Source: Flavobacteriaceae bacterium PRS1
GTDB lineage: Bacteria; Bacteroidota; Bacteroidia; Flavobacteriales; Flavobacteriaceae
Reading direction: 5' to 3'
Assembly: GCA_003709165.1 (NCBI GenBank)
Contig: RDRZ01000001.1
Coordinates: 62,001-126,000 of the forward strand
Length of the DNA stretch: 64,000 bases
In this document: in pieces, positions 1-64,000 of the stretch
Layout: each line of letters opens with the position of its first letter
Numbering within the stretch: position 1 is the stretch's first letter
Translations under genes and position numbers: made by a program
Notes under the pieces: generated by a model
Database searches by the model: none
What the model was told of the DNA's origin: nothing
The model's input: only the letters and a program-made list of their open reading frames with translations

Positions 1-411
1 AATTAAAGACCAAGACCTTGGTGGGTCGCAAGGAATACCCGATGGAATGGTGTAAGTATAGGTGCCCGTAGGTAAATTGGTGGCAATAACCTGATAAACT
101 GTTGCGTTCGTGTTATCAAACAAGGAAATATTAACTGTTCCTGTTGCTGTTGTTCCGTTCCAATTTAAAACTATAGTATCACCTGGGCAATACTTTTTAT
201 CTTGACCAATATCTGTAATGCTTATTTCACAAGGTTCAGGCTCTTGTTCAGATGAATAGCAAATAACAATCCCGCAAACATTACAATTTACGTCTTTCAC
301 TCTTATTTTTAAACAGAAATAAAAATCTACATCACAGCAATCTAAATTTAAAGCTAAAGGGTCTATAACATCTAAAATAACACTGGAATTTATAATGGCT
401 GGAAGTCCATC
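1..411 (-). pseudogene. 5'-truncated third copy of the neighbouring Cys-rich secreted protein gene
   Basis: Read leftward, this stretch is open from just after a TAA at 412-414 to the window edge. It translates to a close relative of the middle-to-late part of the protein at 469..2406. The same order of motifs is seen: DIIDPL-like start, LDCCDV, FCLK(I/V)RVKDV(N/D)CNVC, then a CPGDT...NW.GT and YTIP.GIPC.P.RSW module. Homology starts abruptly near 408, and there is no start codon or signal peptide in frame. It is therefore a broken tandem duplicate and not a complete gene. Its 3' end lies outside the window, so I cannot tell whether the rest is intact. Confidence 0.75.
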
Positions 412-426
412 TTAAGTTCTTCTTAG

Positions 427-461
427 AACAAACAGTCTCTTATTTTAAGAGACTGTTTGTT
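427..461 (-). terminator. Hairpin terminator after the Cys-rich protein operon
   Basis: Two perfectly complementary 16-base arms (427-442 and 446-461) surround a 3-base loop. The hairpin lies 8 bases past the stop codon of the leftward gene at 469..2406. The arm ends in TTTGTT on the transcribed strand, but no long T-run follows. It probably ends the two-gene operon and separates it from the truncated copy. Confidence 0.65.
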
Positions 462-468
462 TAAAAAC

Positions 469-2406
469 TTATTCTACAGCAATGCTTATAAAACAAGGCC
501 TGCATTCTTTGCTTCCACATATTGGCGTGAAAAATACTTTATATAATCCTCCTCCTTTGACAAAACTATAATTGAAAGTTTTACCGGTTCCAGATTGTAT
601 AATATTGTTAGCACTATCTATAACTTCCCATTTATAGCTAGCTCTACAATTTGCTGAAGTGCAAATATAATTAGGTGCTGTAAATGAATAATGTATAGAA
701 GATCTTAATTTGATTTTGCTACCACAAGTAACTTTTTCTCCTAAGTATGGTTTAATAGCTGTCTTTATTTTAGGGTCATATGGTATTTGCTTTAACTTTC
801 TTTTAATGATAATAGAATTATTCTCCCATTTTCCGCAATCACATTCTGTTTGCTCACAGCATTCTATAGTAAAAACAGGGCCATAATTCCAACATGTTTT
901 TTGAGGGTCTTCAATATAAAACTGCCAAGACCTTGCTGGTTCACAAGGAATACCAGTAGGAATTGTATAAGTGTATGAACCAGAATTAGGAATGTTAGTT
1001 GCAATTATCTGGTAAACAACCCAATTGGTAACATCAATTAAAGAAAGGTTTACTAAACCTGAAGGTGATGTTCCAGACCAATTTATGGTAACAGTATCTC
1101 CGGGGCAGAAACTTTTACTGATAGCAGAGTCAGTAATTTTTAAGTCACACGGTTTTGGTGGAGGCTCAGATGTATAGCAAATAATTTTTTCGCATACATT
1201 ACAGTCCACATCTTTAACTCTTACTTTTAAACAGAAAGAAATTTTAACATCACAGCAGTCTAAATTTAAGGTTAACGGATCTATAATATCTAAATTAACA
1301 CTATTGTTTAAAATTGCAGGTGAACCTAAAAGCCAACTTAAACTACTTGTATTATTGTCACTTGCATTTAAAAGTAAACCTGCAAGGTTTGTAGTGGTTG
1401 TAGATAGGATCCCAAAATTACCCATATCGTCCGGTTTACAATCTTCGTTAGAGTATTCTATATGGTAATCGATCATAGATATTTCTACTTCTTGTATAGA
1501 CACATTACCTCCATTTATGCTTACACTAAAACTACCGTTGTTTTCTGTAAGTGTAGCTTCAAAACCATCAATGTCACAACATGGTGTTGGGTTTGGCTCA
1601 TCAACACAAGCCCAACAGAAATTATCAAATGAAATTTCTTCACTTGGTCTACTATGGTAGTCTGAAGATAATGCTACGCCTTGTACATCTTTAATAAGAT
1701 TTAACCATGCAGTTACGGCAGTAGCACCACTAAGTTTTTCAGCATTTCCAGTGCCATCATAATAATGAATTATCCATGAACCAAATTTATTTGAAGGTAA
1801 TTCAGCATTGTTACTTTGTTCTAGCGGCAAACAATATTTTTTCCATATATCTTTGGGAATTATGGGGTTTGCAGGATCAGCAACAAACACTGCTCTAAAT
1901 CCCTTAATTTGTCCTCCGTTTGGTGGAGGATATAGTAGAATATTAGTATTAGTAAATCTAGATCTCATAAAATCCTGGTAATCAGCAATAGAAGTAATTT
2001 CTTCGGATGCCCAATATATCTCAAACTGAGCTCCTCGGTGAAGAGTATGCTCACCAGTATCCCAATTGACTCTATAATCAAAGCACAAACAAGGGTCTTT
2101 ACCTTTAGTTAACCAATTTCCGGCAAAGTCTTTATCATTAATTGCTCTAGAACCTCTAGAAGCGTCTCTAAAATACAGGTAATTGGTTGGGTTTGTTCCT
2201 CCGCCCGTATTTTTTATCTGTAAGTCCCATATCCCCCAACTAGACTCTTGTAGTGGATTGGTCAATAGGTTTCCTTTCCAGTTATCTATATCCGTTGGAT
2301 TCTCAAAATCAATACAATTCTGCGCTTGCCCTAATACCGAGATTAGAAGAAAAACTGAAAGAAAGCCATATTTTATTTTATCTATTAAATTTTTCCTGGT
2401 AGTCAT
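469..2406 (-). CDS. Secreted Cys-rich protein of unknown function (645 aa)
   Basis: I do not recognise a named family for the whole protein. A signal peptide is visible (basic start, hydrophobic core about residues 13-26, cut after GQAQ). Residues about 30-265 form a first globular part ending in a Cys pair. A Cys-rich module with CCDIDGF...CCDV.ISFCLKVRVKDVDCNVC follows (about 275-410). Next comes a beta-sandwich-like module (about 420-515) with CPGDTVTINW...IPSGIPCEP, which recalls Kre9/KNH-type domains. The C-terminus is again Cys-rich and PKD-like. I see no T9SS sorting domain. The start lies 2 bases after the stop of the gene at 2409..4316, so the two form one operon. The partner carries a similar Cys-rich module. 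Secretion is clear; the function is unknown. Confidence 0.85.
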   Translation of the reverse strand: MTTRKNLIDKIKYGFLSVFLLISVLGQAQNCIDFENPTDIDNWKGNLLTNPLQESSWGIWDLQIKNTGGGTNPTNYLYFRDASRGSRAINDKDFAGNWLTKGKDPCLCFDYRVNWDTGEHTLHRGAQFEIYWASEEITSIADYQDFMRSRFTNTNILLYPPPNGGQIKGFRAVFVADPANPIIPKDIWKKYCLPLEQSNNAELPSNKFGSWIIHYYDGTGNAEKLSGATAVTAWLNLIKDVQGVALSSDYHSRPSEEISFDNFCWACVDEPNPTPCCDIDGFEATLTENNGSFSVSINGGNVSIQEVEISMIDYHIEYSNEDCKPDDMGNFGILSTTTTNLAGLLLNASDNNTSSLSWLLGSPAILNNSVNLDIIDPLTLNLDCCDVKISFCLKVRVKDVDCNVCEKIICYTSEPPPKPCDLKITDSAISKSFCPGDTVTINWSGTSPSGLVNLSLIDVTNWVVYQIIATNIPNSGSYTYTIPTGIPCEPARSWQFYIEDPQKTCWNYGPVFTIECCEQTECDCGKWENNSIIIKRKLKQIPYDPKIKTAIKPYLGEKVTCGSKIKLRSSIHYSFTAPNYICTSANCRASYKWEVIDSANNIIQSGTGKTFNYSFVKGGGLYKVFFTPICGSKECRPCFISIAVE

Positions 2407-2408
2407 TT

Positions 2409-4316
2409 TTACTGGTTATTAAAATTAAAACACTTGGTAAACATGCATGATTTACAATTACCATTTTCATAAAAGATCCTTACTTTAATACACACGGTGT
2501 ATTCAATAAGACAACAACAGCTAGGATCAAGACCGGAAATAGGTCCCGGTAAACCGATAATTAAATTAACGGGGTACCCTGTTAATGGCGAATTACTCAT
2601 GTATCTAATTGTTTTTGTGGCATTGTTGTTTGTATTTGGATCGCCTGAAACAGTTTCATTAAATAATTGTATAGATGCAGAACCATTAATTGTAGTACCA
2701 GGCATTAAAAACATCCCCGATTCTTCTAAACTGCTCACACCTTCTGTACAAGCCGATGGAGTTGCTTTATAAGAATAGGACTGAATTTGAAACTCTAATC
2801 CATATATTGGCATATTGGCACTGATATATCCATTAAAATTGAATTGATTTCCACTTGATTCATTTGGTGTAATATTGAAATCGTCAAACGAGAGTTCAAT
2901 TTCTTCACAATCGTCACAAATACAATTTGGTAAATCTATATTACCTGTAATATTATTTGCAAAATTTGGATGATTAGTAGTTTCCATGCCATCTAAACAG
3001 GTTGCAAATGCCATAATGTTTACCGATGTTTGATTGGTTGCTAGCGTAAAACATACTTTTACACTTTGATTAGCGAGGATAACTGCAGCACTGGCGGGTG
3101 TAAATGAAATATTTGAGATGATACCCCCGTTTAAATCTTCAATTACATTGGTAACACCGTTTGATGTAAAATTTAACGCATTATTAAAAGCAAAATCGGT
3201 TGCGCTACTTGTATTAGAAAAAGTAATACAGACATCATAAATATTATTACCTGCGGCCATGCATTCAATATCTCCTGTTAAAGAAATATCCGAAAGACAC
3301 CCGGCAGAAGATTTAATACTAAAAACAATTGGTTTTGATACGCAAGAATTGCTACCTATAAAAGCAACATAGTTACCTTCTTTTAAACTCTTAGCCTCTA
3401 TTTTTAACAAATATGTTTTTAATTTATTGGTTTGTATTTTTAAAGGCCAGTCTCCTATTTTTCTATACTTTCGTTGCGCTTGTTCTAAAGCTATTTTATT
3501 GCCACTAACAGGATTTGGGTTTATTAAATTAATTTTTTCAGGTGAATCTATATTTTTAAAGAAATTGCGCTCATCAGATATTTTATAAATACTTATTTTT
3601 CTTTCAACTGAAAAATTAGAGGGTAACCATAATTTAAATTTTATATCTTGATCTTCACTTATGATATTCCCTTTATTTTCTAGAGCTAAAATAGGTGTAC
3701 ATTTATTATTTTCAGACAATTGGGTATCAGTAACTTTCGGTTCTATTAAATCTATAACGTCTACATCAACAGTAACGTCATGTTGAGGGTCAATTACAAC
3801 AGGCACTGTTGTAGTAACTGTAAATTTAATCGATTCTACAGTATTTTTGCATTTAGCTCCCTCTTTTAATATGGCCATAACATACCATCGGTATGTGTGC
3901 TTTCCACTTTCGGTGGCTACCCAAGCCACATCTTTAGGCCAAGATATTTGTGTTATGTCAGTTTCACCTTGAAAAAGTGTAGTCTTCTCTTTTCTATTTA
4001 ATAAAACCAACTGTACTTTATAATAAGCTACAAGTTTTGGTTTTGAAGATTTCCATCTAAATAAAGGCGGATTATCAATATTAGATTTAAACTTAAAACC
4101 GCCTCTGGGAAAAACCATTTCCACTTGATTGCAATTTTTGTTTTTCTTAAGCGAACGGAAGATACTTGTTAAATCTATACTCACTCCTACTCCCGTATTA
4201 GTAGTAGTTCTTGTTTTTTGAGTTTTTGGTTTTGGTTTTACGCCATGGTCTCTATCTTGGGTATGAGCAAACGGAAAGAAGACTAGTATTAAGGCAATAG
4301 TCAATAACTTTTTCAT
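2409..4316 (-). CDS. Secreted Cys-rich protein of unknown function (635 aa)
   Basis: First gene of a two-gene leftward operon. The N-terminus is a typical signal peptide (MKKLLTIALILVFFPFAHTQ). A Lys/Thr-rich stretch follows, then a domain of about 110 residues with W-rich strands (FRWKSSKP...YRWYVMAIL) that looks like a fibronectin-like or carbohydrate-binding sandwich. The C-terminal 170 residues hold a Cys-rich module, CDDCEEIELSFDDF...DPSCCCLIEYTVCIKVRI...C..C, whose last part matches LDCCDVKISFCLKVRV in the downstream protein. No T9SS sorting domain, catalytic motif or membrane anchor is visible. The product is probably exported to the periplasm or cell surface together with its operon partner. 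Function unknown. Confidence 0.85.
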   Translation of the reverse strand: MKKLLTIALILVFFPFAHTQDRDHGVKPKPKTQKTRTTTNTGVGVSIDLTSIFRSLKKNKNCNQVEMVFPRGGFKFKSNIDNPPLFRWKSSKPKLVAYYKVQLVLLNRKEKTTLFQGETDITQISWPKDVAWVATESGKHTYRWYVMAILKEGAKCKNTVESIKFTVTTTVPVVIDPQHDVTVDVDVIDLIEPKVTDTQLSENNKCTPILALENKGNIISEDQDIKFKLWLPSNFSVERKISIYKISDERNFFKNIDSPEKINLINPNPVSGNKIALEQAQRKYRKIGDWPLKIQTNKLKTYLLKIEAKSLKEGNYVAFIGSNSCVSKPIVFSIKSSAGCLSDISLTGDIECMAAGNNIYDVCITFSNTSSATDFAFNNALNFTSNGVTNVIEDLNGGIISNISFTPASAAVILANQSVKVCFTLATNQTSVNIMAFATCLDGMETTNHPNFANNITGNIDLPNCICDDCEEIELSFDDFNITPNESSGNQFNFNGYISANMPIYGLEFQIQSYSYKATPSACTEGVSSLEESGMFLMPGTTINGSASIQLFNETVSGDPNTNNNATKTIRYMSNSPLTGYPVNLIIGLPGPISGLDPSCCCLIEYTVCIKVRIFYENGNCKSCMFTKCFNFNNQ

Positions 4317-4364
4317 ACATTTTTTTTAAGGTTAGAGTACTTCAAAACATGATATGAGTGTACA

Positions 4365-4397
4365 CAAATATAAGAAAAGTTTAACAAATAAAGTCAA
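4365..4397 (-). promoter_or_regulatory. Promoter of the Cys-rich protein operon
   Basis: On the minus strand TATATTTG (4372-4365) fits the Bacteroidota -7 box TAnnTTTG. A TTG lies 22 bases upstream (4397-4395). Transcription would start about 40 bases before the ATG at 4316. This placement argues against a gene at 4332..4592. Confidence 0.55.
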
Positions 4398-4645
4398 GCA
4401 AGTCTTATAAATTGAACCTAAATGAGTTAAGAATAAAAAGCAACATATTTGTATTTTAATATTACCCTTAAGGTGGTTTAACTTGAAGAATTTTTCGATA
4501 CTCTTAGTTGGGGTCTGTTGTAAAGACATATATTTTTGAAATATGAATGATCCAGTTTTTAGAGTCATCCTAAAAATTTGTTGAGGTATCATTTTGTTTA
4601 CATCCGGAAGTAAAAAGTAAATTTTTGAGAGGTATATTTATTCAA

Positions 4646-4822
4646 ATGGATATTATATCAATACAGTAGGAAGTACGGAAAATAAGAGAGGTAATAAAAA
4701 AGTATCTTCAAAATCAAGGAGATAAAGATTATAAGAAAATACATTCAAATAAAGAATATGTTTTGATTCCACGTATGTTCTGTGACAAGATAGTTCATTT
4801 AATTAATATTTGTGATGCTTAA
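4646..4822 (+). pseudogene. Possible remnant of a small gene with an early stop
   Basis: A frame of 58 codons starts MDIISIQ, meets a TAG at 4667-4669, and then runs on as a protein-like charged sequence (EVRKIREVIKKYLQNQG... to ...INICDA) ending at TAA 4820-4822. The composition looks coding, but I do not recognise the family. It could be chance. The rest of the 545-base gap between the Cys-rich operon and the transporter shows only the operon promoter and a short AT-rich tract. Confidence 0.25.
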
Positions 4823-4875
4823 AAAACTTCGGCTTCTACCTTCTTACTTCCAACTTCAATATGTATATTTACTAC

Positions 4876-5967
4876 ATGAATAATTCTAATACTATAACTA
4901 AAGGAATTTTAAAAGCACTTGCTATTGTGGTTGGTTTTTTTTTGCTATTATTTTTCCTCTTTAAAATACAATCTGTTCTTATTTATATTGCTATATCTGC
5001 TGTACTTTCCTTAATAGGAAGACCAATTGTTCGTTTTTTTAAAACGAAATTAAAGTTTAACAATACCCTTGCAGTTGTGACAACAATGCTATTTTTGATA
5101 GGTCTTTTTGTAGGGCTTGTACTTATGTTTATTCCTTTAATAGTAGAACAAGGTCGAAACTTATCCTTGCTTAATATTGAACAATTACAAAATAATATTG
5201 AAAATTTATATTATCAAATATCCGAATATTTTGCAATAAACAATATTGATGTCGCACAATCCATAGAAGATTCTAAATTGCTTACTAAAATTGATTACTC
5301 TATAATTCCAAACTTTTTAAATTCGGTTATAAGTGGTTTTGGAAGTTTTAGTATTGGGTTGTTTTCGGTGTTATTTATTACGTTCTTTTTGCTTAAAGAC
5401 AGCCACCTTTTACAACAAGGCATATTAGTTTTTGTTCCAGACAATAAAGAAACAAGGTCTATAAAGTCGTTTGAAAAAATTAAAGACTTATTATCTCGCT
5501 ATTTTATTGGTTTGATTTTACAAATCTTAATATTATTTATTATTTATACAGCTGTGCTGTTAATCTTCGGAATTAAAAACGCAATAGTAATAGCATTTTT
5601 ATGCGCACTACTCAATCTGATTCCTTATGTTGGTCCACTAATTGGTGGTTTTTTAATGTTAATTCTCACGATGTCAAGTAATCTTGGAGCAAGTTTTAGC
5701 GATGTTATTTTACCGAAAACTATTTATGTAATGATTGGTTTTGTTTTTGGGCAACTGGTAGATAATTTCTTTAGCCAACCTTTTATTTTTTCTAAAAGTG
5801 TAAAATCCCACCCTTTAGAAATCTTTTTAGTCATTGTTATTGCAGGTTTATTGTTTGGCGTTATAGGCATGATTGTAGCCATACCAACTTATACTGCTTT
5901 AAAAGTGATACTGAAAGAGTTTTTATCCGAAAATAAAATTGTAAAACAACTTACCAAAGACCTATAG
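4876..5967 (+). CDS. AI-2E family transporter (UPF0118 membrane protein)
   Basis: A polytopic inner-membrane protein of the AI-2E transporter family (PF01594), whose members include TqsA-like exporters and Na+/H+ antiporter-like proteins. Several hydrophobic helices are seen: about residues 10-60, 60-85, 150-175, 205-235, 235-280 and 300-350. The family's C-terminal region NLIPYVGPLIGGF followed by a long helix pair is present. The length of about 363 residues is normal. I prefer the ATG at 4876 because the first five codons from 4861 (MYIYY) are unlike the family. The substrate cannot be told from sequence. The gene stands alone, with remnants on both sides. Confidence 0.85.
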   Translation: MNNSNTITKGILKALAIVVGFFLLLFFLFKIQSVLIYIAISAVLSLIGRPIVRFFKTKLKFNNTLAVVTTMLFLIGLFVGLVLMFIPLIVEQGRNLSLLNIEQLQNNIENLYYQISEYFAINNIDVAQSIEDSKLLTKIDYSIIPNFLNSVISGFGSFSIGLFSVLFITFFLLKDSHLLQQGILVFVPDNKETRSIKSFEKIKDLLSRYFIGLILQILILFIIYTAVLLIFGIKNAIVIAFLCALLNLIPYVGPLIGGFLMLILTMSSNLGASFSDVILPKTIYVMIGFVFGQLVDNFFSQPFIFSKSVKSHPLEIFLVIVIAGLLFGVIGMIVAIPTYTALKVILKEFLSENKIVKQLTKDL

Positions 5968-5974
5968 TTTTAGT

Positions 5975-6235
5975 TTGAATAAAGCAATTTTAAATACTGT
6001 AATTCAGGAGTTTATAAATAATAATTTAAATTATGATATTGCTTCTCTGTTATTAAAAGGAATTTCATTTGATGGTGTTACAACTCGTTAAATTATCGAA
6101 TAAATTGAAGCTAAAAAAAAGTGTAAAAACAAGCTTCCTGCTTGGTTTAACTCTTCAAATATTTATTTTCCAAACATAAAGGGTATGAAAAAACATCTTC
6201 CAACTTACGATGAAATAATACGATTATCTAAATAA
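5975..6235 (+). pseudogene. Remnant of a THUMP-like class I SAM methyltransferase gene (N-terminal part only)
   Basis: From a TTG at 5975 the frame reads LNKAILNTVIQEFINNN..SLLLKGISFDGV, then TAA (6089-6091), II, E, TAA (6101-6103), then IEAKKKCKNKLPAWFNSSNIYFPN. This follows the N-terminus of a flavobacterial THUMP-like/class I SAM-dependent methyltransferase (about 390 aa when complete). Two in-frame stops interrupt it. The catalytic methyltransferase domain is missing: after YFPN the sequence changes and ends within about 20 codons. It is clearly a decayed fragment. Nothing else gene-like is seen up to the tRNAs at 6417. Confidence 0.65.
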
Positions 6236-6416
6236 AAAGTATAAGGAGAATTGTAAGATTATAAAGTATATTTAACTTATACAAATAAAGTTAATTATAT
6301 TTGATGAAAGGCAATATACAGTGTTTTATATATGATTATGTCGGTAATATAGTAGGACAAAAAGATAAATAAAAACCATTAATATCTAATAAATAGACTA
6401 TTAAAGGTTAATATCG

Positions 6417-6490
<74 letters not shown>

Positions 6491-6569
6491 ATTCAAGGAT
6501 TGTTATTAAATTCTGAAATATATTAGAATTATTTCACTTTGTTCGATAATCCCAATATGCTTTACTTCG

Positions 6570-6644
6570 TCGGGGTGGCAGGATTCGAACCTGCGACCTC
6601 CTGCTCCCAAAGCAGGCGCGATAACCGGGCTACGCTACACCCCG
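6570..6644 (-). tRNA. tRNA-Pro (anticodon TGG)
   Basis: A 75-base cloverleaf on the minus strand. The acceptor arms CGGGGTG and CACCCCG pair perfectly, with discriminator A. The anticodon loop TTTGGGA gives anticodon TGG, and the GGTTCGAATCC T-arm is intact. CCA is not encoded. Confidence 0.93.
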
Positions 6645-6664
6645 AAATGGTTATCAAAAAAAAG

Positions 6665-6748
6665 CGGAGAGACTGGGATTCGAACCCAGGCAACACTTTC
6701 GCGTTGACAGATTAGCAATCTGCTCCATTACCACTCTGGCACCTCTCC
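6665..6748 (-). tRNA. tRNA-Ser (anticodon GCT)
   Basis: An 84-base tRNA on the minus strand with the long variable arm of class II tRNAs. The acceptor arms GGAGAGG and TCTCTCC pair, with discriminator G as usual for serine. The anticodon is GCT. It is the first of the Ser-Pro-Arg group. Confidence 0.92.
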
Positions 6749-6857
6749 TATACGCTATTTTAAGAACGTCACATTTATAATTTCAAATGCGGATGCAAAT
6801 GTAACTTATCATCTTAAAGAACGCAAACTATTTTTTTAGTTTTTTAAAGGAATAATA

Positions 6858-8906
6858 TTATTCAGGATATTCTATACGTAAGTGATAGATATTGGCCAAC
6901 TTATGTTTTAAAACCTTCTTAATCGATTGTATTTCCTTAAACGTAATATTAGCGTTTAAAAACTGGTCGCTCTCTATTTGTTTGCTTATTATGTTTTCTA
7001 CAAAATCGTCAATTTTTGTAGACGTTGGTTCTTTTAAACTTTTTGAAGCAGCTTCTACACTATCACACATCATTAATATTGCTGTTTCTTTACTAAACGG
7101 TTTTGGTCCAGGATACTTGAAATCTTCAATGTCGGCTACCGTTTCAAGATTTTTTTCCTGATTATAAAAATAATACACCAAACTTGTTCCATGATGTGTT
7201 CTAATAAAATCTATAACCCGATCAGGTAAATTGTATTTCTTTGCTATTTCAATACCATCAATAACATGACTAATAATTGTTGCTGCACTTTCTTTAGATG
7301 ATAATTCGTCATGTAGATTAATTCCTGTAGACTGGTTTTCAGCAAAATAAGTAGGGTTTTTCATTTTCCCGATATCATGATACAAAGCGCCAACTCTTAC
7401 CAACATAGCATTTGCTCCAATTTCGTTTGCCGATGCTTCTGCTAAATTTGCTACATTTAATGAATGATGAAATGTTCCTGGTGCCTTATTTGATAATTCT
7501 TTTAAAAGCTTTGTATTAGTATCTGTAAGTTCTAATAAGGAAAGATCAGAAACTAATCCAAATATTTTTTCATAAGCATAAATTAATGGTTGTACAAATA
7601 ATGTTGCTAAACCACCTAAAATAAATAAACCAAATGTTTCCCATTTTAAACTTTCAACACTTCCCTCTTGTATTACAAAAAAGGCAAAATAGGCAACAAT
7701 ATAGATTAGTGTTATTTGTCCTACAGAAATAAACAGATTCGCTCTTTTATAAAGTTCTGAAACTGTTAAAATCGTGACTATTCCAGCAATTATTTGCAAG
7801 AACATATATTCGTAGTTGTTTGATACTACAAACCCCAATAACAATACTGTAATTACATGAGTGAACATTCCTAATCTTGCATCAAAAAAAGCTTTTAAAA
7901 CCAAAGGCAGAATACAGATAGGCACTATGTACACATAGGAAGAATCATAATTAACCACTAATGTTGTTAAGAACACCATTAGCAGAATGTTGAAAAATAT
8001 AAATGTAACTTTAGTATTGTTGTTAAAAATTTCTAATCTATATTTTCGCAAAAACAATAGCAACATTAATAAAGCTAAAGCAACCAATAAAGTATAGGCA
8101 GCAATAATCCAATTATAATTTGATTCACTCCAAACCTGTGATTCAGATTCAGATTTAAGGGATTGAAGTACTTTTAATTTTTCACCTTCTACAACTTCAC
8201 CTTTCGATATTATTAGTGTGCCTTTTTCAATACTCCCTCTTACAGAAGAAATTTTTCCTAATTCTTCTTGCAACGAATTGTCAGTTATACTTTTATTTAA
8301 TGAAACATTAGATTTAATAATATCGAAAAACAATGACAAGTATTGTGGTGCATAATTTGATAAATCATGGTCTATAATTTGCTGTTCAAGAAATAGTCGA
8401 ACTCCATTTTGTGTTATAAAGTTTGAATAATTAGTGACTTTGGTTTGTTTTCTAACCACCAATATCACAATTTGTTTGTTTGCAGAATAGTTGTACTCCT
8501 CACCCAATACTCCGTAAGTGTATAATTTTATTATAATTTCATTGCCTTGCTTAAATAAATCTTCTCTGTTATTTACTATTAAGGAATCTGAAAATACCGA
8601 ATTGAATTGCAAACCATAATTTGAAGCAACTTCTAAAGCAGTTTGAGTATCGACATCAAAATAAATTGAAGCATTGTCTGTTATGGCTTTTTTCTCAAGT
8701 GCTAATTCTTCATTTGTTTTCTTTATTGCAAAACCAAAAGGAGCATATAGGTTTTCTGATTGCCAAAGTTTTCCTTTTTGAAAACTATATTTAAACTTTC
8801 CGCTTTTTGGAAACAAATAAACAATTAGAAACGTTGTTGTAATAAACAATAACACCTTATAAATTAAAGCATGTTTTTTATATAACTTATTAATGAAGTC
8901 CTTCAT
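6858..8906 (-). CDS. pgpH: 7TM-HD family phosphohydrolase, PgpH-like (cyclic-di-AMP phosphodiesterase family)
   Basis: The layout is that of PgpH-type proteins. One N-terminal membrane helix (about 15-35) leads to a large extracytoplasmic 7TMR-HDED region (about 45-260). A bundle of about seven membrane helices (about 265-455) comes next, then a cytoplasmic HD domain (about 465-682). The HD domain shows HHSLNVANLAE and the metal-binding HDIGK motif (about residue 510), then HVIDGIEIAKKY and RTHHG. In Firmicutes this family degrades c-di-AMP to pApA; the same substrate here is an inference. The length of 682 is typical. It is transcribed alone from the promoter at 8931-8938. Confidence 0.88.
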   Translation of the reverse strand: MKDFINKLYKKHALIYKVLLFITTTFLIVYLFPKSGKFKYSFQKGKLWQSENLYAPFGFAIKKTNEELALEKKAITDNASIYFDVDTQTALEVASNYGLQFNSVFSDSLIVNNREDLFKQGNEIIIKLYTYGVLGEEYNYSANKQIVILVVRKQTKVTNYSNFITQNGVRLFLEQQIIDHDLSNYAPQYLSLFFDIIKSNVSLNKSITDNSLQEELGKISSVRGSIEKGTLIISKGEVVEGEKLKVLQSLKSESESQVWSESNYNWIIAAYTLLVALALLMLLLFLRKYRLEIFNNNTKVTFIFFNILLMVFLTTLVVNYDSSYVYIVPICILPLVLKAFFDARLGMFTHVITVLLLGFVVSNNYEYMFLQIIAGIVTILTVSELYKRANLFISVGQITLIYIVAYFAFFVIQEGSVESLKWETFGLFILGGLATLFVQPLIYAYEKIFGLVSDLSLLELTDTNTKLLKELSNKAPGTFHHSLNVANLAEASANEIGANAMLVRVGALYHDIGKMKNPTYFAENQSTGINLHDELSSKESAATIISHVIDGIEIAKKYNLPDRVIDFIRTHHGTSLVYYFYNQEKNLETVADIEDFKYPGPKPFSKETAILMMCDSVEAASKSLKEPTSTKIDDFVENIISKQIESDQFLNANITFKEIQSIKKVLKHKLANIYHLRIEYPE

Positions 8907-8930
8907 CTGTTTTGTTGGTTAAGACAAATT

Positions 8931-8938
8931 CAAAAGTA
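8931..8938 (-). promoter_or_regulatory. -7 box upstream of the HD phosphohydrolase
   Basis: The minus strand reads TACTTTTG, a full match to TAnnTTTG, 24 bases before the ATG at 8906. No clear TTG lies at the proper distance, so this is a partial promoter call. Confidence 0.4.
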
Positions 8939-8982
8939 CTAAAAAAATTAGCGTAAACGAGATTAACTATAATCGCTTAATC

Positions 8983-9016
8983 TTGTCCGTTTTTTTCTAA
9001 ATTTTAATTAATTTTG
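8983..9016 (+). promoter_or_regulatory. Promoter of the thiolase operon
   Basis: TAATTTTG at 9009-9016 matches TAnnTTTG, with TTG at 8983-8985 (23-base spacing, slightly long). Transcription would start about 18 bases before the ATG at 9041. It is divergent from the HD phosphohydrolase promoter. Confidence 0.45.
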
Positions 9017-9040
9017 TAAGGCTATAAAATATTTCATAAA

Positions 9041-10222
9041 ATGAAAAACAAAGAAGTTGTAATTGTTTCAGCAATAAGAACACCTATTGGTAGTTTTTTG
9101 GGCGCATTATCTACTATTCCAGCGCCCAAATTAGGTGCTATTGCTATAAAAGGTGCTTTAAAAAAAATCAATCTTAATCCAGATATGGTTGATGAAGTTT
9201 TAATGGGAAATGTTGTTCAGGCAGGAACAGGACAAGCTCCTGCTCGACAAGCAGCGATTTATGCAAGAATACCAGATTCGGTTCCTTGTACTACAATAAA
9301 TAAGGTTTGTGCCTCTGGAATGAAAGCTGTAATGCAAGCTGCACAAAGTATTGCTTTAGGCGATGCCGAAATTATTGTTGCTGGTGGCATGGAAAATATG
9401 AGTTTAATTCCTCATTATTTTTATGCGCGTTCTGCAACAAAATTCGGTTCTGCTGCTTTAATTGATGGTATGCAAAGAGATGGCTTGGTTGACGTATATG
9501 ATGGAAATGCAATGGGAGTTTGTGCCGATTTATGTGCTGCTGAATATAATTTTTCAAGAGAAGATCAAGATGCTTATGCCATACAATCTTATAAGCGTTC
9601 TGCTGCTGCCTGGAAATCAGGAAAATTTGATAATGAAGTCGTTTCTGTTGAAGTACCTCAACGTCGTGGAGAACCTGTTTTGGTAAATAGAGATGAGGAA
9701 TATACCAATGTAAAATTAGAAAAAATCCCTTCTTTAAGACCAGCATTTTCTAAAGATGGAACCGCAACTGCTGCAAATTCTTCTACTATAAATGATGGAG
9801 CTGCAGCTTTAGTATTAATGAGTAAAGAAAAAGCTGAAGAATTAGGAATTAAACTTTTAGCAACAATTAAAAGTTATGCTGATGCTGCACAAGAACCCAA
9901 ATGGTTTACTACTGCTCCTGCAAAAGCATTGCCAAAAGCATTAGCAAAAGCCAACATCTCAATAAATGATGTTGATTATTTTGAATTTAATGAAGCCTTT
10001 GCTGTTGTTGGATTGGCGAACATGAAACTTCTTGGTTTAAACGATAGCAATGTAAATATTAATGGTGGAGCCGTTTCATTAGGACATCCTTTGGGTTGTT
10101 CGGGAGCAAGAATTATTGTAACATTGATAAACGTTTTAGAACAGAACAATGCTAAAATTGGTGCAGCAGCTATTTGTAATGGTGGTGGTGGTGCGTCTGC
10201 AATTGTTTTAGAACGCAACTAA
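9041..10222 (+). CDS. Acetyl-CoA C-acyltransferase (thiolase)
   Basis: A 393-residue thiolase, the usual family length. The acyl-accepting cysteine lies in NKVCASGMKA (about residue 89). The C-terminal active-site motifs are GGAVSLGHPLGCSGAR (catalytic His) and CNGGGGASA (second catalytic Cys). The enzyme either condenses two acetyl-CoA to acetoacetyl-CoA (AtoB/Thl type) or cleaves 3-ketoacyl-CoA (FadA type). The RTPIG and SRxxQD-like (FSREDQDAYAI) signatures are general to both. No beta-oxidation or mevalonate genes are adjacent, so the direction is open. An NlpC/P60 gene follows 10 bases downstream, probably in the same transcript. Confidence 0.92.
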   Translation: MKNKEVVIVSAIRTPIGSFLGALSTIPAPKLGAIAIKGALKKINLNPDMVDEVLMGNVVQAGTGQAPARQAAIYARIPDSVPCTTINKVCASGMKAVMQAAQSIALGDAEIIVAGGMENMSLIPHYFYARSATKFGSAALIDGMQRDGLVDVYDGNAMGVCADLCAAEYNFSREDQDAYAIQSYKRSAAAWKSGKFDNEVVSVEVPQRRGEPVLVNRDEEYTNVKLEKIPSLRPAFSKDGTATAANSSTINDGAAALVLMSKEKAEELGIKLLATIKSYADAAQEPKWFTTAPAKALPKALAKANISINDVDYFEFNEAFAVVGLANMKLLGLNDSNVNINGGAVSLGHPLGCSGARIIVTLINVLEQNNAKIGAAAICNGGGGASAIVLERN

Positions 10223-10232
10223 CTTCTGGTAA

Positions 10233-10982
10233 ATGCTATACGGAATCTGCAATTTAAGCATCGTCCCATTAAGAAATGAATCTTCAAATACAAGTGAATT
10301 ACTTTCACAAGTATTATATGGTGAAATTTTTAAAGTTTTAGAACAGCAAAAAAAGTGGAGTAAAATTCGATTGGTATTTGATAATTATGAAGGTTGGATA
10401 GATAATAAGCAATACAAAGTAATTTCTGAAGAACAGTATAATTCCATTAATAGTTCAGAAAAAAAATATGCAACCGATTTAGTTGAATTTGTACAAGATG
10501 AAAATGAACAAATATACCCAATTACTCTAGGTTCTTCTCTAAACGGTTTATCGTTCTTAAATCATTCTTACGATGGACATTTTACAAACGGAATAAGTAA
10601 AAAAGACAATCTTATTAAAACTGCTTTTTTATATTTAAATGTACCATCACTTAATGGAGGAAATACTCCTTTTGGGATTGATTGTGCTGGATTTACCCAA
10701 ATGGTTTATAAGCTTAATGGTTATAAACTTTTACGAGAAGTAACTCAACAAGCAGTACAAGGTGAAGTGTTAAGTTTTATTGAAGAAAGTGAGCCCGGAG
10801 ATTTAGCTTTTTTTGATAATACTGAAGGGGAAATTATTCATGTTGGAATTATCATGAAAGACAATTATATAATTCATTCGTACGGGAAAGTAAAAATTGA
10901 TCGTTTAGACCATTCGGGAATTTACAATGTTGAAACTAATACACATACACACAAATTAAGAGTTATAAAAAAGATTATTTAA
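10233..10982 (+). CDS. C40 family peptidase (NlpC/P60) with N-terminal SH3 domains
   Basis: Residues about 1-70 form a bacterial SH3-like domain (LLSQVLYGEIFKVLE...GWIDNKQY). A second, poorer SH3-like stretch follows. The C-terminal NlpC/P60 domain has catalytic Cys in PFGIDCAGFTQ (about residue 151) and His in GEIIHVGIIM (about 203). Family members cut D-Glu-diaminoacyl bonds of peptidoglycan peptides. The start is fixed by a TAA directly before the ATG, and no signal peptide is visible. The protein is therefore either cytoplasmic, for muropeptide recycling, or exported by another route. It sits 10 bases after the thiolase gene. Confidence 0.88.
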   Translation: MLYGICNLSIVPLRNESSNTSELLSQVLYGEIFKVLEQQKKWSKIRLVFDNYEGWIDNKQYKVISEEQYNSINSSEKKYATDLVEFVQDENEQIYPITLGSSLNGLSFLNHSYDGHFTNGISKKDNLIKTAFLYLNVPSLNGGNTPFGIDCAGFTQMVYKLNGYKLLREVTQQAVQGEVLSFIEESEPGDLAFFDNTEGEIIHVGIIMKDNYIIHSYGKVKIDRLDHSGIYNVETNTHTHKLRVIKKII

Positions 10983-11006
10983 AAAGCCACCTATAAAGTT
11001 GCTTTT
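10982..11006. terminator. Weak hairpin between convergent genes
   Basis: AAAAGCCAC and GTTGCTTTT form a short stem with one mismatch. It begins at the stop codon of the rightward peptidase gene and lies 20 bases past the leftward TPR gene, so it may serve both directions. Confidence 0.4.
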
Positions 11007-11025
11007 CAAAATTTATTATTTATTT

Positions 11026-12303
11026 TTAGTTCTGGTTTTCTAATTCTTCAACTCTTGCTTTCATTGCTTTAAAATTTGGTATATCATCTATAGCGCTATA
11101 TATATTCCTTAAAGTTTTAACTGCACTCAAATTATCAGGTTCTACATCTAATATTGATGTTAAATATGGTATAGCATCTTTAAATAGTTGCTGTCTGTTT
11201 TCTTTTAATTCATCATACCTTTTATCGTCTGCTGCCGAACTTCCTAACCCATTCATTTCGTCAATAATGTCCTGTTCCTGCTCTAATATTAGAGCAGCCA
11301 TATTCATTTTTGCCTTAGCATATGTTGGATCAAGTTCAATAGCTTTGATATAATATTTTTTTGCAGTTTCAACATCCTTTTGATCTGCTGATACTACTCC
11401 CAAATTAAACAGTAGTTCGACATTATTAGGATTAATATTTAATGCTTCTTCAACAAGCTCTTTATATTTGTCTATATCTCCAACTTTGTATCTGATATTA
11501 GCTTCTGAAACTAATAGATTAAAATCATTTGGACTTAACGCTTTTGCCGCTTCAATAGCTTCAATTGCTTTGTCATTTTCTCCTAATTCAATATATATAA
11601 GAGCTACATTTTTTGCTATTTCTCCAGCTTTAGATTTAGTTTTAACATTTCTGGATTTTTCATGTGTTCCTGCTTTTACAGAAATATCTCTTATTACTTG
11701 ATTAGGAAAAAATGTTTCTTCTCCAGATTCAATTTCAGTAGCCATAAACTCTTGTGTAATCCCCGTATATCCAATCTCCATTAACTCTTTATATGATTTT
11801 AAAGCGGTTTCATAATTCTTACCTAATACAGCAACTGAAGCCGAGTTAAACAAATACAATGTATCGTTAGTAGATATCCTAAATGCTCTATCAAAATTAG
11901 TTGCAGATATTTTATATTGCTTTTGCTCTAAAGCATCACTTGCTTTTTGAATAAAAGTATTACTCATACTTACTTTCAAAACGTCAATTTGTGCAGTATA
12001 TACTTTTTTGCCAGATTTAGTTTCAATATCTTTTACTGTTTTAAAGCTATTTAAAGCCTCAGTAATATCTGCATCGTTTCCTGAGCCATTAGCATAGAGT
12101 GCTTTACCTTTTAAAAAATAGAATTTAGCTTTTGTTTTATCGTCCATTGCAGATAAAAGAGATTCTGCGCTTTTTATTGCTGATTTAGCATCAGCATAGT
12201 TGCTGCTTTTAATAGCTTTCTCTACAACTTTTAGCTCTTTTTTCTGCGGAAAAGCAAATATGCTTAACATTAAAGCTAATCCTAATACAAGTTGTTTTTT
12301 CAT
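11026..12303 (-). CDS. Secreted tetratricopeptide-repeat protein
   Basis: A 425-residue protein with a signal peptide (MKKQLVLGLALMLSIFAFPQ). It carries several TPR units. The clearest are around IYIELGENDKAIEAIEAAKALSPND and the following NPNNVELLFNLGVVSADQKDVETAKKY / ELDPTYAKAKMNMAALILE pair. Such periplasmic TPR proteins act as scaffolds; the partner here is unknown. The gene follows gyrA after only 17 bases and is probably cotranscribed with it, an arrangement I recall in other Flavobacteriaceae. No catalytic domain or sorting signal is seen. Confidence 0.85.
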   Translation of the reverse strand: MKKQLVLGLALMLSIFAFPQKKELKVVEKAIKSSNYADAKSAIKSAESLLSAMDDKTKAKFYFLKGKALYANGSGNDADITEALNSFKTVKDIETKSGKKVYTAQIDVLKVSMSNTFIQKASDALEQKQYKISATNFDRAFRISTNDTLYLFNSASVAVLGKNYETALKSYKELMEIGYTGITQEFMATEIESGEETFFPNQVIRDISVKAGTHEKSRNVKTKSKAGEIAKNVALIYIELGENDKAIEAIEAAKALSPNDFNLLVSEANIRYKVGDIDKYKELVEEALNINPNNVELLFNLGVVSADQKDVETAKKYYIKAIELDPTYAKAKMNMAALILEQEQDIIDEMNGLGSSAADDKRYDELKENRQQLFKDAIPYLTSILDVEPDNLSAVKTLRNIYSAIDDIPNFKAMKARVEELENQN

Positions 12304-12320
12304 TTTAGTACGTTTAAATA

Positions 12321-14852
12321 TTAATTATTATTTTCTGTTTGATTGTTATCAAGAGTTGTGTCATCGTTTTCATTTGTATCTAAATCAACACCTTCTTCAT
12401 GTTCCACGTCATCTTCATCATGCATTACTTTAGCAACTGCCGCAATAGAATCGTTGTTCTTTAAATTAATCAATTTTACACCTTGTGTTGCTCTGCCCAT
12501 AACTCGTAAATCTTGTACAGCCATCCGAATAGCAATGCCAGATCTTTTAATAATCATGAGGTCATCATTGTCTGTAACATTTTTTATGGACACTAAACTC
12601 CCTGTTTTTTCTGTAATTGAAATGGTTTTCACTCCTTTTCCGCCACGATTAGTAATTCTATATGCATCTAAACTTGAACGTTTTCCAAATCCATTTTCTG
12701 AAACTACCAAAATGTCGCTTTCCATATCATTTACAGCTATCATTCCAATTACCTCATCTTTATCGTGTTGTAATCTAATTCCACGAACACCTGAAGCATT
12801 TCTACCCATTGGTCTTGTTTTAGCTTCTTCAAAACGAATTGCTTTACCTGATTTTAATGCTAACATAACCTGGCTTTCTCCGGTTGTTAATATAGCTTCT
12901 AACAACTCATCACCTTCTCTAATAGTGATTGCATTAATACCATTAATTCTAGGTCTGGAATATTGTTCTAAAGAGGTCTTTTTAACTTGACCTTTTTTAG
13001 TCGCCATAATAACATAATGACTGTTAATATAGTCTTCATCTTTAAGGTCTTGTGTACAAATAAACGCTTTTACCTTATCGTCTTGTTCAATATTAATTAA
13101 GTTTTGAATTGCTCTGCCTTTAGAGGTTTTGCTACCTTCCGGAATTTCGTAAACTCGCATCCAAAAACATTTTCCTTTTTGAGTAAAGAACAGCATATAT
13201 TGATGATTAGTTCCTACGAATAAATGTTCTAGAAAATCTTCATTTCGTGTTGTTGATGCTTTTTGTCCAACGCCTCCTCTATGTTGTGTTTTATATTCGG
13301 TTAAAGAAGTTCTTTTAATATATCCTGCATGAGAAATGGTAATGACTACTTTCTCGTTAGGAATCATGTCTTCAATAGATAAATCGCCTCCTGCATATTC
13401 TATAACCGAACGACGCTCATCACCATATTTATCTTTTACTTGAGCAAGTTCTTCTTTAATGATATCCATACGACGGTCTTTTTTATCGAGAATATCTTTT
13501 AGATCTTCTATGGTTACTAACAACGTATCATATTCAGTACGAAGTTTCTCTTGCTCTAAACCTGTTAACTGACGTAAGCGCATTTCTACTATCGCTTTGG
13601 CTTGAATGTCGCTTAATTTAAACCTGTCTATTAATTTTTGTTTTGCTTCATCTGTATTTTCTGAAGCACGAATTAATTTAATTACTTCATCAATATTATC
13701 GGAAGCAATAATTAATCCTTCTAAAATATGAGCTCTTTCTTCGGCTTTACGCAATTCGTATTTCGTTCTTCGAGAAACAACGTCATGGCGATGCTCTACA
13801 AAATGATGAATCATATCCTTAAGATTCAACATTTGAGGTCGTCCTTTTACCAAAGCAATGTTATTAACACTGAATGAGGATTGTAATGCTGTGTATTTAT
13901 AGAGTTTATTAAGAACTATATTCGGAATAGCATCACGTTTTAACACATAAACAATACGCATTCCGTTTCTATCGGATTCGTCACGAATAGTAGAAATTCC
14001 TTCTAATTTTTTAGCATTAATGATGTCGGCAGTTTTTTTAATCATATCTGCCTTGTTCACTTGGTAAGGAATTTCTGTTACTATTATACATTCACGTCCT
14101 TGTACTTCTTCAATTATTGCCTTGCCTCGCATGACAATACGTCCACGACCCGTTTTAAAAGCCTCACGCACACCATCATACCCATAAATAATTCCTCCTG
14201 TAGGAAAATCGGGAGCTTTTATATGAGTAATTAATTCATCTATTTCGATGTCATTATTATCTATATATGCCAATATTCCATCTACAACTTCCGATAGATT
14301 ATGTGGTGGCATATTGGTTGCCATACCTACTGCAATTCCAGAAGCACCATTAACTAAAAGTCCTGGAATACGTGTTGGTAAAACTGTTGGTTCTTGTAAT
14401 GTATCATCAAAGTTAAGTTTATGATCTACAGTTTCTTTGTCAATATCTGCCAACATGTCTTCAGATATTTTACGCATACGTGCTTCAGTATAACGCATTG
14501 CCGCAGGGCTATCACCATCAATAGATCCAAAATTTCCTTGCCCATCCACCAACATATATCGTAAACTCCATTCTTGAGCCATACGTACCATAGCATCATA
14601 TACCGAAGTATCGCCATGTGGATGATACTTTCCTAAAACTTCTCCAACAATTCTTGCTGACTTTTTATGCGCTGTATTGGCTCTAATACCTAATTCATGC
14701 ATACCAAATAACACTCGTCTGTGCACAGGTTTTAATCCGTCTCTTACATCTGGAAGTGCACGTGACACAATGACTGACATTGAATAATCAATGTAAGCCG
14801 ATTTCATTTCATCTTCAATATTAATTGGAATGAGTTTTTCTCCTTCTGCCAT
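12321..14852 (-). CDS. gyrA: DNA gyrase subunit A
   Basis: The 843-residue breakage-reunion subunit of DNA gyrase. The N-terminal winged-helix/tower region begins [22 protein letters not shown]. The catalytic tyrosine lies in [10 protein letters not shown] (about residue 121), and the quinolone-determining region just before it is normal. The C-terminal beta-pinwheel repeats ([27 protein letters not shown] and similar) begin with a GyrA box, QHRGGVGQ here against QRRGGKG in E. coli. The protein ends in an acidic Asp/Glu/Asn tail. The start [14 protein letters not shown] fits the family. A TPR gene follows in the same direction. No quinolone-resistance substitution is claimed. Confidence 0.97.
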
Positions 14853-15111
14853 ATAAAATTTAATTAGTTTTTAGTAGGTTTTCAAATCGAGCTAATATAA
14901 GAATTTTGTTAGTCTGCAAGCTATTTTATTCGCCATTTTTTAAGACTTTTTATCAACAATATTTAATAGGTTTTCCGTTAATAAATATGCTGTTAAAAAT
15001 TTTGATTTTCCAACCTTTTTATTGTCATTTACGACATAATAATAATTAAGGTATAATTTTTGCTTTTATTTAGTTGTTTTTATTATTTTTAATGCAGAAA
15101 TAAAGAAATTT

Positions 15112-17664
15112 ATGGATGATAATTTTTCACCAAGGGTAAAAGATGTAATTGCATATAGCAAAGAAGAAGCATTGCGTTTAGGTCATGATTTTATTGGTAC
15201 TGAACACTTAATGCTTGGGCTTTTACGTGATGGTAACGGAAAAGCAATTGATATTTTAGGCGCTCTGGATATTGACCTGAACCATTTAAGGCGAAAAGTA
15301 GAAATTTTAAGTCCTGCAAATCCTAATACTACAATTTCTTCTAATCAAAAAAAGAACTTACACTTAACAAGACAAGCAGAACGTGCTTTAAAAACCACCT
15401 TTTTGGAAGCTAAACTGTTTCAAAGTACCTCCATAAATACCGCACATTTATTATTATGTGTGTTAAGAAATGAAAATGATCCCACTACAAAGCTTTTAAA
15501 TAAGCTTAAAGTAGATTACGACAACGTAAAAGAACAGTTTAAATTTATGATTTCAAACGATGATACTGCTTTTATTGAACCAACAAAAGCAGAATCATTT
15601 TCCGATGAGGAAACTTCTTCTGGAGAAAGTTCAAAAGAAAACATATTTAGCCAATCTATCGCTAAAGGAACAAAGAAATCTAAAACTCCTGTTTTAGATA
15701 ATTTTGGACGTGACCTCACAACTATGGCTGAAGAAGGAAAACTCGATCCTGTGATTGGGCGTGAAAAAGAAATACAACGTGTTTCACAAATTTTAAGCCG
15801 AAGAAAGAAAAATAACCCACTTTTAATTGGTGAGCCTGGTGTTGGTAAATCTGCTATTGCTGAAGGCTTGGCAATTAGAATTATTGAACGAAAAGTTTCA
15901 AGAATACTCTTTAACAAGCGTGTGGTAACCCTAGATTTAGCTAGCCTTGTAGCAGGAACAAAATATCGAGGGCAGTTTGAAGAACGCATGAAGGCTGTTA
16001 TGAATGAGCTTGAAAAAAATGATGATATAATTCTTTTTATTGACGAAATCCATACCATAGTTGGAGCTGGTGGTGCCACAGGAAGTTTAGACGCTTCCAA
16101 TATGCTAAAACCTGCATTAGCTCGTGGTGAAATTCAATGTATTGGAGCTACAACTCTTGACGAATACCGACAATATATTGAAAAAGATGGTGCTTTAGAA
16201 CGTCGTTTTCAAAAAATTATAATTGAACCAACCAGCGTTGACGAAACCATAGAAATTTTAAATAATATAAAAGACAAATACGAAGAGCATCATAATGTCG
16301 AGTACACAGATGCAGCTATTATTGCTTGTGTGAAACTGACAAATCGTTATATGACAGAACGTTTTTTACCAGATAAAGCCATTGATGCTTTAGATGAAGC
16401 CGGATCGCGAGTTCATATAACAAATATGGATGTTCCGGAACAAATTATTGAGATTGAAAACGAATTGGAATTGGTTAAACAAACTAAAAATTCGGTTGTT
16501 AAAAAGCAAAAATATGAAGAAGCAGCTAAACTTCGTGATAATGAAAAACGATTAGAAAAAATTCTTGCCGAAGCACAGGCAAAATGGGAAGAAGACTCCA
16601 AACAACATCGCGAAATTGTAACAGAAGACAATGTTGCAGACGTCGTGTCTATGATGACTGGAATTCCTGTAAATCGTATTGCACAAACCGAAATTAATAA
16701 ACTTGCGTTACTTCCTGAATTAATAAAAAGTAAAGTAATTGGACAAGACCTCGCTGTAAATAAAGTAGTTAAGGCAATACAGCGTAATCGCGCCGGACTC
16801 AAAGACCCTGACAAACCTATTGGCTCGTTTATATTTTTAGGTCAAACTGGAGTTGGAAAAACGCAGTTGGCTAAAATTTTAGCCAGTGAATTGTTTGATA
16901 GCGAAGATGCTCTTATTAGAGTAGATATGAGTGAGTACATGGAAAAATTTGCTATTTCTCGTTTAATTGGAGCACCACCTGGATATGTTGGTTACGAAGA
17001 AGGCGGACAGCTTACCGAAAAAGTAAGACGCAAACCTTATTCAGTTGTACTTCTTGACGAAATTGAAAAAGCGCATCCCGATGTGTTTAATATGTTATTG
17101 CAAATTTTGGACGATGGTTTTATTACAGATAGTCTTGGTAGAAAGATAGACTTTAGCAATACTATAATCATTATGACCTCTAATATTGGTACGCGACAGC
17201 TCAAAGATTTTGGCACAGGTGTTGGTTTTGGAACTTCAGCAAAAAAATCTCAAGAAGGTTCCAATGCAAAAAGTGTTATAGAAAACGCATTAAAAAAAGC
17301 TTTTGCTCCAGAATTTTTGAACAGAATCGATGATGTTGTCATGTTTAACCTTCTTGAGAAAGAAGATATCGATAAAATTATTGATATTGAATTAGAAAAA
17401 CTTTTAGATAGAATTAATGAATTGGGTTATACCTTAAAATTAAGTAAAAAGGCAAAAGCATTTATTGCCGAAAAAGGATTTGACAAACAATACGGTGCCA
17501 GACCTTTAAAAAGAGCTATTCAAAAGTATGTTGAAGATGTATTAGCTGAAGAGATTATTAAATCTCATGTTCAAGAAGGTGATGTGATTACAATAGATTT
17601 AGAAAAGGATACCGGTGAACTTTCAATTAAGATTAAACATCAGGAGAAACCTACTAAAACATAA
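15112..17664 (+). CDS. clpC: ATP-dependent Clp protease ATP-binding subunit ClpC
   Basis: An 850-residue AAA+ unfoldase. A Clp-N double repeat covers about 1-145. AAA1 has Walker A GEPGVGKSAIAEG (about 241), then a middle domain with a UVR-like stretch (EEAAKLRDNEKRLEK). AAA2 has Walker A GQTGVGKTQLAK (about 578) and the pore/sensor region IGAPPGYVGYEEGG. A VGFG loop before the C-terminal domain is where ClpP docks in this family. It unfolds proteins for ClpP, with adaptor control known for ClpC in Firmicutes. It stands alone, is divergent from gyrA, and ends before a hairpin at 17684. A TATAATTTTTG stretch 60 bases upstream is close to but not a full -7 box. Confidence 0.96.
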   Translation: MDDNFSPRVKDVIAYSKEEALRLGHDFIGTEHLMLGLLRDGNGKAIDILGALDIDLNHLRRKVEILSPANPNTTISSNQKKNLHLTRQAERALKTTFLEAKLFQSTSINTAHLLLCVLRNENDPTTKLLNKLKVDYDNVKEQFKFMISNDDTAFIEPTKAESFSDEETSSGESSKENIFSQSIAKGTKKSKTPVLDNFGRDLTTMAEEGKLDPVIGREKEIQRVSQILSRRKKNNPLLIGEPGVGKSAIAEGLAIRIIERKVSRILFNKRVVTLDLASLVAGTKYRGQFEERMKAVMNELEKNDDIILFIDEIHTIVGAGGATGSLDASNMLKPALARGEIQCIGATTLDEYRQYIEKDGALERRFQKIIIEPTSVDETIEILNNIKDKYEEHHNVEYTDAAIIACVKLTNRYMTERFLPDKAIDALDEAGSRVHITNMDVPEQIIEIENELELVKQTKNSVVKKQKYEEAAKLRDNEKRLEKILAEAQAKWEEDSKQHREIVTEDNVADVVSMMTGIPVNRIAQTEINKLALLPELIKSKVIGQDLAVNKVVKAIQRNRAGLKDPDKPIGSFIFLGQTGVGKTQLAKILASELFDSEDALIRVDMSEYMEKFAISRLIGAPPGYVGYEEGGQLTEKVRRKPYSVVLLDEIEKAHPDVFNMLLQILDDGFITDSLGRKIDFSNTIIIMTSNIGTRQLKDFGTGVGFGTSAKKSQEGSNAKSVIENALKKAFAPEFLNRIDDVVMFNLLEKEDIDKIIDIELEKLLDRINELGYTLKLSKKAKAFIAEKGFDKQYGARPLKRAIQKYVEDVLAEEIIKSHVQEGDVITIDLEKDTGELSIKIKHQEKPTKT

Positions 17665-17683
17665 ATTTTAATTTCTTCCATAC

Positions 17684-17723
17684 AATCCTACTTTCTTGCT
17701 TCTAATATGATAGTAGGATTTTT
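17684..17723 (+). terminator. Terminator after clpC
   Basis: AATCCTAC and GTAGGATT pair across a 21-base loop and are followed by a T-rich tract (TTTTTATTT). It lies 20 bases after the clpC stop. Confidence 0.6.
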
Positions 17724-17809
17724 ATTTACAATAAAAAGATATTTCTTACATAATTCTTACAAAATCAAGTGTTTTATCGATATAATGCTATATTTTTTCG
17801 TTGTAATGC

Positions 17810-17839
17810 TTGTTTATTGAATTAAATTTTATATGTTTA
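17810..17839 (+). promoter_or_regulatory. Promoter of the FG-GAP cargo gene
   Basis: TTG (17810-17812), 19 bases, then TATGTTTA (17832-17839), one base from TAnnTTTG. The ATG at 17865 would be about 18 bases after the transcription start. Confidence 0.5.
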
Positions 17840-17864
17840 CCTTGAAACTTAACCTATTTCGATT

Positions 17865-19255
17865 ATGAAAAAACTTATACTCACTTTAGTATTGAGCTTG
17901 TTATTATCAAATTTAATTTGTCATGCACAATTATTTAGCTCAAAGAAAATTATAAATTCTTCTACAGGCAATCTGCCTAGTGTTATTGATTCTGGGTATA
18001 TAGATAATGATGCCAATATAGATATTATAATAGGTACTACTGGTGGCAACACTATAGAGTGGTATAAAAATAATGGCAACGGTACGTTTACATTGCAAAC
18101 ATTAATCACTTCAAATTTACAAGGTGTACTTGGATTGACACTAGCTGATCTTGACAATGACTTAGATATTGATGTTATTGCTACAGCATATTTTGGTGCT
18201 AAACTTGTTTGGTTTGAAAATGATGGTAATGGTAATTTTGGATCAGAACAATTAATTGCATCCGAAATTGGTGAAGCTGGCTCGGTTAAAGTTGGGTTAA
18301 TAGATAGTAATAATACAAAAGATATAGTAGTAGCAAGTGGAACTTCAGGACAAGTAATATGGTTTTCTAATGATGGCTCTGGAAACTTTAGCGGTGCACA
18401 ATTAATAGGCTCTGATGGGTCAGGACCTAGAAGCATTGATTTAGCAGATTTTAATGGTGATGGCGATATAGATGTTGTTGTAGGTTTTATAACTACTCGA
18501 AATGTAGAACTTTATGAAAACCAATTGTCACAAAACGGAACGGTATCTTTTTTAAGAGACAGTAATGGATCCATTTCTTCAGGTAGTTCATTTATAAACG
18601 AGGTGTCGTTTGGTGACGTAGATAACGATAATCAATTAGATATTATAAAAGTAGACAAAAACGGTCCACTTCTTGGTATAAAAAAGAAGCTGATGGTACT
18701 TTTAGTGAAAGCACATTAAGCACAACATATAGCAAACCCTCTACTGCTATAGTAGCCGATTTTGATGATGATACGACAAACGATATTGTAGTTGGCTACT
18801 CAAGTACTGGTATGGATGCAATAACTTGGTATGACCAATCTGTCCCTGGTGAATTTAATCCCGAAGTACTTATTGATAATTCTCAAGATAATATCAATCA
18901 GATTACAATAAATGATTTTGATGGTGATGGAGACTTAGATATCGCCAGTATTTCTCAAGGGCAAAATGCTCTAAATTGGTTTGAAAATCTAACATATTCG
19001 GCGGCTTTAAGTAACACAGAATTTGAAAAAAGAAACATAGTTATTTATCCTAATCCAACAACTAATAAGTTATTCTTTAAAGGTAATTTTAATGAAACCC
19101 TTACAGTAACTGTTTATGATATATTAGGAAAAATGGTAATAAACAGTACTGTTAATTTAAGCAATAATGAATTAGATGTATCACGCTTAAACAAAGGTGT
19201 TTACATCATCAGTTTTAAAGACTTTAATTCTACTTTTAAATTTATTAAAGAATAA
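17865..19255 (+). pseudogene. Secreted FG-GAP/VCBS repeat protein with T9SS sorting domain, split by a frameshift
   Basis: The intact protein would have about 462 residues. A signal peptide (MKKLILTLVLSLLLSNLICHAQ) leads into FG-GAP/VCBS beta-propeller repeats with Ca-binding DxDxDxD-like loops (DLDNDLDIDV, DFNGDGDIDV, DVDNDNQLDI). A T9SS type A sorting domain (VIYPNPTTNKLFFKG... to FKFIKE) ends it. The first frame breaks off with a stop at 18719 after a frame change near 18665. Restoring one T after GGT there gives NGSTSWYKKEADGTF and continues without stops through 18812 to 19255. So a one-base deletion, or a sequencing error, splits the gene. As it stands, the exported part lacks the sorting domain and would not be secreted by T9SS. 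Confidence 0.88.
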
Positions 19256-19280
19256 CACTAATAATTTTTTATCTAAATTA

Positions 19281-19313
19281 GAAAAGCAGCCATTAATTTA
19301 ATGGCTGCTTTTC
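19281..19313. terminator. Bidirectional terminator between two T9SS cargo genes
   Basis: Perfect 15-base arms (19281-19295 and 19299-19313) around a 3-base loop, with T-rich ends on both strands. It lies between the convergent genes ending at 19255 and 19334. Confidence 0.8.
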
Positions 19314-19333
19314 ATTTTAATAATGCTAATTAA

Positions 19334-22301
19334 TCAACGTTTTAAAGATGAGGAAACAATTTTCTTAACAACTGTTCCATTACTAGTTGTCAATCTTACA
19401 AAGAATAACTGATTAGCTGCTCTCGACAAATCGATTCTGGTTTTATCTTGAGTGCCTCTAACATAGTTATAATTAATGTCAGATGTTATTAAAGCTCCTT
19501 TAATATCGAATACTTCAATTTTCACATTTGTATCATAATCAAACGAATACTTAATCGTAACTTCTTTATCAAATGGAACTGGATAAGCTGTAAAATCTAC
19601 ACGAGCTGTTTCTGTGCTTACTTTATCTTCGGTACATGCAGCATCTCCACCTTCGTGAGAACCTCCGTTACCTCTATCATCATCACATCTACATACTTCT
19701 TCGCAAACTACAGCGTGAGTAATAATCCAGAATGGTGCAGTTACATTTGTAAATACAACTTTATAATTATAAACATGGTCTAAAGCTCCACTGTTATAAG
19801 TATATTGACCAGGTGCAACAGTTGGAGTGCCATCTATATTTGGATACTTATTATCGCAACCAATATATATATGAGCTTCACTCATTGCGTAATCCATTAT
19901 TCCATCATTAACAACATTTGTTATGTTGTAAGTTACGGTTACTGTAGTTCCTGAATAGTTAACTGTTACTGTACCTACATGAGTACCTCTGTATAAATCA
20001 CAACGTCCTGCACCTGCGTATAAATCTAAAACATGTTCACCTTCTGTATTAATATAATTAGTCCATCCCCAACGTCTAAAATCATCATCTCTGAAACATG
20101 TACTATTGCCATCAACAGTCGCTCCATCTTCACCATCTGTAGTAAATACACCAAATGCTGTTGTACAGTTATCCCAGTCGTCGTAGTATCTAGTTGCTGT
20201 TACTGTTTCAGTATCAGAATTTCCACAATCATCTTCTACATAGAAGGTATATACAGCTTCCTCATAACATCCAAGATCTGTAATTACTGGTACCCCAGAA
20301 GAAATAGTTCCGCCATCTGCGCAATTATCTGTCCAATCAGCCCATAATTCAGTAGGGAATAAATCATTACATAAATCATCAACACTTGGGAAATTGATTA
20401 TTTCTGGATCTATAGTATCAGTTACCGTAATCGTTTGACTCAAGGTCGTTGAGTTATCACAGTTATCCGTAGCTGTTCAGGTTCTTGTCAATGTATAACT
20501 GTCCGCGCAAGCTCCATCTGTTCTGACTTCACCATCATAAACAACTGTAACATCTGAATCACAATTATCTGTCGCACTGGCTTGTCCTACTTCTGGAACT
20601 GAATCACATTCTACATCTGCATCTGCAGGAATTGTTAACTCTGGATCTTCTTCATCAGCATTTAAAGTAAAGGTAGAACTATAAATAGTTTCATTAGGGT
20701 TAGGTTCACAAGTTACTACTGAGTTACAATCGTCCGTTACACTTATTTTAACTGTAAGGCTTCCACCATCACAAACATTACTTGGTGCTACAAGATTGTC
20801 TAAATCTATTACTTGGTCATTTTCATCGGTATAAACAATTACTGGATTTTGTATAGCAGCTGCCGTTACAGCAGTTTTTAGATTTGCTATCCATTGTGTA
20901 AAAGCAGTCCCATCATTACCACAATCTACATTTACATCAGTTGAGTAATCAATTATAATATCAGCTCCAGGATTTAAGGAAACTATAGCTATATCGCTGG
21001 CAGTAAAACCACCACCTAAAGTAGCATTAACCAAATAGGCTCCAGAAGCTGTAACAGAATAAGGATTTCCTACATAATCTGGTGCGTTAACTTCATCAAA
21101 AGTGTAATCGTCTGGGTTTGTTGGATCACCTCCATCATTTAACACACCTATATACCATTCGTAAGTATCAAAAATAAAGTTTGATGTAGCCTCTAAATCT
21201 ACATCAGCTCCTTCATAACAATCTATACTTACATCGGCTACATCAACCTGAACATCTACTACATTTCCAAAATTAAATGGACCTACTAAATCTTTAAGTT
21301 CTGCAGTAAAGGAATCTGAAGATCTTGTTTTAACCATTACACTACCAAAAGAATTAGAACATGGTCCTTGTAATGCACTGGTATCGAAACCAAAAGCAGT
21401 AGCATTAATTGCAATTTCAGCAAGACTAAATGTTGCATATTCGTCTGGATCTGCAATATCTCCTCCACTATCTATTGTTGGCCATGGTGTCCCATTTACT
21501 GGACCACCTGCATTTACCTGTGCCCAAATTGCAGTATCTAGAGGTTGTATTAATGCATAGCCATAAGTTCCTGCGCCATCTCCACCATCATAATGTGGGA
21601 AACCTCCATTACCATCTCCAAAATTAAATGGTATGTTAGGTAGTCCATTCAAATCATCAAGTTCAGCTGCATCTATATCTTCCAAATCCATCCAAACAAA
21701 TATCCTGATATCTGCTACAACACCTCCATTAGTATAATTCACAGACATAATTACATCACCTAATTGAGTAGGGAGTCCATCAGCTGCAAAAACAAATGCG
21801 GTATGGCCTCCTTCGTTACCATAAAATGTTATATTAAGATTGATATCTTGCATATAACGCATCCAACCAAGTTCTTAAGTCTGGATCAACATAAGGACCA
21901 ACTTCAGACATGCCTAGTCTAACAGCAACATTACCACCACTATAAAGATCGGTGGCTTTTAGCCCAGTTGGTATCGCAATTACTCCTCGACCTGATTGAC
22001 CATCGTTAAAATCAAACCAATCATCGGTTCCATCTTGAGGGTTTAACATTGGTGCAGGCCAAAATGTTAAAACATCGGCTTCTACATCGGCATCAATACC
22101 AAAATTGACAATAACAGTTGTTTCCAGTGTTACTGTTTGTGAATACACAAAGTTTCCACCAAACAAAAAAAGCATAACAACACCAAAGCTTGTTATACTT
22201 TTTAAAAATTTAGAACTAAAATTATTTTTAGTCCAAGAAGATGTTGAGGGTTTTACAGTTTTCCCTAGTTGAGTAAAATTGTACATAAACATAGTATTCA
22301 T
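19334..22301 (-). pseudogene. Large secreted protein with T9SS sorting domain, broken by a frameshift and a stop codon
   Basis: Three pieces line up as one gene of about 990 codons. The first has a long signal region (start MNTMFMYNFTQ at 22301, hydrophobic SFGVVMLFLFGGNFVYSQ). It changes frame between 21834 and 21862, where LRTWLDA should continue into YMQDINLNITFYG. The second piece ends at a TGA (20477-20479) in LTRT*TATDNCDNS. Related HYR-like repeats have LTRTWTATD, so TGG became TGA. The same frame then runs on to the end. Repeated motifs (ADADVECDS, DDCNSVVTCEP, TITVTDTIDP) mark Ig-like/HYR adhesin modules. The C-terminus is a T9SS type A domain (FTAYPVPFDKEVTIKY...VKKIVSSSLKR). With two lesions the gene is probably dead. 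Confidence 0.87.
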
Positions 22302-22572
22302 TTTAATTAATAAATTGTTTACATAACAATAAAATAGGCACCGTAGATGAGGGTCTATAACCAATTTTGTTAAACACAAAAATGATTTAACACAAGTATG
22401 TTAAAGAAAATGTAGAAAGAGGCATTTAATTTGCTATTAATCGAATGCTATCAATATAAAAATACTATTAAAACAAGTAAAAGAGAATTACTTTTAATTA
22501 TATTATCTCAAAGTTAAATCTTTTTATTAAAAATCACAAAAAAAATTCTTAACATTTCGATGAACTGCATAT

Positions 22573-24084
22573 TTATTGGTATAATTCGCAAGAATCAATT
22601 TGAAGTGTTTTTATAAATTCTATTGAACTATCTATATCATCGTGTAAAACTCTATCTTTATTTACAAAAGAAACTTCTTTTCTAAAAATGCTTAAAAAAG
22701 ACTCAATAAACTCTGAAGATTTTAAAGGAGCTCTAAATTGTAGTGCTTGTGAGCCATTGAACAATTCGATTGCTAAAATACGTTCTACATTATTTACAAG
22801 TGTATAGGCTTGAGTAGCAGCGTTAGCTCCCATACTTACATGATCTTCCTGACCATTGGAAGAGACTATTGAATCTACACTTGCGGGAGTCGCCAACTGT
22901 TTATTAGCACTCACTATACTTGCTGCTGTATATTGTGGAATCATTAAACCAGAGTTTAAGCCTGGATCATCAACAAGAAAATCAGGAAGTTCACGAAAGC
23001 CAGATACTAATTGGTAGGTTCTTCGCTCTGAAATATTGCCAAGCTCTGCCATTGCAATTTTTAAATAATCTAATGCAAATGCTAAAGGTTGTCCGTGAAA
23101 ATTACCTCCTGAAATGATTTTATCTTCTTCAACAAATATGTTTGGATTATCTGTAACTGAATTAATTTCGGTTACAAATGTTTTTTCAATAAATGTCAAG
23201 GTGTCTTTAGTTGCTCCATGTACTTGTGGAATACATCTGAATGAGTAAGGATCTTGAACATGTTTTTTCTCTTGTGAAATAAGCTCGCTCCCTTTTAAAA
23301 ATTCTCTGATTCTCTCGGCTGTTTTAATCTGCCCATTATGTGGTCGCACCAAGTGCACGAGTTCATCAAAAGGTTCAATCCTACCATCGTAAGCATCGAG
23401 AGACATTGCTCCTATTAAATCGGCAAAATAGGACAGTCTATACGATTTTAATAACAAATGAATTCCGTAAGCACTCATAAATTGTGTACCATTCAAGAGT
23501 GCCAGACCTTCTTTAGATTTAAGTGTAATGGGTTTCCACTTAAATTTTTCAAGTATGTTACTTGCTGAAACAATTTCTCCTTCATACCAAACTTTTCCTT
23601 TACCTATAAGTGGTAAAGCCAAATGAGCCAAAGGAGCTAAATCACCAGAAGCTCCAAGCGAACCTTGTGTATAAACAATTGGGAGAATGTCGTTATTATA
23701 AAAATCAACAAGACGATTAACCGTTTGTAATTGCACACCACTATAACCATAACTCAATGATTGAATTTTTAATAATAACATGAGTTTTACAATCTCTTGA
23801 GGAACTAATTCTCCTGTTCCACAAGCGTGAGACATCATTAAATTTTCTTGCAGTTTAGTAAGATTTTTAGATGAAATTTTAACATTATACAAAGAGCCAA
23901 ACCCGGTATTGATACCATAAATAGGCTCTTTATGGCTTTTCATTTTTTTATCGAGATAGCTTCTGCAATTTTCAATTCTATTAATTGCATCTTCCGATAA
24001 TTTTAGATTCCTGTTGGTTAATATTAAATCGCTGATAGCGTTTAAATCAAGTGGTAGTGTCGATATATAATGATATGATTCCAT
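22573..24084 (-). CDS. hutH: Histidine ammonia-lyase
   Basis: An aromatic amino-acid lyase of about 503 residues. The Ala-Ser-Gly triad that cyclises to the MIO cofactor is in GSLGASGDLAPLAHLALP (about residue 143). NGTQFMSAYG, RPHNGQ, QDPYSFRCIPQVHGA and the C-terminal NGQEDHVSMGANAA motifs fit HutH. It converts histidine to urocanate and ammonia, the first step of histidine breakdown. I chose the ATG at 24084 (MESYHYIS) over the one at 24117 because the extra eleven residues are unlike the family. No other hut gene is adjacent. Tyrosine or phenylalanine lyase activity is less likely but cannot be excluded without the selectivity loop. Confidence 0.92.
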   Translation of the reverse strand: MESYHYISTLPLDLNAISDLILTNRNLKLSEDAINRIENCRSYLDKKMKSHKEPIYGINTGFGSLYNVKISSKNLTKLQENLMMSHACGTGELVPQEIVKLMLLLKIQSLSYGYSGVQLQTVNRLVDFYNNDILPIVYTQGSLGASGDLAPLAHLALPLIGKGKVWYEGEIVSASNILEKFKWKPITLKSKEGLALLNGTQFMSAYGIHLLLKSYRLSYFADLIGAMSLDAYDGRIEPFDELVHLVRPHNGQIKTAERIREFLKGSELISQEKKHVQDPYSFRCIPQVHGATKDTLTFIEKTFVTEINSVTDNPNIFVEEDKIISGGNFHGQPLAFALDYLKIAMAELGNISERRTYQLVSGFRELPDFLVDDPGLNSGLMIPQYTAASIVSANKQLATPASVDSIVSSNGQEDHVSMGANAATQAYTLVNNVERILAIELFNGSQALQFRAPLKSSEFIESFLSIFRKEVSFVNKDRVLHDDIDSSIEFIKTLQIDSCELYQ

Positions 24085-24173
24085 TACTGTTAAAATTGTG
24101 GTCTCAAAATTCAGCATTCAAAAAATTATATCCAAATAAATGTTAATTATAATGCATTTAATCCCTAATATTT

Positions 24174-24181
24174 TATTTTTG
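24174..24181 (+). promoter_or_regulatory. -7 box upstream of the TlpA-like gene
   Basis: TATTTTTG fits TAnnTTTG and lies 29 bases before the ATG at 24210. No clear TTG at the expected distance. Confidence 0.35.
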
Positions 24182-24209
24182 ATTTTTCAAAAACTAAAAC
24201 ATCTCTAAA

Positions 24210-25565
24210 ATGAAAAAATTAATATTGCTCTTTACAGTTTCAATTATAATAGTTTCCTGCAAAAATGAACCTAAAATTGATTATGCATTATTCTCTGGAA
24301 CAATAACAAATCCTGTTGGAGAAGAAATAACTGTAAGTGGAACTGATTTTAATCAAAAGATTACTGTAAATAAAGAAGGTGTTTTTGCTGACACCTTGAA
24401 AATAACACCTGGCTACTACTCCTTTTCTCATGGTAGAGAAAGCTCTACATTTTATTTGACTTCAGGTTATAATCTAAATTTAACTTTGGATACAAAAGAA
24501 TTTGATGAAACAATTACTTATAATGGTGAAGGTTCAGAAAACAATAACTATTTAGCTTTCAAATATCTATACAATGAAGAGAATTCTGCTGATGTGCCTG
24601 TTCTATATGCTATGGAACAGCCTGAATTTTTAGAAGCCATTAAAGTATTATCAAGGTCTAATAATGAGTTTTTAAGTAATGCTGAAATTTTAGATACGGA
24701 TTTTATTGCATTAGAAAAAGAAAGCAACAGCTTTGATTATTTATTGAATTTACAGCAATATAAAAACTATCACGAATATTTTGCTAAAAAAGAAAATGTT
24801 GAAGTGTCTGAAGACTTCACCAAACCATTTAAAGGATTTGATTATGGAAACGATGCAAACTACAAAAGCTTCGCATCTTATAAAAGTCTAGTGCAGAATC
24901 ATTATTCTGCTGCTATTAAAGATAGCGACGATGCCTCTGTTATTTTTGAAGAACTAAAAAGTATTGATGCTTCTGCTTTAAAAGAAGACTTAGTAAAAAT
25001 GCTTAATTATAATATTAGACCTACTAACGAAAAGAATGAAGAACTATACAATGGAATCATGGCATTATCTACAGATGAAGAGTTTAAAACCAAACTTACA
25101 ACTAAATACAAAAAAGTAAAACTTTTAGCCAAAGGCATGGCTTCACCAATCTTTACTAATTATGAAAATCATAAAGGTGGAGAAACATCTCTTGAAGATT
25201 TAAAAGGTAAATATGTATATGTAGATGTTTGGGCAACCTGGTGTGGACCTTGTAAAAGAGAAATCCCTTTTTTAAAAGAAGTTGAGGCTAGTTATCATGG
25301 TAAAAATATTGAGTTTGTTAGTACATCTATAGATAGAGCGAAAGATTATGAAGCTTGGGTTAATATGGTAAATGATAAAGCTTTAGGTGGTATTCAGTTA
25401 TTTGCTGATAGTGATTGGAAATCTAAATTTGTACAAGATTATGCTATTGAAGGTATTCCAAGATTTATCTTGATAGATCCAGAAGGAAATATTGTAACAG
25501 CTGATGCACCAAGACCTTCTGACCCTAAACTAGTCGATCTTTTTGAAGAGTTAGGAATTAAATAA
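24210..25565 (+). CDS. TlpA-like thioredoxin-fold disulfide reductase lipoprotein
   Basis: A 451-residue lipoprotein: MKKLILLFTVSIIIVSCKNE has a lipobox with Cys17. Residues about 25-120 resemble the DUF4369-like beta domain often found before TlpA domains in Bacteroidota. A helical middle region (about 120-310) follows. The C-terminal thioredoxin domain (about 315-451) has the redox motif WATWCGPCKREIPFL (Cys about 345 and 348) and the cis-Pro loop GIPRFILID. It probably reduces or exchanges disulfides at the periplasmic membrane face. The substrate is unknown. The gene converges on the NAD(P)HX repair gene, with 29 bases between. Confidence 0.9.
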   Translation: MKKLILLFTVSIIIVSCKNEPKIDYALFSGTITNPVGEEITVSGTDFNQKITVNKEGVFADTLKITPGYYSFSHGRESSTFYLTSGYNLNLTLDTKEFDETITYNGEGSENNNYLAFKYLYNEENSADVPVLYAMEQPEFLEAIKVLSRSNNEFLSNAEILDTDFIALEKESNSFDYLLNLQQYKNYHEYFAKKENVEVSEDFTKPFKGFDYGNDANYKSFASYKSLVQNHYSAAIKDSDDASVIFEELKSIDASALKEDLVKMLNYNIRPTNEKNEELYNGIMALSTDEEFKTKLTTKYKKVKLLAKGMASPIFTNYENHKGGETSLEDLKGKYVYVDVWATWCGPCKREIPFLKEVEASYHGKNIEFVSTSIDRAKDYEAWVNMVNDKALGGIQLFADSDWKSKFVQDYAIEGIPRFILIDPEGNIVTADAPRPSDPKLVDLFEELGIK

Positions 25566-25594
25566 TCATAATTAAAAAATACTTAAAAATCTCA

Positions 25595-27148
25595 TCATTT
25601 GGGAGTGTTAATGTTTTCTTCTTTTGGTAGTTCTTCATCTTGTTCAAACAAATCTAAATACGCTTCGCCTAAATATTCTATAATATGGCTTGAAATTAAC
25701 GATTCATTACCAATATCTTCAACAGCAATATCGGCAGCTTTACCATGTAAATACACTCCGAAAATAGTGGCTTCAAGGGATGTATATTTTTGAGATATCA
25801 ATCCTGTAATAATTCCTGTTAAAACATCACCACTTCCAGCAGTTGCCATTCCTGGATTTCCTGTTGAATTGATATATAATTTATCTTTAAAAACAGTGAT
25901 AGTATTTGCTCCTTTAATAACTACTATAACTTTGTGCTTTTTAGAAAATGTTTTTACTTTATTAAGTTTATCAAAATCATCTTTCCATTTTCCAATTAAG
26001 CGTTCCAATTCTTTAGGATGTGGAGTTAGTACAGTATTCTTTGGCAAGTGTTTTAAAAGTGATTTCTTTTTGGAAAGAATATTTAATCCGTCTGCATCAA
26101 TAACTAATGGCATTTTATTTTGTTTCAAAAACACTTCAAAAGCATCAATGGTTTTAGTATGTGTGCCAAGCCCTACTCCAATACCAATAACAGTTGGCTT
26201 AATATTAAAATCTATTTTTGAAATATAATCTTCATTTTTATCTGTAATAACCATTGCTTCTGGAAACGAAGCTTGTAAAATAGTATAACCACATTTTGGA
26301 ATATAAGCTGTAATTAATCCTGCTCCTGTACTTAATGCAGCTCTGCTTGTTAGAGTAACTGCTCCAATTTTGCCATAACTGCCTCCAATAATCAAGCTAT
26401 GACCAAAATGTCCTTTATGCGAAAACTTATCTCGAGGTTTATAAATTGAAAGCACTTCATATTTCTCAATGAACTCTACTTCTGTTTCAATTTCAGATAA
26501 ATATTCTTCGTCAATACTAATATCTAAGACGCTCCATTGAGTCACAAATTTTGCTGTTTCAGGTAAAAAGAAAACTAATTTTGGAGATACAAAGCTCAAT
26601 GTATAATCCGACCAAACTACTGCATTTTCATCTTCAGGAATTTTATCAGTATATAATCCTGAAGGCATATCGATAGATACCGTAAATGCTTTCGACGTAT
26701 TAAAATGCTGAAACAGTGCTTTAACCCAATCGTCGGCTGGTCGGTTTAATCCAATACCAAAAACAGCATCAACTATAATATCGTCTTTATCAATCGTCGG
26801 AAATTCTTCTTTACAACTTAATAATAGTGGCCAATCGTGTGTAACATTTTTAATCTTATCGTAATTAATTAGAAAATCTTTAGACCGTTTATCGCTGCAA
26901 TTCACGACATAAGTCAATACATTATAACCATGAGTTATTAAATGTCGTGCTAAAACCAAACCATCTCCTCCATTATTTCCAATCCCACAGAACACACGAA
27001 TTGGCACTTGTGCTCCTTGCATACGCTTGTGTAACCAATTAAAAATTTGGATTCCAGCTCGCTCCATTAAATCAGCAGACGAAATATTTTGCTTTTCAAT
27101 AGTTATTTTATCTCCTTGATAGATTTGTTCTTTTGAAAGTATTTTCAT
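25595..27148 (-). CDS. nnr: Bifunctional NAD(P)H-hydrate epimerase / ADP-dependent dehydratase
   Basis: A 517-residue fusion repairing hydrated NAD(P)H. The N-terminal epimerase half (about 1-215) has GIGNNGGDGLVLARHL and VDAVFGIGLNRP. The C-terminal ribokinase-like dehydratase half (about 230-505) has HSLIIGGSYGKIGAV, NTVLTPHPKELERL and GNPGMATAGSGDVLTGIITGL. The first half interconverts R- and S-NAD(P)HX. The second dehydrates the S form with ADP (or ATP) as cosubstrate. Length and domain order match the usual Nnr/YjeF fusion. It stands alone on this strand; no promoter was found upstream. Confidence 0.93.
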   Translation of the reverse strand: MKILSKEQIYQGDKITIEKQNISSADLMERAGIQIFNWLHKRMQGAQVPIRVFCGIGNNGGDGLVLARHLITHGYNVLTYVVNCSDKRSKDFLINYDKIKNVTHDWPLLLSCKEEFPTIDKDDIIVDAVFGIGLNRPADDWVKALFQHFNTSKAFTVSIDMPSGLYTDKIPEDENAVVWSDYTLSFVSPKLVFFLPETAKFVTQWSVLDISIDEEYLSEIETEVEFIEKYEVLSIYKPRDKFSHKGHFGHSLIIGGSYGKIGAVTLTSRAALSTGAGLITAYIPKCGYTILQASFPEAMVITDKNEDYISKIDFNIKPTVIGIGVGLGTHTKTIDAFEVFLKQNKMPLVIDADGLNILSKKKSLLKHLPKNTVLTPHPKELERLIGKWKDDFDKLNKVKTFSKKHKVIVVIKGANTITVFKDKLYINSTGNPGMATAGSGDVLTGIITGLISQKYTSLEATIFGVYLHGKAADIAVEDIGNESLISSHIIEYLGEAYLDLFEQDEELPKEENINTPK

Positions 27149-27274
27149 CTTTTAAAATCCAATTGTCAATTTGATATTATTTTTTCACGAATATTAGAAT
27201 TGTCTATAAAAAGCATTCATTTAAAAATTATGTGCAAAAAAATATCTTTAATTTTTTTATCAGAGTAAAAGTAA

Positions 27275-27282
27275 TACATTTG
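27275..27282 (+). promoter_or_regulatory. -7 box of the threonine operon
   Basis: TACATTTG is a full match to TAnnTTTG, 33 bases before the thrA ATG. No TTG at the usual spacing and no leader peptide or attenuator hairpin is visible between it and thrA. Confidence 0.45.
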
Positions 27283-27314
27283 GTTTTAAACATGTTCAAT
27301 GTATACCGTATAAA

Positions 27315-29792
27315 ATGAAAGTTTTAAAATTTGGAGGAACTTCAGTAGGATCAGCAAAAAACATCAATAAAGTTATTAGCATTTTAAAAAATTATGCTGA
27401 AAAAGACACTGTTATTTGTGTGGTTTCTGCCGTTGGTGGTATTACTGACAAACTCATTGCAGTTGGTGAATTGGCAAAAAATAAAAATGAAAATTATACA
27501 GATGCTTTTAATGAAATAAAACAAATTCATACAGATATTATTTCTGAATTAATCCCAAGTCATCCCGATAACTATCGGGACAAAAGTGTCATAATTCAAG
27601 TTGAAGAAAGGTTGAAAGAACTAAAAAACTTGCTTGATGGCATCTATTTAATAAATGAAATTTCGCCTAAAACTACAGATAAATTATTAAGTTTTGGAGA
27701 GTTATTATCTTCGTATATTATTTCTGAAACTTTAAAAAGCAGATCTATTAATTTAGAATTAAAAAACGCACAAGAGCTTATTATAACCAATTCCAATTTC
27801 ACTAAAGCTGAAATATATTATACTATTACAAATACTAAAATTCAAGATTATTTTAAAACTAATCATTCTAAAATTACAATACTTCCTGGATTTATTTCAA
27901 AATCTAAAAGTGGAGAAATAACAACACTTGGTCGTGGTGGATCGGACTTTACAGCTGCAGTTATTGCTTCGGCTTTAAAAGTAGAACATCTTGAAATATG
28001 GACAGACGTAAGTGGTATGTACACTGCAAATCCAAAAATAGTTAAGCAGGCATTTCCTATTAAATCCATATCGTATCAAGAAGCTATGGAGTTATCACAT
28101 TTTGGTGCTAAAGTGATATATCCACCAACATTGCAGCCTGTCTTGGATTTAAACATTCCTATTTTAATAAAAAATACTCTAGAGCCAAATGCAAGCGGGA
28201 CACTTATTTCTAGCCGAATTACAAACGGTAAAACTTCTATAAATGGTAATACTCCAGTAAAAGGAATTAGTAATATAAACAATATTGCTCTTTTTACACT
28301 ACAAGGTAATGGAATGGTCGGTATTCCAGGGTTTTCTAAACGTTTATTCGAAACTTTAGCTCATGAAAAAATTAATGTTATTCTTATAACCCAAGCTTCT
28401 TCTGAGCATTCTATTTGCTTCGGAATTGATGTTAAAGATGCAGTTATAGCTAAGACCACAATTGATATTACTTTCGAAAACGAAATTTCACTTCATAAAA
28501 TAGATCCAATTATTGTAGAAAAAGACTTGACAATTATTGCTCTTATTGGTGATAATATGAAAAATCATCAAGGCATTAGTGGCAAAATGTTTAGCACTTT
28601 AGGTAAAAACAATATTAATGTAAGAGCTATTGCACAAGGTGCTTCCGAAAAAAATATTTCAGCAGTTATTTCCGAGAAGGACGTTAAAAAAGCATTAAAC
28701 TCTTTGCACGAAGTATTTTTTGAAGGCAACATAAAACGACTCAATGTATTTATTACAGGAGTCGGAAACGTAGGCGAAAAATTAGTAGAACAAATAAAAC
28801 AGCAAGAACAATACCTAAAAGATAAACTCAAAATTAATTTAAGAGTCGTAGGAATATCCAATTCAAGAACAATGGTTTTTAACGAAGAAGGTATAACATT
28901 GGACTCATGGAAAAAACAATTGCAGCAAGGAGAAAAAGCATCGTTACAAAGTTTTCTTAATTCTGTAAAACAACTCAACTTGCGTAATAGTATTTTTGTA
29001 GATGTCACATCAAATTCAGATGTAGCGAATCTGTATCCCGAATATCTTAAACAAAGTATTGCAGTAGTAGCTTGTAATAAAATTGCATGCTCAAATGATT
29101 TTAAAGATTATAAACGTCTTAAAAATCTATCGCTTAAATACAACTCTCCTTTTTTATTCGAAACCAATGTTGGCGCAGGATTGCCTGTAATCGATACGCT
29201 AAATAATTTGATAGCTTCTGGAGATAAGATTACCTCAATTAAAGCTGTCTTATCTGGAAGTTTAAATTTTGTTTTTAATAATTTTGATGATACAAAACAC
29301 TTTCACGACATTGTTAAGCAAGCGCAAGAAGAAGGTTATACTGAACCTGATCCAAGAATAGATTTAAGTGGTGTTGATGTTGCACGAAAAATATTAATTC
29401 TTGCACGTGAAAGTGGTACTGAAATGAATTTAAAAGACATCGAAAATATTTCATTTTTAACCAAATCAAATTTGGAAAGCAATTCGGTTGTGGATTTTTA
29501 TGCAACTTTAATTAAAGACGAAGCACATTTTCAGAAACTGCTTGCTTCGGCTAAAACAAAGAACTGTCAGTTGAAATATGTAGCAGAATTTAATAAGGGC
29601 AAAGCAAAAGTTGGTTTACAGGAAATTCCTGAAGGACATCCATTCTATAATTTAGAAGGAAAAGACAATATCGTAATGTTTTATACTGAACGTTATCCGG
29701 AACAACCTATGATTATTAAAGGCGCTGGCGCTGGAGCAGATGTTACGGCCTCCGGTTTGTTCGCAGATATAATTAGAATTGGAAATAATTAA
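27315..29792 (+). CDS. thrA: Bifunctional aspartate kinase / homoserine dehydrogenase I
   Basis: An 825-residue fusion. The aspartokinase half starts MKVLKFGGTSVGSAKNI and has TTLGRGGSDFTA. Two ACT domains (about 320-460) are the usual site of threonine feedback control. The homoserine dehydrogenase half has the NAD(P) motif FITGVGNVGEKLVEQI and AVLSGSLNFVFN...ARKILILARE. It catalyses the first and third steps from aspartate to threonine. It heads a thrA-thrB-thrC order; the aspartate-semialdehyde dehydrogenase gene is not in the window. Feedback control by threonine is inferred from the family. Confidence 0.96.
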   Translation: MKVLKFGGTSVGSAKNINKVISILKNYAEKDTVICVVSAVGGITDKLIAVGELAKNKNENYTDAFNEIKQIHTDIISELIPSHPDNYRDKSVIIQVEERLKELKNLLDGIYLINEISPKTTDKLLSFGELLSSYIISETLKSRSINLELKNAQELIITNSNFTKAEIYYTITNTKIQDYFKTNHSKITILPGFISKSKSGEITTLGRGGSDFTAAVIASALKVEHLEIWTDVSGMYTANPKIVKQAFPIKSISYQEAMELSHFGAKVIYPPTLQPVLDLNIPILIKNTLEPNASGTLISSRITNGKTSINGNTPVKGISNINNIALFTLQGNGMVGIPGFSKRLFETLAHEKINVILITQASSEHSICFGIDVKDAVIAKTTIDITFENEISLHKIDPIIVEKDLTIIALIGDNMKNHQGISGKMFSTLGKNNINVRAIAQGASEKNISAVISEKDVKKALNSLHEVFFEGNIKRLNVFITGVGNVGEKLVEQIKQQEQYLKDKLKINLRVVGISNSRTMVFNEEGITLDSWKKQLQQGEKASLQSFLNSVKQLNLRNSIFVDVTSNSDVANLYPEYLKQSIAVVACNKIACSNDFKDYKRLKNLSLKYNSPFLFETNVGAGLPVIDTLNNLIASGDKITSIKAVLSGSLNFVFNNFDDTKHFHDIVKQAQEEGYTEPDPRIDLSGVDVARKILILARESGTEMNLKDIENISFLTKSNLESNSVVDFYATLIKDEAHFQKLLASAKTKNCQLKYVAEFNKGKAKVGLQEIPEGHPFYNLEGKDNIVMFYTERYPEQPMIIKGAGAGADVTASGLFADIIRIGNN

Positions 29793-29851
29793 ATAAGTAT
29801 GCAGTTTACAGTATTCAGTAAGAAGTAAAAAAAGAAAAAATCACTTAATAA

Positions 29852-29887
29852 TTTTCCTTTAGGGAAAATGTCCGAAGGACAAAAGGG
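29852..29887. repeat. Palindromic intergenic repeat, family B copy 1, abutting thrB
   Basis: Two small palindromes in a row: TTTTCCTTTAGGGAAAA and GTCCGAAGGAC, followed by AAAAGGG and then the thrB ATG three bases later. A similar element stands before the gene at 61424 (61387-61422). Confidence 0.6.
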
Positions 29888-29890
29888 CTT

Positions 29891-30820
29891 ATGATGAAAG
29901 AAATTAAAATATTCTCACCAGCAACAGTAGCAAATGTATCCTGCGGATTCGATGTTTTGGGCTTTTGTTTAGATGGCATTGGAGACGAAATAATTGTAAG
30001 AAAAGTCGATAAAAAAGGAATTTATATTTCAAAAATTGAAGGTTATGACCTTCCTTTTGAAGCCGATAAAAATGTAGCAGGAGTTTCCGCTTTAGCACTA
30101 CTTAAAGAGGCTAATCCAGACTGTGGTTTTGAAATAGAAATTTACAAGCATATTAAACCAGGAAGTGGCATTGGAAGCAGTTCGGCAAGTGCTTCTGGAA
30201 GTGTTTTTGCTATAAATGAATTATTAGGAAAACCGTTTAATAAAACGCAACTTACCTACTTTGCCATGCAAGGCGAAAAATTGGCAAGTCAAAGTGAACA
30301 TGCCGACAATGTAGCTCCAGGAATTTTTGGCGGATTTACATTAGTTAAAAGCCTTCAGCCTTTAGAAATATTAGAAATACCTACACCCAACGATTTGTAT
30401 GCAACTATAATTCATCCACAAATTGAAATCAAAACATCCGAATCGAGAGCAATGTTACCTAAAGAAATTCCCATGCAAGATGCCATTAAACAATGGGCAA
30501 ATGTTGGCAGTTTAATTCATGCCTTGCATACAAGTAATTATGAGCTTATAAGCAGGTCACTTCAAGATGTAATTGTAGAACCATACAGAAGTAAACTCAT
30601 TCCGTTTTATAATGAGGTGAAAAATCAATCTATAAATTCCGGAGCATTAGGTTGTGGCATTTCAGGTTCTGGACCTTCAGTTTTTGCGTTGAGCAAAGGA
30701 ATTGAAACTGCCAAAAAAGTAGCTTCAGCAATGATAAATGTATATTCAGAAACTAATATTGGATTTGAAACCTATGTGTCGAAGATTAATGTTGAAGGAA
30801 TACGGATTTTGAATAGATGA
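29891..30820 (+). CDS. thrB: Homoserine kinase
   Basis: A GHMP-family kinase of 309 residues. The ATP-binding GHMP motif is PGSGIGSSSASASGSVFA (about 92-109). The N-terminal FSPATVANVSCGFDVLGF and the C-terminal GCGISGSGPSVFA glycine loop are typical of ThrB. It phosphorylates homoserine for threonine synthase. The start is either ATG at 29891 or the adjacent one at 29894. It lies 98 bases after thrA; a palindromic repeat fills much of that gap. Confidence 0.95.
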   Translation: MMKEIKIFSPATVANVSCGFDVLGFCLDGIGDEIIVRKVDKKGIYISKIEGYDLPFEADKNVAGVSALALLKEANPDCGFEIEIYKHIKPGSGIGSSSASASGSVFAINELLGKPFNKTQLTYFAMQGEKLASQSEHADNVAPGIFGGFTLVKSLQPLEILEIPTPNDLYATIIHPQIEIKTSESRAMLPKEIPMQDAIKQWANVGSLIHALHTSNYELISRSLQDVIVEPYRSKLIPFYNEVKNQSINSGALGCGISGSGPSVFALSKGIETAKKVASAMINVYSETNIGFETYVSKINVEGIRILNR

Positions 30821-30878
30821 CTGATGACCGATGACTGATGACTGATGACTGATAACTGATGACCGATGACTGATGACT
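30818..30878. repeat. Tandem repeat of a TGACTGATGAC-type unit after thrB
   Basis: About six imperfect copies of a 7-11 base unit (TGACTGA, TGACCGA, TAACTGA) begin at the thrB stop codon. The inverted word GTCATCAGTC recurs at about 31289-31298, on the other side of the four-helix-bundle gene. It is low-complexity repeat DNA and not a CRISPR. Confidence 0.6.
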
Positions 30879-30915
30879 TCAATTTGTAAAAAAACTAAAC
30901 ATTAAACCAATATTT

Positions 30916-31271
30916 ATGTACAAATTTAAATTTGAAAAACTCAAAATATGGCAAAAGGCAATGGATTTAGGTGAAGATATTGATGAAATTTCTGATAGTT
31001 TTCCAAAAAAGGAAATGTTCAATCTATCATCACAAATAAGACGTGCGTCAGATTCTATTGCATTAAATATATCTGAAGGGTCAATTGGTCAATCAAATCC
31101 AGAACAAATAAAATTTGTAGGCTATTCTATTAGCTCTTTAGCAGAAGTGGTTACTTGTTTATTTAAAGCAAAAAGGAGAAATTATATTTCAGAAGAAATT
31201 TTTGATTCGTTTTAAAAAAAACTTTTCACTTAATGAATATGATGATAGCATTTCGTAACAATATAAACTAA
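30916..31271 (+). pseudogene. Four-helix bundle (S23-type) protein gene with a frameshift
   Basis: The frame from 30916 encodes 99 residues of the small four-helix-bundle family related to the 23S rRNA intervening-sequence protein (FEKLKIWQKAMDLGEDI, SSQIRRASDSIALNISEG). It stops early at 31213-31215 after FDSF. One base earlier in frame, the sequence runs on as KKTFHLMNMMIAFRNNIN and ends at TAA 31269-31271, the normal C-terminus of this family. The break lies at a run of eight A bases, so loss of one base (real or a sequencing error) explains it. Function of the family is unknown. These genes often move between genomes, and here one interrupts the thrB-thrC spacing. Confidence 0.82.
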
Positions 31272-31311
31272 AAATTTTCGGTCACTTGTCATCAGTCTTC
31301 CGTCAGGATAT

Positions 31312-32604
31312 ATGCAATACTACAGTTTAAATAAAAAAGCACCAAATACATCCTTTAAAGATTGTGTTATAAAAGGGTTAGCACCAGATAAAGGACTGTA
31401 TTTTCCTAAAAATATTAGTGCTTTACCCAAAACGTTTTTTGAGAATATTAATGACTTATCTTATTCAGAAATTGCATTCGAAACCATTAAACAATTTGTA
31501 GAGCCAGATATTCCTGAAGACGTTTTAAAAACAATTATCGAAGACACTTTATCGTTTGATTTTCCTGTTGTGAAACTAAACGATCACATATCTACTTTAG
31601 AATTATTTCATGGTCCAACAATGGCATTTAAAGATGTTGGTGCACGATTTATGGCACGTTGTTTAGAGTATTTCAATAAAAACAATAAAGAGGAAGTTAC
31701 AGTTCTTGTAGCAACATCTGGTGATACTGGAAGCGCGGTAGCTAATGGGTTTCTCGGAGTTAAAAATGTTAACGTTGTAATTTTGTATCCGAGTGGAAAA
31801 GTAAGTGATATTCAAGAAAAACAACTCACAACACTTAGAAAAAACATCACAGCTTTAGAAGTAAATGGCACTTTTGACGATTGTCAGGATATGGTAAAAC
31901 GTGCTTTTTTAGATGAAGAACTAACACGTAAAATGCAACTTACTTCTGCAAACTCTATAAACGTAGCACGTTGGTTACCACAACTATTTTACTTCTTTTT
32001 TGCCTACAAACAATTACACAACAAACATAAAAATATTGTATTTTCTATCCCAAGCGGTAATTTTGGAAATATTTGTGCAGGTATGATGGCGCAGCAATTG
32101 GGATTACCAATTCAGCATTTTATCGCCTCAAATAACGAAAATAATGTGGTTACTAAATATTTACAATCTCAATTTTATCGACCAAAACCATCTGTACAAA
32201 CTATTAGCAATGCTATGGATGTTGGTAACCCAAGTAATTTTGTGCGTATGCAAGAAATATATAAAAACAATTTTGAAACACTAAAAGCGAACTTATCATC
32301 TTACAGTTTTACAGATGCTGAAACTAAAACTGCTATACAAGAAATTTACACCAATTACAATTACGTTGCAGACCCTCATGGCGCAGTTGGTTATCTTGGT
32401 GCTAAAGCATACTTAAAAGAGAATCCCGATACGCATTGCGTGTTTTTAGAAACGGCACATCCAACAAAATTTTTAGATATTGTAGAGAATGTAATTGATG
32501 TAAAAATGAAATTACCTAAGCAAATAAAATCTGTGATTGATGAAAAGAAAGTTTCGATTAAAATTAATAATTATAAAGGATTGAAAACATACCTATTAAA
32601 ATAA
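31312..32604 (+). CDS. thrC: Threonine synthase
   Basis: A 430-residue PLP enzyme. The cofactor lysine is in GPTMAFKDVGARFMA (about residue 107), and the phosphate-binding ATSGDTGSAVANG motif follows. The C-terminal part (FLETAHPTKF) is also typical. It makes threonine from phosphohomoserine. The N-terminus MQYYSLNKKAPNTSFKDCVIKGLAPDKG fits the family. It ends the threonine operon, although repeats and a broken four-helix-bundle gene separate it from thrB. Confidence 0.95.
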   Translation: MQYYSLNKKAPNTSFKDCVIKGLAPDKGLYFPKNISALPKTFFENINDLSYSEIAFETIKQFVEPDIPEDVLKTIIEDTLSFDFPVVKLNDHISTLELFHGPTMAFKDVGARFMARCLEYFNKNNKEEVTVLVATSGDTGSAVANGFLGVKNVNVVILYPSGKVSDIQEKQLTTLRKNITALEVNGTFDDCQDMVKRAFLDEELTRKMQLTSANSINVARWLPQLFYFFFAYKQLHNKHKNIVFSIPSGNFGNICAGMMAQQLGLPIQHFIASNNENNVVTKYLQSQFYRPKPSVQTISNAMDVGNPSNFVRMQEIYKNNFETLKANLSSYSFTDAETKTAIQEIYTNYNYVADPHGAVGYLGAKAYLKENPDTHCVFLETAHPTKFLDIVENVIDVKMKLPKQIKSVIDEKKVSIKINNYKGLKTYLLK

Positions 32605-32758
32605 TTATTTATCTACTCACTTTTGGTGCTTTGAGTTTCGCTTGATTTTAAAACTTTAAAAATGTAATTTCGCCTATCGAACGATATAAACCATTAAATC
32701 GAATAATATTATAACATTGTAGACAATTTTACTTTAAACTTTAAACAATATATTAACT

Positions 32759-34228
32759 ATGTTAAAACTGTATTTTGCTTGTTTATGCATGATATTACTA
32801 TTTGGGTGTGAACAAAACAATAATAAATCAATTACTCTCAAAAAATCTGAAATACTGCTGATTAAAGGAACCGCAATATACTCTGGAGCAGAATTACCCT
32901 TGGAGTTGTTTATTGATAAAAAAGGTATGTTTATAGCTAAAATAGGCGGTTGGGTTAATCAAATTACTGGATTTGATGGAGAAAGTTTATGGAGAATCGA
33001 TAATGGCGTGGGACCATTTGATATAGATTTTTCTGAAAAAGAATTAATGTTATTTGCTCATTTATCATTAATTAAAAATTGGAGAGAGATTAAAATGATG
33101 AACATTTATAATGACACTTTGCAACTAGACAATGGATTATTGAAAATGATGTCTAAGTACCACGAGGGGACGTTAAAAGAGTTGACAGCAGTTAATTCGT
33201 ATTATAAAGAAACCATAAGCTTTATTGGAAATTTACGGAATGGTTCCATTGAAATTCCTCAAGAAATAAAATTTGATATAGCATTCCCATTAAGTTCTTA
33301 CTCTTTCAAATCTGTTGAAAAAAATATAAAATCAGATAATTGGTTTGAAAAACCGGATTATCGGGCGGTAGGTGTTTCCTACAATAGCGAAATACCACCA
33401 AAAATTGAAGTTCTAAAAACAGCCTCAGGCAACCTTTTTATTAAACCAAGGATAAATGGGCATGAGGTTGGCTGGTTTTTATTTGATACCGGTGCCGGGA
33501 TTTCATTGATAGAAGAAGAAGCTATTAAGGGTTTCAATTTTCCTGTCGTTGGCAAGCAAATTATTGGAGGTATTGGAGGGCGGTTAATGGAAAAAGAGGT
33601 AATTACAGTGGATAATATAAGTTTAGGTTCACTTACAATTGATAAACTAAATTTTATTAAATCCGAAAAAACATTGGATGAAATACGTAATAGTAAGGCA
33701 AGCAAAATTTTAGGAGAACCTGTGATGGGTGTCCTTGGCTGGGACATTTTACTTCGGTCCATTGTAGAAATGGATATGCACAATGGTACAATAACTATTA
33801 ATAATCCAGCCAATTATGAACTGGACAAGAAGTATGTCGAAAAATTGTTTCTACATTGGAATGTGCCTTATGTAATGGCGACCTTTGAAGGGAATAAAAA
33901 AGGTTATTTTCTTATTGATAGTGGCGCTGGCAATAAAGGACCCATTTTCCATTCTATGGCTGTAGATCGATTAGACTTACTCAACAATCGTAAAACTAAA
34001 AGTGGTAAAGTGATAGGAGCTGGAGGGGAAGCAGACGTTGAAATTGGAATGCTTGAGTGGATTCAAGTAGGTGGACATAGAACCAATAATATCACTTCAA
34101 TTTTTTTACGAGGAGATGATGGTGAGGCTGATTTATTTACTAGTGGATTTCTTGGAGGAAAAGTAATTCAATCACAAATAATAGTATTTGATTATGCTCA
34201 TAATGAAATTGGTTTTATTCCTAGATAA
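32759..34228 (+). CDS. Lipoprotein with two retropepsin-like aspartic protease motifs
   Basis: A 489-residue lipoprotein (MLKLYFACLCMILLFGCEQ, lipobox Cys17). Residues about 30-220 form an N-terminal domain of unknown type. Then WFLFDTGAGISLI (Asp about 243) and, about 145 residues later, YFLIDSGAGNKGPI (Asp about 387) give two D[TS]GA sites, with hydrophobic-Gly segments (GVLGWDIL, GFLGGKVI) after each. This fits a tandem or two-lobed retropepsin-like/aspartyl protease family protein outside the cytoplasm. Activity and substrate are unknown. The gene sits alone between thrC and aminopeptidase P. It is followed by a 64-base element also found after the chimeric gene at 41745, which suggests acquisition. 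Confidence 0.8.
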   Translation: MLKLYFACLCMILLFGCEQNNNKSITLKKSEILLIKGTAIYSGAELPLELFIDKKGMFIAKIGGWVNQITGFDGESLWRIDNGVGPFDIDFSEKELMLFAHLSLIKNWREIKMMNIYNDTLQLDNGLLKMMSKYHEGTLKELTAVNSYYKETISFIGNLRNGSIEIPQEIKFDIAFPLSSYSFKSVEKNIKSDNWFEKPDYRAVGVSYNSEIPPKIEVLKTASGNLFIKPRINGHEVGWFLFDTGAGISLIEEEAIKGFNFPVVGKQIIGGIGGRLMEKEVITVDNISLGSLTIDKLNFIKSEKTLDEIRNSKASKILGEPVMGVLGWDILLRSIVEMDMHNGTITINNPANYELDKKYVEKLFLHWNVPYVMATFEGNKKGYFLIDSGAGNKGPIFHSMAVDRLDLLNNRKTKSGKVIGAGGEADVEIGMLEWIQVGGHRTNNITSIFLRGDDGEADLFTSGFLGGKVIQSQIIVFDYAHNEIGFIPR

Positions 34229-34261
34229 TCATTTTGTTATTTAATAGTAAAGCGATTTATC

Positions 34262-34324
34262 AAACTGTCAACAACAATAAATAAAAGGCATTAAAACGCC
34301 CCTTATTCAAAACGATAAGCGTAA
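34262..34324 (+). repeat. Copy 1 of a 64-base 3' element (hairpin plus conserved flanks)
   Basis: Downstream of the retropepsin-like gene. A hairpin (AATAAAAGGC ... GCCCCTTATT, two mismatches) has the loop word CATTAAAACG, flanked by AAACT...AACAA on the left and CG.T..G.GTAA on the right. The same layout, with the identical loop word and TTATTCA, occurs at 43339-43402. By eye about two thirds of the bases agree. It may act as a terminator and may also mark a mobile-gene boundary. Confidence 0.5.
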
Positions 34325-34345
34325 CTCCAAAAAACGCCAAAAAAA

Positions 34346-35833
34346 CTAATCCAACTTAGGTAATTTATAAGAACCAAAAATACTAGACTGTTTCATTAAG
34401 GCTTCAATGTCTTCAGATTTACGAGGTGCTTCAGCCGATAAATTTACTGGCCCGTCTTTGGTAATTAAAATATCGTCTTCAATACGTACAGCAATTCCCC
34501 ACCATTTTTTATCACAATCACTTCCGTCAGGAATATAAATTCCTGGTTCTACAGTAATAACCATATTGGGACCATAATTTCCACGTAAATTTAGATCATG
34601 CACATCTAAACCAATATGATGAGAGGTGCCATGAGGAAAATAACTATGTCTTTGATTAATGGAATCTATAATTCTTAATTTTAATAATCCTTCATTTATC
34701 ACCTTTTTGGCAGCATTGTGTGTTGAACTTCCATTATTGCCAATTATAGCTGCTGCAATTCCTGCTTCTTGTGCCTCATAAACAATATCGTAAATAGCTT
34801 TTTGTTCAGGGCTAAATTTTCCACTTGCAGGAATGGTTCTGGTAACATCTGCTGTATAACCATGATACTCTGCGCCTAAATCCATTAACACCAATTCACC
34901 CTCAATTTTCATCTTATTGTTTTCAACATAATGTAACACACAACCATTATTACCAGCGCCAACTATAGATGGGTAACCTTCGTATTCGCTACCGTATTTT
35001 TTATAAACGAATTCATGGATACCTTGTAATTCGGTTTCAGACATTCCAGAATGCATGGCTTTCATGACTTCAATTTGCCCTTGAGCAGAAATACGAATAG
35101 CTTTAGTTAATAAAACCATTTCTTCTGGTGTTTTGGTTTCTCGTAATCCAGCCATAAACGTTCTTAACGAACTAGTGTTGGTAGTAGCTTTTTGAATCGC
35201 AATACTTGTTTCCTTATTCATTTCAACTCTTAACAAATCATTTGTTTCAGCTTTAGTTTCTTCTAAATAATAACCAATTTGAGTTTTAAAAGATGCAACC
35301 AAATCATACATATCTGCTTTATTACGCTTATCGTCTCTATAATCGTCTTTAAACTCATTGAATAAAACTTCATCATATTTAGTGAAATCTATTTCAGAAT
35401 TTAAAAATTCTTTCCCATTAAAAGCCATTTCAAAACCCAATTCATTTTTGGCACCTTCAGTTCCTAAACGACGTCCTGTCCACATTTCCCAAAGTGCATT
35501 TCGTTCTTGTACATATAATATTTCATTATAAGTTTTGTCTTCAGAATTAGTCTGCATTTCAGAAAAAATAACCAAAACAGCATGAGGTTCTTTATAACCC
35601 GTTAAATAATAAAAATTTGGGTCTTGGTGATACACATATTCCACATCGTTGGCACGATTTCTAACGGGATTTGCGAAAAATACAGCTACAGTATTTGTAG
35701 ACATTTTGTCTCGCAGCACTTCTCTCCTACTTTTATGAAATTCGGAAGACAAGTAATCTTGTGGAAGGCTTTCTTGTGCTGTTAGCAGAATAGTAACGCT
35801 AAAAAGTAAAAAAAGTGTTGAAAAAATCTTCAT
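34346..35833 (-). CDS. Aminopeptidase P family protein (secreted Xaa-Pro aminopeptidase)
   Basis: A metallopeptidase of the M24B family, about 495 residues, with a signal peptide (MKIFSTLFLLFSVTILLTAQ); the ATG at 35833 fits this better than the one two codons upstream. The N-terminal creatinase-like domain (about 25-200) has FFANPVRNRANDVEYVYHQDPNFYYLTGY. The catalytic domain has all expected metal ligands: MDLGAEYHGYTADVTRT (two Asp), HGTSHHIGLDVHD (His), TVEPGIY (Glu) and VRIEDDI (Glu). It should remove N-terminal residues before proline, probably in the periplasm. It stands alone on this strand. Confidence 0.92.
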   Translation of the reverse strand: MKIFSTLFLLFSVTILLTAQESLPQDYLSSEFHKSRREVLRDKMSTNTVAVFFANPVRNRANDVEYVYHQDPNFYYLTGYKEPHAVLVIFSEMQTNSEDKTYNEILYVQERNALWEMWTGRRLGTEGAKNELGFEMAFNGKEFLNSEIDFTKYDEVLFNEFKDDYRDDKRNKADMYDLVASFKTQIGYYLEETKAETNDLLRVEMNKETSIAIQKATTNTSSLRTFMAGLRETKTPEEMVLLTKAIRISAQGQIEVMKAMHSGMSETELQGIHEFVYKKYGSEYEGYPSIVGAGNNGCVLHYVENNKMKIEGELVLMDLGAEYHGYTADVTRTIPASGKFSPEQKAIYDIVYEAQEAGIAAAIIGNNGSSTHNAAKKVINEGLLKLRIIDSINQRHSYFPHGTSHHIGLDVHDLNLRGNYGPNMVITVEPGIYIPDGSDCDKKWWGIAVRIEDDILITKDGPVNLSAEAPRKSEDIEALMKQSSIFGSYKLPKLD

Positions 35834-36183
35834 ATACAAAGGTTTTTATAGAAACTTAAAATTACAAATTATAATGAATACAACCTTCAAGGAAATTCAA
35901 AATTAACATATCTTCACATTAGTGTCAGACTAAAGACGTAAGACTGCTTCGCTGCAAGAACAAAGAATCAAGACTGCATTGTAACTAATTGACAACAAAT
36001 TAGTTAAAAATCACAAACTCAATAACTCGTTTTTTTTTGCTTATGACTAAAAGCAAGGTGTCAATTTTCTGAAATCCTTAAACTAAAACAAACACACTGC
36101 ATTAGCGACTTATTTAATTTTTTACTCGAACAACAATGATATCTTTAATCGATTTTATATTCAAGACTATTCATAATTTTCAA

Positions 36184-36191
36184 TACTTTTG
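36184..36191 (+). promoter_or_regulatory. -7 box upstream of gcvT
   Basis: TACTTTTG fits TAnnTTTG. Transcription starting near 36198 would give an 80-base leader that includes the TTTCCGCCTACGCGGAAA palindrome just before the start codon. Confidence 0.4.
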
Positions 36192-36254
36192 TGTTTCAAA
36201 CAGCGAAAGTATCTTTACCAAGCTGTTTTAAAAATAATGTTTATTTAAATAAGA

Positions 36255-36272
36255 TTTCCGCCTACGCGGAAA
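36255..36272. repeat. Palindromic repeat, family C copy 1, before gcvT
   Basis: TTTCCGCCTACGCGGAAA is a 7-base stem with a 4-base loop, ending 6 bases before the gcvT ATG. The related CTTCCGCTTTTGCGGAAG lies 16 bases before groEL (63262-63279). Confidence 0.6.
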
Positions 36273-36278
36273 ATATGC

Positions 36279-37361
36279 ATGAAAAATATAGCCTTACACT
36301 CTACGCACGTAAATCTTGGTGCAAAAATGGTGCCTTTTGCCGGTTACAATATGCCTGTGCAATACGAAGGCGTAAATATTGAGCACCAAACCGTTAGAAA
36401 TACAGTTGGTGTGTTTGACGTTTCGCACATGGGCGAATTTTTAATTGAAGGCAAAAATGCTTTGGCTTTAATACAAAAAGTTTGCAGTAATGACTCTTCA
36501 AAATTAACAGTTGGAAAAGCGCAATACAGTTATTTTCCAAATGATGATGGTGGTATTGTGGACGACCTTATTGTGTATAAAATAAAAGAAGAAACCTACC
36601 TTTTAGTTGTTAATGCAAATAATATTGAAAAGGATTGGAATTGGATTCAATCTAAAAACGATGTTGGTGCAACTATGAGAAATGTTTCGGAAGGTTACTC
36701 CTTGCTGGCAATTCAAGGTCCAAAAGCCATTAAAGCTATGCAGCCATTAAGCAGTCATGACCTTTCTGAAATAAAATTCTATAATTTTATAGTTGGCGAT
36801 TTCGCAGGAATAGAAAACGTCATTATCTCGGCAACTGGTTACACAGGAAGCGGTGGATTTGAAATCTATTGCAAGAATAACGAAGTACAGCAAGTTTGGG
36901 ATAAAGTGTTTGAAGCAGGTGCTTCTTATGGAATTAAACCCGTTGGTTTGGCTGCTCGTGATACCTTGCGTTTAGAAATGGGGTATTGCTTATATGGAAA
37001 TGATATTGACGAAACCACTTCACCTATTGAAGCAGGTTTGGGATGGATTACAAAATTCACTAAAGAATTTACAAACTGCAAAGCTCTTAAAGCAGAAAAA
37101 GAAAACGGAACTAAACGCAAATTGGTTGCTTTTGAATTGAACGAACGTGGCATTCCACGTCATGGTTACGATATAATTGACAATAGCGGAAATAAAATTG
37201 GCGTGGTTACTTCAGGCACGATGTCGCCTTCGCTTAGAAAAGGTATTGGTTTAGGTTATGTGACTTTTGCTTTTGCAAGTTTAGATGGCAAAATTAATAT
37301 TCAGATTCGTAAAAATGCGATTTCTGCAACTATAATTAAACTTCCATTTTATAAGGGATAA
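36279..37361 (+). CDS. gcvT: Aminomethyltransferase (glycine cleavage system T protein)
   Basis: The 360-residue T protein of the glycine cleavage system, which transfers the aminomethyl carbon to tetrahydrofolate and releases ammonia. The N-terminus (TALH-like [26 protein letters not shown]), [42 protein letters not shown] and the C-terminal [12 protein letters not shown] motifs are all present. The other gcv genes are not here. An epimerase-like gene follows 31 bases later. A palindrome sits directly before the start codon. Confidence 0.96.
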
Positions 37362-37392
37362 CAAAAATTTTACTTTATTTTGAAATGATGTA

Positions 37393-38223
37393 ATGAAGAA
37401 GATTATCAGTAAACATAAAATTTTAATTTTAGGAGCAAGCGGATTTATTGGCAATGCCATTTATAAAGAGCTATGCTCCTATTTTAACACCTTTGGTACG
37501 TATTTTACCAACGATATTTCATTCAATGGCAACCATCATTTTTTTCAGTATAACATAGAAGAAGATGATATTTTAGATATTCTCGAAGCCGTTAAACCAA
37601 CGATTATTATTTCTTCACTACGTGGCGATTTTTCGGCACAAATAACTGCACATCTTCGCATTATAGAATATTTAGCTCATCATAAATGTAAACTTATTTT
37701 TATATCGTCTGCTAATGTTTTTGATGCCTACAGCAAGTATCCAAGTTATGAAAACGATAAAACTCTAAGCGAAAGTATTTTCGGTCGTTTAAAAATTAAG
37801 ATTGAAAATATGCTGTTGCGGTTACCAAAACGCAAATATGCAATTCTAAGATTACCAATGGTATTTGGTGTAACGTCACCAAGAATTGAAGAAATAAAAA
37901 AGCAACTAAAAGAAAACAAATCTATTGAAGTGTTTCCGAAATTAGTAATGAATGTTACAACAGATAAAAGACTCTCACAACAAATTCATTACATTATAAA
38001 TAGAAATAAATCAGGGGTTTTTCATTTGGGAAGCAAAGATTTGGTGCATCATGACGATTTTATAATAGAAATTATAAATAAACTTGGAGATTACCAACCT
38101 ATTTTTAAACACGTTTATACAACTAACGAAGACCGATACTTGGCAGTATTGCCAAAAACTAATCCATTACCAAAACATTTACAGCTTTATAGTTTAGAAA
38201 TTTTATCAGATTTAGAACTATAA
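37393..38223 (+). CDS. NAD(P)-binding sugar-nucleotide epimerase/reductase-like protein
   Basis: A 276-residue extended short-chain dehydrogenase-like protein. The Rossmann motif GASGFIGNAIYKEL lies about residues 15-28. The fold resembles dTDP-4-dehydrorhamnose reductase (RmlD) and NAD-dependent epimerases, with KLIFISSANVFDAYSKYPSYEN in place of the usual SSxxVY...YxxxK. The catalytic Tyr-x-x-x-Lys is not clear (YPSYENDK is the nearest), so enzyme activity is uncertain. It lies 31 bases after gcvT and is probably cotranscribed. Substrate unknown. Confidence 0.7.
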   Translation: MKKIISKHKILILGASGFIGNAIYKELCSYFNTFGTYFTNDISFNGNHHFFQYNIEEDDILDILEAVKPTIIISSLRGDFSAQITAHLRIIEYLAHHKCKLIFISSANVFDAYSKYPSYENDKTLSESIFGRLKIKIENMLLRLPKRKYAILRLPMVFGVTSPRIEEIKKQLKENKSIEVFPKLVMNVTTDKRLSQQIHYIINRNKSGVFHLGSKDLVHHDDFIIEIINKLGDYQPIFKHVYTTNEDRYLAVLPKTNPLPKHLQLYSLEILSDLEL

Positions 38224-38258
38224 TTGTATATTAAAGACCATTGTTGTCAGGTATAGAT

Positions 38259-38298
38259 ATAAGACCGCTTTGCTGAAAGAAAAAAGATAAAAGACTTG
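38259..38298. repeat. Degenerate intergenic repeat, second copy
   Basis: ATAAGACCGCTTTGCTGAAA followed by GAAAAAAGATAAAAGACTTG resembles the stretch near 35938-35975 before gcvT. It lies 35 bases past the epimerase-like gene. Confidence 0.35.
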
Positions 38299-38320
38299 TT
38301 TTTAGATAATTATTAAACAG

Positions 38321-38350
38321 TTGAATACAAATTATAAAAAAGTAAAATTG
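38321..38350 (+). promoter_or_regulatory. Possible promoter before a 30-codon frame and the pterin dehydratase
   Basis: TTG (38321-38323), 19 bases, then TAAAATTG (38343-38350), one base off TAnnTTTG. It lies about 30 bases before the small ATG frame at 38379 and 150 bases before 38502. Confidence 0.35.
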
Positions 38351-38378
38351 CAATAATCAAAAATAAAAAGTTAAATTT

Positions 38379-38471
38379 ATGAAAAACAAGTTTTCTAAAA
38401 TAAAAACTCTTGAATTAGTTGATTTTATTGTCGAAAGTGAAGTTTCAAAATTTTTAAACGAACAAAAATAA
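38379..38471 (+). CDS. Possible 30-residue small protein or leader
   Basis: An ATG frame of 30 codons (MKNKFSKIKTLELVDFIVES...) ends 30 bases before the pterin dehydratase start and follows a promoter-like sequence. It has mixed, protein-like composition with no signal peptide and no match I know. It may be a real small protein, a leader, or chance. Confidence 0.25.
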   Translation: MKNKFSKIKTLELVDFIVESEVSKFLNEQK

Positions 38472-38501
38472 TTAGATATCTAAACTTAAAAAACCAAGAT
38501 T

Positions 38502-38792
38502 ATGAAAAAACTTTCAGAAGAAGATATAGAAAAACGCCTTTTACGATTTCCGGATTGGGAATATTATGACAATGCTATTCATACCGAATTTGAATTCGAT
38601 AATTTTAAAGATTGCTTTAGTGCTATGAGCCGAATTGCCTTTGAATGTGAAGCATTAAATCATCATCCGGATTGGACAAACGTTTACAATACCTTAAACA
38701 TTTCGTTGTCAACTCATGATGCCAATGGTGTAACCGAAAAAGATTTTAAACTCGCCGAAGCTATTGAAAGCATTGTTGAGGTTGAAGAATAG
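38502..38792 (+). CDS. phhB: 4a-hydroxytetrahydrobiopterin dehydratase (pterin-4a-carbinolamine dehydratase)
   Basis: A 96-residue protein with the whole family signature. FPDWEYYDNAIHTEFEFDNF leads to FECEALNHHPDWTNVYN (active-site His pair) and then ISLSTHDANGVTEKDF. The enzyme regenerates the pterin cofactor after aromatic amino-acid hydroxylation. Stand-alone copies in bacteria may instead take part in pterin or molybdopterin biochemistry. No phenylalanine hydroxylase gene is adjacent. Confidence 0.93.
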   Translation: MKKLSEEDIEKRLLRFPDWEYYDNAIHTEFEFDNFKDCFSAMSRIAFECEALNHHPDWTNVYNTLNISLSTHDANGVTEKDFKLAEAIESIVEVEE

Positions 38793-38814
38793 AAAAAAGT
38801 CATCACTAAGCAGT

Positions 38815-38850
38815 GGCAGTTTGTAGTTTGTAGTTTGTAGTTTGCAGTTT
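38815..38850. repeat. Short tandem repeat (GTTTGTA unit)
   Basis: Four to five copies of a 7-base unit, with variant ends GCAGTTT, lie in the gap between the pterin dehydratase and yebC genes. It is too short and simple for a CRISPR. Confidence 0.6.
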
Positions 38851-38987
38851 TTCTAATTTTTAATTAAAACCTTTTATACGTTTCAGGGTTTCATTTCTCC
38901 ATGCTTTTTTTAATTTTGTGATACAATTCTCAACTTTAAAAACAAACAACTTTTATCTTTAGGCACTTTTGAATTTTAACTTAAAAA

Positions 38988-39707
38988 ATGGGAAGAGCAT
39001 TTGAATTTCGTAAAGCACGTAAAATGAAACGTTGGTCAGCAATGAGCAAGGCTTTTACACGTATTGGCAAAGACATTGTAATGGCAGTAAAAGAAGGTGG
39101 TCCAGACCCAAACAGCAATTCACGTTTACGCGCAGTTATTCAAAATGCAAAGGCGGTAAATATGCCTAAAGACAATGTAGAACGTGCCATAAAACGTGCC
39201 AGCGATAAAAGTCTTGGCGATTATAAAGAAGTCTTGTTTGAAGGTTATGCACCTCATGGTATTGCCATACTTGTTGAAACTGCAACCGATAATAACACAA
39301 GAACAGTAGCCAATGTACGTAGCTATTTTAATAAGTATAATGGCAGTCTTGGTACTTCGGGCTCAGTAGTTTTTATGTTCGACCATACCTGCAATTTTAG
39401 GATTCCGAGTGAAGGTTTAGATGCTGAAGAAATAGAACTGGAATTCATAGATTTTGGAGCAGAAGAAGTTTTTGCAGATGATGATGGTATTTTAATTTAC
39501 GCCCCCTTTGAAAGTTTTGGAGCTATCCAAGCTGAACTTGAAAAACGTGAGATAGAAATCTTGTCTTCTGGTTTTGAACGCATTCCGCAAGTTACCAAAC
39601 AACTATCTGCCGAAGATGCAACTGATGTAGAAAAACTTCTGGATAAAATTGAAGAAGATGATGATGTTCAAAACGTATATCATACGATGGAAGAAGTTAC
39701 AGATTAA
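38988..39707 (+). CDS. yebC: YebC/PmpR family protein
   Basis: A 239-residue member of the YebC/TACO1 family. The conserved N-terminus MGRAFEFRKARKMKRWSAMSKAFTRI differs from the enteric AGHSKWANI form but is the usual Bacteroidota variant. GGPDPNSNSRLR, NMPKDNVERAIKRA, FEGYAPHGIAI and DNNTRTVANVR follow. Older work describes DNA-binding regulators (PmpR). Newer work on relatives points to a translation role at difficult peptide motifs. An upstream TATCTTTA (38954-38961) is a near -7 box. Confidence 0.93.
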   Translation: MGRAFEFRKARKMKRWSAMSKAFTRIGKDIVMAVKEGGPDPNSNSRLRAVIQNAKAVNMPKDNVERAIKRASDKSLGDYKEVLFEGYAPHGIAILVETATDNNTRTVANVRSYFNKYNGSLGTSGSVVFMFDHTCNFRIPSEGLDAEEIELEFIDFGAEEVFADDDGILIYAPFESFGAIQAELEKREIEILSSGFERIPQVTKQLSAEDATDVEKLLDKIEEDDDVQNVYHTMEEVTD

Positions 39708-39730
39708 TTACAACCAACATCCAATCAAAA

Positions 39731-40792
39731 TTACTTTACACGTTTAAAACGAAACATTTTCAGCATCCAAATAGGCAAAGGATGATGGCCTCTTTTTCTG
39801 AAATCAATATACCATCCTAACTTTTTTACTAACGGAATTTTATGAGTTTCCACAAACTCGATCAAAGTGCCTTCTGGTGCTTGAATATATGCAAAATCTC
39901 CTGCTGCGTCACCCATATCAAAGGTATCCATAGCACGAGCACTATCTACAGTAAATGGACATCCCAAGGCTTTTACTTTTTCTCTAAAGCTATCCATACC
40001 ATTAATATCAAAACATAAGTGAATAAAACCTGGATCACCCCAAATTCTGCCTTTATAAATATCTTTAGGCACTCTATTTAGTACTTGTACCAATTCAATT
40101 ACAGACTCACCAAATAATGTGCTAAAAGCACCACACTTAACATCTGAATGTTTTAAAAGTACTCTCCTAAACTCTTTATCGCCACCAGGAATGCCAGCAA
40201 AATCATCAAAAGTACCAGTTTTGTCGTAAACTACTTCGTCGTATTGTAGAATTTCTTGATAAATTTTCAGGCTTTCTTCCATATTCTTCACGCCAATTAC
40301 GGTACCTAGCACTCCACCATTTACCGACTTTTCTTTCATAAAAACGTTATCATTGTAGTTTACCTCCCAGATGTTTCCGTAGATATCTTTCAAATAAAAA
40401 TGTTCATTATTTGAAGGGTCTTTTTGAATTGTACTTAATAAATTTAAACCCGATTCTTTATACTTTAAATAAGTAGCTTCAACATTATCGCTTTTAATTT
40501 TTCCAATATTAATTCCTAAATCACCTAGTTGAATTTCAAAATTAATAGTTTCAGGTTTTTTACCTGTATGTTGCCAAATTTCGAAACCTCCACCACCTCT
40601 CATGTTAAGTGCCAAAACTGCATATCTCGATCTTGGTTTACCATCTGTATGTGCCAGCATGAGTTCGGCTACAGCTTCTTCCTCGAACATTAAAATATCC
40701 ATAGAAAAATGCTTTCGATACCATTTCCAGGCTTCTTCTACATTTTCTACACCAATTCCTAATTGTTGAATTCCGTTAATTCTTGCTGACAT
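39731..40792 (-). CDS. VOC (glyoxalase/bleomycin-resistance fold) family protein with two VOC units
   Basis: A 353-residue protein with two vicinal-oxygen-chelate halves. The first, about residues 5-150 (IQQLGIGVENVEEAWKWYRKHF...HFYLKDIYGNIWEVN), is followed by a second at about 160-320 (VIGVKNMEESLKIYQEIL...FIHLCFDINGMDSFREKV...YIQAPEGTLIEFVET). It ends in a basic tail (FRKRGHHPLPIWMLKMFRFKRVK). Metal-ligand-like His/Glu residues (GFIHLCFD, LIEFVE) remain in the second half. The reaction cannot be told. It follows the short-chain dehydrogenase after 19 bases, so the two probably act in one pathway. Confidence 0.82.
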   Translation of the reverse strand: MSARINGIQQLGIGVENVEEAWKWYRKHFSMDILMFEEEAVAELMLAHTDGKPRSRYAVLALNMRGGGGFEIWQHTGKKPETINFEIQLGDLGINIGKIKSDNVEATYLKYKESGLNLLSTIQKDPSNNEHFYLKDIYGNIWEVNYNDNVFMKEKSVNGGVLGTVIGVKNMEESLKIYQEILQYDEVVYDKTGTFDDFAGIPGGDKEFRRVLLKHSDVKCGAFSTLFGESVIELVQVLNRVPKDIYKGRIWGDPGFIHLCFDINGMDSFREKVKALGCPFTVDSARAMDTFDMGDAAGDFAYIQAPEGTLIEFVETHKIPLVKKLGWYIDFRKRGHHPLPIWMLKMFRFKRVK

Positions 40793-40811
40793 TATTATTT
40801 TTATTTCAAAT

Positions 40812-41606
40812 TTAAAAAGGTTTTACTCTCGAAGCCAAGTAATAGTACAAACTTGGCAAAAACCTCCGAATATAAACCATTACTAGCTCCTTTCCTCCTA
40901 CTAAAATTTCTTTTTTCTCACGTTGTAATTTTTTGCAAATAACTTTTGCGGTCGCATCAACCGATTTTCCATAATCTTGACCTTCATCCATTTTTGAATG
41001 ATTATTTCCTTCTTTATCAATTGCATTAACAGAAATATTGGTCTTAATACGTCCTGGAATAATTATCGAAACACGAATATTATTTTTTATGTTTTCTGCT
41101 CTTAAGCTTTCAAAAAAACCATGTAATGCATGTTTTGAAGCAGAATATGACGAACGATATGGAAAACCAAATTTACCTACAATACTACTTGTTACAGCTA
41201 TTTGCCCTCCGCCATTTTTAATCATACTCGGTAAAACAGCTTTAGTTAGCGCAATGGTTCCAAAAAAATTAACTTCAAATATCTTTCTATCTACAAATAA
41301 CGGTGTTTCACTTACAAACGATCGTTGACTAATACCTCCAAAGTGAAATAAACAATCAACTTTTGTTTCAGCATCCAACACGGATTTAGCAGCTTGTTCT
41401 ATCGATTTTTCGTCGCTTAAATCGAAAAGTACTACTTTTACAGAACTCCCATTTTCCTGACAAATTGTGGCAACTTTATTTAAAGCTTCTTCTTTTCTGC
41501 CAGAAAGAATTAAATGTGTGCTATTGACCGATAATTCTATAGCTACAGCTTTTCCGATTCCTGAAGAAGCTCCTGTAATCCAAATCGTTTTTCCTATAAA
41601 ATCCAT
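40812..41606 (-). CDS. Short-chain dehydrogenase/reductase
   Basis: A classical SDR of 264 residues from the ATG at 41606 (MDFIGKTIWITGASSGIG). An upstream start at 41693 would add 29 residues unlike the family. Seen are the cofactor motif TGASSGIGK, a NAG-like FHFGGIS and catalytic Ser in VTSSIVGKFG. YSASKHALHG supplies Tyr and Lys. The C-terminus holds FLPSLYYYLASRVK, as in DltE/dehydrogenase 7-like SDRs. It forms an operon with the downstream VOC gene. The substrate is unknown. Confidence 0.9.
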   Translation of the reverse strand: MDFIGKTIWITGASSGIGKAVAIELSVNSTHLILSGRKEEALNKVATICQENGSSVKVVLFDLSDEKSIEQAAKSVLDAETKVDCLFHFGGISQRSFVSETPLFVDRKIFEVNFFGTIALTKAVLPSMIKNGGGQIAVTSSIVGKFGFPYRSSYSASKHALHGFFESLRAENIKNNIRVSIIIPGRIKTNISVNAIDKEGNNHSKMDEGQDYGKSVDATAKVICKKLQREKKEILVGGKELVMVYIRRFLPSLYYYLASRVKPF

Positions 41607-41744
41607 TTTATTATATTCAGAAAGTGACGAAGATAGCAGATAATTTATATTTAAAAAATATATCCTGTTTGTAATTGAGCATAATCTTAACAATTTTAGT
41701 AAATTATAGACTTATAATTTATAAAACAATCAAAAACATAAAAA

Positions 41745-43340
41745 ATGATAATCTCTACTACTGACAAAGTTCCCAACAAAGACATTACAGAAATATTAGG
41801 TATCGCAAAAGGAAATAGCGTAAGAGCGCGACATATTGGGAGAGACTTTTTTGCCGGACTAAAAAATATTATTGGTGGTGAAATTGAAAAATTAGTTTTG
41901 ACAGGATCAGCCATAAATGGAGCTTCTGCATGGCAGAGAAGATGGAGACCGTATGCAGTTCATGGTTCCTTTATAAGCCAGAATGATATAAACACTGAAA
42001 TTACTGTTTATGAAGTAACAGTATTATCTCATGAATTAGATTCATATCAAGTTATGACTACAGAATTTGGCTACATTGGTTCGCCAAATCAGAGAAACTC
42101 ACAAGGACTAAAGGGATTAAACTTTTCATTATGGTCTTATGGCGCTAATGACCCTCAACCACCTCATAATGAATTAAGTCACTTAATAGCTGTTGGGGGT
42201 GCTGGTAATGGATTCGGAAGATATGGCCACGAAGGAACTGGAGTGAAACCAAGAGGTTTTGATCCATTTGATAGTTCTCCCGTTTATACATTTACTGTTG
42301 CTTTAAGAAAGCAGCCTGGGACTATATACAATACCTATTGGTGTTATTATTTTGATCCAGTTGATTCTAACTGGAAACTCTATGGTTCTGGAAAAAAGTT
42401 CAACAGTAGTGGAAATTTAAATTACCTTAATACAACAGGTGGATTTCTTGAAATAGTAGGAGCTCCTAACGTAGCAAGAACAGGTCACAGAACGAGAGCC
42501 ATTGAATATAAGGGTTGGAGAATGCAAAATGATGGGTATTGGAATGTAATAGATGAGGTAAATCCTGTCTATAATTCAGAAACGAGTCTGAGTTACAAAG
42601 AATGGACACAAAATAGTGCTGGAGATAAATTCATATTTAAAGCTGGTGGGTTTTTGGATTCTGGACCTGATCCCGGAATAATTCAATTAAATAATCCATC
42701 CGCTCTACCTTTTTACTTACAAGGTAATTATGGTAATCAACTGTACAAAATGCCTGCAGATTTCAATACCTTGGTTCCTTCTATGATTTCATCTGATGAA
42801 GTTGAATTAAAATTCAATATTCAAAATCTTGGAACCAATCCTGAAATCAAGATTTTCTATGGAACAGAATATGGTTTAACAGAGGGTATTCATACTAATT
42901 ATGTGATTGACGAAGTGTGGCAAGAAGAACAAAATGTTCCATTAAGCTTAATTAGTAATGGTGTCCTGTCTGTTTCATTAACAAATCTAACACCAGATAC
43001 AGAATACTTTTATAGGTTGAGGATAAAAAATGATGAAGGCATAACTTGGTCATTTGATACAGAATCATTTGATACAGAATCATTTCTTTCCAATGTGGAT
43101 ATTTTACAAACTGAAAATCAATTAGTCATTTACCCGAACCCCACAAGTTCTCAACTTAATATTAAATATGGTCAATTAGATGATACAGAAGTTAAATTTT
43201 ATAACTCAAATGGTCAATTCATCTCATCACGGATAATAGAAAATAATAGAATAAATATTCACGGTCTAGCGAATGGCATCTATTTCCTAAAGCTAGAATT
43301 TCCTGAAGGATTTAAAATAGTGAAGGTTGTTAAACAATAA
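41745..43340 (+). CDS. Chimeric gene: N-terminal half of a YbjQ-type protein fused to a DUF3472-like T9SS cargo protein
   Basis: Residues 1-48 (MIISTTDKVPNKDITEILG, IAKGNSVRARHIGRDFFAGL, then KNIIGGEIE) are the first half of a YbjQ/UPF0145 heavy-metal-binding-type protein, normally about 105 aa and cytoplasmic. After GGEIE the family match stops, and an unrelated sequence continues in frame. A DUF3472-like region (about 90-290; GYIGSPNQR, GNGFGRYGHEGTGVKPRGFDPF, YYFDPVDSNWKLYGSGKK), a fibronectin-like stretch (about 360-440) and a T9SS type A sorting domain (LVIYPNPTSSQLNIKY... to KIVKVVKQ) follow. There is no signal peptide, so the sorting domain should be useless as encoded. A 15-base tandem duplication (FDTESFDTES) lies near 43050-43080. 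The fusion looks like an insertion or deletion join near 41889. Confidence 0.82.
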   Translation: MIISTTDKVPNKDITEILGIAKGNSVRARHIGRDFFAGLKNIIGGEIEKLVLTGSAINGASAWQRRWRPYAVHGSFISQNDINTEITVYEVTVLSHELDSYQVMTTEFGYIGSPNQRNSQGLKGLNFSLWSYGANDPQPPHNELSHLIAVGGAGNGFGRYGHEGTGVKPRGFDPFDSSPVYTFTVALRKQPGTIYNTYWCYYFDPVDSNWKLYGSGKKFNSSGNLNYLNTTGGFLEIVGAPNVARTGHRTRAIEYKGWRMQNDGYWNVIDEVNPVYNSETSLSYKEWTQNSAGDKFIFKAGGFLDSGPDPGIIQLNNPSALPFYLQGNYGNQLYKMPADFNTLVPSMISSDEVELKFNIQNLGTNPEIKIFYGTEYGLTEGIHTNYVIDEVWQEEQNVPLSLISNGVLSVSLTNLTPDTEYFYRLRIKNDEGITWSFDTESFDTESFLSNVDILQTENQLVIYPNPTSSQLNIKYGQLDDTEVKFYNSNGQFISSRIIENNRINIHGLANGIYFLKLEFPEGFKIVKVVKQ

Positions 43341-43356
43341 ACTTTTGCTAACAAAA

Positions 43357-43385
43357 AATAAACGCCATTAAAACGAGCGTTTATT
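43357..43385 (+). terminator. Terminator after the chimeric gene (part of the 64-base 3' element, copy 2)
   Basis: Perfect 9-base arms AATAAACGC / GCGTTTATT around a loop containing CATTAAAACG. The surrounding 43339-43402 matches 34262-34324 in layout and loop word. Confidence 0.6.
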
Positions 43386-43387
43386 CA

Positions 43388-43498
43388 GACCGTTGTGAGT
43401 AATTGCACAAGTGACGTGTTACTACGCCGCAAAAACCAGCACTCGCATGAATAGATGGTTTTCACGGCTCCCATAACACTCAATCACTCACAACGGTC
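43388..43498. repeat. Long imperfect palindrome, attC-like in outline
   Basis: GACCGTTGTGAGTAATTG (43388-43405) and CAATCACTCACAACGGTC (43481-43498) pair over 18 bases with one mismatch. Inside, a second imperfect stem (GTGTTAC...GCCGCAAAAACCA against TGGTTTTCACGGC...ATAACAC) extends the fold toward a 17-base central loop. Single-strand folding sites with mismatches and AAC/GTT ends recall integron attC sites, but the core boxes are not canonical. It could also be a MITE-like element. It lies between the chimeric gene and a truncated integrase. Confidence 0.55.
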
Positions 43499-43516
43499 AG
43501 GGAATAACTGCGCATC

Positions 43517-44098
43517 TCAGACAATGGTTTTATTTTTCAACCTTTTTGGATTAACTTGTGAAACGTTCGCACAACAATGTATATAAAAAATAAGCGAGAT
43601 AGCAGTAATATCAAGGCTTGCAGCCCGTTTGAACTTTCTTGTAAGTTGAAAGTTTTGTGCTTCGAAATCAAAGGCTTCACTCAAAGTCATGCCTAGCTCC
43701 TCCCCAATAGCTCTTATATTGCCATTTATCTGATGTTCTAGAATTTGTGGTGATGATACTTCTTTAGAATTTAGCTTATGATACAATTCAGAATTGTCAG
43801 CGTATGGATTATACCCTTGTTTAAGTAATTTGAGAAGTGTTTTTCTATAAACCACCAAAACCTCCAATCTTTCTTCTTTGGTTTTATACTTATTCGCATT
43901 ACCATAGAATGGAGTTAGTCTCTTTAATTTCCCATTATCGGGTTCTCGGAAAGAAAAATAAACATACCAGCGTTTTTTTAAATCGCCGTTCGCAGAATAG
44001 ATTTTGGGGTTGGAAAAACTTCTTTTTAGGGACAAATCGTATGCACTTTCGTATTCATTCTTGCATTCAAATGTAAGTAATTCTTTTAAGTTAAACAT
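43517..44098 (-). pseudogene. Truncated tyrosine recombinase (integrase) N-terminal fragment
   Basis: The 193 residues correspond to the N-terminal arm-binding and core-binding parts of a Bacteroidota phage-type integrase (SFSNPKIYSANGDLKKRWYV, RLTPFYGNANKYKTKEER, LLKQGYNPYADNSELYHKL). The catalytic domain with its Arg-His-Arg-Tyr residues is missing. The sequence leaves the family near KFKRAASLDI and ends in a short unrelated tail. The start codon follows directly on the terminator T-run of tRNA-fMet, so integration next to that tRNA is likely. A remnant of a lost integrative element fits best. Confidence 0.78.
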
Positions 44099-44128
44099 AA
44101 AAAACGGTTTAGAGAAAACTAAACCGTT
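44099..44128 (-). terminator. Terminator of tRNA-fMet
   Basis: AACGGTTTAG / CTAAACCGTT arms (44103-44112, 44119-44128) with a 6-base loop are followed on the minus strand by six T. It lies 24 bases past the tRNA and touches the integrase-fragment start codon. Confidence 0.75.
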
Positions 44129-44151
44129 GTTTTTAAAGGACTTAAACTTAG

Positions 44152-44224
<73 letters not shown>

Positions 44225-44277
44225 ATATAGGATTGCAAATATACAACGCTTTTAATTTATTGCAAGTATAATGTCTA

Positions 44278-44312
44278 AAAAAATGTCACTTCAAATATGA
44301 AATGACATTTTA
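44278..44312 (-). terminator. Terminator after the LRR gene
   Basis: AAAATGTCACTTCA and TGAAATGACATTTT pair with one mismatch around a short loop. On the minus strand a run of seven T follows. It lies 37 bases past the leftward LRR frame. Confidence 0.75.
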
Positions 44313-44348
44313 CCAATATAAAAATAATTACTATGATTAATTTTTTAT

Positions 44349-45251
44349 CTAATCTGTATCAACCAATACCGAATTGCTTGTTTCGTTTAAATTAATATAT
44401 TCAAATTGTAACATTGTAGGAATGCTTTTAGCCAATGCAGCAAAATCACCTTTTAAGTCGTTATTGTTAAGCATTAACACTTTTAATTTTGTAAGATTTG
44501 AAAGCTCCGTTGGAATCGTTCCGTAGAACAAATTGTCGGATAAAATCAACTCTTCTAAATTTACTAAATCTCCTAGAATAGAAGGCACAACACCAAACAG
44601 GCTATTATCGAAAAGACTTAATTTTTCTAATAAAACCAGGTTCTTAAAAGTTGAAGGGATTTTACCTGACAAACGGTTGCTACTCAAAGATATTTCTTTA
44701 AGTTTAGTGAGCGAACCTATTTCAACAGGTATTTAGCCATGAAAATCGTTGTTAAACATTTCTAGTTTTTCTAAATTAATTAAACCACTAATTGTACATG
44801 GAATATTTCCTTCTAACCGATTCATGAACAACTCTAACTTTACAAGTTTATTTAAGTTTCCTATACTATTAGGGAGATTTCCTTCAAGGCTATTAAAAGC
44901 AATATTCAATTCTTGTAACTCAACCAAATTTCCAATAGAACTTGGTATGAATCCAGTAATTTTATTTCTGAATAGATTAAGGGTTCTCAAGTTTACAAGA
45001 TCTCCTATTTCGATAGGTAAAGTTCCTACCAGATTATTAAAACTCAAATCCAGTGCAACAACCTTATCTTGCTCTACAGTAACACCATTCCAAGTAGAAA
45101 CTGGTGTATTTGTATTCCAAGACACAGTCCAGTTTTCGCCATTTGTTGCGTTACATATTGCTAATAAAGCATTCTTCTCCTTTGTTGAAATGTTACAAAA
45201 TGCCAAAGTGGTAATTAAACAGAATAATAGTGTCAATTTTATGGTTTTCAT
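44349..45251 (-). pseudogene. Secreted leucine-rich-repeat protein interrupted by a stop codon
   Basis: From ATG 45251 (MKTIKLTLLFCLITTLAFC, signal peptide) the gene encodes plant-type leucine-rich repeats of about 24 residues (NNLVGTLPIEIGDLVNLRTL, NKITGFIPSSIGNL and so on). A TAA at 44733-44735 interrupts FHG*IPVEIGSLTKLKEISL. The frame then continues without change through four more repeats to 44349. The lost residue is most simply Lys, Glu or Gln. An LRR N-terminal cap (LLAICNATNGENWTVSWNTN) is present. No T9SS sorting domain follows. Without readthrough only about 172 residues are made. Earlier ATG at 45293 is less likely. Confidence 0.85.
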
Positions 45252-45353
45252 AGTAGTATATTTTAATTGGGTTATTAATCTTATGACGAACATTCAAATA
45301 ATTCGACAAACTACCAAGTTTTTTCGACGAACGGTAAATAAGTGAGAAGCATA

Positions 45354-47267
45354 CTACATTTTAATTTCTTCAATTTCTAACTGAATATCTTCCCAAATTT
45401 TCATTAATAAATTAAGATTTTCCTTCTTTTTTTGATATTCATCAAAGAATAACGGGTTAGAAACAATAGCATCATAATTTATTTCTAATTCAACATCAAT
45501 ATCTTTTATTTCTATCTCTAATTGATGAATTTGGGCTTCTACTTTACTTAATTTATTATTAATAGATTTAAGTTTTTTTTGATCATGATAGGATCGTTTG
45601 TTATTCCCTTTTGTGACCTCTTTTTCTATTACATCCCGTTTTTCCACATCTCTTAAGTTTTGAATATTTCGCTGCTCTAAATAAAAATCGATATCACCTA
45701 AATACTCTTTAATACGCTGGTCTTTAAATTCGTAAACTTTATTGGTTAATCCCTTAAGAAAATCTCTATCGTGCGAAACCACAATTAATGTACCTTCAAA
45801 CTTTTTTAAAGCTTGTTTCAACACATTTTTTGATGTAATATCGAGATGGTTGGTTGGTTCGTCCATCACTAAAAAATTTAAAGGCTGTAATAATAATTTA
45901 GCTAGTGCTAAACGGTTACGTTCGCCTCCCGAAAGTACTCTCACATATTTTTCCACATCATCGCCACGAAATAAAAATGCTCCTAGAATATCTCGCACTT
46001 TACTTCTATTGGTTTTATTTGCAGCATCAATCATGGTATCCAAAACTGTTTTACTGCCATCTAAAAAATCAACTTGATTTTGAGCAAAATATCCAATCTG
46101 TACATTATGTCCCAATTTTAGGTTTCCGTCAAAAGGAATTTCGTTGACAATTATTTTTGCCAACGTAGTTTTGCCTTGACCATTTTGTCCGACAAATGCA
46201 ATTTTACTCTTTCGCTCTACAAGTAGATTTACATTTTTCAAAACCTGTAATTCTCCATAATTTTTTACGATGTTTTCTGATTCTAATACCACTTTCCCAG
46301 GTGTAATAGAAATAGGAAAATGCAATGACATAATCTTATTATCTTCTTCATCTACTTCAATGCGTTCAAGTTTATCCAATTTTTTTATAAGAGATTGTGC
46401 CATGGTAGCTTTAGTAGCTTTGGCTCTGAATTTTTCTATAAGCTTCTCGGTATGTTGTATTTGCTTTTGCTGATTTTTTTGCGAGGCTAATTGCTGTGCT
46501 CTGATTTCTGAACGTAATATTAAGTATTCCGAATACGGTTTAGGATAATCATAAATTCTGCCTAAAGATATTTCTATAGTACGATTTGTTACATTATCCA
46601 AAACCATTTTATCATGCGACACAATTACAATGGCTCCAGTATAGTTTTTCAAAAACCCTTCCAACCAAATAATAGATTCAATATCGAGATGATTGGTTGG
46701 CTCATCTAATAACAGCACATCGTTATTTTGTAGTAACAATTTTGCCAATTCAATACGCATACGCCAACCACCAGAAAAAGTATCTGTAAGTTTATTAAAA
46801 TCTTCACGTTTAAAACCTAAACCCTGAAGGATCTTTTCGGTTTCGCCTTGATAGTTATAACCTCCTATTATTTCGTACTGATGCTGAATTTCATTTACAT
46901 CTATCATTAATTGATGATAGGCTTCGCTTTCATAATCAGTTCGTTCTACAAGTAGCTTGTTTATATTTTCAATTTTGGCTTCTAGTATTTTTATTTCTGT
47001 GAATGCTTGATACGATTCTTCCAATACTGTTCTTCCGTAAACAAAATCTATATCTTGCTTTAAAAAGCCAATTGAAACTTCTTTTTCAGTGGCAATTTGC
47101 CCGGAATCATATTCCATTTCTCCAGACAAAATTTTTAACAATGTTGACTTTCCTGCTCCATTTTTTCCAACCAAACCAACACGATCGCCATTTCCTAACC
47201 GAAAGGTAATATCCTCGAATAAATAATCGCCTTGAAATGAGATAGATACCTTGTGTATATTAAGCAT
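45354..47267 (-). CDS. ABC-F family ATP-binding protein
   Basis: A 637-residue soluble protein with two ABC domains and no membrane part. Walker A GKNGAGKSTLLK (about 36-47) and signature FSGGWRMR lie in the first, GQNGQGKTTLAK (about 365) and LSGGERNR in the second. LLLDEPTNHLDIESI and LVMDEPTNHLDITSK are the Walker B regions. A Lys-rich linker and a C-terminal coiled coil (SYHDQKKLKSINNKLSKVEAQ) resemble the Uup/YheS/EttA class, which acts on the ribosome. The precise subfamily is not clear. It is preceded by a -7 box at 47323. Confidence 0.93.
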   Translation of the reverse strand: MLNIHKVSISFQGDYLFEDITFRLGNGDRVGLVGKNGAGKSTLLKILSGEMEYDSGQIATEKEVSIGFLKQDIDFVYGRTVLEESYQAFTEIKILEAKIENINKLLVERTDYESEAYHQLMIDVNEIQHQYEIIGGYNYQGETEKILQGLGFKREDFNKLTDTFSGGWRMRIELAKLLLQNNDVLLLDEPTNHLDIESIIWLEGFLKNYTGAIVIVSHDKMVLDNVTNRTIEISLGRIYDYPKPYSEYLILRSEIRAQQLASQKNQQKQIQHTEKLIEKFRAKATKATMAQSLIKKLDKLERIEVDEEDNKIMSLHFPISITPGKVVLESENIVKNYGELQVLKNVNLLVERKSKIAFVGQNGQGKTTLAKIIVNEIPFDGNLKLGHNVQIGYFAQNQVDFLDGSKTVLDTMIDAANKTNRSKVRDILGAFLFRGDDVEKYVRVLSGGERNRLALAKLLLQPLNFLVMDEPTNHLDITSKNVLKQALKKFEGTLIVVSHDRDFLKGLTNKVYEFKDQRIKEYLGDIDFYLEQRNIQNLRDVEKRDVIEKEVTKGNNKRSYHDQKKLKSINNKLSKVEAQIHQLEIEIKDIDVELEINYDAIVSNPLFFDEYQKKKENLNLLMKIWEDIQLEIEEIKM

Positions 47268-47322
47268 TTTTGTTACAATAGTTAAACCGATTAAAAAGAT
47301 TGATTTTGCAATTACTAAAACG

Positions 47323-47330
47323 CAAAAATA
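47323..47330 (-). promoter_or_regulatory. -7 box upstream of the ABC-F gene
   Basis: The minus strand reads TATTTTTG, which fits TAnnTTTG, 56 bases before the ATG at 47267. No TTG at the right distance. Confidence 0.35.
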
Positions 47331-47357
47331 GTATAATTGTTCTTGTAAAAAAATAAT

Positions 47358-48407
47358 TTATTTTTTGTTAAACCTACTAATATCAATCTCACTTTCTAAA
47401 GAGTTTCCGTATTCTATATAATTGAATAATTGCTCTGCAACATAAGGTGCTATCATAACACCACGTGTTCCTAAACCATTTAAAATAAACATATTTTTAT
47501 GTTGTTGATGTTGCCCAACTATAGGTCTCCTATCTTTAACTGTTGGTCTAATTCCTGCTACTTGGTCTATGACTTTATATTCACAATTTAAAAATTTATC
47601 CAGCTTGTTTAAAAGTTCTTTTTTTGCTTTTACTGTAATATTTGGACTCATATCATCCCAATCATAAGTGGCTCCTACATGATATAAATCATTTCCCAAA
47701 GGAATTAAAAATAAACTGGATTTTAACACAAAATCAATCTTTAAATCTGGTGCGTGAATGGTTAAAAGTTCGCCTTTAGTTGGTTTTAATGGCAAGTAAT
47801 TAAAAAATGGATTATCTGTTACCCCAAACCCTTCAGCAAAAACAATATGTTTGGCTTTAAAATCATTATAAGACACTTGAGTTTGTTTACAGATAAGTTC
47901 ACCATAAACAAACGTTTCTTTAATAAGTTGTTTGTTATTTTGAAGACGTTCTCTATAACTTTTTACAAGTGTTGCTGTATCTATTCGACCTGTTTCAAGC
48001 ACTTTTCCAAAACCAAAATTATTTTTAATAGCTGAATTATCTATATGAAATATTTCTGAAGAGAGAAATTGAGATAGGTTTGGCTTATCACAGGCTTCAA
48101 ACCAATTGTTTTGTTCTTCTATTGATGCAAATAAGCGATAGACTGGAATTTTATAGTCGAGTTTAATATTTAAACGTTGTTCTAATTGATGATATATTGG
48201 CAAACCTAAATCAAGCTGTTCTTTTGCTTTCCAGACTTGTGTAAACCGTTTTAAAACAACCGGGTTGTACAATCCTCCTGCTACAGTTGAAGAATACTGT
48301 GAATCATTTTCGAACACTACAAAAGATTTGTTATGCCGTTTTAACACTTCACATAATAGAATTCCTGCAAGTCCGGAACCAACTATTATAAAATCTACTT
48401 TTCTCAT
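47358..48407 (-). CDS. FAD-dependent oxidoreductase (D-amino-acid oxidase family)
   Basis: A 349-residue DAO-family flavoprotein. The FAD-binding motif is IIVGSGLAGILLCEVL (about 6-21), and FENDSQYSSTVAGGLYNPVV follows. The C-terminal GIRPTVKDRRPIVGQHQQHKNMFILNGLGTRGVMIAP closes the FAD site. The family oxidises amines such as glycine, sarcosine or D-amino acids; the MnmC C-terminal domain is also a relative. The substrate is undetermined. It lies downstream of the gld block but is separated from it by a terminator at 48500, so it has its own transcript. Confidence 0.85.
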   Translation of the reverse strand: MRKVDFIIVGSGLAGILLCEVLKRHNKSFVVFENDSQYSSTVAGGLYNPVVLKRFTQVWKAKEQLDLGLPIYHQLEQRLNIKLDYKIPVYRLFASIEEQNNWFEACDKPNLSQFLSSEIFHIDNSAIKNNFGFGKVLETGRIDTATLVKSYRERLQNNKQLIKETFVYGELICKQTQVSYNDFKAKHIVFAEGFGVTDNPFFNYLPLKPTKGELLTIHAPDLKIDFVLKSSLFLIPLGNDLYHVGATYDWDDMSPNITVKAKKELLNKLDKFLNCEYKVIDQVAGIRPTVKDRRPIVGQHQQHKNMFILNGLGTRGVMIAPYVAEQLFNYIEYGNSLESEIDISRFNKK

Positions 48408-48469
48408 AGGTATGCTAATATAAATAGATTTAATTTCTTAAAATAAATAAAATGCTATGCTAAATAGAT

Positions 48470-48496
48470 GGATTCCTGCTTTCACAGGAATGACAA
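48470..48496. repeat. Palindromic repeat, family A copy 1
   Basis: Read on the minus strand it is TTGTCATTCCTG, TGAAA, GCAGGAATC, a stem of ATTCCTG(C) with CAGGAAT. Related copies are at 59444-59503 and 63111-63138. Confidence 0.6.
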
Positions 48497-48499
48497 TAA

Positions 48500-48532
48500 A
48501 AAAAACGCTTACAAATCATTGTAAGCGTTTTA
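48500..48532 (-). terminator. Terminator of the gld operon
   Basis: AAAACGCTTACAA / TTGTAAGCGTTTT arms around a short loop, with a run of eight T on the minus strand. It lies 23 bases after the gldN stop. Confidence 0.85.
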
Positions 48533-48554
48533 AATTATTGTTTCCACTACTTTT

Positions 48555-49445
48555 TTAGTAGCTCCACATATCTTGTTCGAAATTTCGAATCTTTTCTATA
48601 ATTCTGTCCGATTCTAAAAGTTGCATTAATGCATTATTGCTAATGTATTCGCTAACTGCTCTATCGCTTTGTATATTCTCTTCTCTAAACACATAGCCAT
48701 TAAAACGCCTGGAATTTAAGAGGTGATCGAATGATATAGGCATAGCACTGTTTTTTCCATTAAAAGCCTTTGCTTTATGCAAGATTCCTCTTGCGTCTGG
48801 AAAGAATACCCAAAATAAAGGCACTAAATCGCTTTCGTCGGTATCTATAAAGTTAACATCAGGTGCTACTGGAGCAATACCCAATAAACGATATCTTAAC
48901 TCACTTAAACGCTTATCGAAATACCAAAGTCCTTTAATGTGGTACTCAACAATATCTGCAGCTGTAATTTCTCTTGTATTAATATATTCAGCAGAGAGCT
49001 CTTCGCCTGCGTTTATTTGTTCAATACCTAACTCGGTTGTATCAACCATTTTTAAAGCACCTTCAATATCCTTTAGTGTACGTTTGGCCGTAAAATAAGA
49101 ATCGTCATAAATATTTTCGATGTCGCCATTTTTAACACTTGTCATTAACACATCGAATAAAGAGCGCCTATTTCTGCCAATATTATTAGTATCGACTGGG
49201 TAATACAATGGGAAGTTTATACGTTCGTCAAGAACTATTTTTTCCCATATCATTCTGGAATATAGGATATCTCTATCATCGACATATCCATATTCTAATG
49301 GTTTATCGTTGTCTAATGCTATTTGTGCGTCTGTTTTAACACCAATTTCATCCGGACTCTTTGCATTTAAAATATTTGCTTGAGCAAACGAACTTGTTAT
49401 AGCAAAAACACATAAAACGATAACTATTAAACTTTTTAATTTCAT
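48555..49445 (-). CDS. gldN: Gliding motility / type IX secretion protein GldN
   Basis: A 296-residue periplasmic protein with a signal peptide (MKLKSLIVIVLCVFAITSSFAQ), last in the gldK-L-M-N order. The SRMIWEKIVLDERINFPLYYP and DILYSRM segments and the C-terminal FREENIQSDRAVSEYISNNALMQLLESDRI fit GldN/PorN. GldN joins GldK in the periplasmic ring under the outer membrane of the T9SS. It follows gldM after 55 bases and is closed by the terminator at 48500. The T9SS cargo genes found elsewhere in the window depend on this machine. Confidence 0.93.
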   Translation of the reverse strand: MKLKSLIVIVLCVFAITSSFAQANILNAKSPDEIGVKTDAQIALDNDKPLEYGYVDDRDILYSRMIWEKIVLDERINFPLYYPVDTNNIGRNRRSLFDVLMTSVKNGDIENIYDDSYFTAKRTLKDIEGALKMVDTTELGIEQINAGEELSAEYINTREITAADIVEYHIKGLWYFDKRLSELRYRLLGIAPVAPDVNFIDTDESDLVPLFWVFFPDARGILHKAKAFNGKNSAMPISFDHLLNSRRFNGYVFREENIQSDRAVSEYISNNALMQLLESDRIIEKIRNFEQDMWSY

Positions 49446-49500
49446 CTTCTTTCTTTAAGATTAATTACAATTATAGGACATAATAATTTCTCTGTCTTTT

Positions 49501-51063
49501 TTAATTTGTTAGCTCAATAAAGACAGGTGATACTTTTTTAAGTATTATACTAACACCTTTTGCTTTCGCTTCTATATTAAATATCTGTACTGCAGAACCA
49601 CGTTTTGCTTTACGCAACGCAGATTTTGCTCTACTATTTAACTTATTACCACTAACATTTATTGTTGGCTGTCCCGGAACTTTAAATTTAAATCCTTTAA
49701 CATTCAAAGGTAATTCAAAATCAAAATCTTCAAATTTTGCACCAATAGTTGAAATTTCAAGGCTTTTACGTTGCATTTTTATCAAGCCGCTTTCGCCTCT
49801 TAAAGTCCCTGTTGGTCTTGGTAAGTCTTTGATTCTAAATTTTGCACCATCACTAACTCTTTCTCCACCAGGTAGTATTCCTGTTACATTAATCGTAACC
49901 TCTCTGCCTTTAACTTTAGTAACATCAATAATATACTTGCTTTTTTTAATTCTTATTAAACCAGCTGCTGTAGCTTTAACGTTATTGTCAGAAATACCTG
50001 CAAACGAAATCGTCATTGGGTTTTTCACACCACGATATACCACATTCATCTTATCGGCAGAAATTGTAGCCGAATTAGGTTTAGGAACTGTTACAAAAGA
50101 TTGATCTACAAGAACTTCCGTAGGCACTCCATCTTCCATGAAAATTAATTTTCCTTCAATTTTATGTTCTCCGGGATTTCCTGTACCAAAATTTAGCTTT
50201 ACCTTACCTTTTTCAATAGAATATTCGGAATCTGAAAGTGGTCTACCATCTAAAGTTAACTCTACACTATTTGGTTTAGTTGTATCATCTTTTCTACCTA
50301 ACACAATTTGACCGTCAAACTGCTCACCATTAAAGTAAGCTGACTTTGAAGTTTCCAGTAGAGTCATATAATTAGTCATAGAAACTTCACTAGTAAGTTT
50401 TCCTTGTAACATAACTCCTAAAACTTCCGATTGGGTTGTTTTAATATCTGCTTGTAGTTGCGTCATTTTAGTTAATGATGCTACTAAAGGAAATTCTCTA
50501 TAATGATAAATTAACCATGATCGTACATTACCATCTCTGTCAGTTATTGGTTCTGTAGAAAACTTCTTTTTAACAGCGTTAGATATGTCGTTATATTTAG
50601 AACCGTCGCTTAATACTTTAACAACACCATCTCTAAATTTAGTAATTTCGTCTAAAAAACGTTGTCCTTCATCTTTCAATTTTTCTCCAGTAAAAAACTC
50701 GTCATCTAAAAAATCAGGTCTATCCATGATTTCATAATCTTGTGGATCGTCTAAAGATGCTGTCATTTTAGACTTAATCTCTTCTAAATAAGAATTGAAT
50801 CCATCTGATAGAGATGAGATTTGGTCTGCCTTGTCTTTTAATGGTTTATACTTTGCTGGTTGATCTTTAGCTTTTTCAGCTAAACCATCCATAAACGCTT
50901 TATTTCTTGTCGTTGCTGCTTCGTTAGATTCGGTTAATCTTTCATTCATTAAACCGAATGCCGACAGCACTTCTTTCGACATATTTAATGCTAACATTGC
51001 TATAAATATTAAATACATCAAGTTTATCATTTTCTGCCTTGCAGATAATTTTGCTCCTGCCAT
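49501..51063 (-). CDS. gldM: Gliding motility / type IX secretion motor protein GldM
   Basis: A 520-residue inner-membrane protein. The single N-terminal helix (RQKMINLMYLIFIAMLALNMSKEVLSAF, about 9-35) pairs with the GldL helices to form the proton-driven motor. The rest is a periplasmic rod of four domains reaching GldK/GldN, with typical Ig-like segments (VVYRGVKNPMTISFAGI, RPTGTLRGESGLI). The conserved start MAGAKLSARQKMIN is intact. The length is normal for GldM/PorM. Confidence 0.95.
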   Translation of the reverse strand: MAGAKLSARQKMINLMYLIFIAMLALNMSKEVLSAFGLMNERLTESNEAATTRNKAFMDGLAEKAKDQPAKYKPLKDKADQISSLSDGFNSYLEEIKSKMTASLDDPQDYEIMDRPDFLDDEFFTGEKLKDEGQRFLDEITKFRDGVVKVLSDGSKYNDISNAVKKKFSTEPITDRDGNVRSWLIYHYREFPLVASLTKMTQLQADIKTTQSEVLGVMLQGKLTSEVSMTNYMTLLETSKSAYFNGEQFDGQIVLGRKDDTTKPNSVELTLDGRPLSDSEYSIEKGKVKLNFGTGNPGEHKIEGKLIFMEDGVPTEVLVDQSFVTVPKPNSATISADKMNVVYRGVKNPMTISFAGISDNNVKATAAGLIRIKKSKYIIDVTKVKGREVTINVTGILPGGERVSDGAKFRIKDLPRPTGTLRGESGLIKMQRKSLEISTIGAKFEDFDFELPLNVKGFKFKVPGQPTINVSGNKLNSRAKSALRKAKRGSAVQIFNIEAKAKGVSIILKKVSPVFIELTN

Positions 51064-51096
51064 AACTGATTAGTTTTTGGTTAAAAAGGATTAAAT

Positions 51097-51735
51097 TTAG
51101 CTTTTGTTCATAGCAGAAAGCATTCCACCATATACACCATTTAATGATGATAAGTTAGTAGCTAATGAAGCCATTTGCTCTTTTAATTTAGCAGCATTTT
51201 CTACAGCTTCTTCATTAACTGAAGTTTGACGGTTAACAGTTTCTAACTGCACTTTATACAAACTGTTTAAAGATTCCATTTGTGCAGCAGCAAGAGCCAT
51301 TTCTTCGTTATATTTTTTAGTAGCATGCATTCCGTCAATAGTAGGAGTCATACTTTTGGCAGCACCTTCAAAGTTTTTAATGCTATCTCCAAGACTTGCC
51401 ATAAGTTCGGCATCTATTTGTGCATCTTTAAGTAATTCATCTAATTTTTTAGATAAAATCCCTTCTGCATCTTGGGGACCTTCTGCTTTATCAGATTTTC
51501 CTCCTTGTAATTCAGGATATACTAAAGCCCAGTCTAAATCGTCGTCAACCGGTTCGAAAGCTGAAATCGCAAAAATAATTGCTTCGGTAATTAAACCAAT
51601 AGATAACATTACATTACCAGTAAGTGGTCCTATATTAAAATGAATAATTTTAAATAGTGCTCCAATAATTACTATCGATGCTCCAAATCCGTAGGACATA
51701 TTCATGAATTTCCTCATTGCTCTTGATTGTGCCAT
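51097..51735 (-). CDS. gldL: Gliding motility / type IX secretion motor protein GldL
   Basis: A 212-residue inner-membrane protein with two helices near the N-terminus (FMNMSYGFGASIVIIGALFK and GNVMLSIGLITEAIIFAISAF). They carry the buried Lys/His and Glu residues used in the proton path of the GldLM motor. The C-terminal part is a helical cytoplasmic domain (about 85-212). It starts 50 bases after gldK and ends 33 bases before gldM. Length and motifs are normal for the family. Confidence 0.95.
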   Translation of the reverse strand: MAQSRAMRKFMNMSYGFGASIVIIGALFKIIHFNIGPLTGNVMLSIGLITEAIIFAISAFEPVDDDLDWALVYPELQGGKSDKAEGPQDAEGILSKKLDELLKDAQIDAELMASLGDSIKNFEGAAKSMTPTIDGMHATKKYNEEMALAAAQMESLNSLYKVQLETVNRQTSVNEEAVENAAKLKEQMASLATNLSSLNGVYGGMLSAMNKS

Positions 51736-51785
51736 AATTTTTAGTTTTAAGTAAAGGTTAAGGTTAAATTTTGTAGGTTAATAAA

Positions 51786-53171
51786 TTATCTTTTAAATTT
51801 CTTTCTGAGTTTTCTTGCATTCAAGGTTACTTCTGTTCCCATATAATCTTGAACAGTTCTAAAACCAATATAGCTTCTTGCAGAATCTGCATATTCATAG
51901 TCTCTGGAACTTACCTGTAAGAAATACGCAACATCTTTCCAGGAACCTCCTCTTACAACTTTACGTTCGTTTTCTTCATCATCAACATTTGGGTTTATGG
52001 TTGAAGAATACTCGTAAGAATTAGGATCGTAGGACGACATTACCCATTCCGATACATTTCCTGCCATATTATATAAGTCGTAATCATTTGGCTCGTAAGA
52101 TTTTGCTTCTACAGTATATAATGCCTGATCTGCGGCATAATCACCACGTAATGGTTTAAAGTTTGCCATAAAACAACCTCTGTCGTTTTTTGCATAAGGT
52201 CCTCCCCAAGGAAATGTTGCACCCTGAAGTCCACCTCTTGCTGCGTACTCCCATTCTGCTTCAGATGGTAGCCTAAACTTATTTATATTTCTTGCAGATT
52301 TTGACTTTTGGTATCCATTTTTATAAATAGTTCGCCATTGACAGAAAGCATTAGCTTGTTTCCATGTAATCCCAACAACAGGGTATTCGCCATATGCGTC
52401 ATGCCAGAAATAATCGTTATGCATAGGCTCATTATACGAATACGAAAAATCTCTAATCCATACTGTTGTATCCGGATAAACTTCTATAGATTCTCTGTAT
52501 ATAACATCGCTACGTTTTAATTCTCTATATTTTGCAGCCGTTTTTATATCCATCGTAGTATATTGAAATTTAAATTTTGACACGTCCCAAGTACGTTCGT
52601 TATTATAAGACTCTTCCATTGGAAGGTACATAGTGTCCATAACTTCTGCATAGTACTCATCTGGATATTCGTCAGTATCAAATATTAAGTCAACATCATG
52701 ATTTAACTTTCTACCTTCATAACCTGTTTCTCCTAAACCAGTATAATTATCCAACATATATTTTTCGTAAACACTCATATCTGTAGTGTCAGTATCTTTA
52801 AATGCAAATTGACCAATTCCATCAGAATCTAAATCGGTTTCTCCAACTTCGTCTGCAAGAATTGCAAGTTTGGTTCTAATAATAGAATCTCTTACCCAAT
52901 TAACAAATTGGCGATACTCGCTATTTGTAATTTCGGTTTCATCCATATAGAATGCTCTAACAGTAACTGTTCTCGTAGGCGCATTTTTTACTCCAGCTAA
53001 ATCATCGTCCGATTTACCCATAATAAAAGCACCACCTGGAATTAATGTCATTCCATAAGGTTTTTCCGGATGCCATTTTTTGCCTTTAACGCCAACCAAT
53101 TCTCCTCTGTCTCCAGAACCACAACTGGTTAATATAGCTAGAACTGCGATTAATAATACAAACTTTTTCAT
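51786..53171 (-). CDS. gldK: Gliding motility / type IX secretion lipoprotein GldK
   Basis: A 461-residue lipoprotein (MKKFVLLIAVLAILTSCGSG, lipobox Cys17) with a formylglycine-generating-enzyme (SUMF1)-like domain: GMTLIPGGAFIMGKSDDD, DETEITNSEYRQFVNW, FRLPSEAEWEYAARGG, NVSEWV and VVRGGSWKD. GldK/PorK lines the T9SS periplasmic ring at the outer membrane. It is first in the gldKLMN block and has a promoter-like sequence upstream, in the 136-base gap after the ureohydrolase-like gene. Confidence 0.95.
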   Translation of the reverse strand: MKKFVLLIAVLAILTSCGSGDRGELVGVKGKKWHPEKPYGMTLIPGGAFIMGKSDDDLAGVKNAPTRTVTVRAFYMDETEITNSEYRQFVNWVRDSIIRTKLAILADEVGETDLDSDGIGQFAFKDTDTTDMSVYEKYMLDNYTGLGETGYEGRKLNHDVDLIFDTDEYPDEYYAEVMDTMYLPMEESYNNERTWDVSKFKFQYTTMDIKTAAKYRELKRSDVIYRESIEVYPDTTVWIRDFSYSYNEPMHNDYFWHDAYGEYPVVGITWKQANAFCQWRTIYKNGYQKSKSARNINKFRLPSEAEWEYAARGGLQGATFPWGGPYAKNDRGCFMANFKPLRGDYAADQALYTVEAKSYEPNDYDLYNMAGNVSEWVMSSYDPNSYEYSSTINPNVDDEENERKVVRGGSWKDVAYFLQVSSRDYEYADSARSYIGFRTVQDYMGTEVTLNARKLRKKFKR

Positions 53172-53202
53172 GTCTATGAATTCGAGGTTAATTTTGAGAG
53201 TG

Positions 53203-53233
53203 TAAACATATTTATATATTTTGACAAAAACAA
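53203..53233 (-). promoter_or_regulatory. Promoter of gldKLMN
   Basis: On the minus strand TTG (53233-53231), 20 bases, then TATGTTTA (53210-53203), one base from TAnnTTTG. The gldK ATG is 32 bases downstream of the box. It gives the block its own start apart from topA. Confidence 0.45.
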
Positions 53234-53307
53234 CTTTTTTGGTAAAAAATGTGTATTTTAACCTAAATATTTGCGTTTAGTCGATGTAATTCATTGATTA
53301 TATGTCT

Positions 53308-54474
53308 TTAAACGCTATTTTTTTTGTAGGCTTTATACCATCTTTTAGGTATTTTCCCATTACTGGCTTCTATATAATCTTCGTGCATGCAAGGTAATAA
53401 CGTAAGTTGCTTTAATTTATTATTAAAATTCGGTAAAAAAGGAATTTCTATCCACCAACGACCAATTTTATTACTTTTATAAAAGACAAGTTCTTCATTA
53501 TCAATTAAAACAGTAAATTTTTGATAACTTTCTTTATCTGAAAAATCATCATCTGTTATCCTACAATTTACACCTTCGATAAAATACCAAATCATTTGTG
53601 CTATTAGCATTGACGTTGCGTCATCATCCTTTGAAGGTTTATAGCCAAAAATTCCAAAAGAAGAGACCTTATTGCTAATACCTGCATATCTTGTAACAGC
53701 ACAAACTTCTTTCCCGTCGAAACCATTAGGCGAATATTTTTGCCGTGTACTTACTTCTGAAGACCTAATACTGCACAAATCCAAACTCACAATATTAGCG
53801 TCTCTCATTATAGGTTCAACACTATTAATGTTATTAATAATCTCTCCTAACCTATGCGCTTCAAAATAGAGCTTTTCCATTAAATCTATTTCTTCTTGTG
53901 AGTTAAAATAGGTTTGATAGCCTAATGTACAATAATTAAATAAGTTATAGGGTTGTTCTAAAATTATTTTTCCAAGGTAACTATTGTCTTTAATTGGTCT
54001 GGAGGAGTCTCCTAAATCGAATTTACTATCTACATTTACAATATTAACCATTGGTAAAAAATTGTCGTAAGCCCTGTAAACAGCATAAGTAAGGTCTTGA
54101 CTACCGCCAATAATAATTGGTATAATACCCTTTTCTAATAAGATAGTTATTGTTGTTTGTAAAGCAAAATAGGTGTCTTCAACTGTTTCACCTTTTAGAA
54201 TATCTCCAAGATCTGCAACTGTAAAATGCCAGTTACCTGGAAATAAAGCATACAATGATTTCCGCACTTCGCTTAACTGAAAGTCTTCACCTATATAATT
54301 AACATCATTTCTATTTTCAAGTACACCAACTATGGCAATTTGCACATCTTCTAAATCCGGAATACCATTTTGTTGAGAATGAATCTTTAATTTTCTTCCA
54401 AGCACTTGTGTTGATAATAGTTCAATATGAGCTAAAACCAAATTCTGAACAGGTGAGAGAAAACTAAAGTTCAT
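53308..54474 (-). CDS. Ureohydrolase-fold protein (formimidoylglutamase-like) lacking several metal ligands
   Basis: A 388-residue member of the arginase/agmatinase/formimidoylglutamase superfamily by overall pattern: GIIPIIIGGSQDLTYAVY, VNIVNVDSKFDLGD and ANIVSLDLCSIRSSE. Active members have GGDH, DAHxD and SxDxDxxDP at these places. Here the first His is replaced (GGSQD), the His of DAHxD is Lys (DSKFD) and the second Asp of DxD is Cys (DLC). About half of the Mn ligands are therefore absent and hydrolase activity is doubtful. The gene starts 3 bases after topA and precedes gldK, a neighbourhood I recall from other Flavobacteriaceae. A structural or regulatory role linked to T9SS is possible. 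Confidence 0.8.
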   Translation of the reverse strand: MNFSFLSPVQNLVLAHIELLSTQVLGRKLKIHSQQNGIPDLEDVQIAIVGVLENRNDVNYIGEDFQLSEVRKSLYALFPGNWHFTVADLGDILKGETVEDTYFALQTTITILLEKGIIPIIIGGSQDLTYAVYRAYDNFLPMVNIVNVDSKFDLGDSSRPIKDNSYLGKIILEQPYNLFNYCTLGYQTYFNSQEEIDLMEKLYFEAHRLGEIINNINSVEPIMRDANIVSLDLCSIRSSEVSTRQKYSPNGFDGKEVCAVTRYAGISNKVSSFGIFGYKPSKDDDATSMLIAQMIWYFIEGVNCRITDDDFSDKESYQKFTVLIDNEELVFYKSNKIGRWWIEIPFLPNFNNKLKQLTLLPCMHEDYIEASNGKIPKRWYKAYKKNSV

Positions 54475-54477
54475 AAA

Positions 54478-56946
54478 TTACTTCTTTTTTGTAGCTTTTT
54501 TCTTTGGAGTTTTTTTATCGATAATATCTAAAGCGTCTTCAAGTGTAAATTTAGAAACATCTATCGTTTTAGGCAACTCTATTTTTATTTTTCCTTTTAA
54601 TATAGTATGTCTTCCCCATCGTGCTTTTTCAACTCGAATGCCTTCGGCTTCCCAATGGTGGATTAATTTATCTTTTTCTTTTTGGATTTTATCTTCAATT
54701 AATTCAATAATATCCATTTCGGATAAATTGTCCCAATCGTATTTTCTATTCACGTTAATAAACATATTATTCCATTTTATAAATGGCCCAAAACGTCCTT
54801 TTCCTTTTTGTACTGGTAATTCTTGATACATATATATAGGTGCATCAGCTTTTTCCTTTTCTTTTATAAGAATTATAGCTTCTTCAAGTTCAATACTTAA
54901 AGGATTCATTCCTTTAGGCAAGGACACGAATTTTTTCCCGAATTTAACATAAGGTCCAAACCTACCGTTATTAACTTCTATTTCTTCACCTTCATAAGCT
55001 CCTAGTTTTTTTGGAAGCTGAAATAAATCCATCGCTTCGTCGTAAGTAATGGTATTAATTTGTTGTTCTGGAGATAAACTTGCAAATTGAGGTTTTTCTT
55101 CATCATCAATGGTTCCTATTTGTACCATTGGTCCAAATTTACCGAGACGAACACTTACTTGTCTTCCATTAGAATCTTCTCCAAGAATACGTTTTCCTGA
55201 TTCTCGTTCTGCATTTGCCTGTACGCTTTCAACTTTTGGGTGAAAGTCTTTATAAAAATCCTTCATCATTTTAGTCCAACTCTGTTTTCCTGCAGCAATA
55301 TCATCGAATTGATCTTCAACTTTAGCGGTAAAATTATAGTCTAAAATAGTTTCGAAATGATTCACTAAAAAGTCATTTACAATCATTCCAATATCTGTTG
55401 GAACTAATTTGCCTTTATCTGATCCTACCTTTTCGGTTAATAAATTATCTTTTACATTCCCATTTTGAAGTGTAAGTTGCGAATATTTACGTTCTACGCC
55501 TTCAACTGCTCCTTTTTCTATATAACCTCTGTTTTGAATCGTGGAAATTGTTGGTGCATACGTCGATGGACGACCAATACCAAGTTCTTCTAATTTTTTA
55601 ACTAAAGATGCTTCGCTAAATCTATAAGGTGGACGAGTATAGCGTTCGGTAGCTGTAATATAATTATAATGAAGTATTTGGTTTACTTCTAAAATTGGTA
55701 GCATTCCTTCTTGTTCTTGCTTTTCGTCATCAGTACTTTCAAGATATACCTTTAAAAAACCATCAAATTTAATTACTTCTCCATTCACCATAAACGTGTC
55801 ATTATGAGTTGAAGCACTAATATTTACAATGGTAAGTTCTAACTGTGCTTCGCTCATTTGAGAAGCAATGGCGCGTTTCCAAATCAATTCGTACAATCGT
55901 GCTTGGTCTCTATCAATATTTACAGAGCTACGAGAAAAATCGGTTGGACGAATTGCCTCGTGAGCTTCTTGTGCACCTTTAGATTTTCCTTTATAATTAC
56001 GCGGTTTGCTATATTGCGAACCATAAGTATTTTTAATTTCTAACTCGGCTGCTTGTCTTGCATCATTAGATAAATTAACACTATCTGTTCTCATATAAGT
56101 AATAAAACCTGCTTCGTAAAGACGCTGCGCCATAGTCATCGTTTTACTTACTGAAAAATACAGTTTACGAGATGCTTCTTGTTGTAATGTTGATGTTGTG
56201 AAAGGTGCAGCTGGTGATTTTTTTGCAGGCTTTTTTTCTAAATCTGAAACTTTAAATTCTGCTGAAGTATTAGTGCCTAAAAATTTATGTGCATCTTCTT
56301 TTGTTGCAAATGTTTTTGAAAGTTTAGCTTTAAATAATTGCCCGCTTTCAGTAGAAAATTCAGCATCTATTCTATATGATACTTTAGCTTGAAAATTTTG
56401 AATTTCTCTTTCACGTTCTACAATTAAACGCACAGATACCGATTGCACTCTTCCAGCCGATAAACCTCCTTTTATTTTACGCCAAAGTATTGGAGAGAGT
56501 TCGTAACCAACAATTCTATCCAATACACGTCGTGCTTGTTGTGCATCTACTAAATCGTAATCAATACCTCGTGGATTTTTTATAGCATTCTGAATTGCGG
56601 TTTTTGTTATTTCATGAAATACAATACGTTTGGTTTTTGCTTTATCAAGTTTTAATGTTTCTGCCAAATGCCATGCAATAGCTTCTCCTTCTCTATCTTC
56701 ATCACTAGCCAACCAAACCATATCAGCTTTTTTGGCTAAATCTTTTAATTTTTTTACTACTGCTTTTTTGTCTTTAGAAACTTCATACTTTGGTTTAAAA
56801 TCCCCTACAACATCAACGCCTAATTCTTTTGAAGGCAAGTCGGCAATATGTCCAAAACTGGACTCAACTTTAAAGTCTTTTCCAAGAAATTTTTCGATAG
56901 TTTTTGCTTTTGCAGGTGATTCAACAATCACTAAATTCTTCGCCAT
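54478..56946 (-). CDS. topA: DNA topoisomerase I
   Basis: An 822-residue type IA topoisomerase. The N-terminal TOPRIM domain has VIVESPAKAKTIEKFLG and DEDREGEAIAWHL. The catalytic tyrosine lies in GFITYMRTDS (about residue 283), and GRPSTYAPTISTIQNRGYI follows. In place of the enteric zinc fingers the C-terminus has repeated small modules (GRFGPYVKFGKKFVSLPKG, GRFGPFIKWNNMFIN) and a Lys-rich tail, as in other Bacteroidota. It relaxes negative supercoils. A ureohydrolase-fold gene follows 3 bases later, suggesting one transcript. Confidence 0.96.
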   Translation of the reverse strand: MAKNLVIVESPAKAKTIEKFLGKDFKVESSFGHIADLPSKELGVDVVGDFKPKYEVSKDKKAVVKKLKDLAKKADMVWLASDEDREGEAIAWHLAETLKLDKAKTKRIVFHEITKTAIQNAIKNPRGIDYDLVDAQQARRVLDRIVGYELSPILWRKIKGGLSAGRVQSVSVRLIVEREREIQNFQAKVSYRIDAEFSTESGQLFKAKLSKTFATKEDAHKFLGTNTSAEFKVSDLEKKPAKKSPAAPFTTSTLQQEASRKLYFSVSKTMTMAQRLYEAGFITYMRTDSVNLSNDARQAAELEIKNTYGSQYSKPRNYKGKSKGAQEAHEAIRPTDFSRSSVNIDRDQARLYELIWKRAIASQMSEAQLELTIVNISASTHNDTFMVNGEVIKFDGFLKVYLESTDDEKQEQEGMLPILEVNQILHYNYITATERYTRPPYRFSEASLVKKLEELGIGRPSTYAPTISTIQNRGYIEKGAVEGVERKYSQLTLQNGNVKDNLLTEKVGSDKGKLVPTDIGMIVNDFLVNHFETILDYNFTAKVEDQFDDIAAGKQSWTKMMKDFYKDFHPKVESVQANAERESGKRILGEDSNGRQVSVRLGKFGPMVQIGTIDDEEKPQFASLSPEQQINTITYDEAMDLFQLPKKLGAYEGEEIEVNNGRFGPYVKFGKKFVSLPKGMNPLSIELEEAIILIKEKEKADAPIYMYQELPVQKGKGRFGPFIKWNNMFINVNRKYDWDNLSEMDIIELIEDKIQKEKDKLIHHWEAEGIRVEKARWGRHTILKGKIKIELPKTIDVSKFTLEDALDIIDKKTPKKKATKKK

Positions 56947-57015
56947 AGTTCTATTTTATAAAGCTACAAATGTATATTATTTTTTTATTATCAAATTTAA
57001 TTTTGAAAATGGTAC

Positions 57016-57042
57016 AAAAAAACCTGCCAGAGACAGGTTTTT
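57016..57042 (-). terminator. Terminator after the membrane protein gene
   Basis: AAAAACCTG / CAGGTTTTT arms around a 7-base loop, continuing into more T on the minus strand. It lies 23 bases after the stop of the leftward membrane protein gene and before topA. Confidence 0.8.
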
Positions 57043-57065
57043 AATATCTAATAATTTATTAAGTT

Positions 57066-57848
57066 TTATTCATTTGTTTCTCTATTGGTGCTAATTTCAT
57101 CATCATTATCAAAACCAATAACTTCTTTATATATTAAATACGTTGGATGATACACAAATGCAGCAGTAAACAGAGTACCAATTCCACATAAAATAAAACC
57201 TACAACTTGAGCCAATAATGAACAAACAAATATTAACCCGAATATGAGTAACCATTTTTTATGACCTAATTTAAAACTGATTTTTACAATATCTCCAACG
57301 TTTAATTCTGGGTTAAACGCAAAAATTAATGCAAAAAGTGAGAAAGGAACCATCATATAAATTAAAGGAATATAAAATAATAATACTGAAGGAATCGCTA
57401 TCAAAACAGTAACCAACATTAACATAAAAGTTTTACTTAAATATTTTCCATTAATAAAACAAAAGAAGTCTGATGTCTTTATAGTTTCACCTTCATCTAA
57501 AGTTCTCATTATTCTAAAAAAGGCTGCATTTAAAGCTACCGAAACTGCTCCTAAAACAAAAACACCTACAATTACAAAGAGAATATAAAGAAAAGACATT
57601 CCTACAAAAAAATCGCTAAACATTTCAGGATTACTATTGCCACTCTTTGCTTGTGCAAAAATGAATGTAAATAATGGTATATATAATACAATGATTAGTG
57701 GCAACATTATTATAATGTTAAACAATTGTAATAAAAACCCTTGCAACCAAGTCTTTTTAAACAACTCTATAGATGCATTAAAAATAGTTCCGAAATCTAA
57801 TTCTTTTGCATTATTTATTTTTTCTTGTAAATAGTCAATAGTGTTCAT
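57066..57848 (-). CDS. Multi-helix membrane protein of unknown function
   Basis: A protein of about 260 residues with four long hydrophobic regions, probably six helices (about 25-60, 80-110, 140-175 and 195-235). It has acidic ends. It resembles the glycerophosphoryl-diester-phosphodiesterase-membrane/DUF975-like group, but I cannot assign a function. The ATG at 57848 is chosen because the promoter box at 57876-57883 lies between it and the earlier ATG at 57878, which would not be transcribed. It is divergent from miaB. Confidence 0.78.
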   Translation of the reverse strand: MNTIDYLQEKINNAKELDFGTIFNASIELFKKTWLQGFLLQLFNIIIMLPLIIVLYIPLFTFIFAQAKSGNSNPEMFSDFFVGMSFLYILFVIVGVFVLGAVSVALNAAFFRIMRTLDEGETIKTSDFFCFINGKYLSKTFMLMLVTVLIAIPSVLLFYIPLIYMMVPFSLFALIFAFNPELNVGDIVKISFKLGHKKWLLIFGLIFVCSLLAQVVGFILCGIGTLFTAAFVYHPTYLIYKEVIGFDNDDEISTNRETNE

Positions 57849-57875
57849 ACTGATTAGCTGTGTTAAGTTAGTACT

Positions 57876-57906
57876 CAAAAGTAAATGGTTTACAGCTACT
57901 TTACAA
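57876..57906 (-). promoter_or_regulatory. Promoter of the membrane protein gene
   Basis: On the minus strand TTG (57906-57904), 20 bases, then TACTTTTG (57883-57876): a full match to the Bacteroidota pattern. Transcription begins near 57869, which fixes the start codon at 57848. It is back-to-back with the miaB promoter. Confidence 0.65.
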
Positions 57907-57928
57907 ATAAAACTTTAAATCTGACACT

Positions 57929-57960
57929 TTGTCATAATATTTAAAATAATTGTATCTTTG
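57929..57960 (+). promoter_or_regulatory. Promoter of miaB and downstream genes
   Basis: TTG (57929-57931), 21 bases, then TATCTTTG (57953-57960), a full match. Transcription starts near 57967, so the ATG at 57997 is a better start for miaB than the one at 57973. Confidence 0.7.
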
Positions 57961-57996
57961 CAGACTTATTGATTGAAACACCTTTTCAATACCCGA

Positions 57997-59442
57997 ATGG
58001 AAAAGATTATAGACGAGAATAAACAAGGCGAAACCCTAGTTTTAGAAGCAAAACAAAACAACCAACGTAAACTTTTTATAGAGAGTTATGGTTGCGCCAT
58101 GAACTTTAGTGATAGCGAAATTGTAGCTTCTATTTTAGCTAACGAAGGGTTTAATACCACTCAAAACCTTGAAGAAGCCGATTTGGTTTTAGTAAACACC
58201 TGCTCTATACGTGATAAGGCAGAGCAAACCATTAGAAAACGTTTAGAAAAATACAACGCCGTTAAAAAAATAAACCCAAAAATGAAAGTTGGCGTTTTGG
58301 GTTGTATGGCAGAACGCTTAAAAGAAAAATTTCTTGAAGAAGAAAAAATTGTGGATTTAGTAGTTGGCCCTGATGCTTATAAAGATTTACCAAACCTTAT
58401 TGCCGAAGTTGAAGATGGCAGAAACGCCGTTAATGTTATCCTCTCTAAAGACGAAACTTATGGCGATATTTCTCCCGTTCGTTTAAACAGTAATGGTGTA
58501 ACTGCATTTATATCCATAACTCGTGGTTGCGATAATATGTGTACGTTTTGCGTAGTTCCTTTTACTCGTGGTCGCGAACGCAGCAGAAATCCACAAAGTA
58601 TTATTGAAGAAGTTAATGACCTTTGGAATAAAGGCTATAAAGAAATTACTTTATTAGGTCAAAATGTTGATAGCTTCCTTTGGTATGGTGGCGGATTGAA
58701 AAAAGATTTTGCAAAAGCATCTGAAATTCAACAAGCAACAGCAACTAACTTTTCACAATTATTATCCCTTTGTGCAGAAGCGCAACCCAAAATGCGTATC
58801 CGTTTTTCTACATCAAACCCCCAGGATATCTCGTTAGATGTTATTAAAACTATGGCAACGTATAATAACATCTGTAATTACATTCATATTCCTGTTCAAA
58901 GCGGAAGCAATCGTATTTTAAAAGCGATGAATCGTTTACACACACGTGAAGAATACTTTGAATTGATTGACAACATTAAACGCATTATTCCAGATTGTAC
59001 AATCAGCCACGATTTAATTATCGGTTTTCCTACTGAAACCGAAGAAGACCATCGAGATACATTATCGTTAATGGACTATGTAAAATACTCCTTTGGCTAT
59101 ATTTTTACATATTCAGAACGACCCGGAACACTTGCAGCACGCAAAATGAAAGACGATGTGCCTAAAGAAGTTAAAAAACGACGCTTTAATGAAATCCTTC
59201 AACTACAACAAAAACACAGCATGTATCGAACACAACAAGATTTAAACAAAGTTGTAGAAGTCTTGATTGAAAAAGAATCTAAAAAATCGTCGGCACATTG
59301 GTCTGGACGCAACGAACATAACACAGTTGTAGTGTTTCCAAAGGAACATTATAAAATTGGTGATTTTGTGAATGTAAAAACAACCGAATGTACAAGTGCT
59401 ACGCTTATTGGTGAAGCAGTTGGATATTCTGAAAATAATTGA
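57997..59442 (+). CDS. miaB: tRNA-2-methylthio-N6-dimethylallyladenosine synthase
   Basis: A radical-SAM methylthiotransferase of about 481 residues. The N-terminal UPF0004 domain has its three cluster cysteines (ESYGCAMN, NTCSIRDKAEQT, GVLGCMAERL). The radical-SAM cluster is RGCDNMCTFCVVPFTRGRERSR (about 178-185). A C-terminal TRAM domain ends it. It adds a methylthio group to i6A37 in tRNAs reading UNN codons. An insert around GGGLKKDFAKASEIQQATAT is usual in Bacteroidota. The ATG at 57997 (MEKIIDENKQG) is preferred to 57973 because of the promoter position. Confidence 0.95.
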   Translation: MEKIIDENKQGETLVLEAKQNNQRKLFIESYGCAMNFSDSEIVASILANEGFNTTQNLEEADLVLVNTCSIRDKAEQTIRKRLEKYNAVKKINPKMKVGVLGCMAERLKEKFLEEEKIVDLVVGPDAYKDLPNLIAEVEDGRNAVNVILSKDETYGDISPVRLNSNGVTAFISITRGCDNMCTFCVVPFTRGRERSRNPQSIIEEVNDLWNKGYKEITLLGQNVDSFLWYGGGLKKDFAKASEIQQATATNFSQLLSLCAEAQPKMRIRFSTSNPQDISLDVIKTMATYNNICNYIHIPVQSGSNRILKAMNRLHTREEYFELIDNIKRIIPDCTISHDLIIGFPTETEEDHRDTLSLMDYVKYSFGYIFTYSERPGTLAARKMKDDVPKEVKKRRFNEILQLQQKHSMYRTQQDLNKVVEVLIEKESKKSSAHWSGRNEHNTVVVFPKEHYKIGDFVNVKTTECTSATLIGEAVGYSENN

Positions 59443-59443
59443 C

Positions 59444-59503
59444 TTGTCATTCCTGCGTCCACATGCCGCTGAAGCTTTAGCGGAGACGCAAGGCAGGAAT
59501 CTC
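59444..59503. repeat. Palindromic repeat, family A copy 2, with nested stems
   Basis: It starts two bases after the miaB stop. The outer stem is ATTCCTGC / GCAGGAAT, then GCGTC / GACGC, then CCGCT / AGCGG around GAAGCTTT, a three-part nested palindrome. The related short hairpin TTCTCACTTTCGTGGGAA at about 59530-59547 lies just before the next start codon. Confidence 0.6.
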
Positions 59504-59552
59504 ATGAAGAACTAATAAATTAAAAAGATTCTCACTTTCGTGGGAAATAAAT

Positions 59553-60812
59553 ATGGAATCAGTACAAGCTATAAAACAACGTTTCGGAATTATTGGAAAT
59601 GATACTTCTTTAAATCGTGCTATCGAAAAAGCGATTCAGGTATCACCTACAGATATTTCGGTTATAGTTACAGGCGAAAGTGGTGTTGGTAAAGAAAGTA
59701 TCCCAAAAATCATCCATCAACTTTCTCACAGAAAACACAGTAAATATATTGCTGTAAACTGTGGCGCTATTCCCGAAGGCACTATAGATAGTGAATTATT
59801 TGGTCACGAAAAAGGGTCATTTACAGGAGCCACACAAACCCGTAATGGTTATTTTGAAGTTGCCGATGGTGGCACCATTTTTCTAGATGAAGTTGGAGAA
59901 TTACCTTTAACCACTCAAGTGCGTTTACTACGTGTTTTAGAAAACGGTGAGTTCATTAAAGTAGGTTCCAGCAAAACGCAACAAACAGATATCCGTATTG
60001 TAGCAGCCACAAACACTAATATGTTTGAAGCTATACGAAAAGGGAAATTTAGAGAAGACTTATATTATCGGTTAAGCACTGTGGAGATAAACATTCCGCC
60101 TTTGCGAAACCGAAAAGAAGACATTCATTTACTCTTCAGGAAATTTGCCAGCGATTTTGCGCTTAAATACAAAATGCCTACCATTAAACTAGCTGACGAA
60201 GCCATACATTTACTTCTTAAATACAGATGGAGCGGAAACATTCGTCAATTACGTAACGTAGCCGAGCAAATTTCGGTATTAGAACATAGCCGAACAATAA
60301 CAGGAAATACATTACGCAACTATTTACCAGATATTGGTCGAAATTTACCAGCTGTTATTAATGTGCCAAAATCGGAAAGTGATTTTAGTAACGAACGTGA
60401 AATTTTATATAAAGTTTTATTCGATATGAAACAAGATCTTAACGATTTAAAAAAGCTCACGATGGAGATTATGCGAAGCGGAAATTCTCAGGATGTTCAA
60501 AAAAACAATGAAGGTTTAATCCGAAAAATATATAGAGAAGAAGACAACCAAGACGATGTTAAAAGTGACATGGAAGTATTAACCATTCAACAACAAAACG
60601 ACGCTTCTGTTGAAATAATAGAAAACACTCAAGACAACTATAGTTTTGTCGAAGATGTTGAGGAAGAAGAAACTTTATCACTTCATGACAAAGAATTAGA
60701 ATTGATAAAAAAATCTCTTGAGCGTTACAAAGGAAAGCGTAAATTAGCAGCTGCCGAACTCGGTATTAGCGAACGCACACTGTACAGAAAAATTAAACAA
60801 TTTGACCTTTAA
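59553..60812 (+). CDS. Sigma-54 interaction domain transcriptional activator without a sensor domain
   Basis: A 419-residue bacterial enhancer-binding protein. The AAA+ domain begins almost at the N-terminus: Walker A TGESGVGKES (about 39-48), the sigma-54 contact loop GSFTGA (about 88-93), and GTIFLDEVGELP as Walker B. A long acidic linker (about 270-370) and a Fis-type helix-turn-helix (KLAAAELGISERTLYRKIKQ) complete it. The usual N-terminal receiver, GAF or PAS domain is absent, so its control must come from elsewhere, such as expression level or a partner. It probably shares the miaB transcript. lptE follows 20 bases later. Confidence 0.92.
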   Translation: MESVQAIKQRFGIIGNDTSLNRAIEKAIQVSPTDISVIVTGESGVGKESIPKIIHQLSHRKHSKYIAVNCGAIPEGTIDSELFGHEKGSFTGATQTRNGYFEVADGGTIFLDEVGELPLTTQVRLLRVLENGEFIKVGSSKTQQTDIRIVAATNTNMFEAIRKGKFREDLYYRLSTVEINIPPLRNRKEDIHLLFRKFASDFALKYKMPTIKLADEAIHLLLKYRWSGNIRQLRNVAEQISVLEHSRTITGNTLRNYLPDIGRNLPAVINVPKSESDFSNEREILYKVLFDMKQDLNDLKKLTMEIMRSGNSQDVQKNNEGLIRKIYREEDNQDDVKSDMEVLTIQQQNDASVEIIENTQDNYSFVEDVEEEETLSLHDKELELIKKSLERYKGKRKLAAAELGISERTLYRKIKQFDL

Positions 60813-60832
60813 TAAAGCGTTATCCTTTAAAT

Positions 60833-61339
60833 ATGAGATTTTTTAAATACATTTTATTATTTACAGTTCTTTTAACCATTTTAGCTTGTGGCGCATATTC
60901 GTTTACTGGAGCGTCAATTTCATCTAATACTAAAACATTTCAGGTTAATTATTTTCAAAATAATGCACGTTTAATCGAGCCGGGTTTAGATAGAGGTTTT
61001 ACTATTGCTCTTCAAGACTTAATTCAAAATCAAACAAGTTTGAGCTTGGTAAACTCTAATGGCGATTTGGTTTACGAAGGCGAAATTGTTGAATACCGAA
61101 TATCGCCAACAACAGCTACTGCACAAAACACAGCAGCACAAAACAGATTAACCATAGCCGTAAACGTTAGGTTTTTTGATAAAAATGATGATGATGCCGA
61201 GTTTGAACAACGCTTCTCTTTCTATTTTGATTATGCAGGAAGTGCCCAACTTATAGGAAGCCAAAAAACTACAGCCATTGATGAAATATTTGAACGCATT
61301 ACACAAGATATATTTAATGCTTCGTTGGCAAAATGGTAG
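60833..61339 (+). CDS. lptE: LptE family LPS-assembly lipoprotein
   Basis: A 168-residue lipoprotein (MRFFKYILLFTVLLTILACG, lipobox Cys19) of the Bacteroidota LptE family. The conserved start of the mature part, YSFTGASISSNTKTFQV, is followed by VYEGEIVEYRISPTTATA and NRLTIAVNVRFFD. LptE plugs and assembles the LptD translocon that delivers lipopolysaccharide to the outer leaflet. It lies between the sigma-54 activator and an unknown gene before secG. Confidence 0.9.
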   Translation: MRFFKYILLFTVLLTILACGAYSFTGASISSNTKTFQVNYFQNNARLIEPGLDRGFTIALQDLIQNQTSLSLVNSNGDLVYEGEIVEYRISPTTATAQNTAAQNRLTIAVNVRFFDKNDDDAEFEQRFSFYFDYAGSAQLIGSQKTTAIDEIFERITQDIFNASLAKW

Positions 61340-61386
61340 TGATGAGTGATGAGTTAAAAATTAATACATTTTAGAATAACTAAAAC

Positions 61387-61422
61387 CTTCCCCTTTGGGA
61401 AAATGCCAGAAAGGCAATAGGG
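61387..61422. repeat. Palindromic repeat, family B copy 2
   Basis: CTTCCCCTTTGGGAAAATG then CCAGAAAGGCAATAGGG, ending one base before the ATG at 61424. The element before thrB (29852-29887) has the same order and spacing. Confidence 0.6.
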
Positions 61423-61423
61423 A

Positions 61424-62326
61424 ATGAACACAACAGATTTTATATCTTTATTACAGCATCCGCAAACTATAAATGCAAAACAAACTGATGCAGTAAAAGT
61501 CATTCTTGATGAGTTTCCTTATTTTCAATCGGCAAGAGCAGTATATCTTAGAGGGCTTAAAAACGAGGATAGTTTTAAGTATAATCAAGAACTCAAAATA
61601 ACTGCCGCTTACACTACCGACAGAAGTATTTTATTCGATTATATCACTTCTAAAGAATTTTTACAAAACGAAATTTCACAACATATAAAGCAAAACACAG
61701 AGCACTTAAAAGAGATTGAAGTTAACGACATAGAAGATATTTCTATTAATAAAAGTATGATTATTGATGATGCTTTAAGACAACATATAAAAGATGCTGA
61801 ACCTATTTTAGATCCAAATTTATTTGAAGAAAAAAAAGAAGCCATTGTTGTTACTACTAAGGATATTATCGAGTTTGATACCAAACAAATAGAACAAACT
61901 CCAGAAGAAAAATTGGAGATTGGCAAACCACTTACTTTCGATAAAAACGAAGTGTACTCCTTTAGAGAATGGTTGAAAATTACAAGTTTTAAACCCATAA
62001 TTCGTGATGAGAATAAGTCTCAAAAAAAATCACAAGGCAATTCAAAAGCAAAGAAGTTCGAGCTTATAGATAAGTTTATATCAGCGAGCCCTAAAATTAA
62101 ACCCGTCAATAAAGAAGGCTCCACATTTAATATAGCCAACGCCCAAATGTTACCACCTGAAACTTTGATGACCGAAACGTTAGCACGGATTTATCTTGAG
62201 CAAAAAAATTACAAAAGTGCTATTCAATCTTACAAAATTTTAAGTTTGAAATATCCAGAAAAAAGTGGTTTCTTTGCAGACCGAATTCAAGCAGTAAAAA
62301 AAATACAAAAACAAAATAATATATAG
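61424..62326 (+). CDS. Conserved protein of unknown function with a C-terminal TPR-like pair
   Basis: A 300-residue soluble protein. The N-terminus (FISLLQHPQTINAKQTDAVKVILDEFPYFQSARAVYLRGL) is a conserved helical unit. The middle is charged and low in complexity. The last 70 residues (LMTETLARIYLEQKNYKSAI, QSYKILSLKYPEKSGFFADR) form a TPR-like pair. No signal peptide or catalytic motif is seen. I recall this gene between lptE and secG in other Flavobacteriaceae; its function is not known to me. It ends 2 bases before secG, so it is surely cotranscribed with it. Confidence 0.85.
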   Translation: MNTTDFISLLQHPQTINAKQTDAVKVILDEFPYFQSARAVYLRGLKNEDSFKYNQELKITAAYTTDRSILFDYITSKEFLQNEISQHIKQNTEHLKEIEVNDIEDISINKSMIIDDALRQHIKDAEPILDPNLFEEKKEAIVVTTKDIIEFDTKQIEQTPEEKLEIGKPLTFDKNEVYSFREWLKITSFKPIIRDENKSQKKSQGNSKAKKFELIDKFISASPKIKPVNKEGSTFNIANAQMLPPETLMTETLARIYLEQKNYKSAIQSYKILSLKYPEKSGFFADRIQAVKKIQKQNNI

Positions 62327-62328
62327 TA

Positions 62329-62691
62329 ATGAGTACGTTTTCAATATTTTTAATCCTTATCGTTATAGTAGCATTTTTATTAGTAGTAGTAATTATGGTA
62401 CAAAACCCAAAAGGTGGAGGTTTAGGCTCTTCTTTTGGAGGTGGAAGTTCACAACAAATTGGAGGTGTAAAAAAGACAACAGACTTTTTAGATAAAAGCA
62501 CATGGGCTTTGGCAACTTTATTATTGGTTTTAATTTTATTATCTAATGTTGCAATTGGCGGACCAGATGGTAACATTGAATCTAAAGCGTTAGACCTAAA
62601 TGAAACGACAGCACAACCATTACCAGATGTACAACCTTTGGATAACACTACTACTCCAATAAATGAAACTAGTAATGATTCAACTAATTAA
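62329..62691 (+). CDS. secG: Preprotein translocase subunit SecG
   Basis: A 120-residue inner-membrane protein. Two helices (about 4-24 and 56-76) flank the SecG motif VVIMVQNPKGGGLGSSFGGG. A C-terminal polar tail follows, as in Bacteroidota SecG. It assists SecYE in protein export and so feeds the periplasmic cargo route used by the T9SS. A terminator follows at 62711. Confidence 0.93.
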   Translation: MSTFSIFLILIVIVAFLLVVVIMVQNPKGGGLGSSFGGGSSQQIGGVKKTTDFLDKSTWALATLLLVLILLSNVAIGGPDGNIESKALDLNETTAQPLPDVQPLDNTTTPINETSNDSTN

Positions 62692-62710
62692 AACAAAGCT
62701 ATAAAAAATA

Positions 62711-62744
62711 AAAAACATGCCAACTTAAACGTTGGCATTTTTTA
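62711..62744 (+). terminator. Terminator after secG
   Basis: ATGCCAAC / GTTGGCAT arms around TTAAAC, with A-run before and a T-run after. It closes the miaB-to-secG series and separates it from groES. Confidence 0.85.
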
Positions 62745-62834
62745 TAAATGAAAATTTGTCAGTTATTTTGAGTTGGCACAATTTTAGAACGATGCTTTAC
62801 TATTAAACATAATTTAATTAAAAAAATAAAACAA

Positions 62835-63110
62835 ATGGGCTTAAAAATTAAACCATTAGCAGATAGAGTTCTTATAGAACCTTTAGAAGCTGAAACTACT
62901 ACTGCATCAGGAATTATTATTCCAGACAATGCAAAAGAAAAACCACAAAACGGAACTGTTGTTGCTGTCGGAAAAGGCACAAAAGACGATCCAATAACTG
63001 TTAAAGTTGGTAACAAAGTTTTGTATGGAAAATATGCAGGAACAGAATTAAAATTAGAAGGTAAAGACTATTTAATAATGCGGGAAAGCGATATTCTGGC
63101 AATCGTTTAA
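62835..63110 (+). CDS. groES: Co-chaperonin GroES
   Basis: The 91-residue GroES/Cpn10: [33 protein letters not shown] holds the mobile loop that binds GroEL, and [35 protein letters not shown] closes the barrel. It caps GroEL and forms the folding chamber. No CIRCE element is seen upstream. groEL starts 185 bases later, a longer gap than usual, with two palindromic repeats in it. Confidence 0.97.
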
Positions 63111-63138
63111 TTGTCATTCCTACGAAGGCAGGAATCTC
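63111..63138. repeat. Palindromic repeat, family A copy 3
   Basis: TTGTCATTCCTACGAA then GGCAGGAATCTC begins directly after the groES stop codon, as copy 2 does after miaB. It has the same TCATTCCT and AGGAATCTC ends. Confidence 0.6.
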
Positions 63139-63259
63139 AAAATACAAATTCCAAAAAAACTAAAACAAAACCCAAAGACTTTCATAGTAAGTTATCAGTT
63201 CCAAAATCGGAATTTGATATTTGAAAATTGAGAGTTTAAAATAAAGTATAACATAATAA

Positions 63260-64000
<741 letters not shown>

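Follow-up and report, generated by a model that had tools for sequence, protein, structure and literature searches.

A class-wide family of putative pseudo-ureohydrolases, with a member encoded between topA and gldK in Flavobacteriaceae bacterium PRS1

What is the function of a protein that resembles an arginase-family hydrolase, has lost half of its expected metal ligands, and is encoded between topA and the gliding and T9SS genes gldKLMN? This question is raised by a gene of Flavobacteriaceae bacterium PRS1 in a 64,000-nucleotide stretch of contig RDRZ01000001.1, hereafter the window. The open reading frame lies at 53308..54474 on the minus strand and encodes 388 amino acids from ATG to TAA (stop codon 53308-53310); besides the reading frame itself, its Pfam match, structural model and dN/dS values identify it as a gene. 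On the same strand topA, the gene of DNA topoisomerase I (54478..56946; TIGR01051, 709 bits, cut-off 456), is 3 nt upstream, and 136 nt downstream begins the series gldK or porK (51786..53171; TIGR03525, 602 bits, cut-off 350), gldL or porL (51097..51735; TIGR03513, 215 bits, cut-off 68), gldM or porM (49501..51063; TIGR03517, 458 bits, cut-off 180) and gldN or porN (48555..49445; TIGR03523, 269 bits, cut-off 86), all on the minus strand. The first-pass annotation had described the gene as overlapping the topA-gldK neighbourhood; it is indeed located between these two genes, but it overlaps neither of them. The same annotation had placed hutH within the window, and this gene is found there (TIGR01225, 606 bits over a cut-off of 539), at a distance of 29 kb.

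The gene is under purifying selection, with dN/dS of 0.061-0.080 in four of the five nearest pairs (the fifth pair is saturated and its dS not estimable), and these values rule out a decaying gene. As judged from 19-residue means of hydrophobicity, whose maximum is 1.56, nowhere along its 388 residues does the protein reach the hydrophobicity of a usual membrane segment, and it looks cytoplasmic. Elsewhere in the window, three adjacent reading frames at 19334-22379 on the minus strand look like fragments of a single large secreted protein; a T9SS sorting domain is in the last of them, and frameshifts or an assembly error may possibly have split them. Two further reading frames at 17865-19255 on the plus strand resemble one frameshift-split protein, with a strong T9SS sorting domain in the second (60 bits, cut-off 23).

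The Pfam Arginase profile PF00491 is matched by the protein at 51.2 bits over a gathering cut-off of 22, which places it in the superfamily, and is matched at E <= 0.001 by 42 of the 44 members of our family alignment A1. The AlphaFold model of the protein (57 aligned sequences; pLDDT 90.1, pTM 0.91) has the predicted three-layer fold of the ureohydrolases, and the best solved match to this predicted model is the T. cruzi formiminoglutamase 2a0m (Z 33.7, 2.3 A over 277 residues). With the HutG profile TIGR01227 the score is 58.4 bits against the NCBI cut-off of 229.15, so that naming this gene formimidoylglutamase would be misleading, just as the first-pass annotation had warned; the same profile matches 43 of the 44 A1 members at E <= 0.001 (best E 5e-28), these being matches by E-value and not cut-off passes of single members. 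Moreover, the fold matches to the PDB are confined to residues 11-311, and beyond the PDB-matched part the protein carries a C-terminal extension (residues 307-388; 53311..53556, minus strand) where F331, W340 and C362 are invariant in A1. Modelled alone this module gives a pLDDT of 77.6, a fair model only, and in that form it has no match in the PDB at E <= 0.001.

The metal ligands merit a closer look. In what we take to be the arginase numbering, the six ligands are H101, D124, H126, D128, D232 and D234; the aligned residues in the window protein are Q126, D149, K151, D153, D232 and C234, with exactly three of the six replaced. They are found in the motifs GGSQD (residues 123-127; 54094..54108), where the canonical H101 is Q126, DSKFD (residues 149-153; 54016..54030), where D149 and D153 are kept and the canonical H126 is K151, and SLDLC (residues 230-234; 53773..53787), where D232 is kept and the canonical D234 is C234, all three on the minus strand. 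The outline of the three ligand motifs with these replacements had already been read from the single sequence, and the family alignment confirms it. It had also been proposed to align the homologues and ask whether the loss is general, and the answer is clear: among 207 distinct orthologues, a set that leaves out five divergent f5 rows (L098-L102), the outgroup rows and second copies, not a single one keeps all six ligands. At position 126 Q is found in 178 of them, with H in 21, N in five, K in two and one gap; positions 149, 153 and 232 are D in 204, 190 and 202 of the 207; position 151 is K in 76, R in 41, N in 39, Q in 14 and H in 12, other residues being fewer; and position 234 is D in six. 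No homologue with full ligands was found at the topA-gldK locus, and random ligand loss in one draft genome is ruled out by a loss that is family-wide. Among second arginase-family copies from 17 class genomes, every one retains the first four ligands and 16 retain all six, the remaining one being unread at the last two positions.

Two-metal hydrolysis in this superfamily requires the second metal site. Since H126 and D234 are lost, and the first histidine has turned into glutamine in most lineages, the protein should be unable to hydrolyse guanidino or formimino groups by the two-metal route, and from the established chemistry of the superfamily we infer that it is likely catalytically dead.

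The orthologues form a family of their own. In a tree of 57 rows, some of them long-branched, the 39 orthologue rows make up one side of a branch with support 100/100; the outgroup rows and the class's own canonical copies lie apart from them. Alignment A1 with its 44 rows has 15 invariant columns (R71, Y75, D88, G90, G123, Q187, E220, R224, G251, G265, W296, G301, F331, W340 and C362), and none of them is a ligand position. In the window's family the gene is present in 146 of 149 genomes and in all 124 good ones, with reduced genomes of 1.3-1.9 Mb included. In a draw from the whole class, a profile search gives a match in 367 of 395 genomes and in 319 of the 338 good ones, where the weak matches (G540 8e-22, G571 2e-20, G569 9e-20, G775 5e-9) may be canonical HutG instead of orthologues, and eight of the 28 negative genomes were identified through comparison of two match lists. 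The searches cover the best 150 or so places each among the matches listed, with some family loci sampled twice. We read the gene as the window's member of an orthologous family of pseudo-ureohydrolases that is spread over most of the class and has an extra conserved C-terminal module. Pseudoenzymes with a ureohydrolase fold have been described before; the literature searched yielded none that forms such a class-wide orthologous family and has a C-terminal module of its own. Among the matches listed for arginase-family or formimidoylglutamase genes together with gliding, T9SS, topA or gldK, none treats this gene as judged by its entry, with the first ten of 45 and the first ten of 63 matches covered in two of the searches; PMC1887533 contains no mention of arginase or formimino.

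The linkage of the gene to gld genes in relatives, which the first-pass annotation had relied on, holds well. Across 80 named loci topA is found in 79, gldK in 78 and both in 77, the three exceptions ending at contig edges. In 19 further loci with other family labels (L191-L209, of which L209 is a second f7 member), the order gene-porP-gldK is seen in 19 of 19 and topA comes before it in 18; these loci show the spread of the linkage and not its frequency, since they were chosen because they looked linked. With L084 and L085 added, the linkage is seen in 21 loci under 19 family labels other than the window's own. The order topA-gene-(porP)-gldKLMN is thus real and old. In one f2 locus (L095:4726-7830) a protein of 1035 aa with a T9SS sorting tail is encoded between topA and the gene. 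The linkage is also seen to break up in some groups: the sampled loci of f3, f4, f8 and f9 have neither topA nor gldKLMN near the gene; in L044, L085 and L208 topA is not adjacent and the gene remains with gldK or porP-gldK; and L097 is the one clear case where it remains with topA alone. In three f5 loci (L099, L101 and L102) the gene is represented by a divergent copy whose neighbours are murF and gldJ; porP is there as well, and porU was found in L099, the one scanned. Outside the T9SS-linked families no shared partner gene was found, as the neighbours differ between f3 (a thioredoxin-like protein), f4 (a D-Ala-D-Ala carboxypeptidase) and f8 (an oxidoreductase with ferredoxin and NAD-binding domains).

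The spacing bears on which unit the gene belongs to. In the window's family the distance from topA to the gene has a median of 6 nt and is at most 30 nt in 122 of 155 loci, and the distance from the gene to gldK has a median of 159 nt and is at most 30 nt in one of 155; in other families, with L002 left out as a copy of the window's own locus, the corresponding counts are 10 of 20 for topA and none of 21 for porP, the latter with a median of 144 nt. TAnnTTTG, which we take to be the promoter motif, occurs in 39 of 166 gaps before gldK or porP against a mean of 24 and a maximum of 33 in composition-only shuffles, a mild enrichment, and the longer form TTG-gap-TAnnTTTG occurs in 7 of these gaps against 2.9, inside the shuffle range. 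In view of spacing and motif count, the 136-nt gap of the window (53172..53307, minus strand) is a probable promoter region of the gld operon. In the literature gldK-N or porP-N are treated as a co-transcribed operon (PMC5790014, PMC5445135), with gldK being Fjoh_1853 in F. johnsoniae (PMC5445135). With the short gap to topA, the gap of about 150 nt to gldK or porP, and such an operon, the gene looks like the end of a topA unit, and judging by the spacing it is probably co-transcribed with topA.

Does the gene nevertheless belong to the secretion machine? The first-pass annotation had suggested that a dead enzyme fold has become a structural or regulatory part of gliding and T9SS, and the strongest rival to our own reading is of this kind: a cytoplasmic accessory of T9SS or gliding, perhaps one that partners GldL at its cytoplasmic part, which stays with its operon and which a few lineages have lost or have kept longer than the machine itself. 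The gene order in the window's family and in 19 other family labels (with L191-L209 preselected) speaks for it, as do the f5 copies beside porU-porP-gldJ-murF; moreover, GldM is also present in 316 of the 319 good class genomes with a match, and no genome of the phylum outside the class passes the GldL cut-off. However, gene and machine come apart in both directions. On the one side, 13 of the 329 good GldM-positive class genomes, under six family labels (four in f10, three each in f11 and f101, one each in f110, f120 and f69), have no match, and SprA was found in all five tested among them; up to four more GldM-positive good genomes have weak matches only, possibly to canonical copies. On the other side, in family f3 the gene is present in 91 of 91 good genomes and SprA in 82, and the nine SprA-less genomes, so called from a single profile, all keep the gene (E 1e-137 to 1e-154). 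GldM is found in seven of these nine; the two without it are G708 and G843, and G708 is also without GldK above the cut-off. In the SprA-less pair G874/G891 the gene has a dN/dS of 0.012. Together with the gap of about 150 nt to the gld operon, these observations leave the suggested T9SS part unsupported: a gldKLMN neighbourhood is there, and neither loss along with T9SS nor presence wherever T9SS is present was found. We regard the accessory as somewhat unlikely, and since the gene survives where the secretion machine was lost, it probably has its own job other than secretion.

Family f3 also gives a hint about how the machine has moved. In GldM, G862 shares 82-83% identity with G150 and G906, which belong to another genus, although for the gene under study the identity is no more than 60-61%; gldM thus seems to have been moved between f3 lineages and the gene not. 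Among the f3 loci L261-L269, GldM of the SprA-less genomes G150, G906, G899 and G862 is 81-90% identical across genera in the computed pairs, and a second GldM group (G874, G891, G861, G883 and G912) is at 54-59% from this first one. Judging from such comparisons, T9SS motor genes seem to have been transferred in f3. Since the gene has no T9SS genes linked to it in f3, it may have another role there than it has in the window's family. Three members of the window's family (G051, G065 and G083) are without the gene, gldK and gldM alike, but this joint loss was set aside as evidence: SprA is present in each of them and their completeness is 88%, so that the locus probably falls in an assembly gap.

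A second rival keeps the protein as an enzyme. Here a single-metal site made of Q/H126, D149, D153 and D232 would be under selection for a new chemistry, with Lys or Arg at 151 replacing the second metal in many members (117 of 207). The quartet Q/H-D-D-D is in fact kept in 187 of the 207 orthologues, in 20 of them with His, besides the high conservation of its three aspartates given above, and single-metal catalysis is to this extent possible. Against it, the three f2 members (L095-L097) keep the protein with N, S, I/V, S and N at the first five positions, and so have lost the quartet too, and the invariant residues of A1 are different from the ligands. Such an enzyme is in our opinion doubtful and rather improbable. 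A third rival is a partner of TopA, for example one that sets the level or activity of TopA, which would account for the 3-nt spacing in the window and is in agreement with the short topA distances in the family; yet the f3, f4, f8 and f9 loci without topA nearby, and the three loci that keep gldK or porP without it, make this very improbable. Finally, an ordinary formimidoylglutamase of the histidine pathway, though the closest PDB folds are formimidoylglutamases and hutH is real, is ruled out by the ligands (half of the six replaced), the score (58 vs 229 bits) and the tree (a branch separate from the canonical copies), with hutH 29 kb off, and is hardly credible at all.

The reading that we favour, to which we give about an even chance, is that of a conserved pseudo-ureohydrolase going with topA, a ligand-sensing or protein-binding regulator outside T9SS proper. 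A cytoplasmic regulator of this sort is favoured because the second metal site is gone and because the metal-free relative MetCb acts as a partner. Its ancestor would have been a formimidoylglutamase-like enzyme, in which one metal site was dismantled with the loss of H126 and D234, the first His of the other site was changed into Gln in most lineages, and a conserved module of about 80 residues was gained at the C-terminus. The old pocket may now hold a small ligand or one metal ion, and we infer that the C-terminal module and the conserved surface would engage another protein; the adjacency to gldKLMN would then reflect an ancient gene order and not a membership of the machine. The points against this regulator are that gene and gldKLMN are tightly linked across at least 20 family labels, that three loci keep gldK or porP-gldK without an adjacent topA (L044, L085 and L208) vs one that keeps topA only (L097), the f5 arrangement, and the quartet of one metal site kept in 187 of 207 orthologues. 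The fold of the predicted model, the ligand loss, the family-wide conservation, the selection, the spacing and the persistence without SprA or GldM stand independently of the role assigned to the protein.

A bolder form would make the protein a retired two-metal hydrolase that is now a one-metal or ligand sensor, which through its C-terminal module would tie nitrogen or amino-acid status to the topA unit and to the adjacent envelope machinery; this is distinctly improbable, and if it were true, the sensor would be a near-universal core protein of most of the class. The case is of some consequence, as a core gene of nearly all relatives matches only enzyme models of a chemistry that is very likely beyond it. 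Moreover, the gene adjoins a much-studied T9SS operon, and may be either a missed cytoplasmic part of T9SS or a neighbouring regulator independent of it.

In comparison with known systems, a precedent for a partner role is MetCb/MfmB of metformin hydrolase. This subunit binds no metal; it is a pseudoenzyme of the arginase family with a binding partner, and its gene sits beside that of the active partner MetCa (PMC11271267). The window protein has a weak sequence match and a fold match to it (8x3g, 8ryi, 8snf). In the window's genome, however, no active homologue is encoded next door within the assembly (84.65% complete): the only other PF00491 gene is on another contig (C32, the window being on C11), and is arginase-like, its 226.6 bits falling slightly short of the cut-off for arginase (227.6). 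With the PorKLMN/GldKLMN core of T9SS the gene shares the neighbourhood in most relatives, but no relation in sequence or fold was seen, and the two dissociate in both directions. HutG (B. subtilis 3m1r, T. cruzi 2a0m/4mxr, V. cholerae 1xfk) is alike in the fold over about residues 15-306, with Z of 28-34, and 3m1r is the best sequence-profile match of the window protein in the PDB; the window protein is unlike it in the broken two-metal set, in about 80 extra C-terminal residues and in the score below the cut-off. Another ureohydrolase fold without the two-metal cluster is the arginase-like protein of T. brucei (4RHI-4RHQ), reportedly described by Hai et al. in 2015. As far as the title of the entry 4rhm tells, three Asp and one His are replaced in it, whereas these three Asp are kept in the protein of the window.
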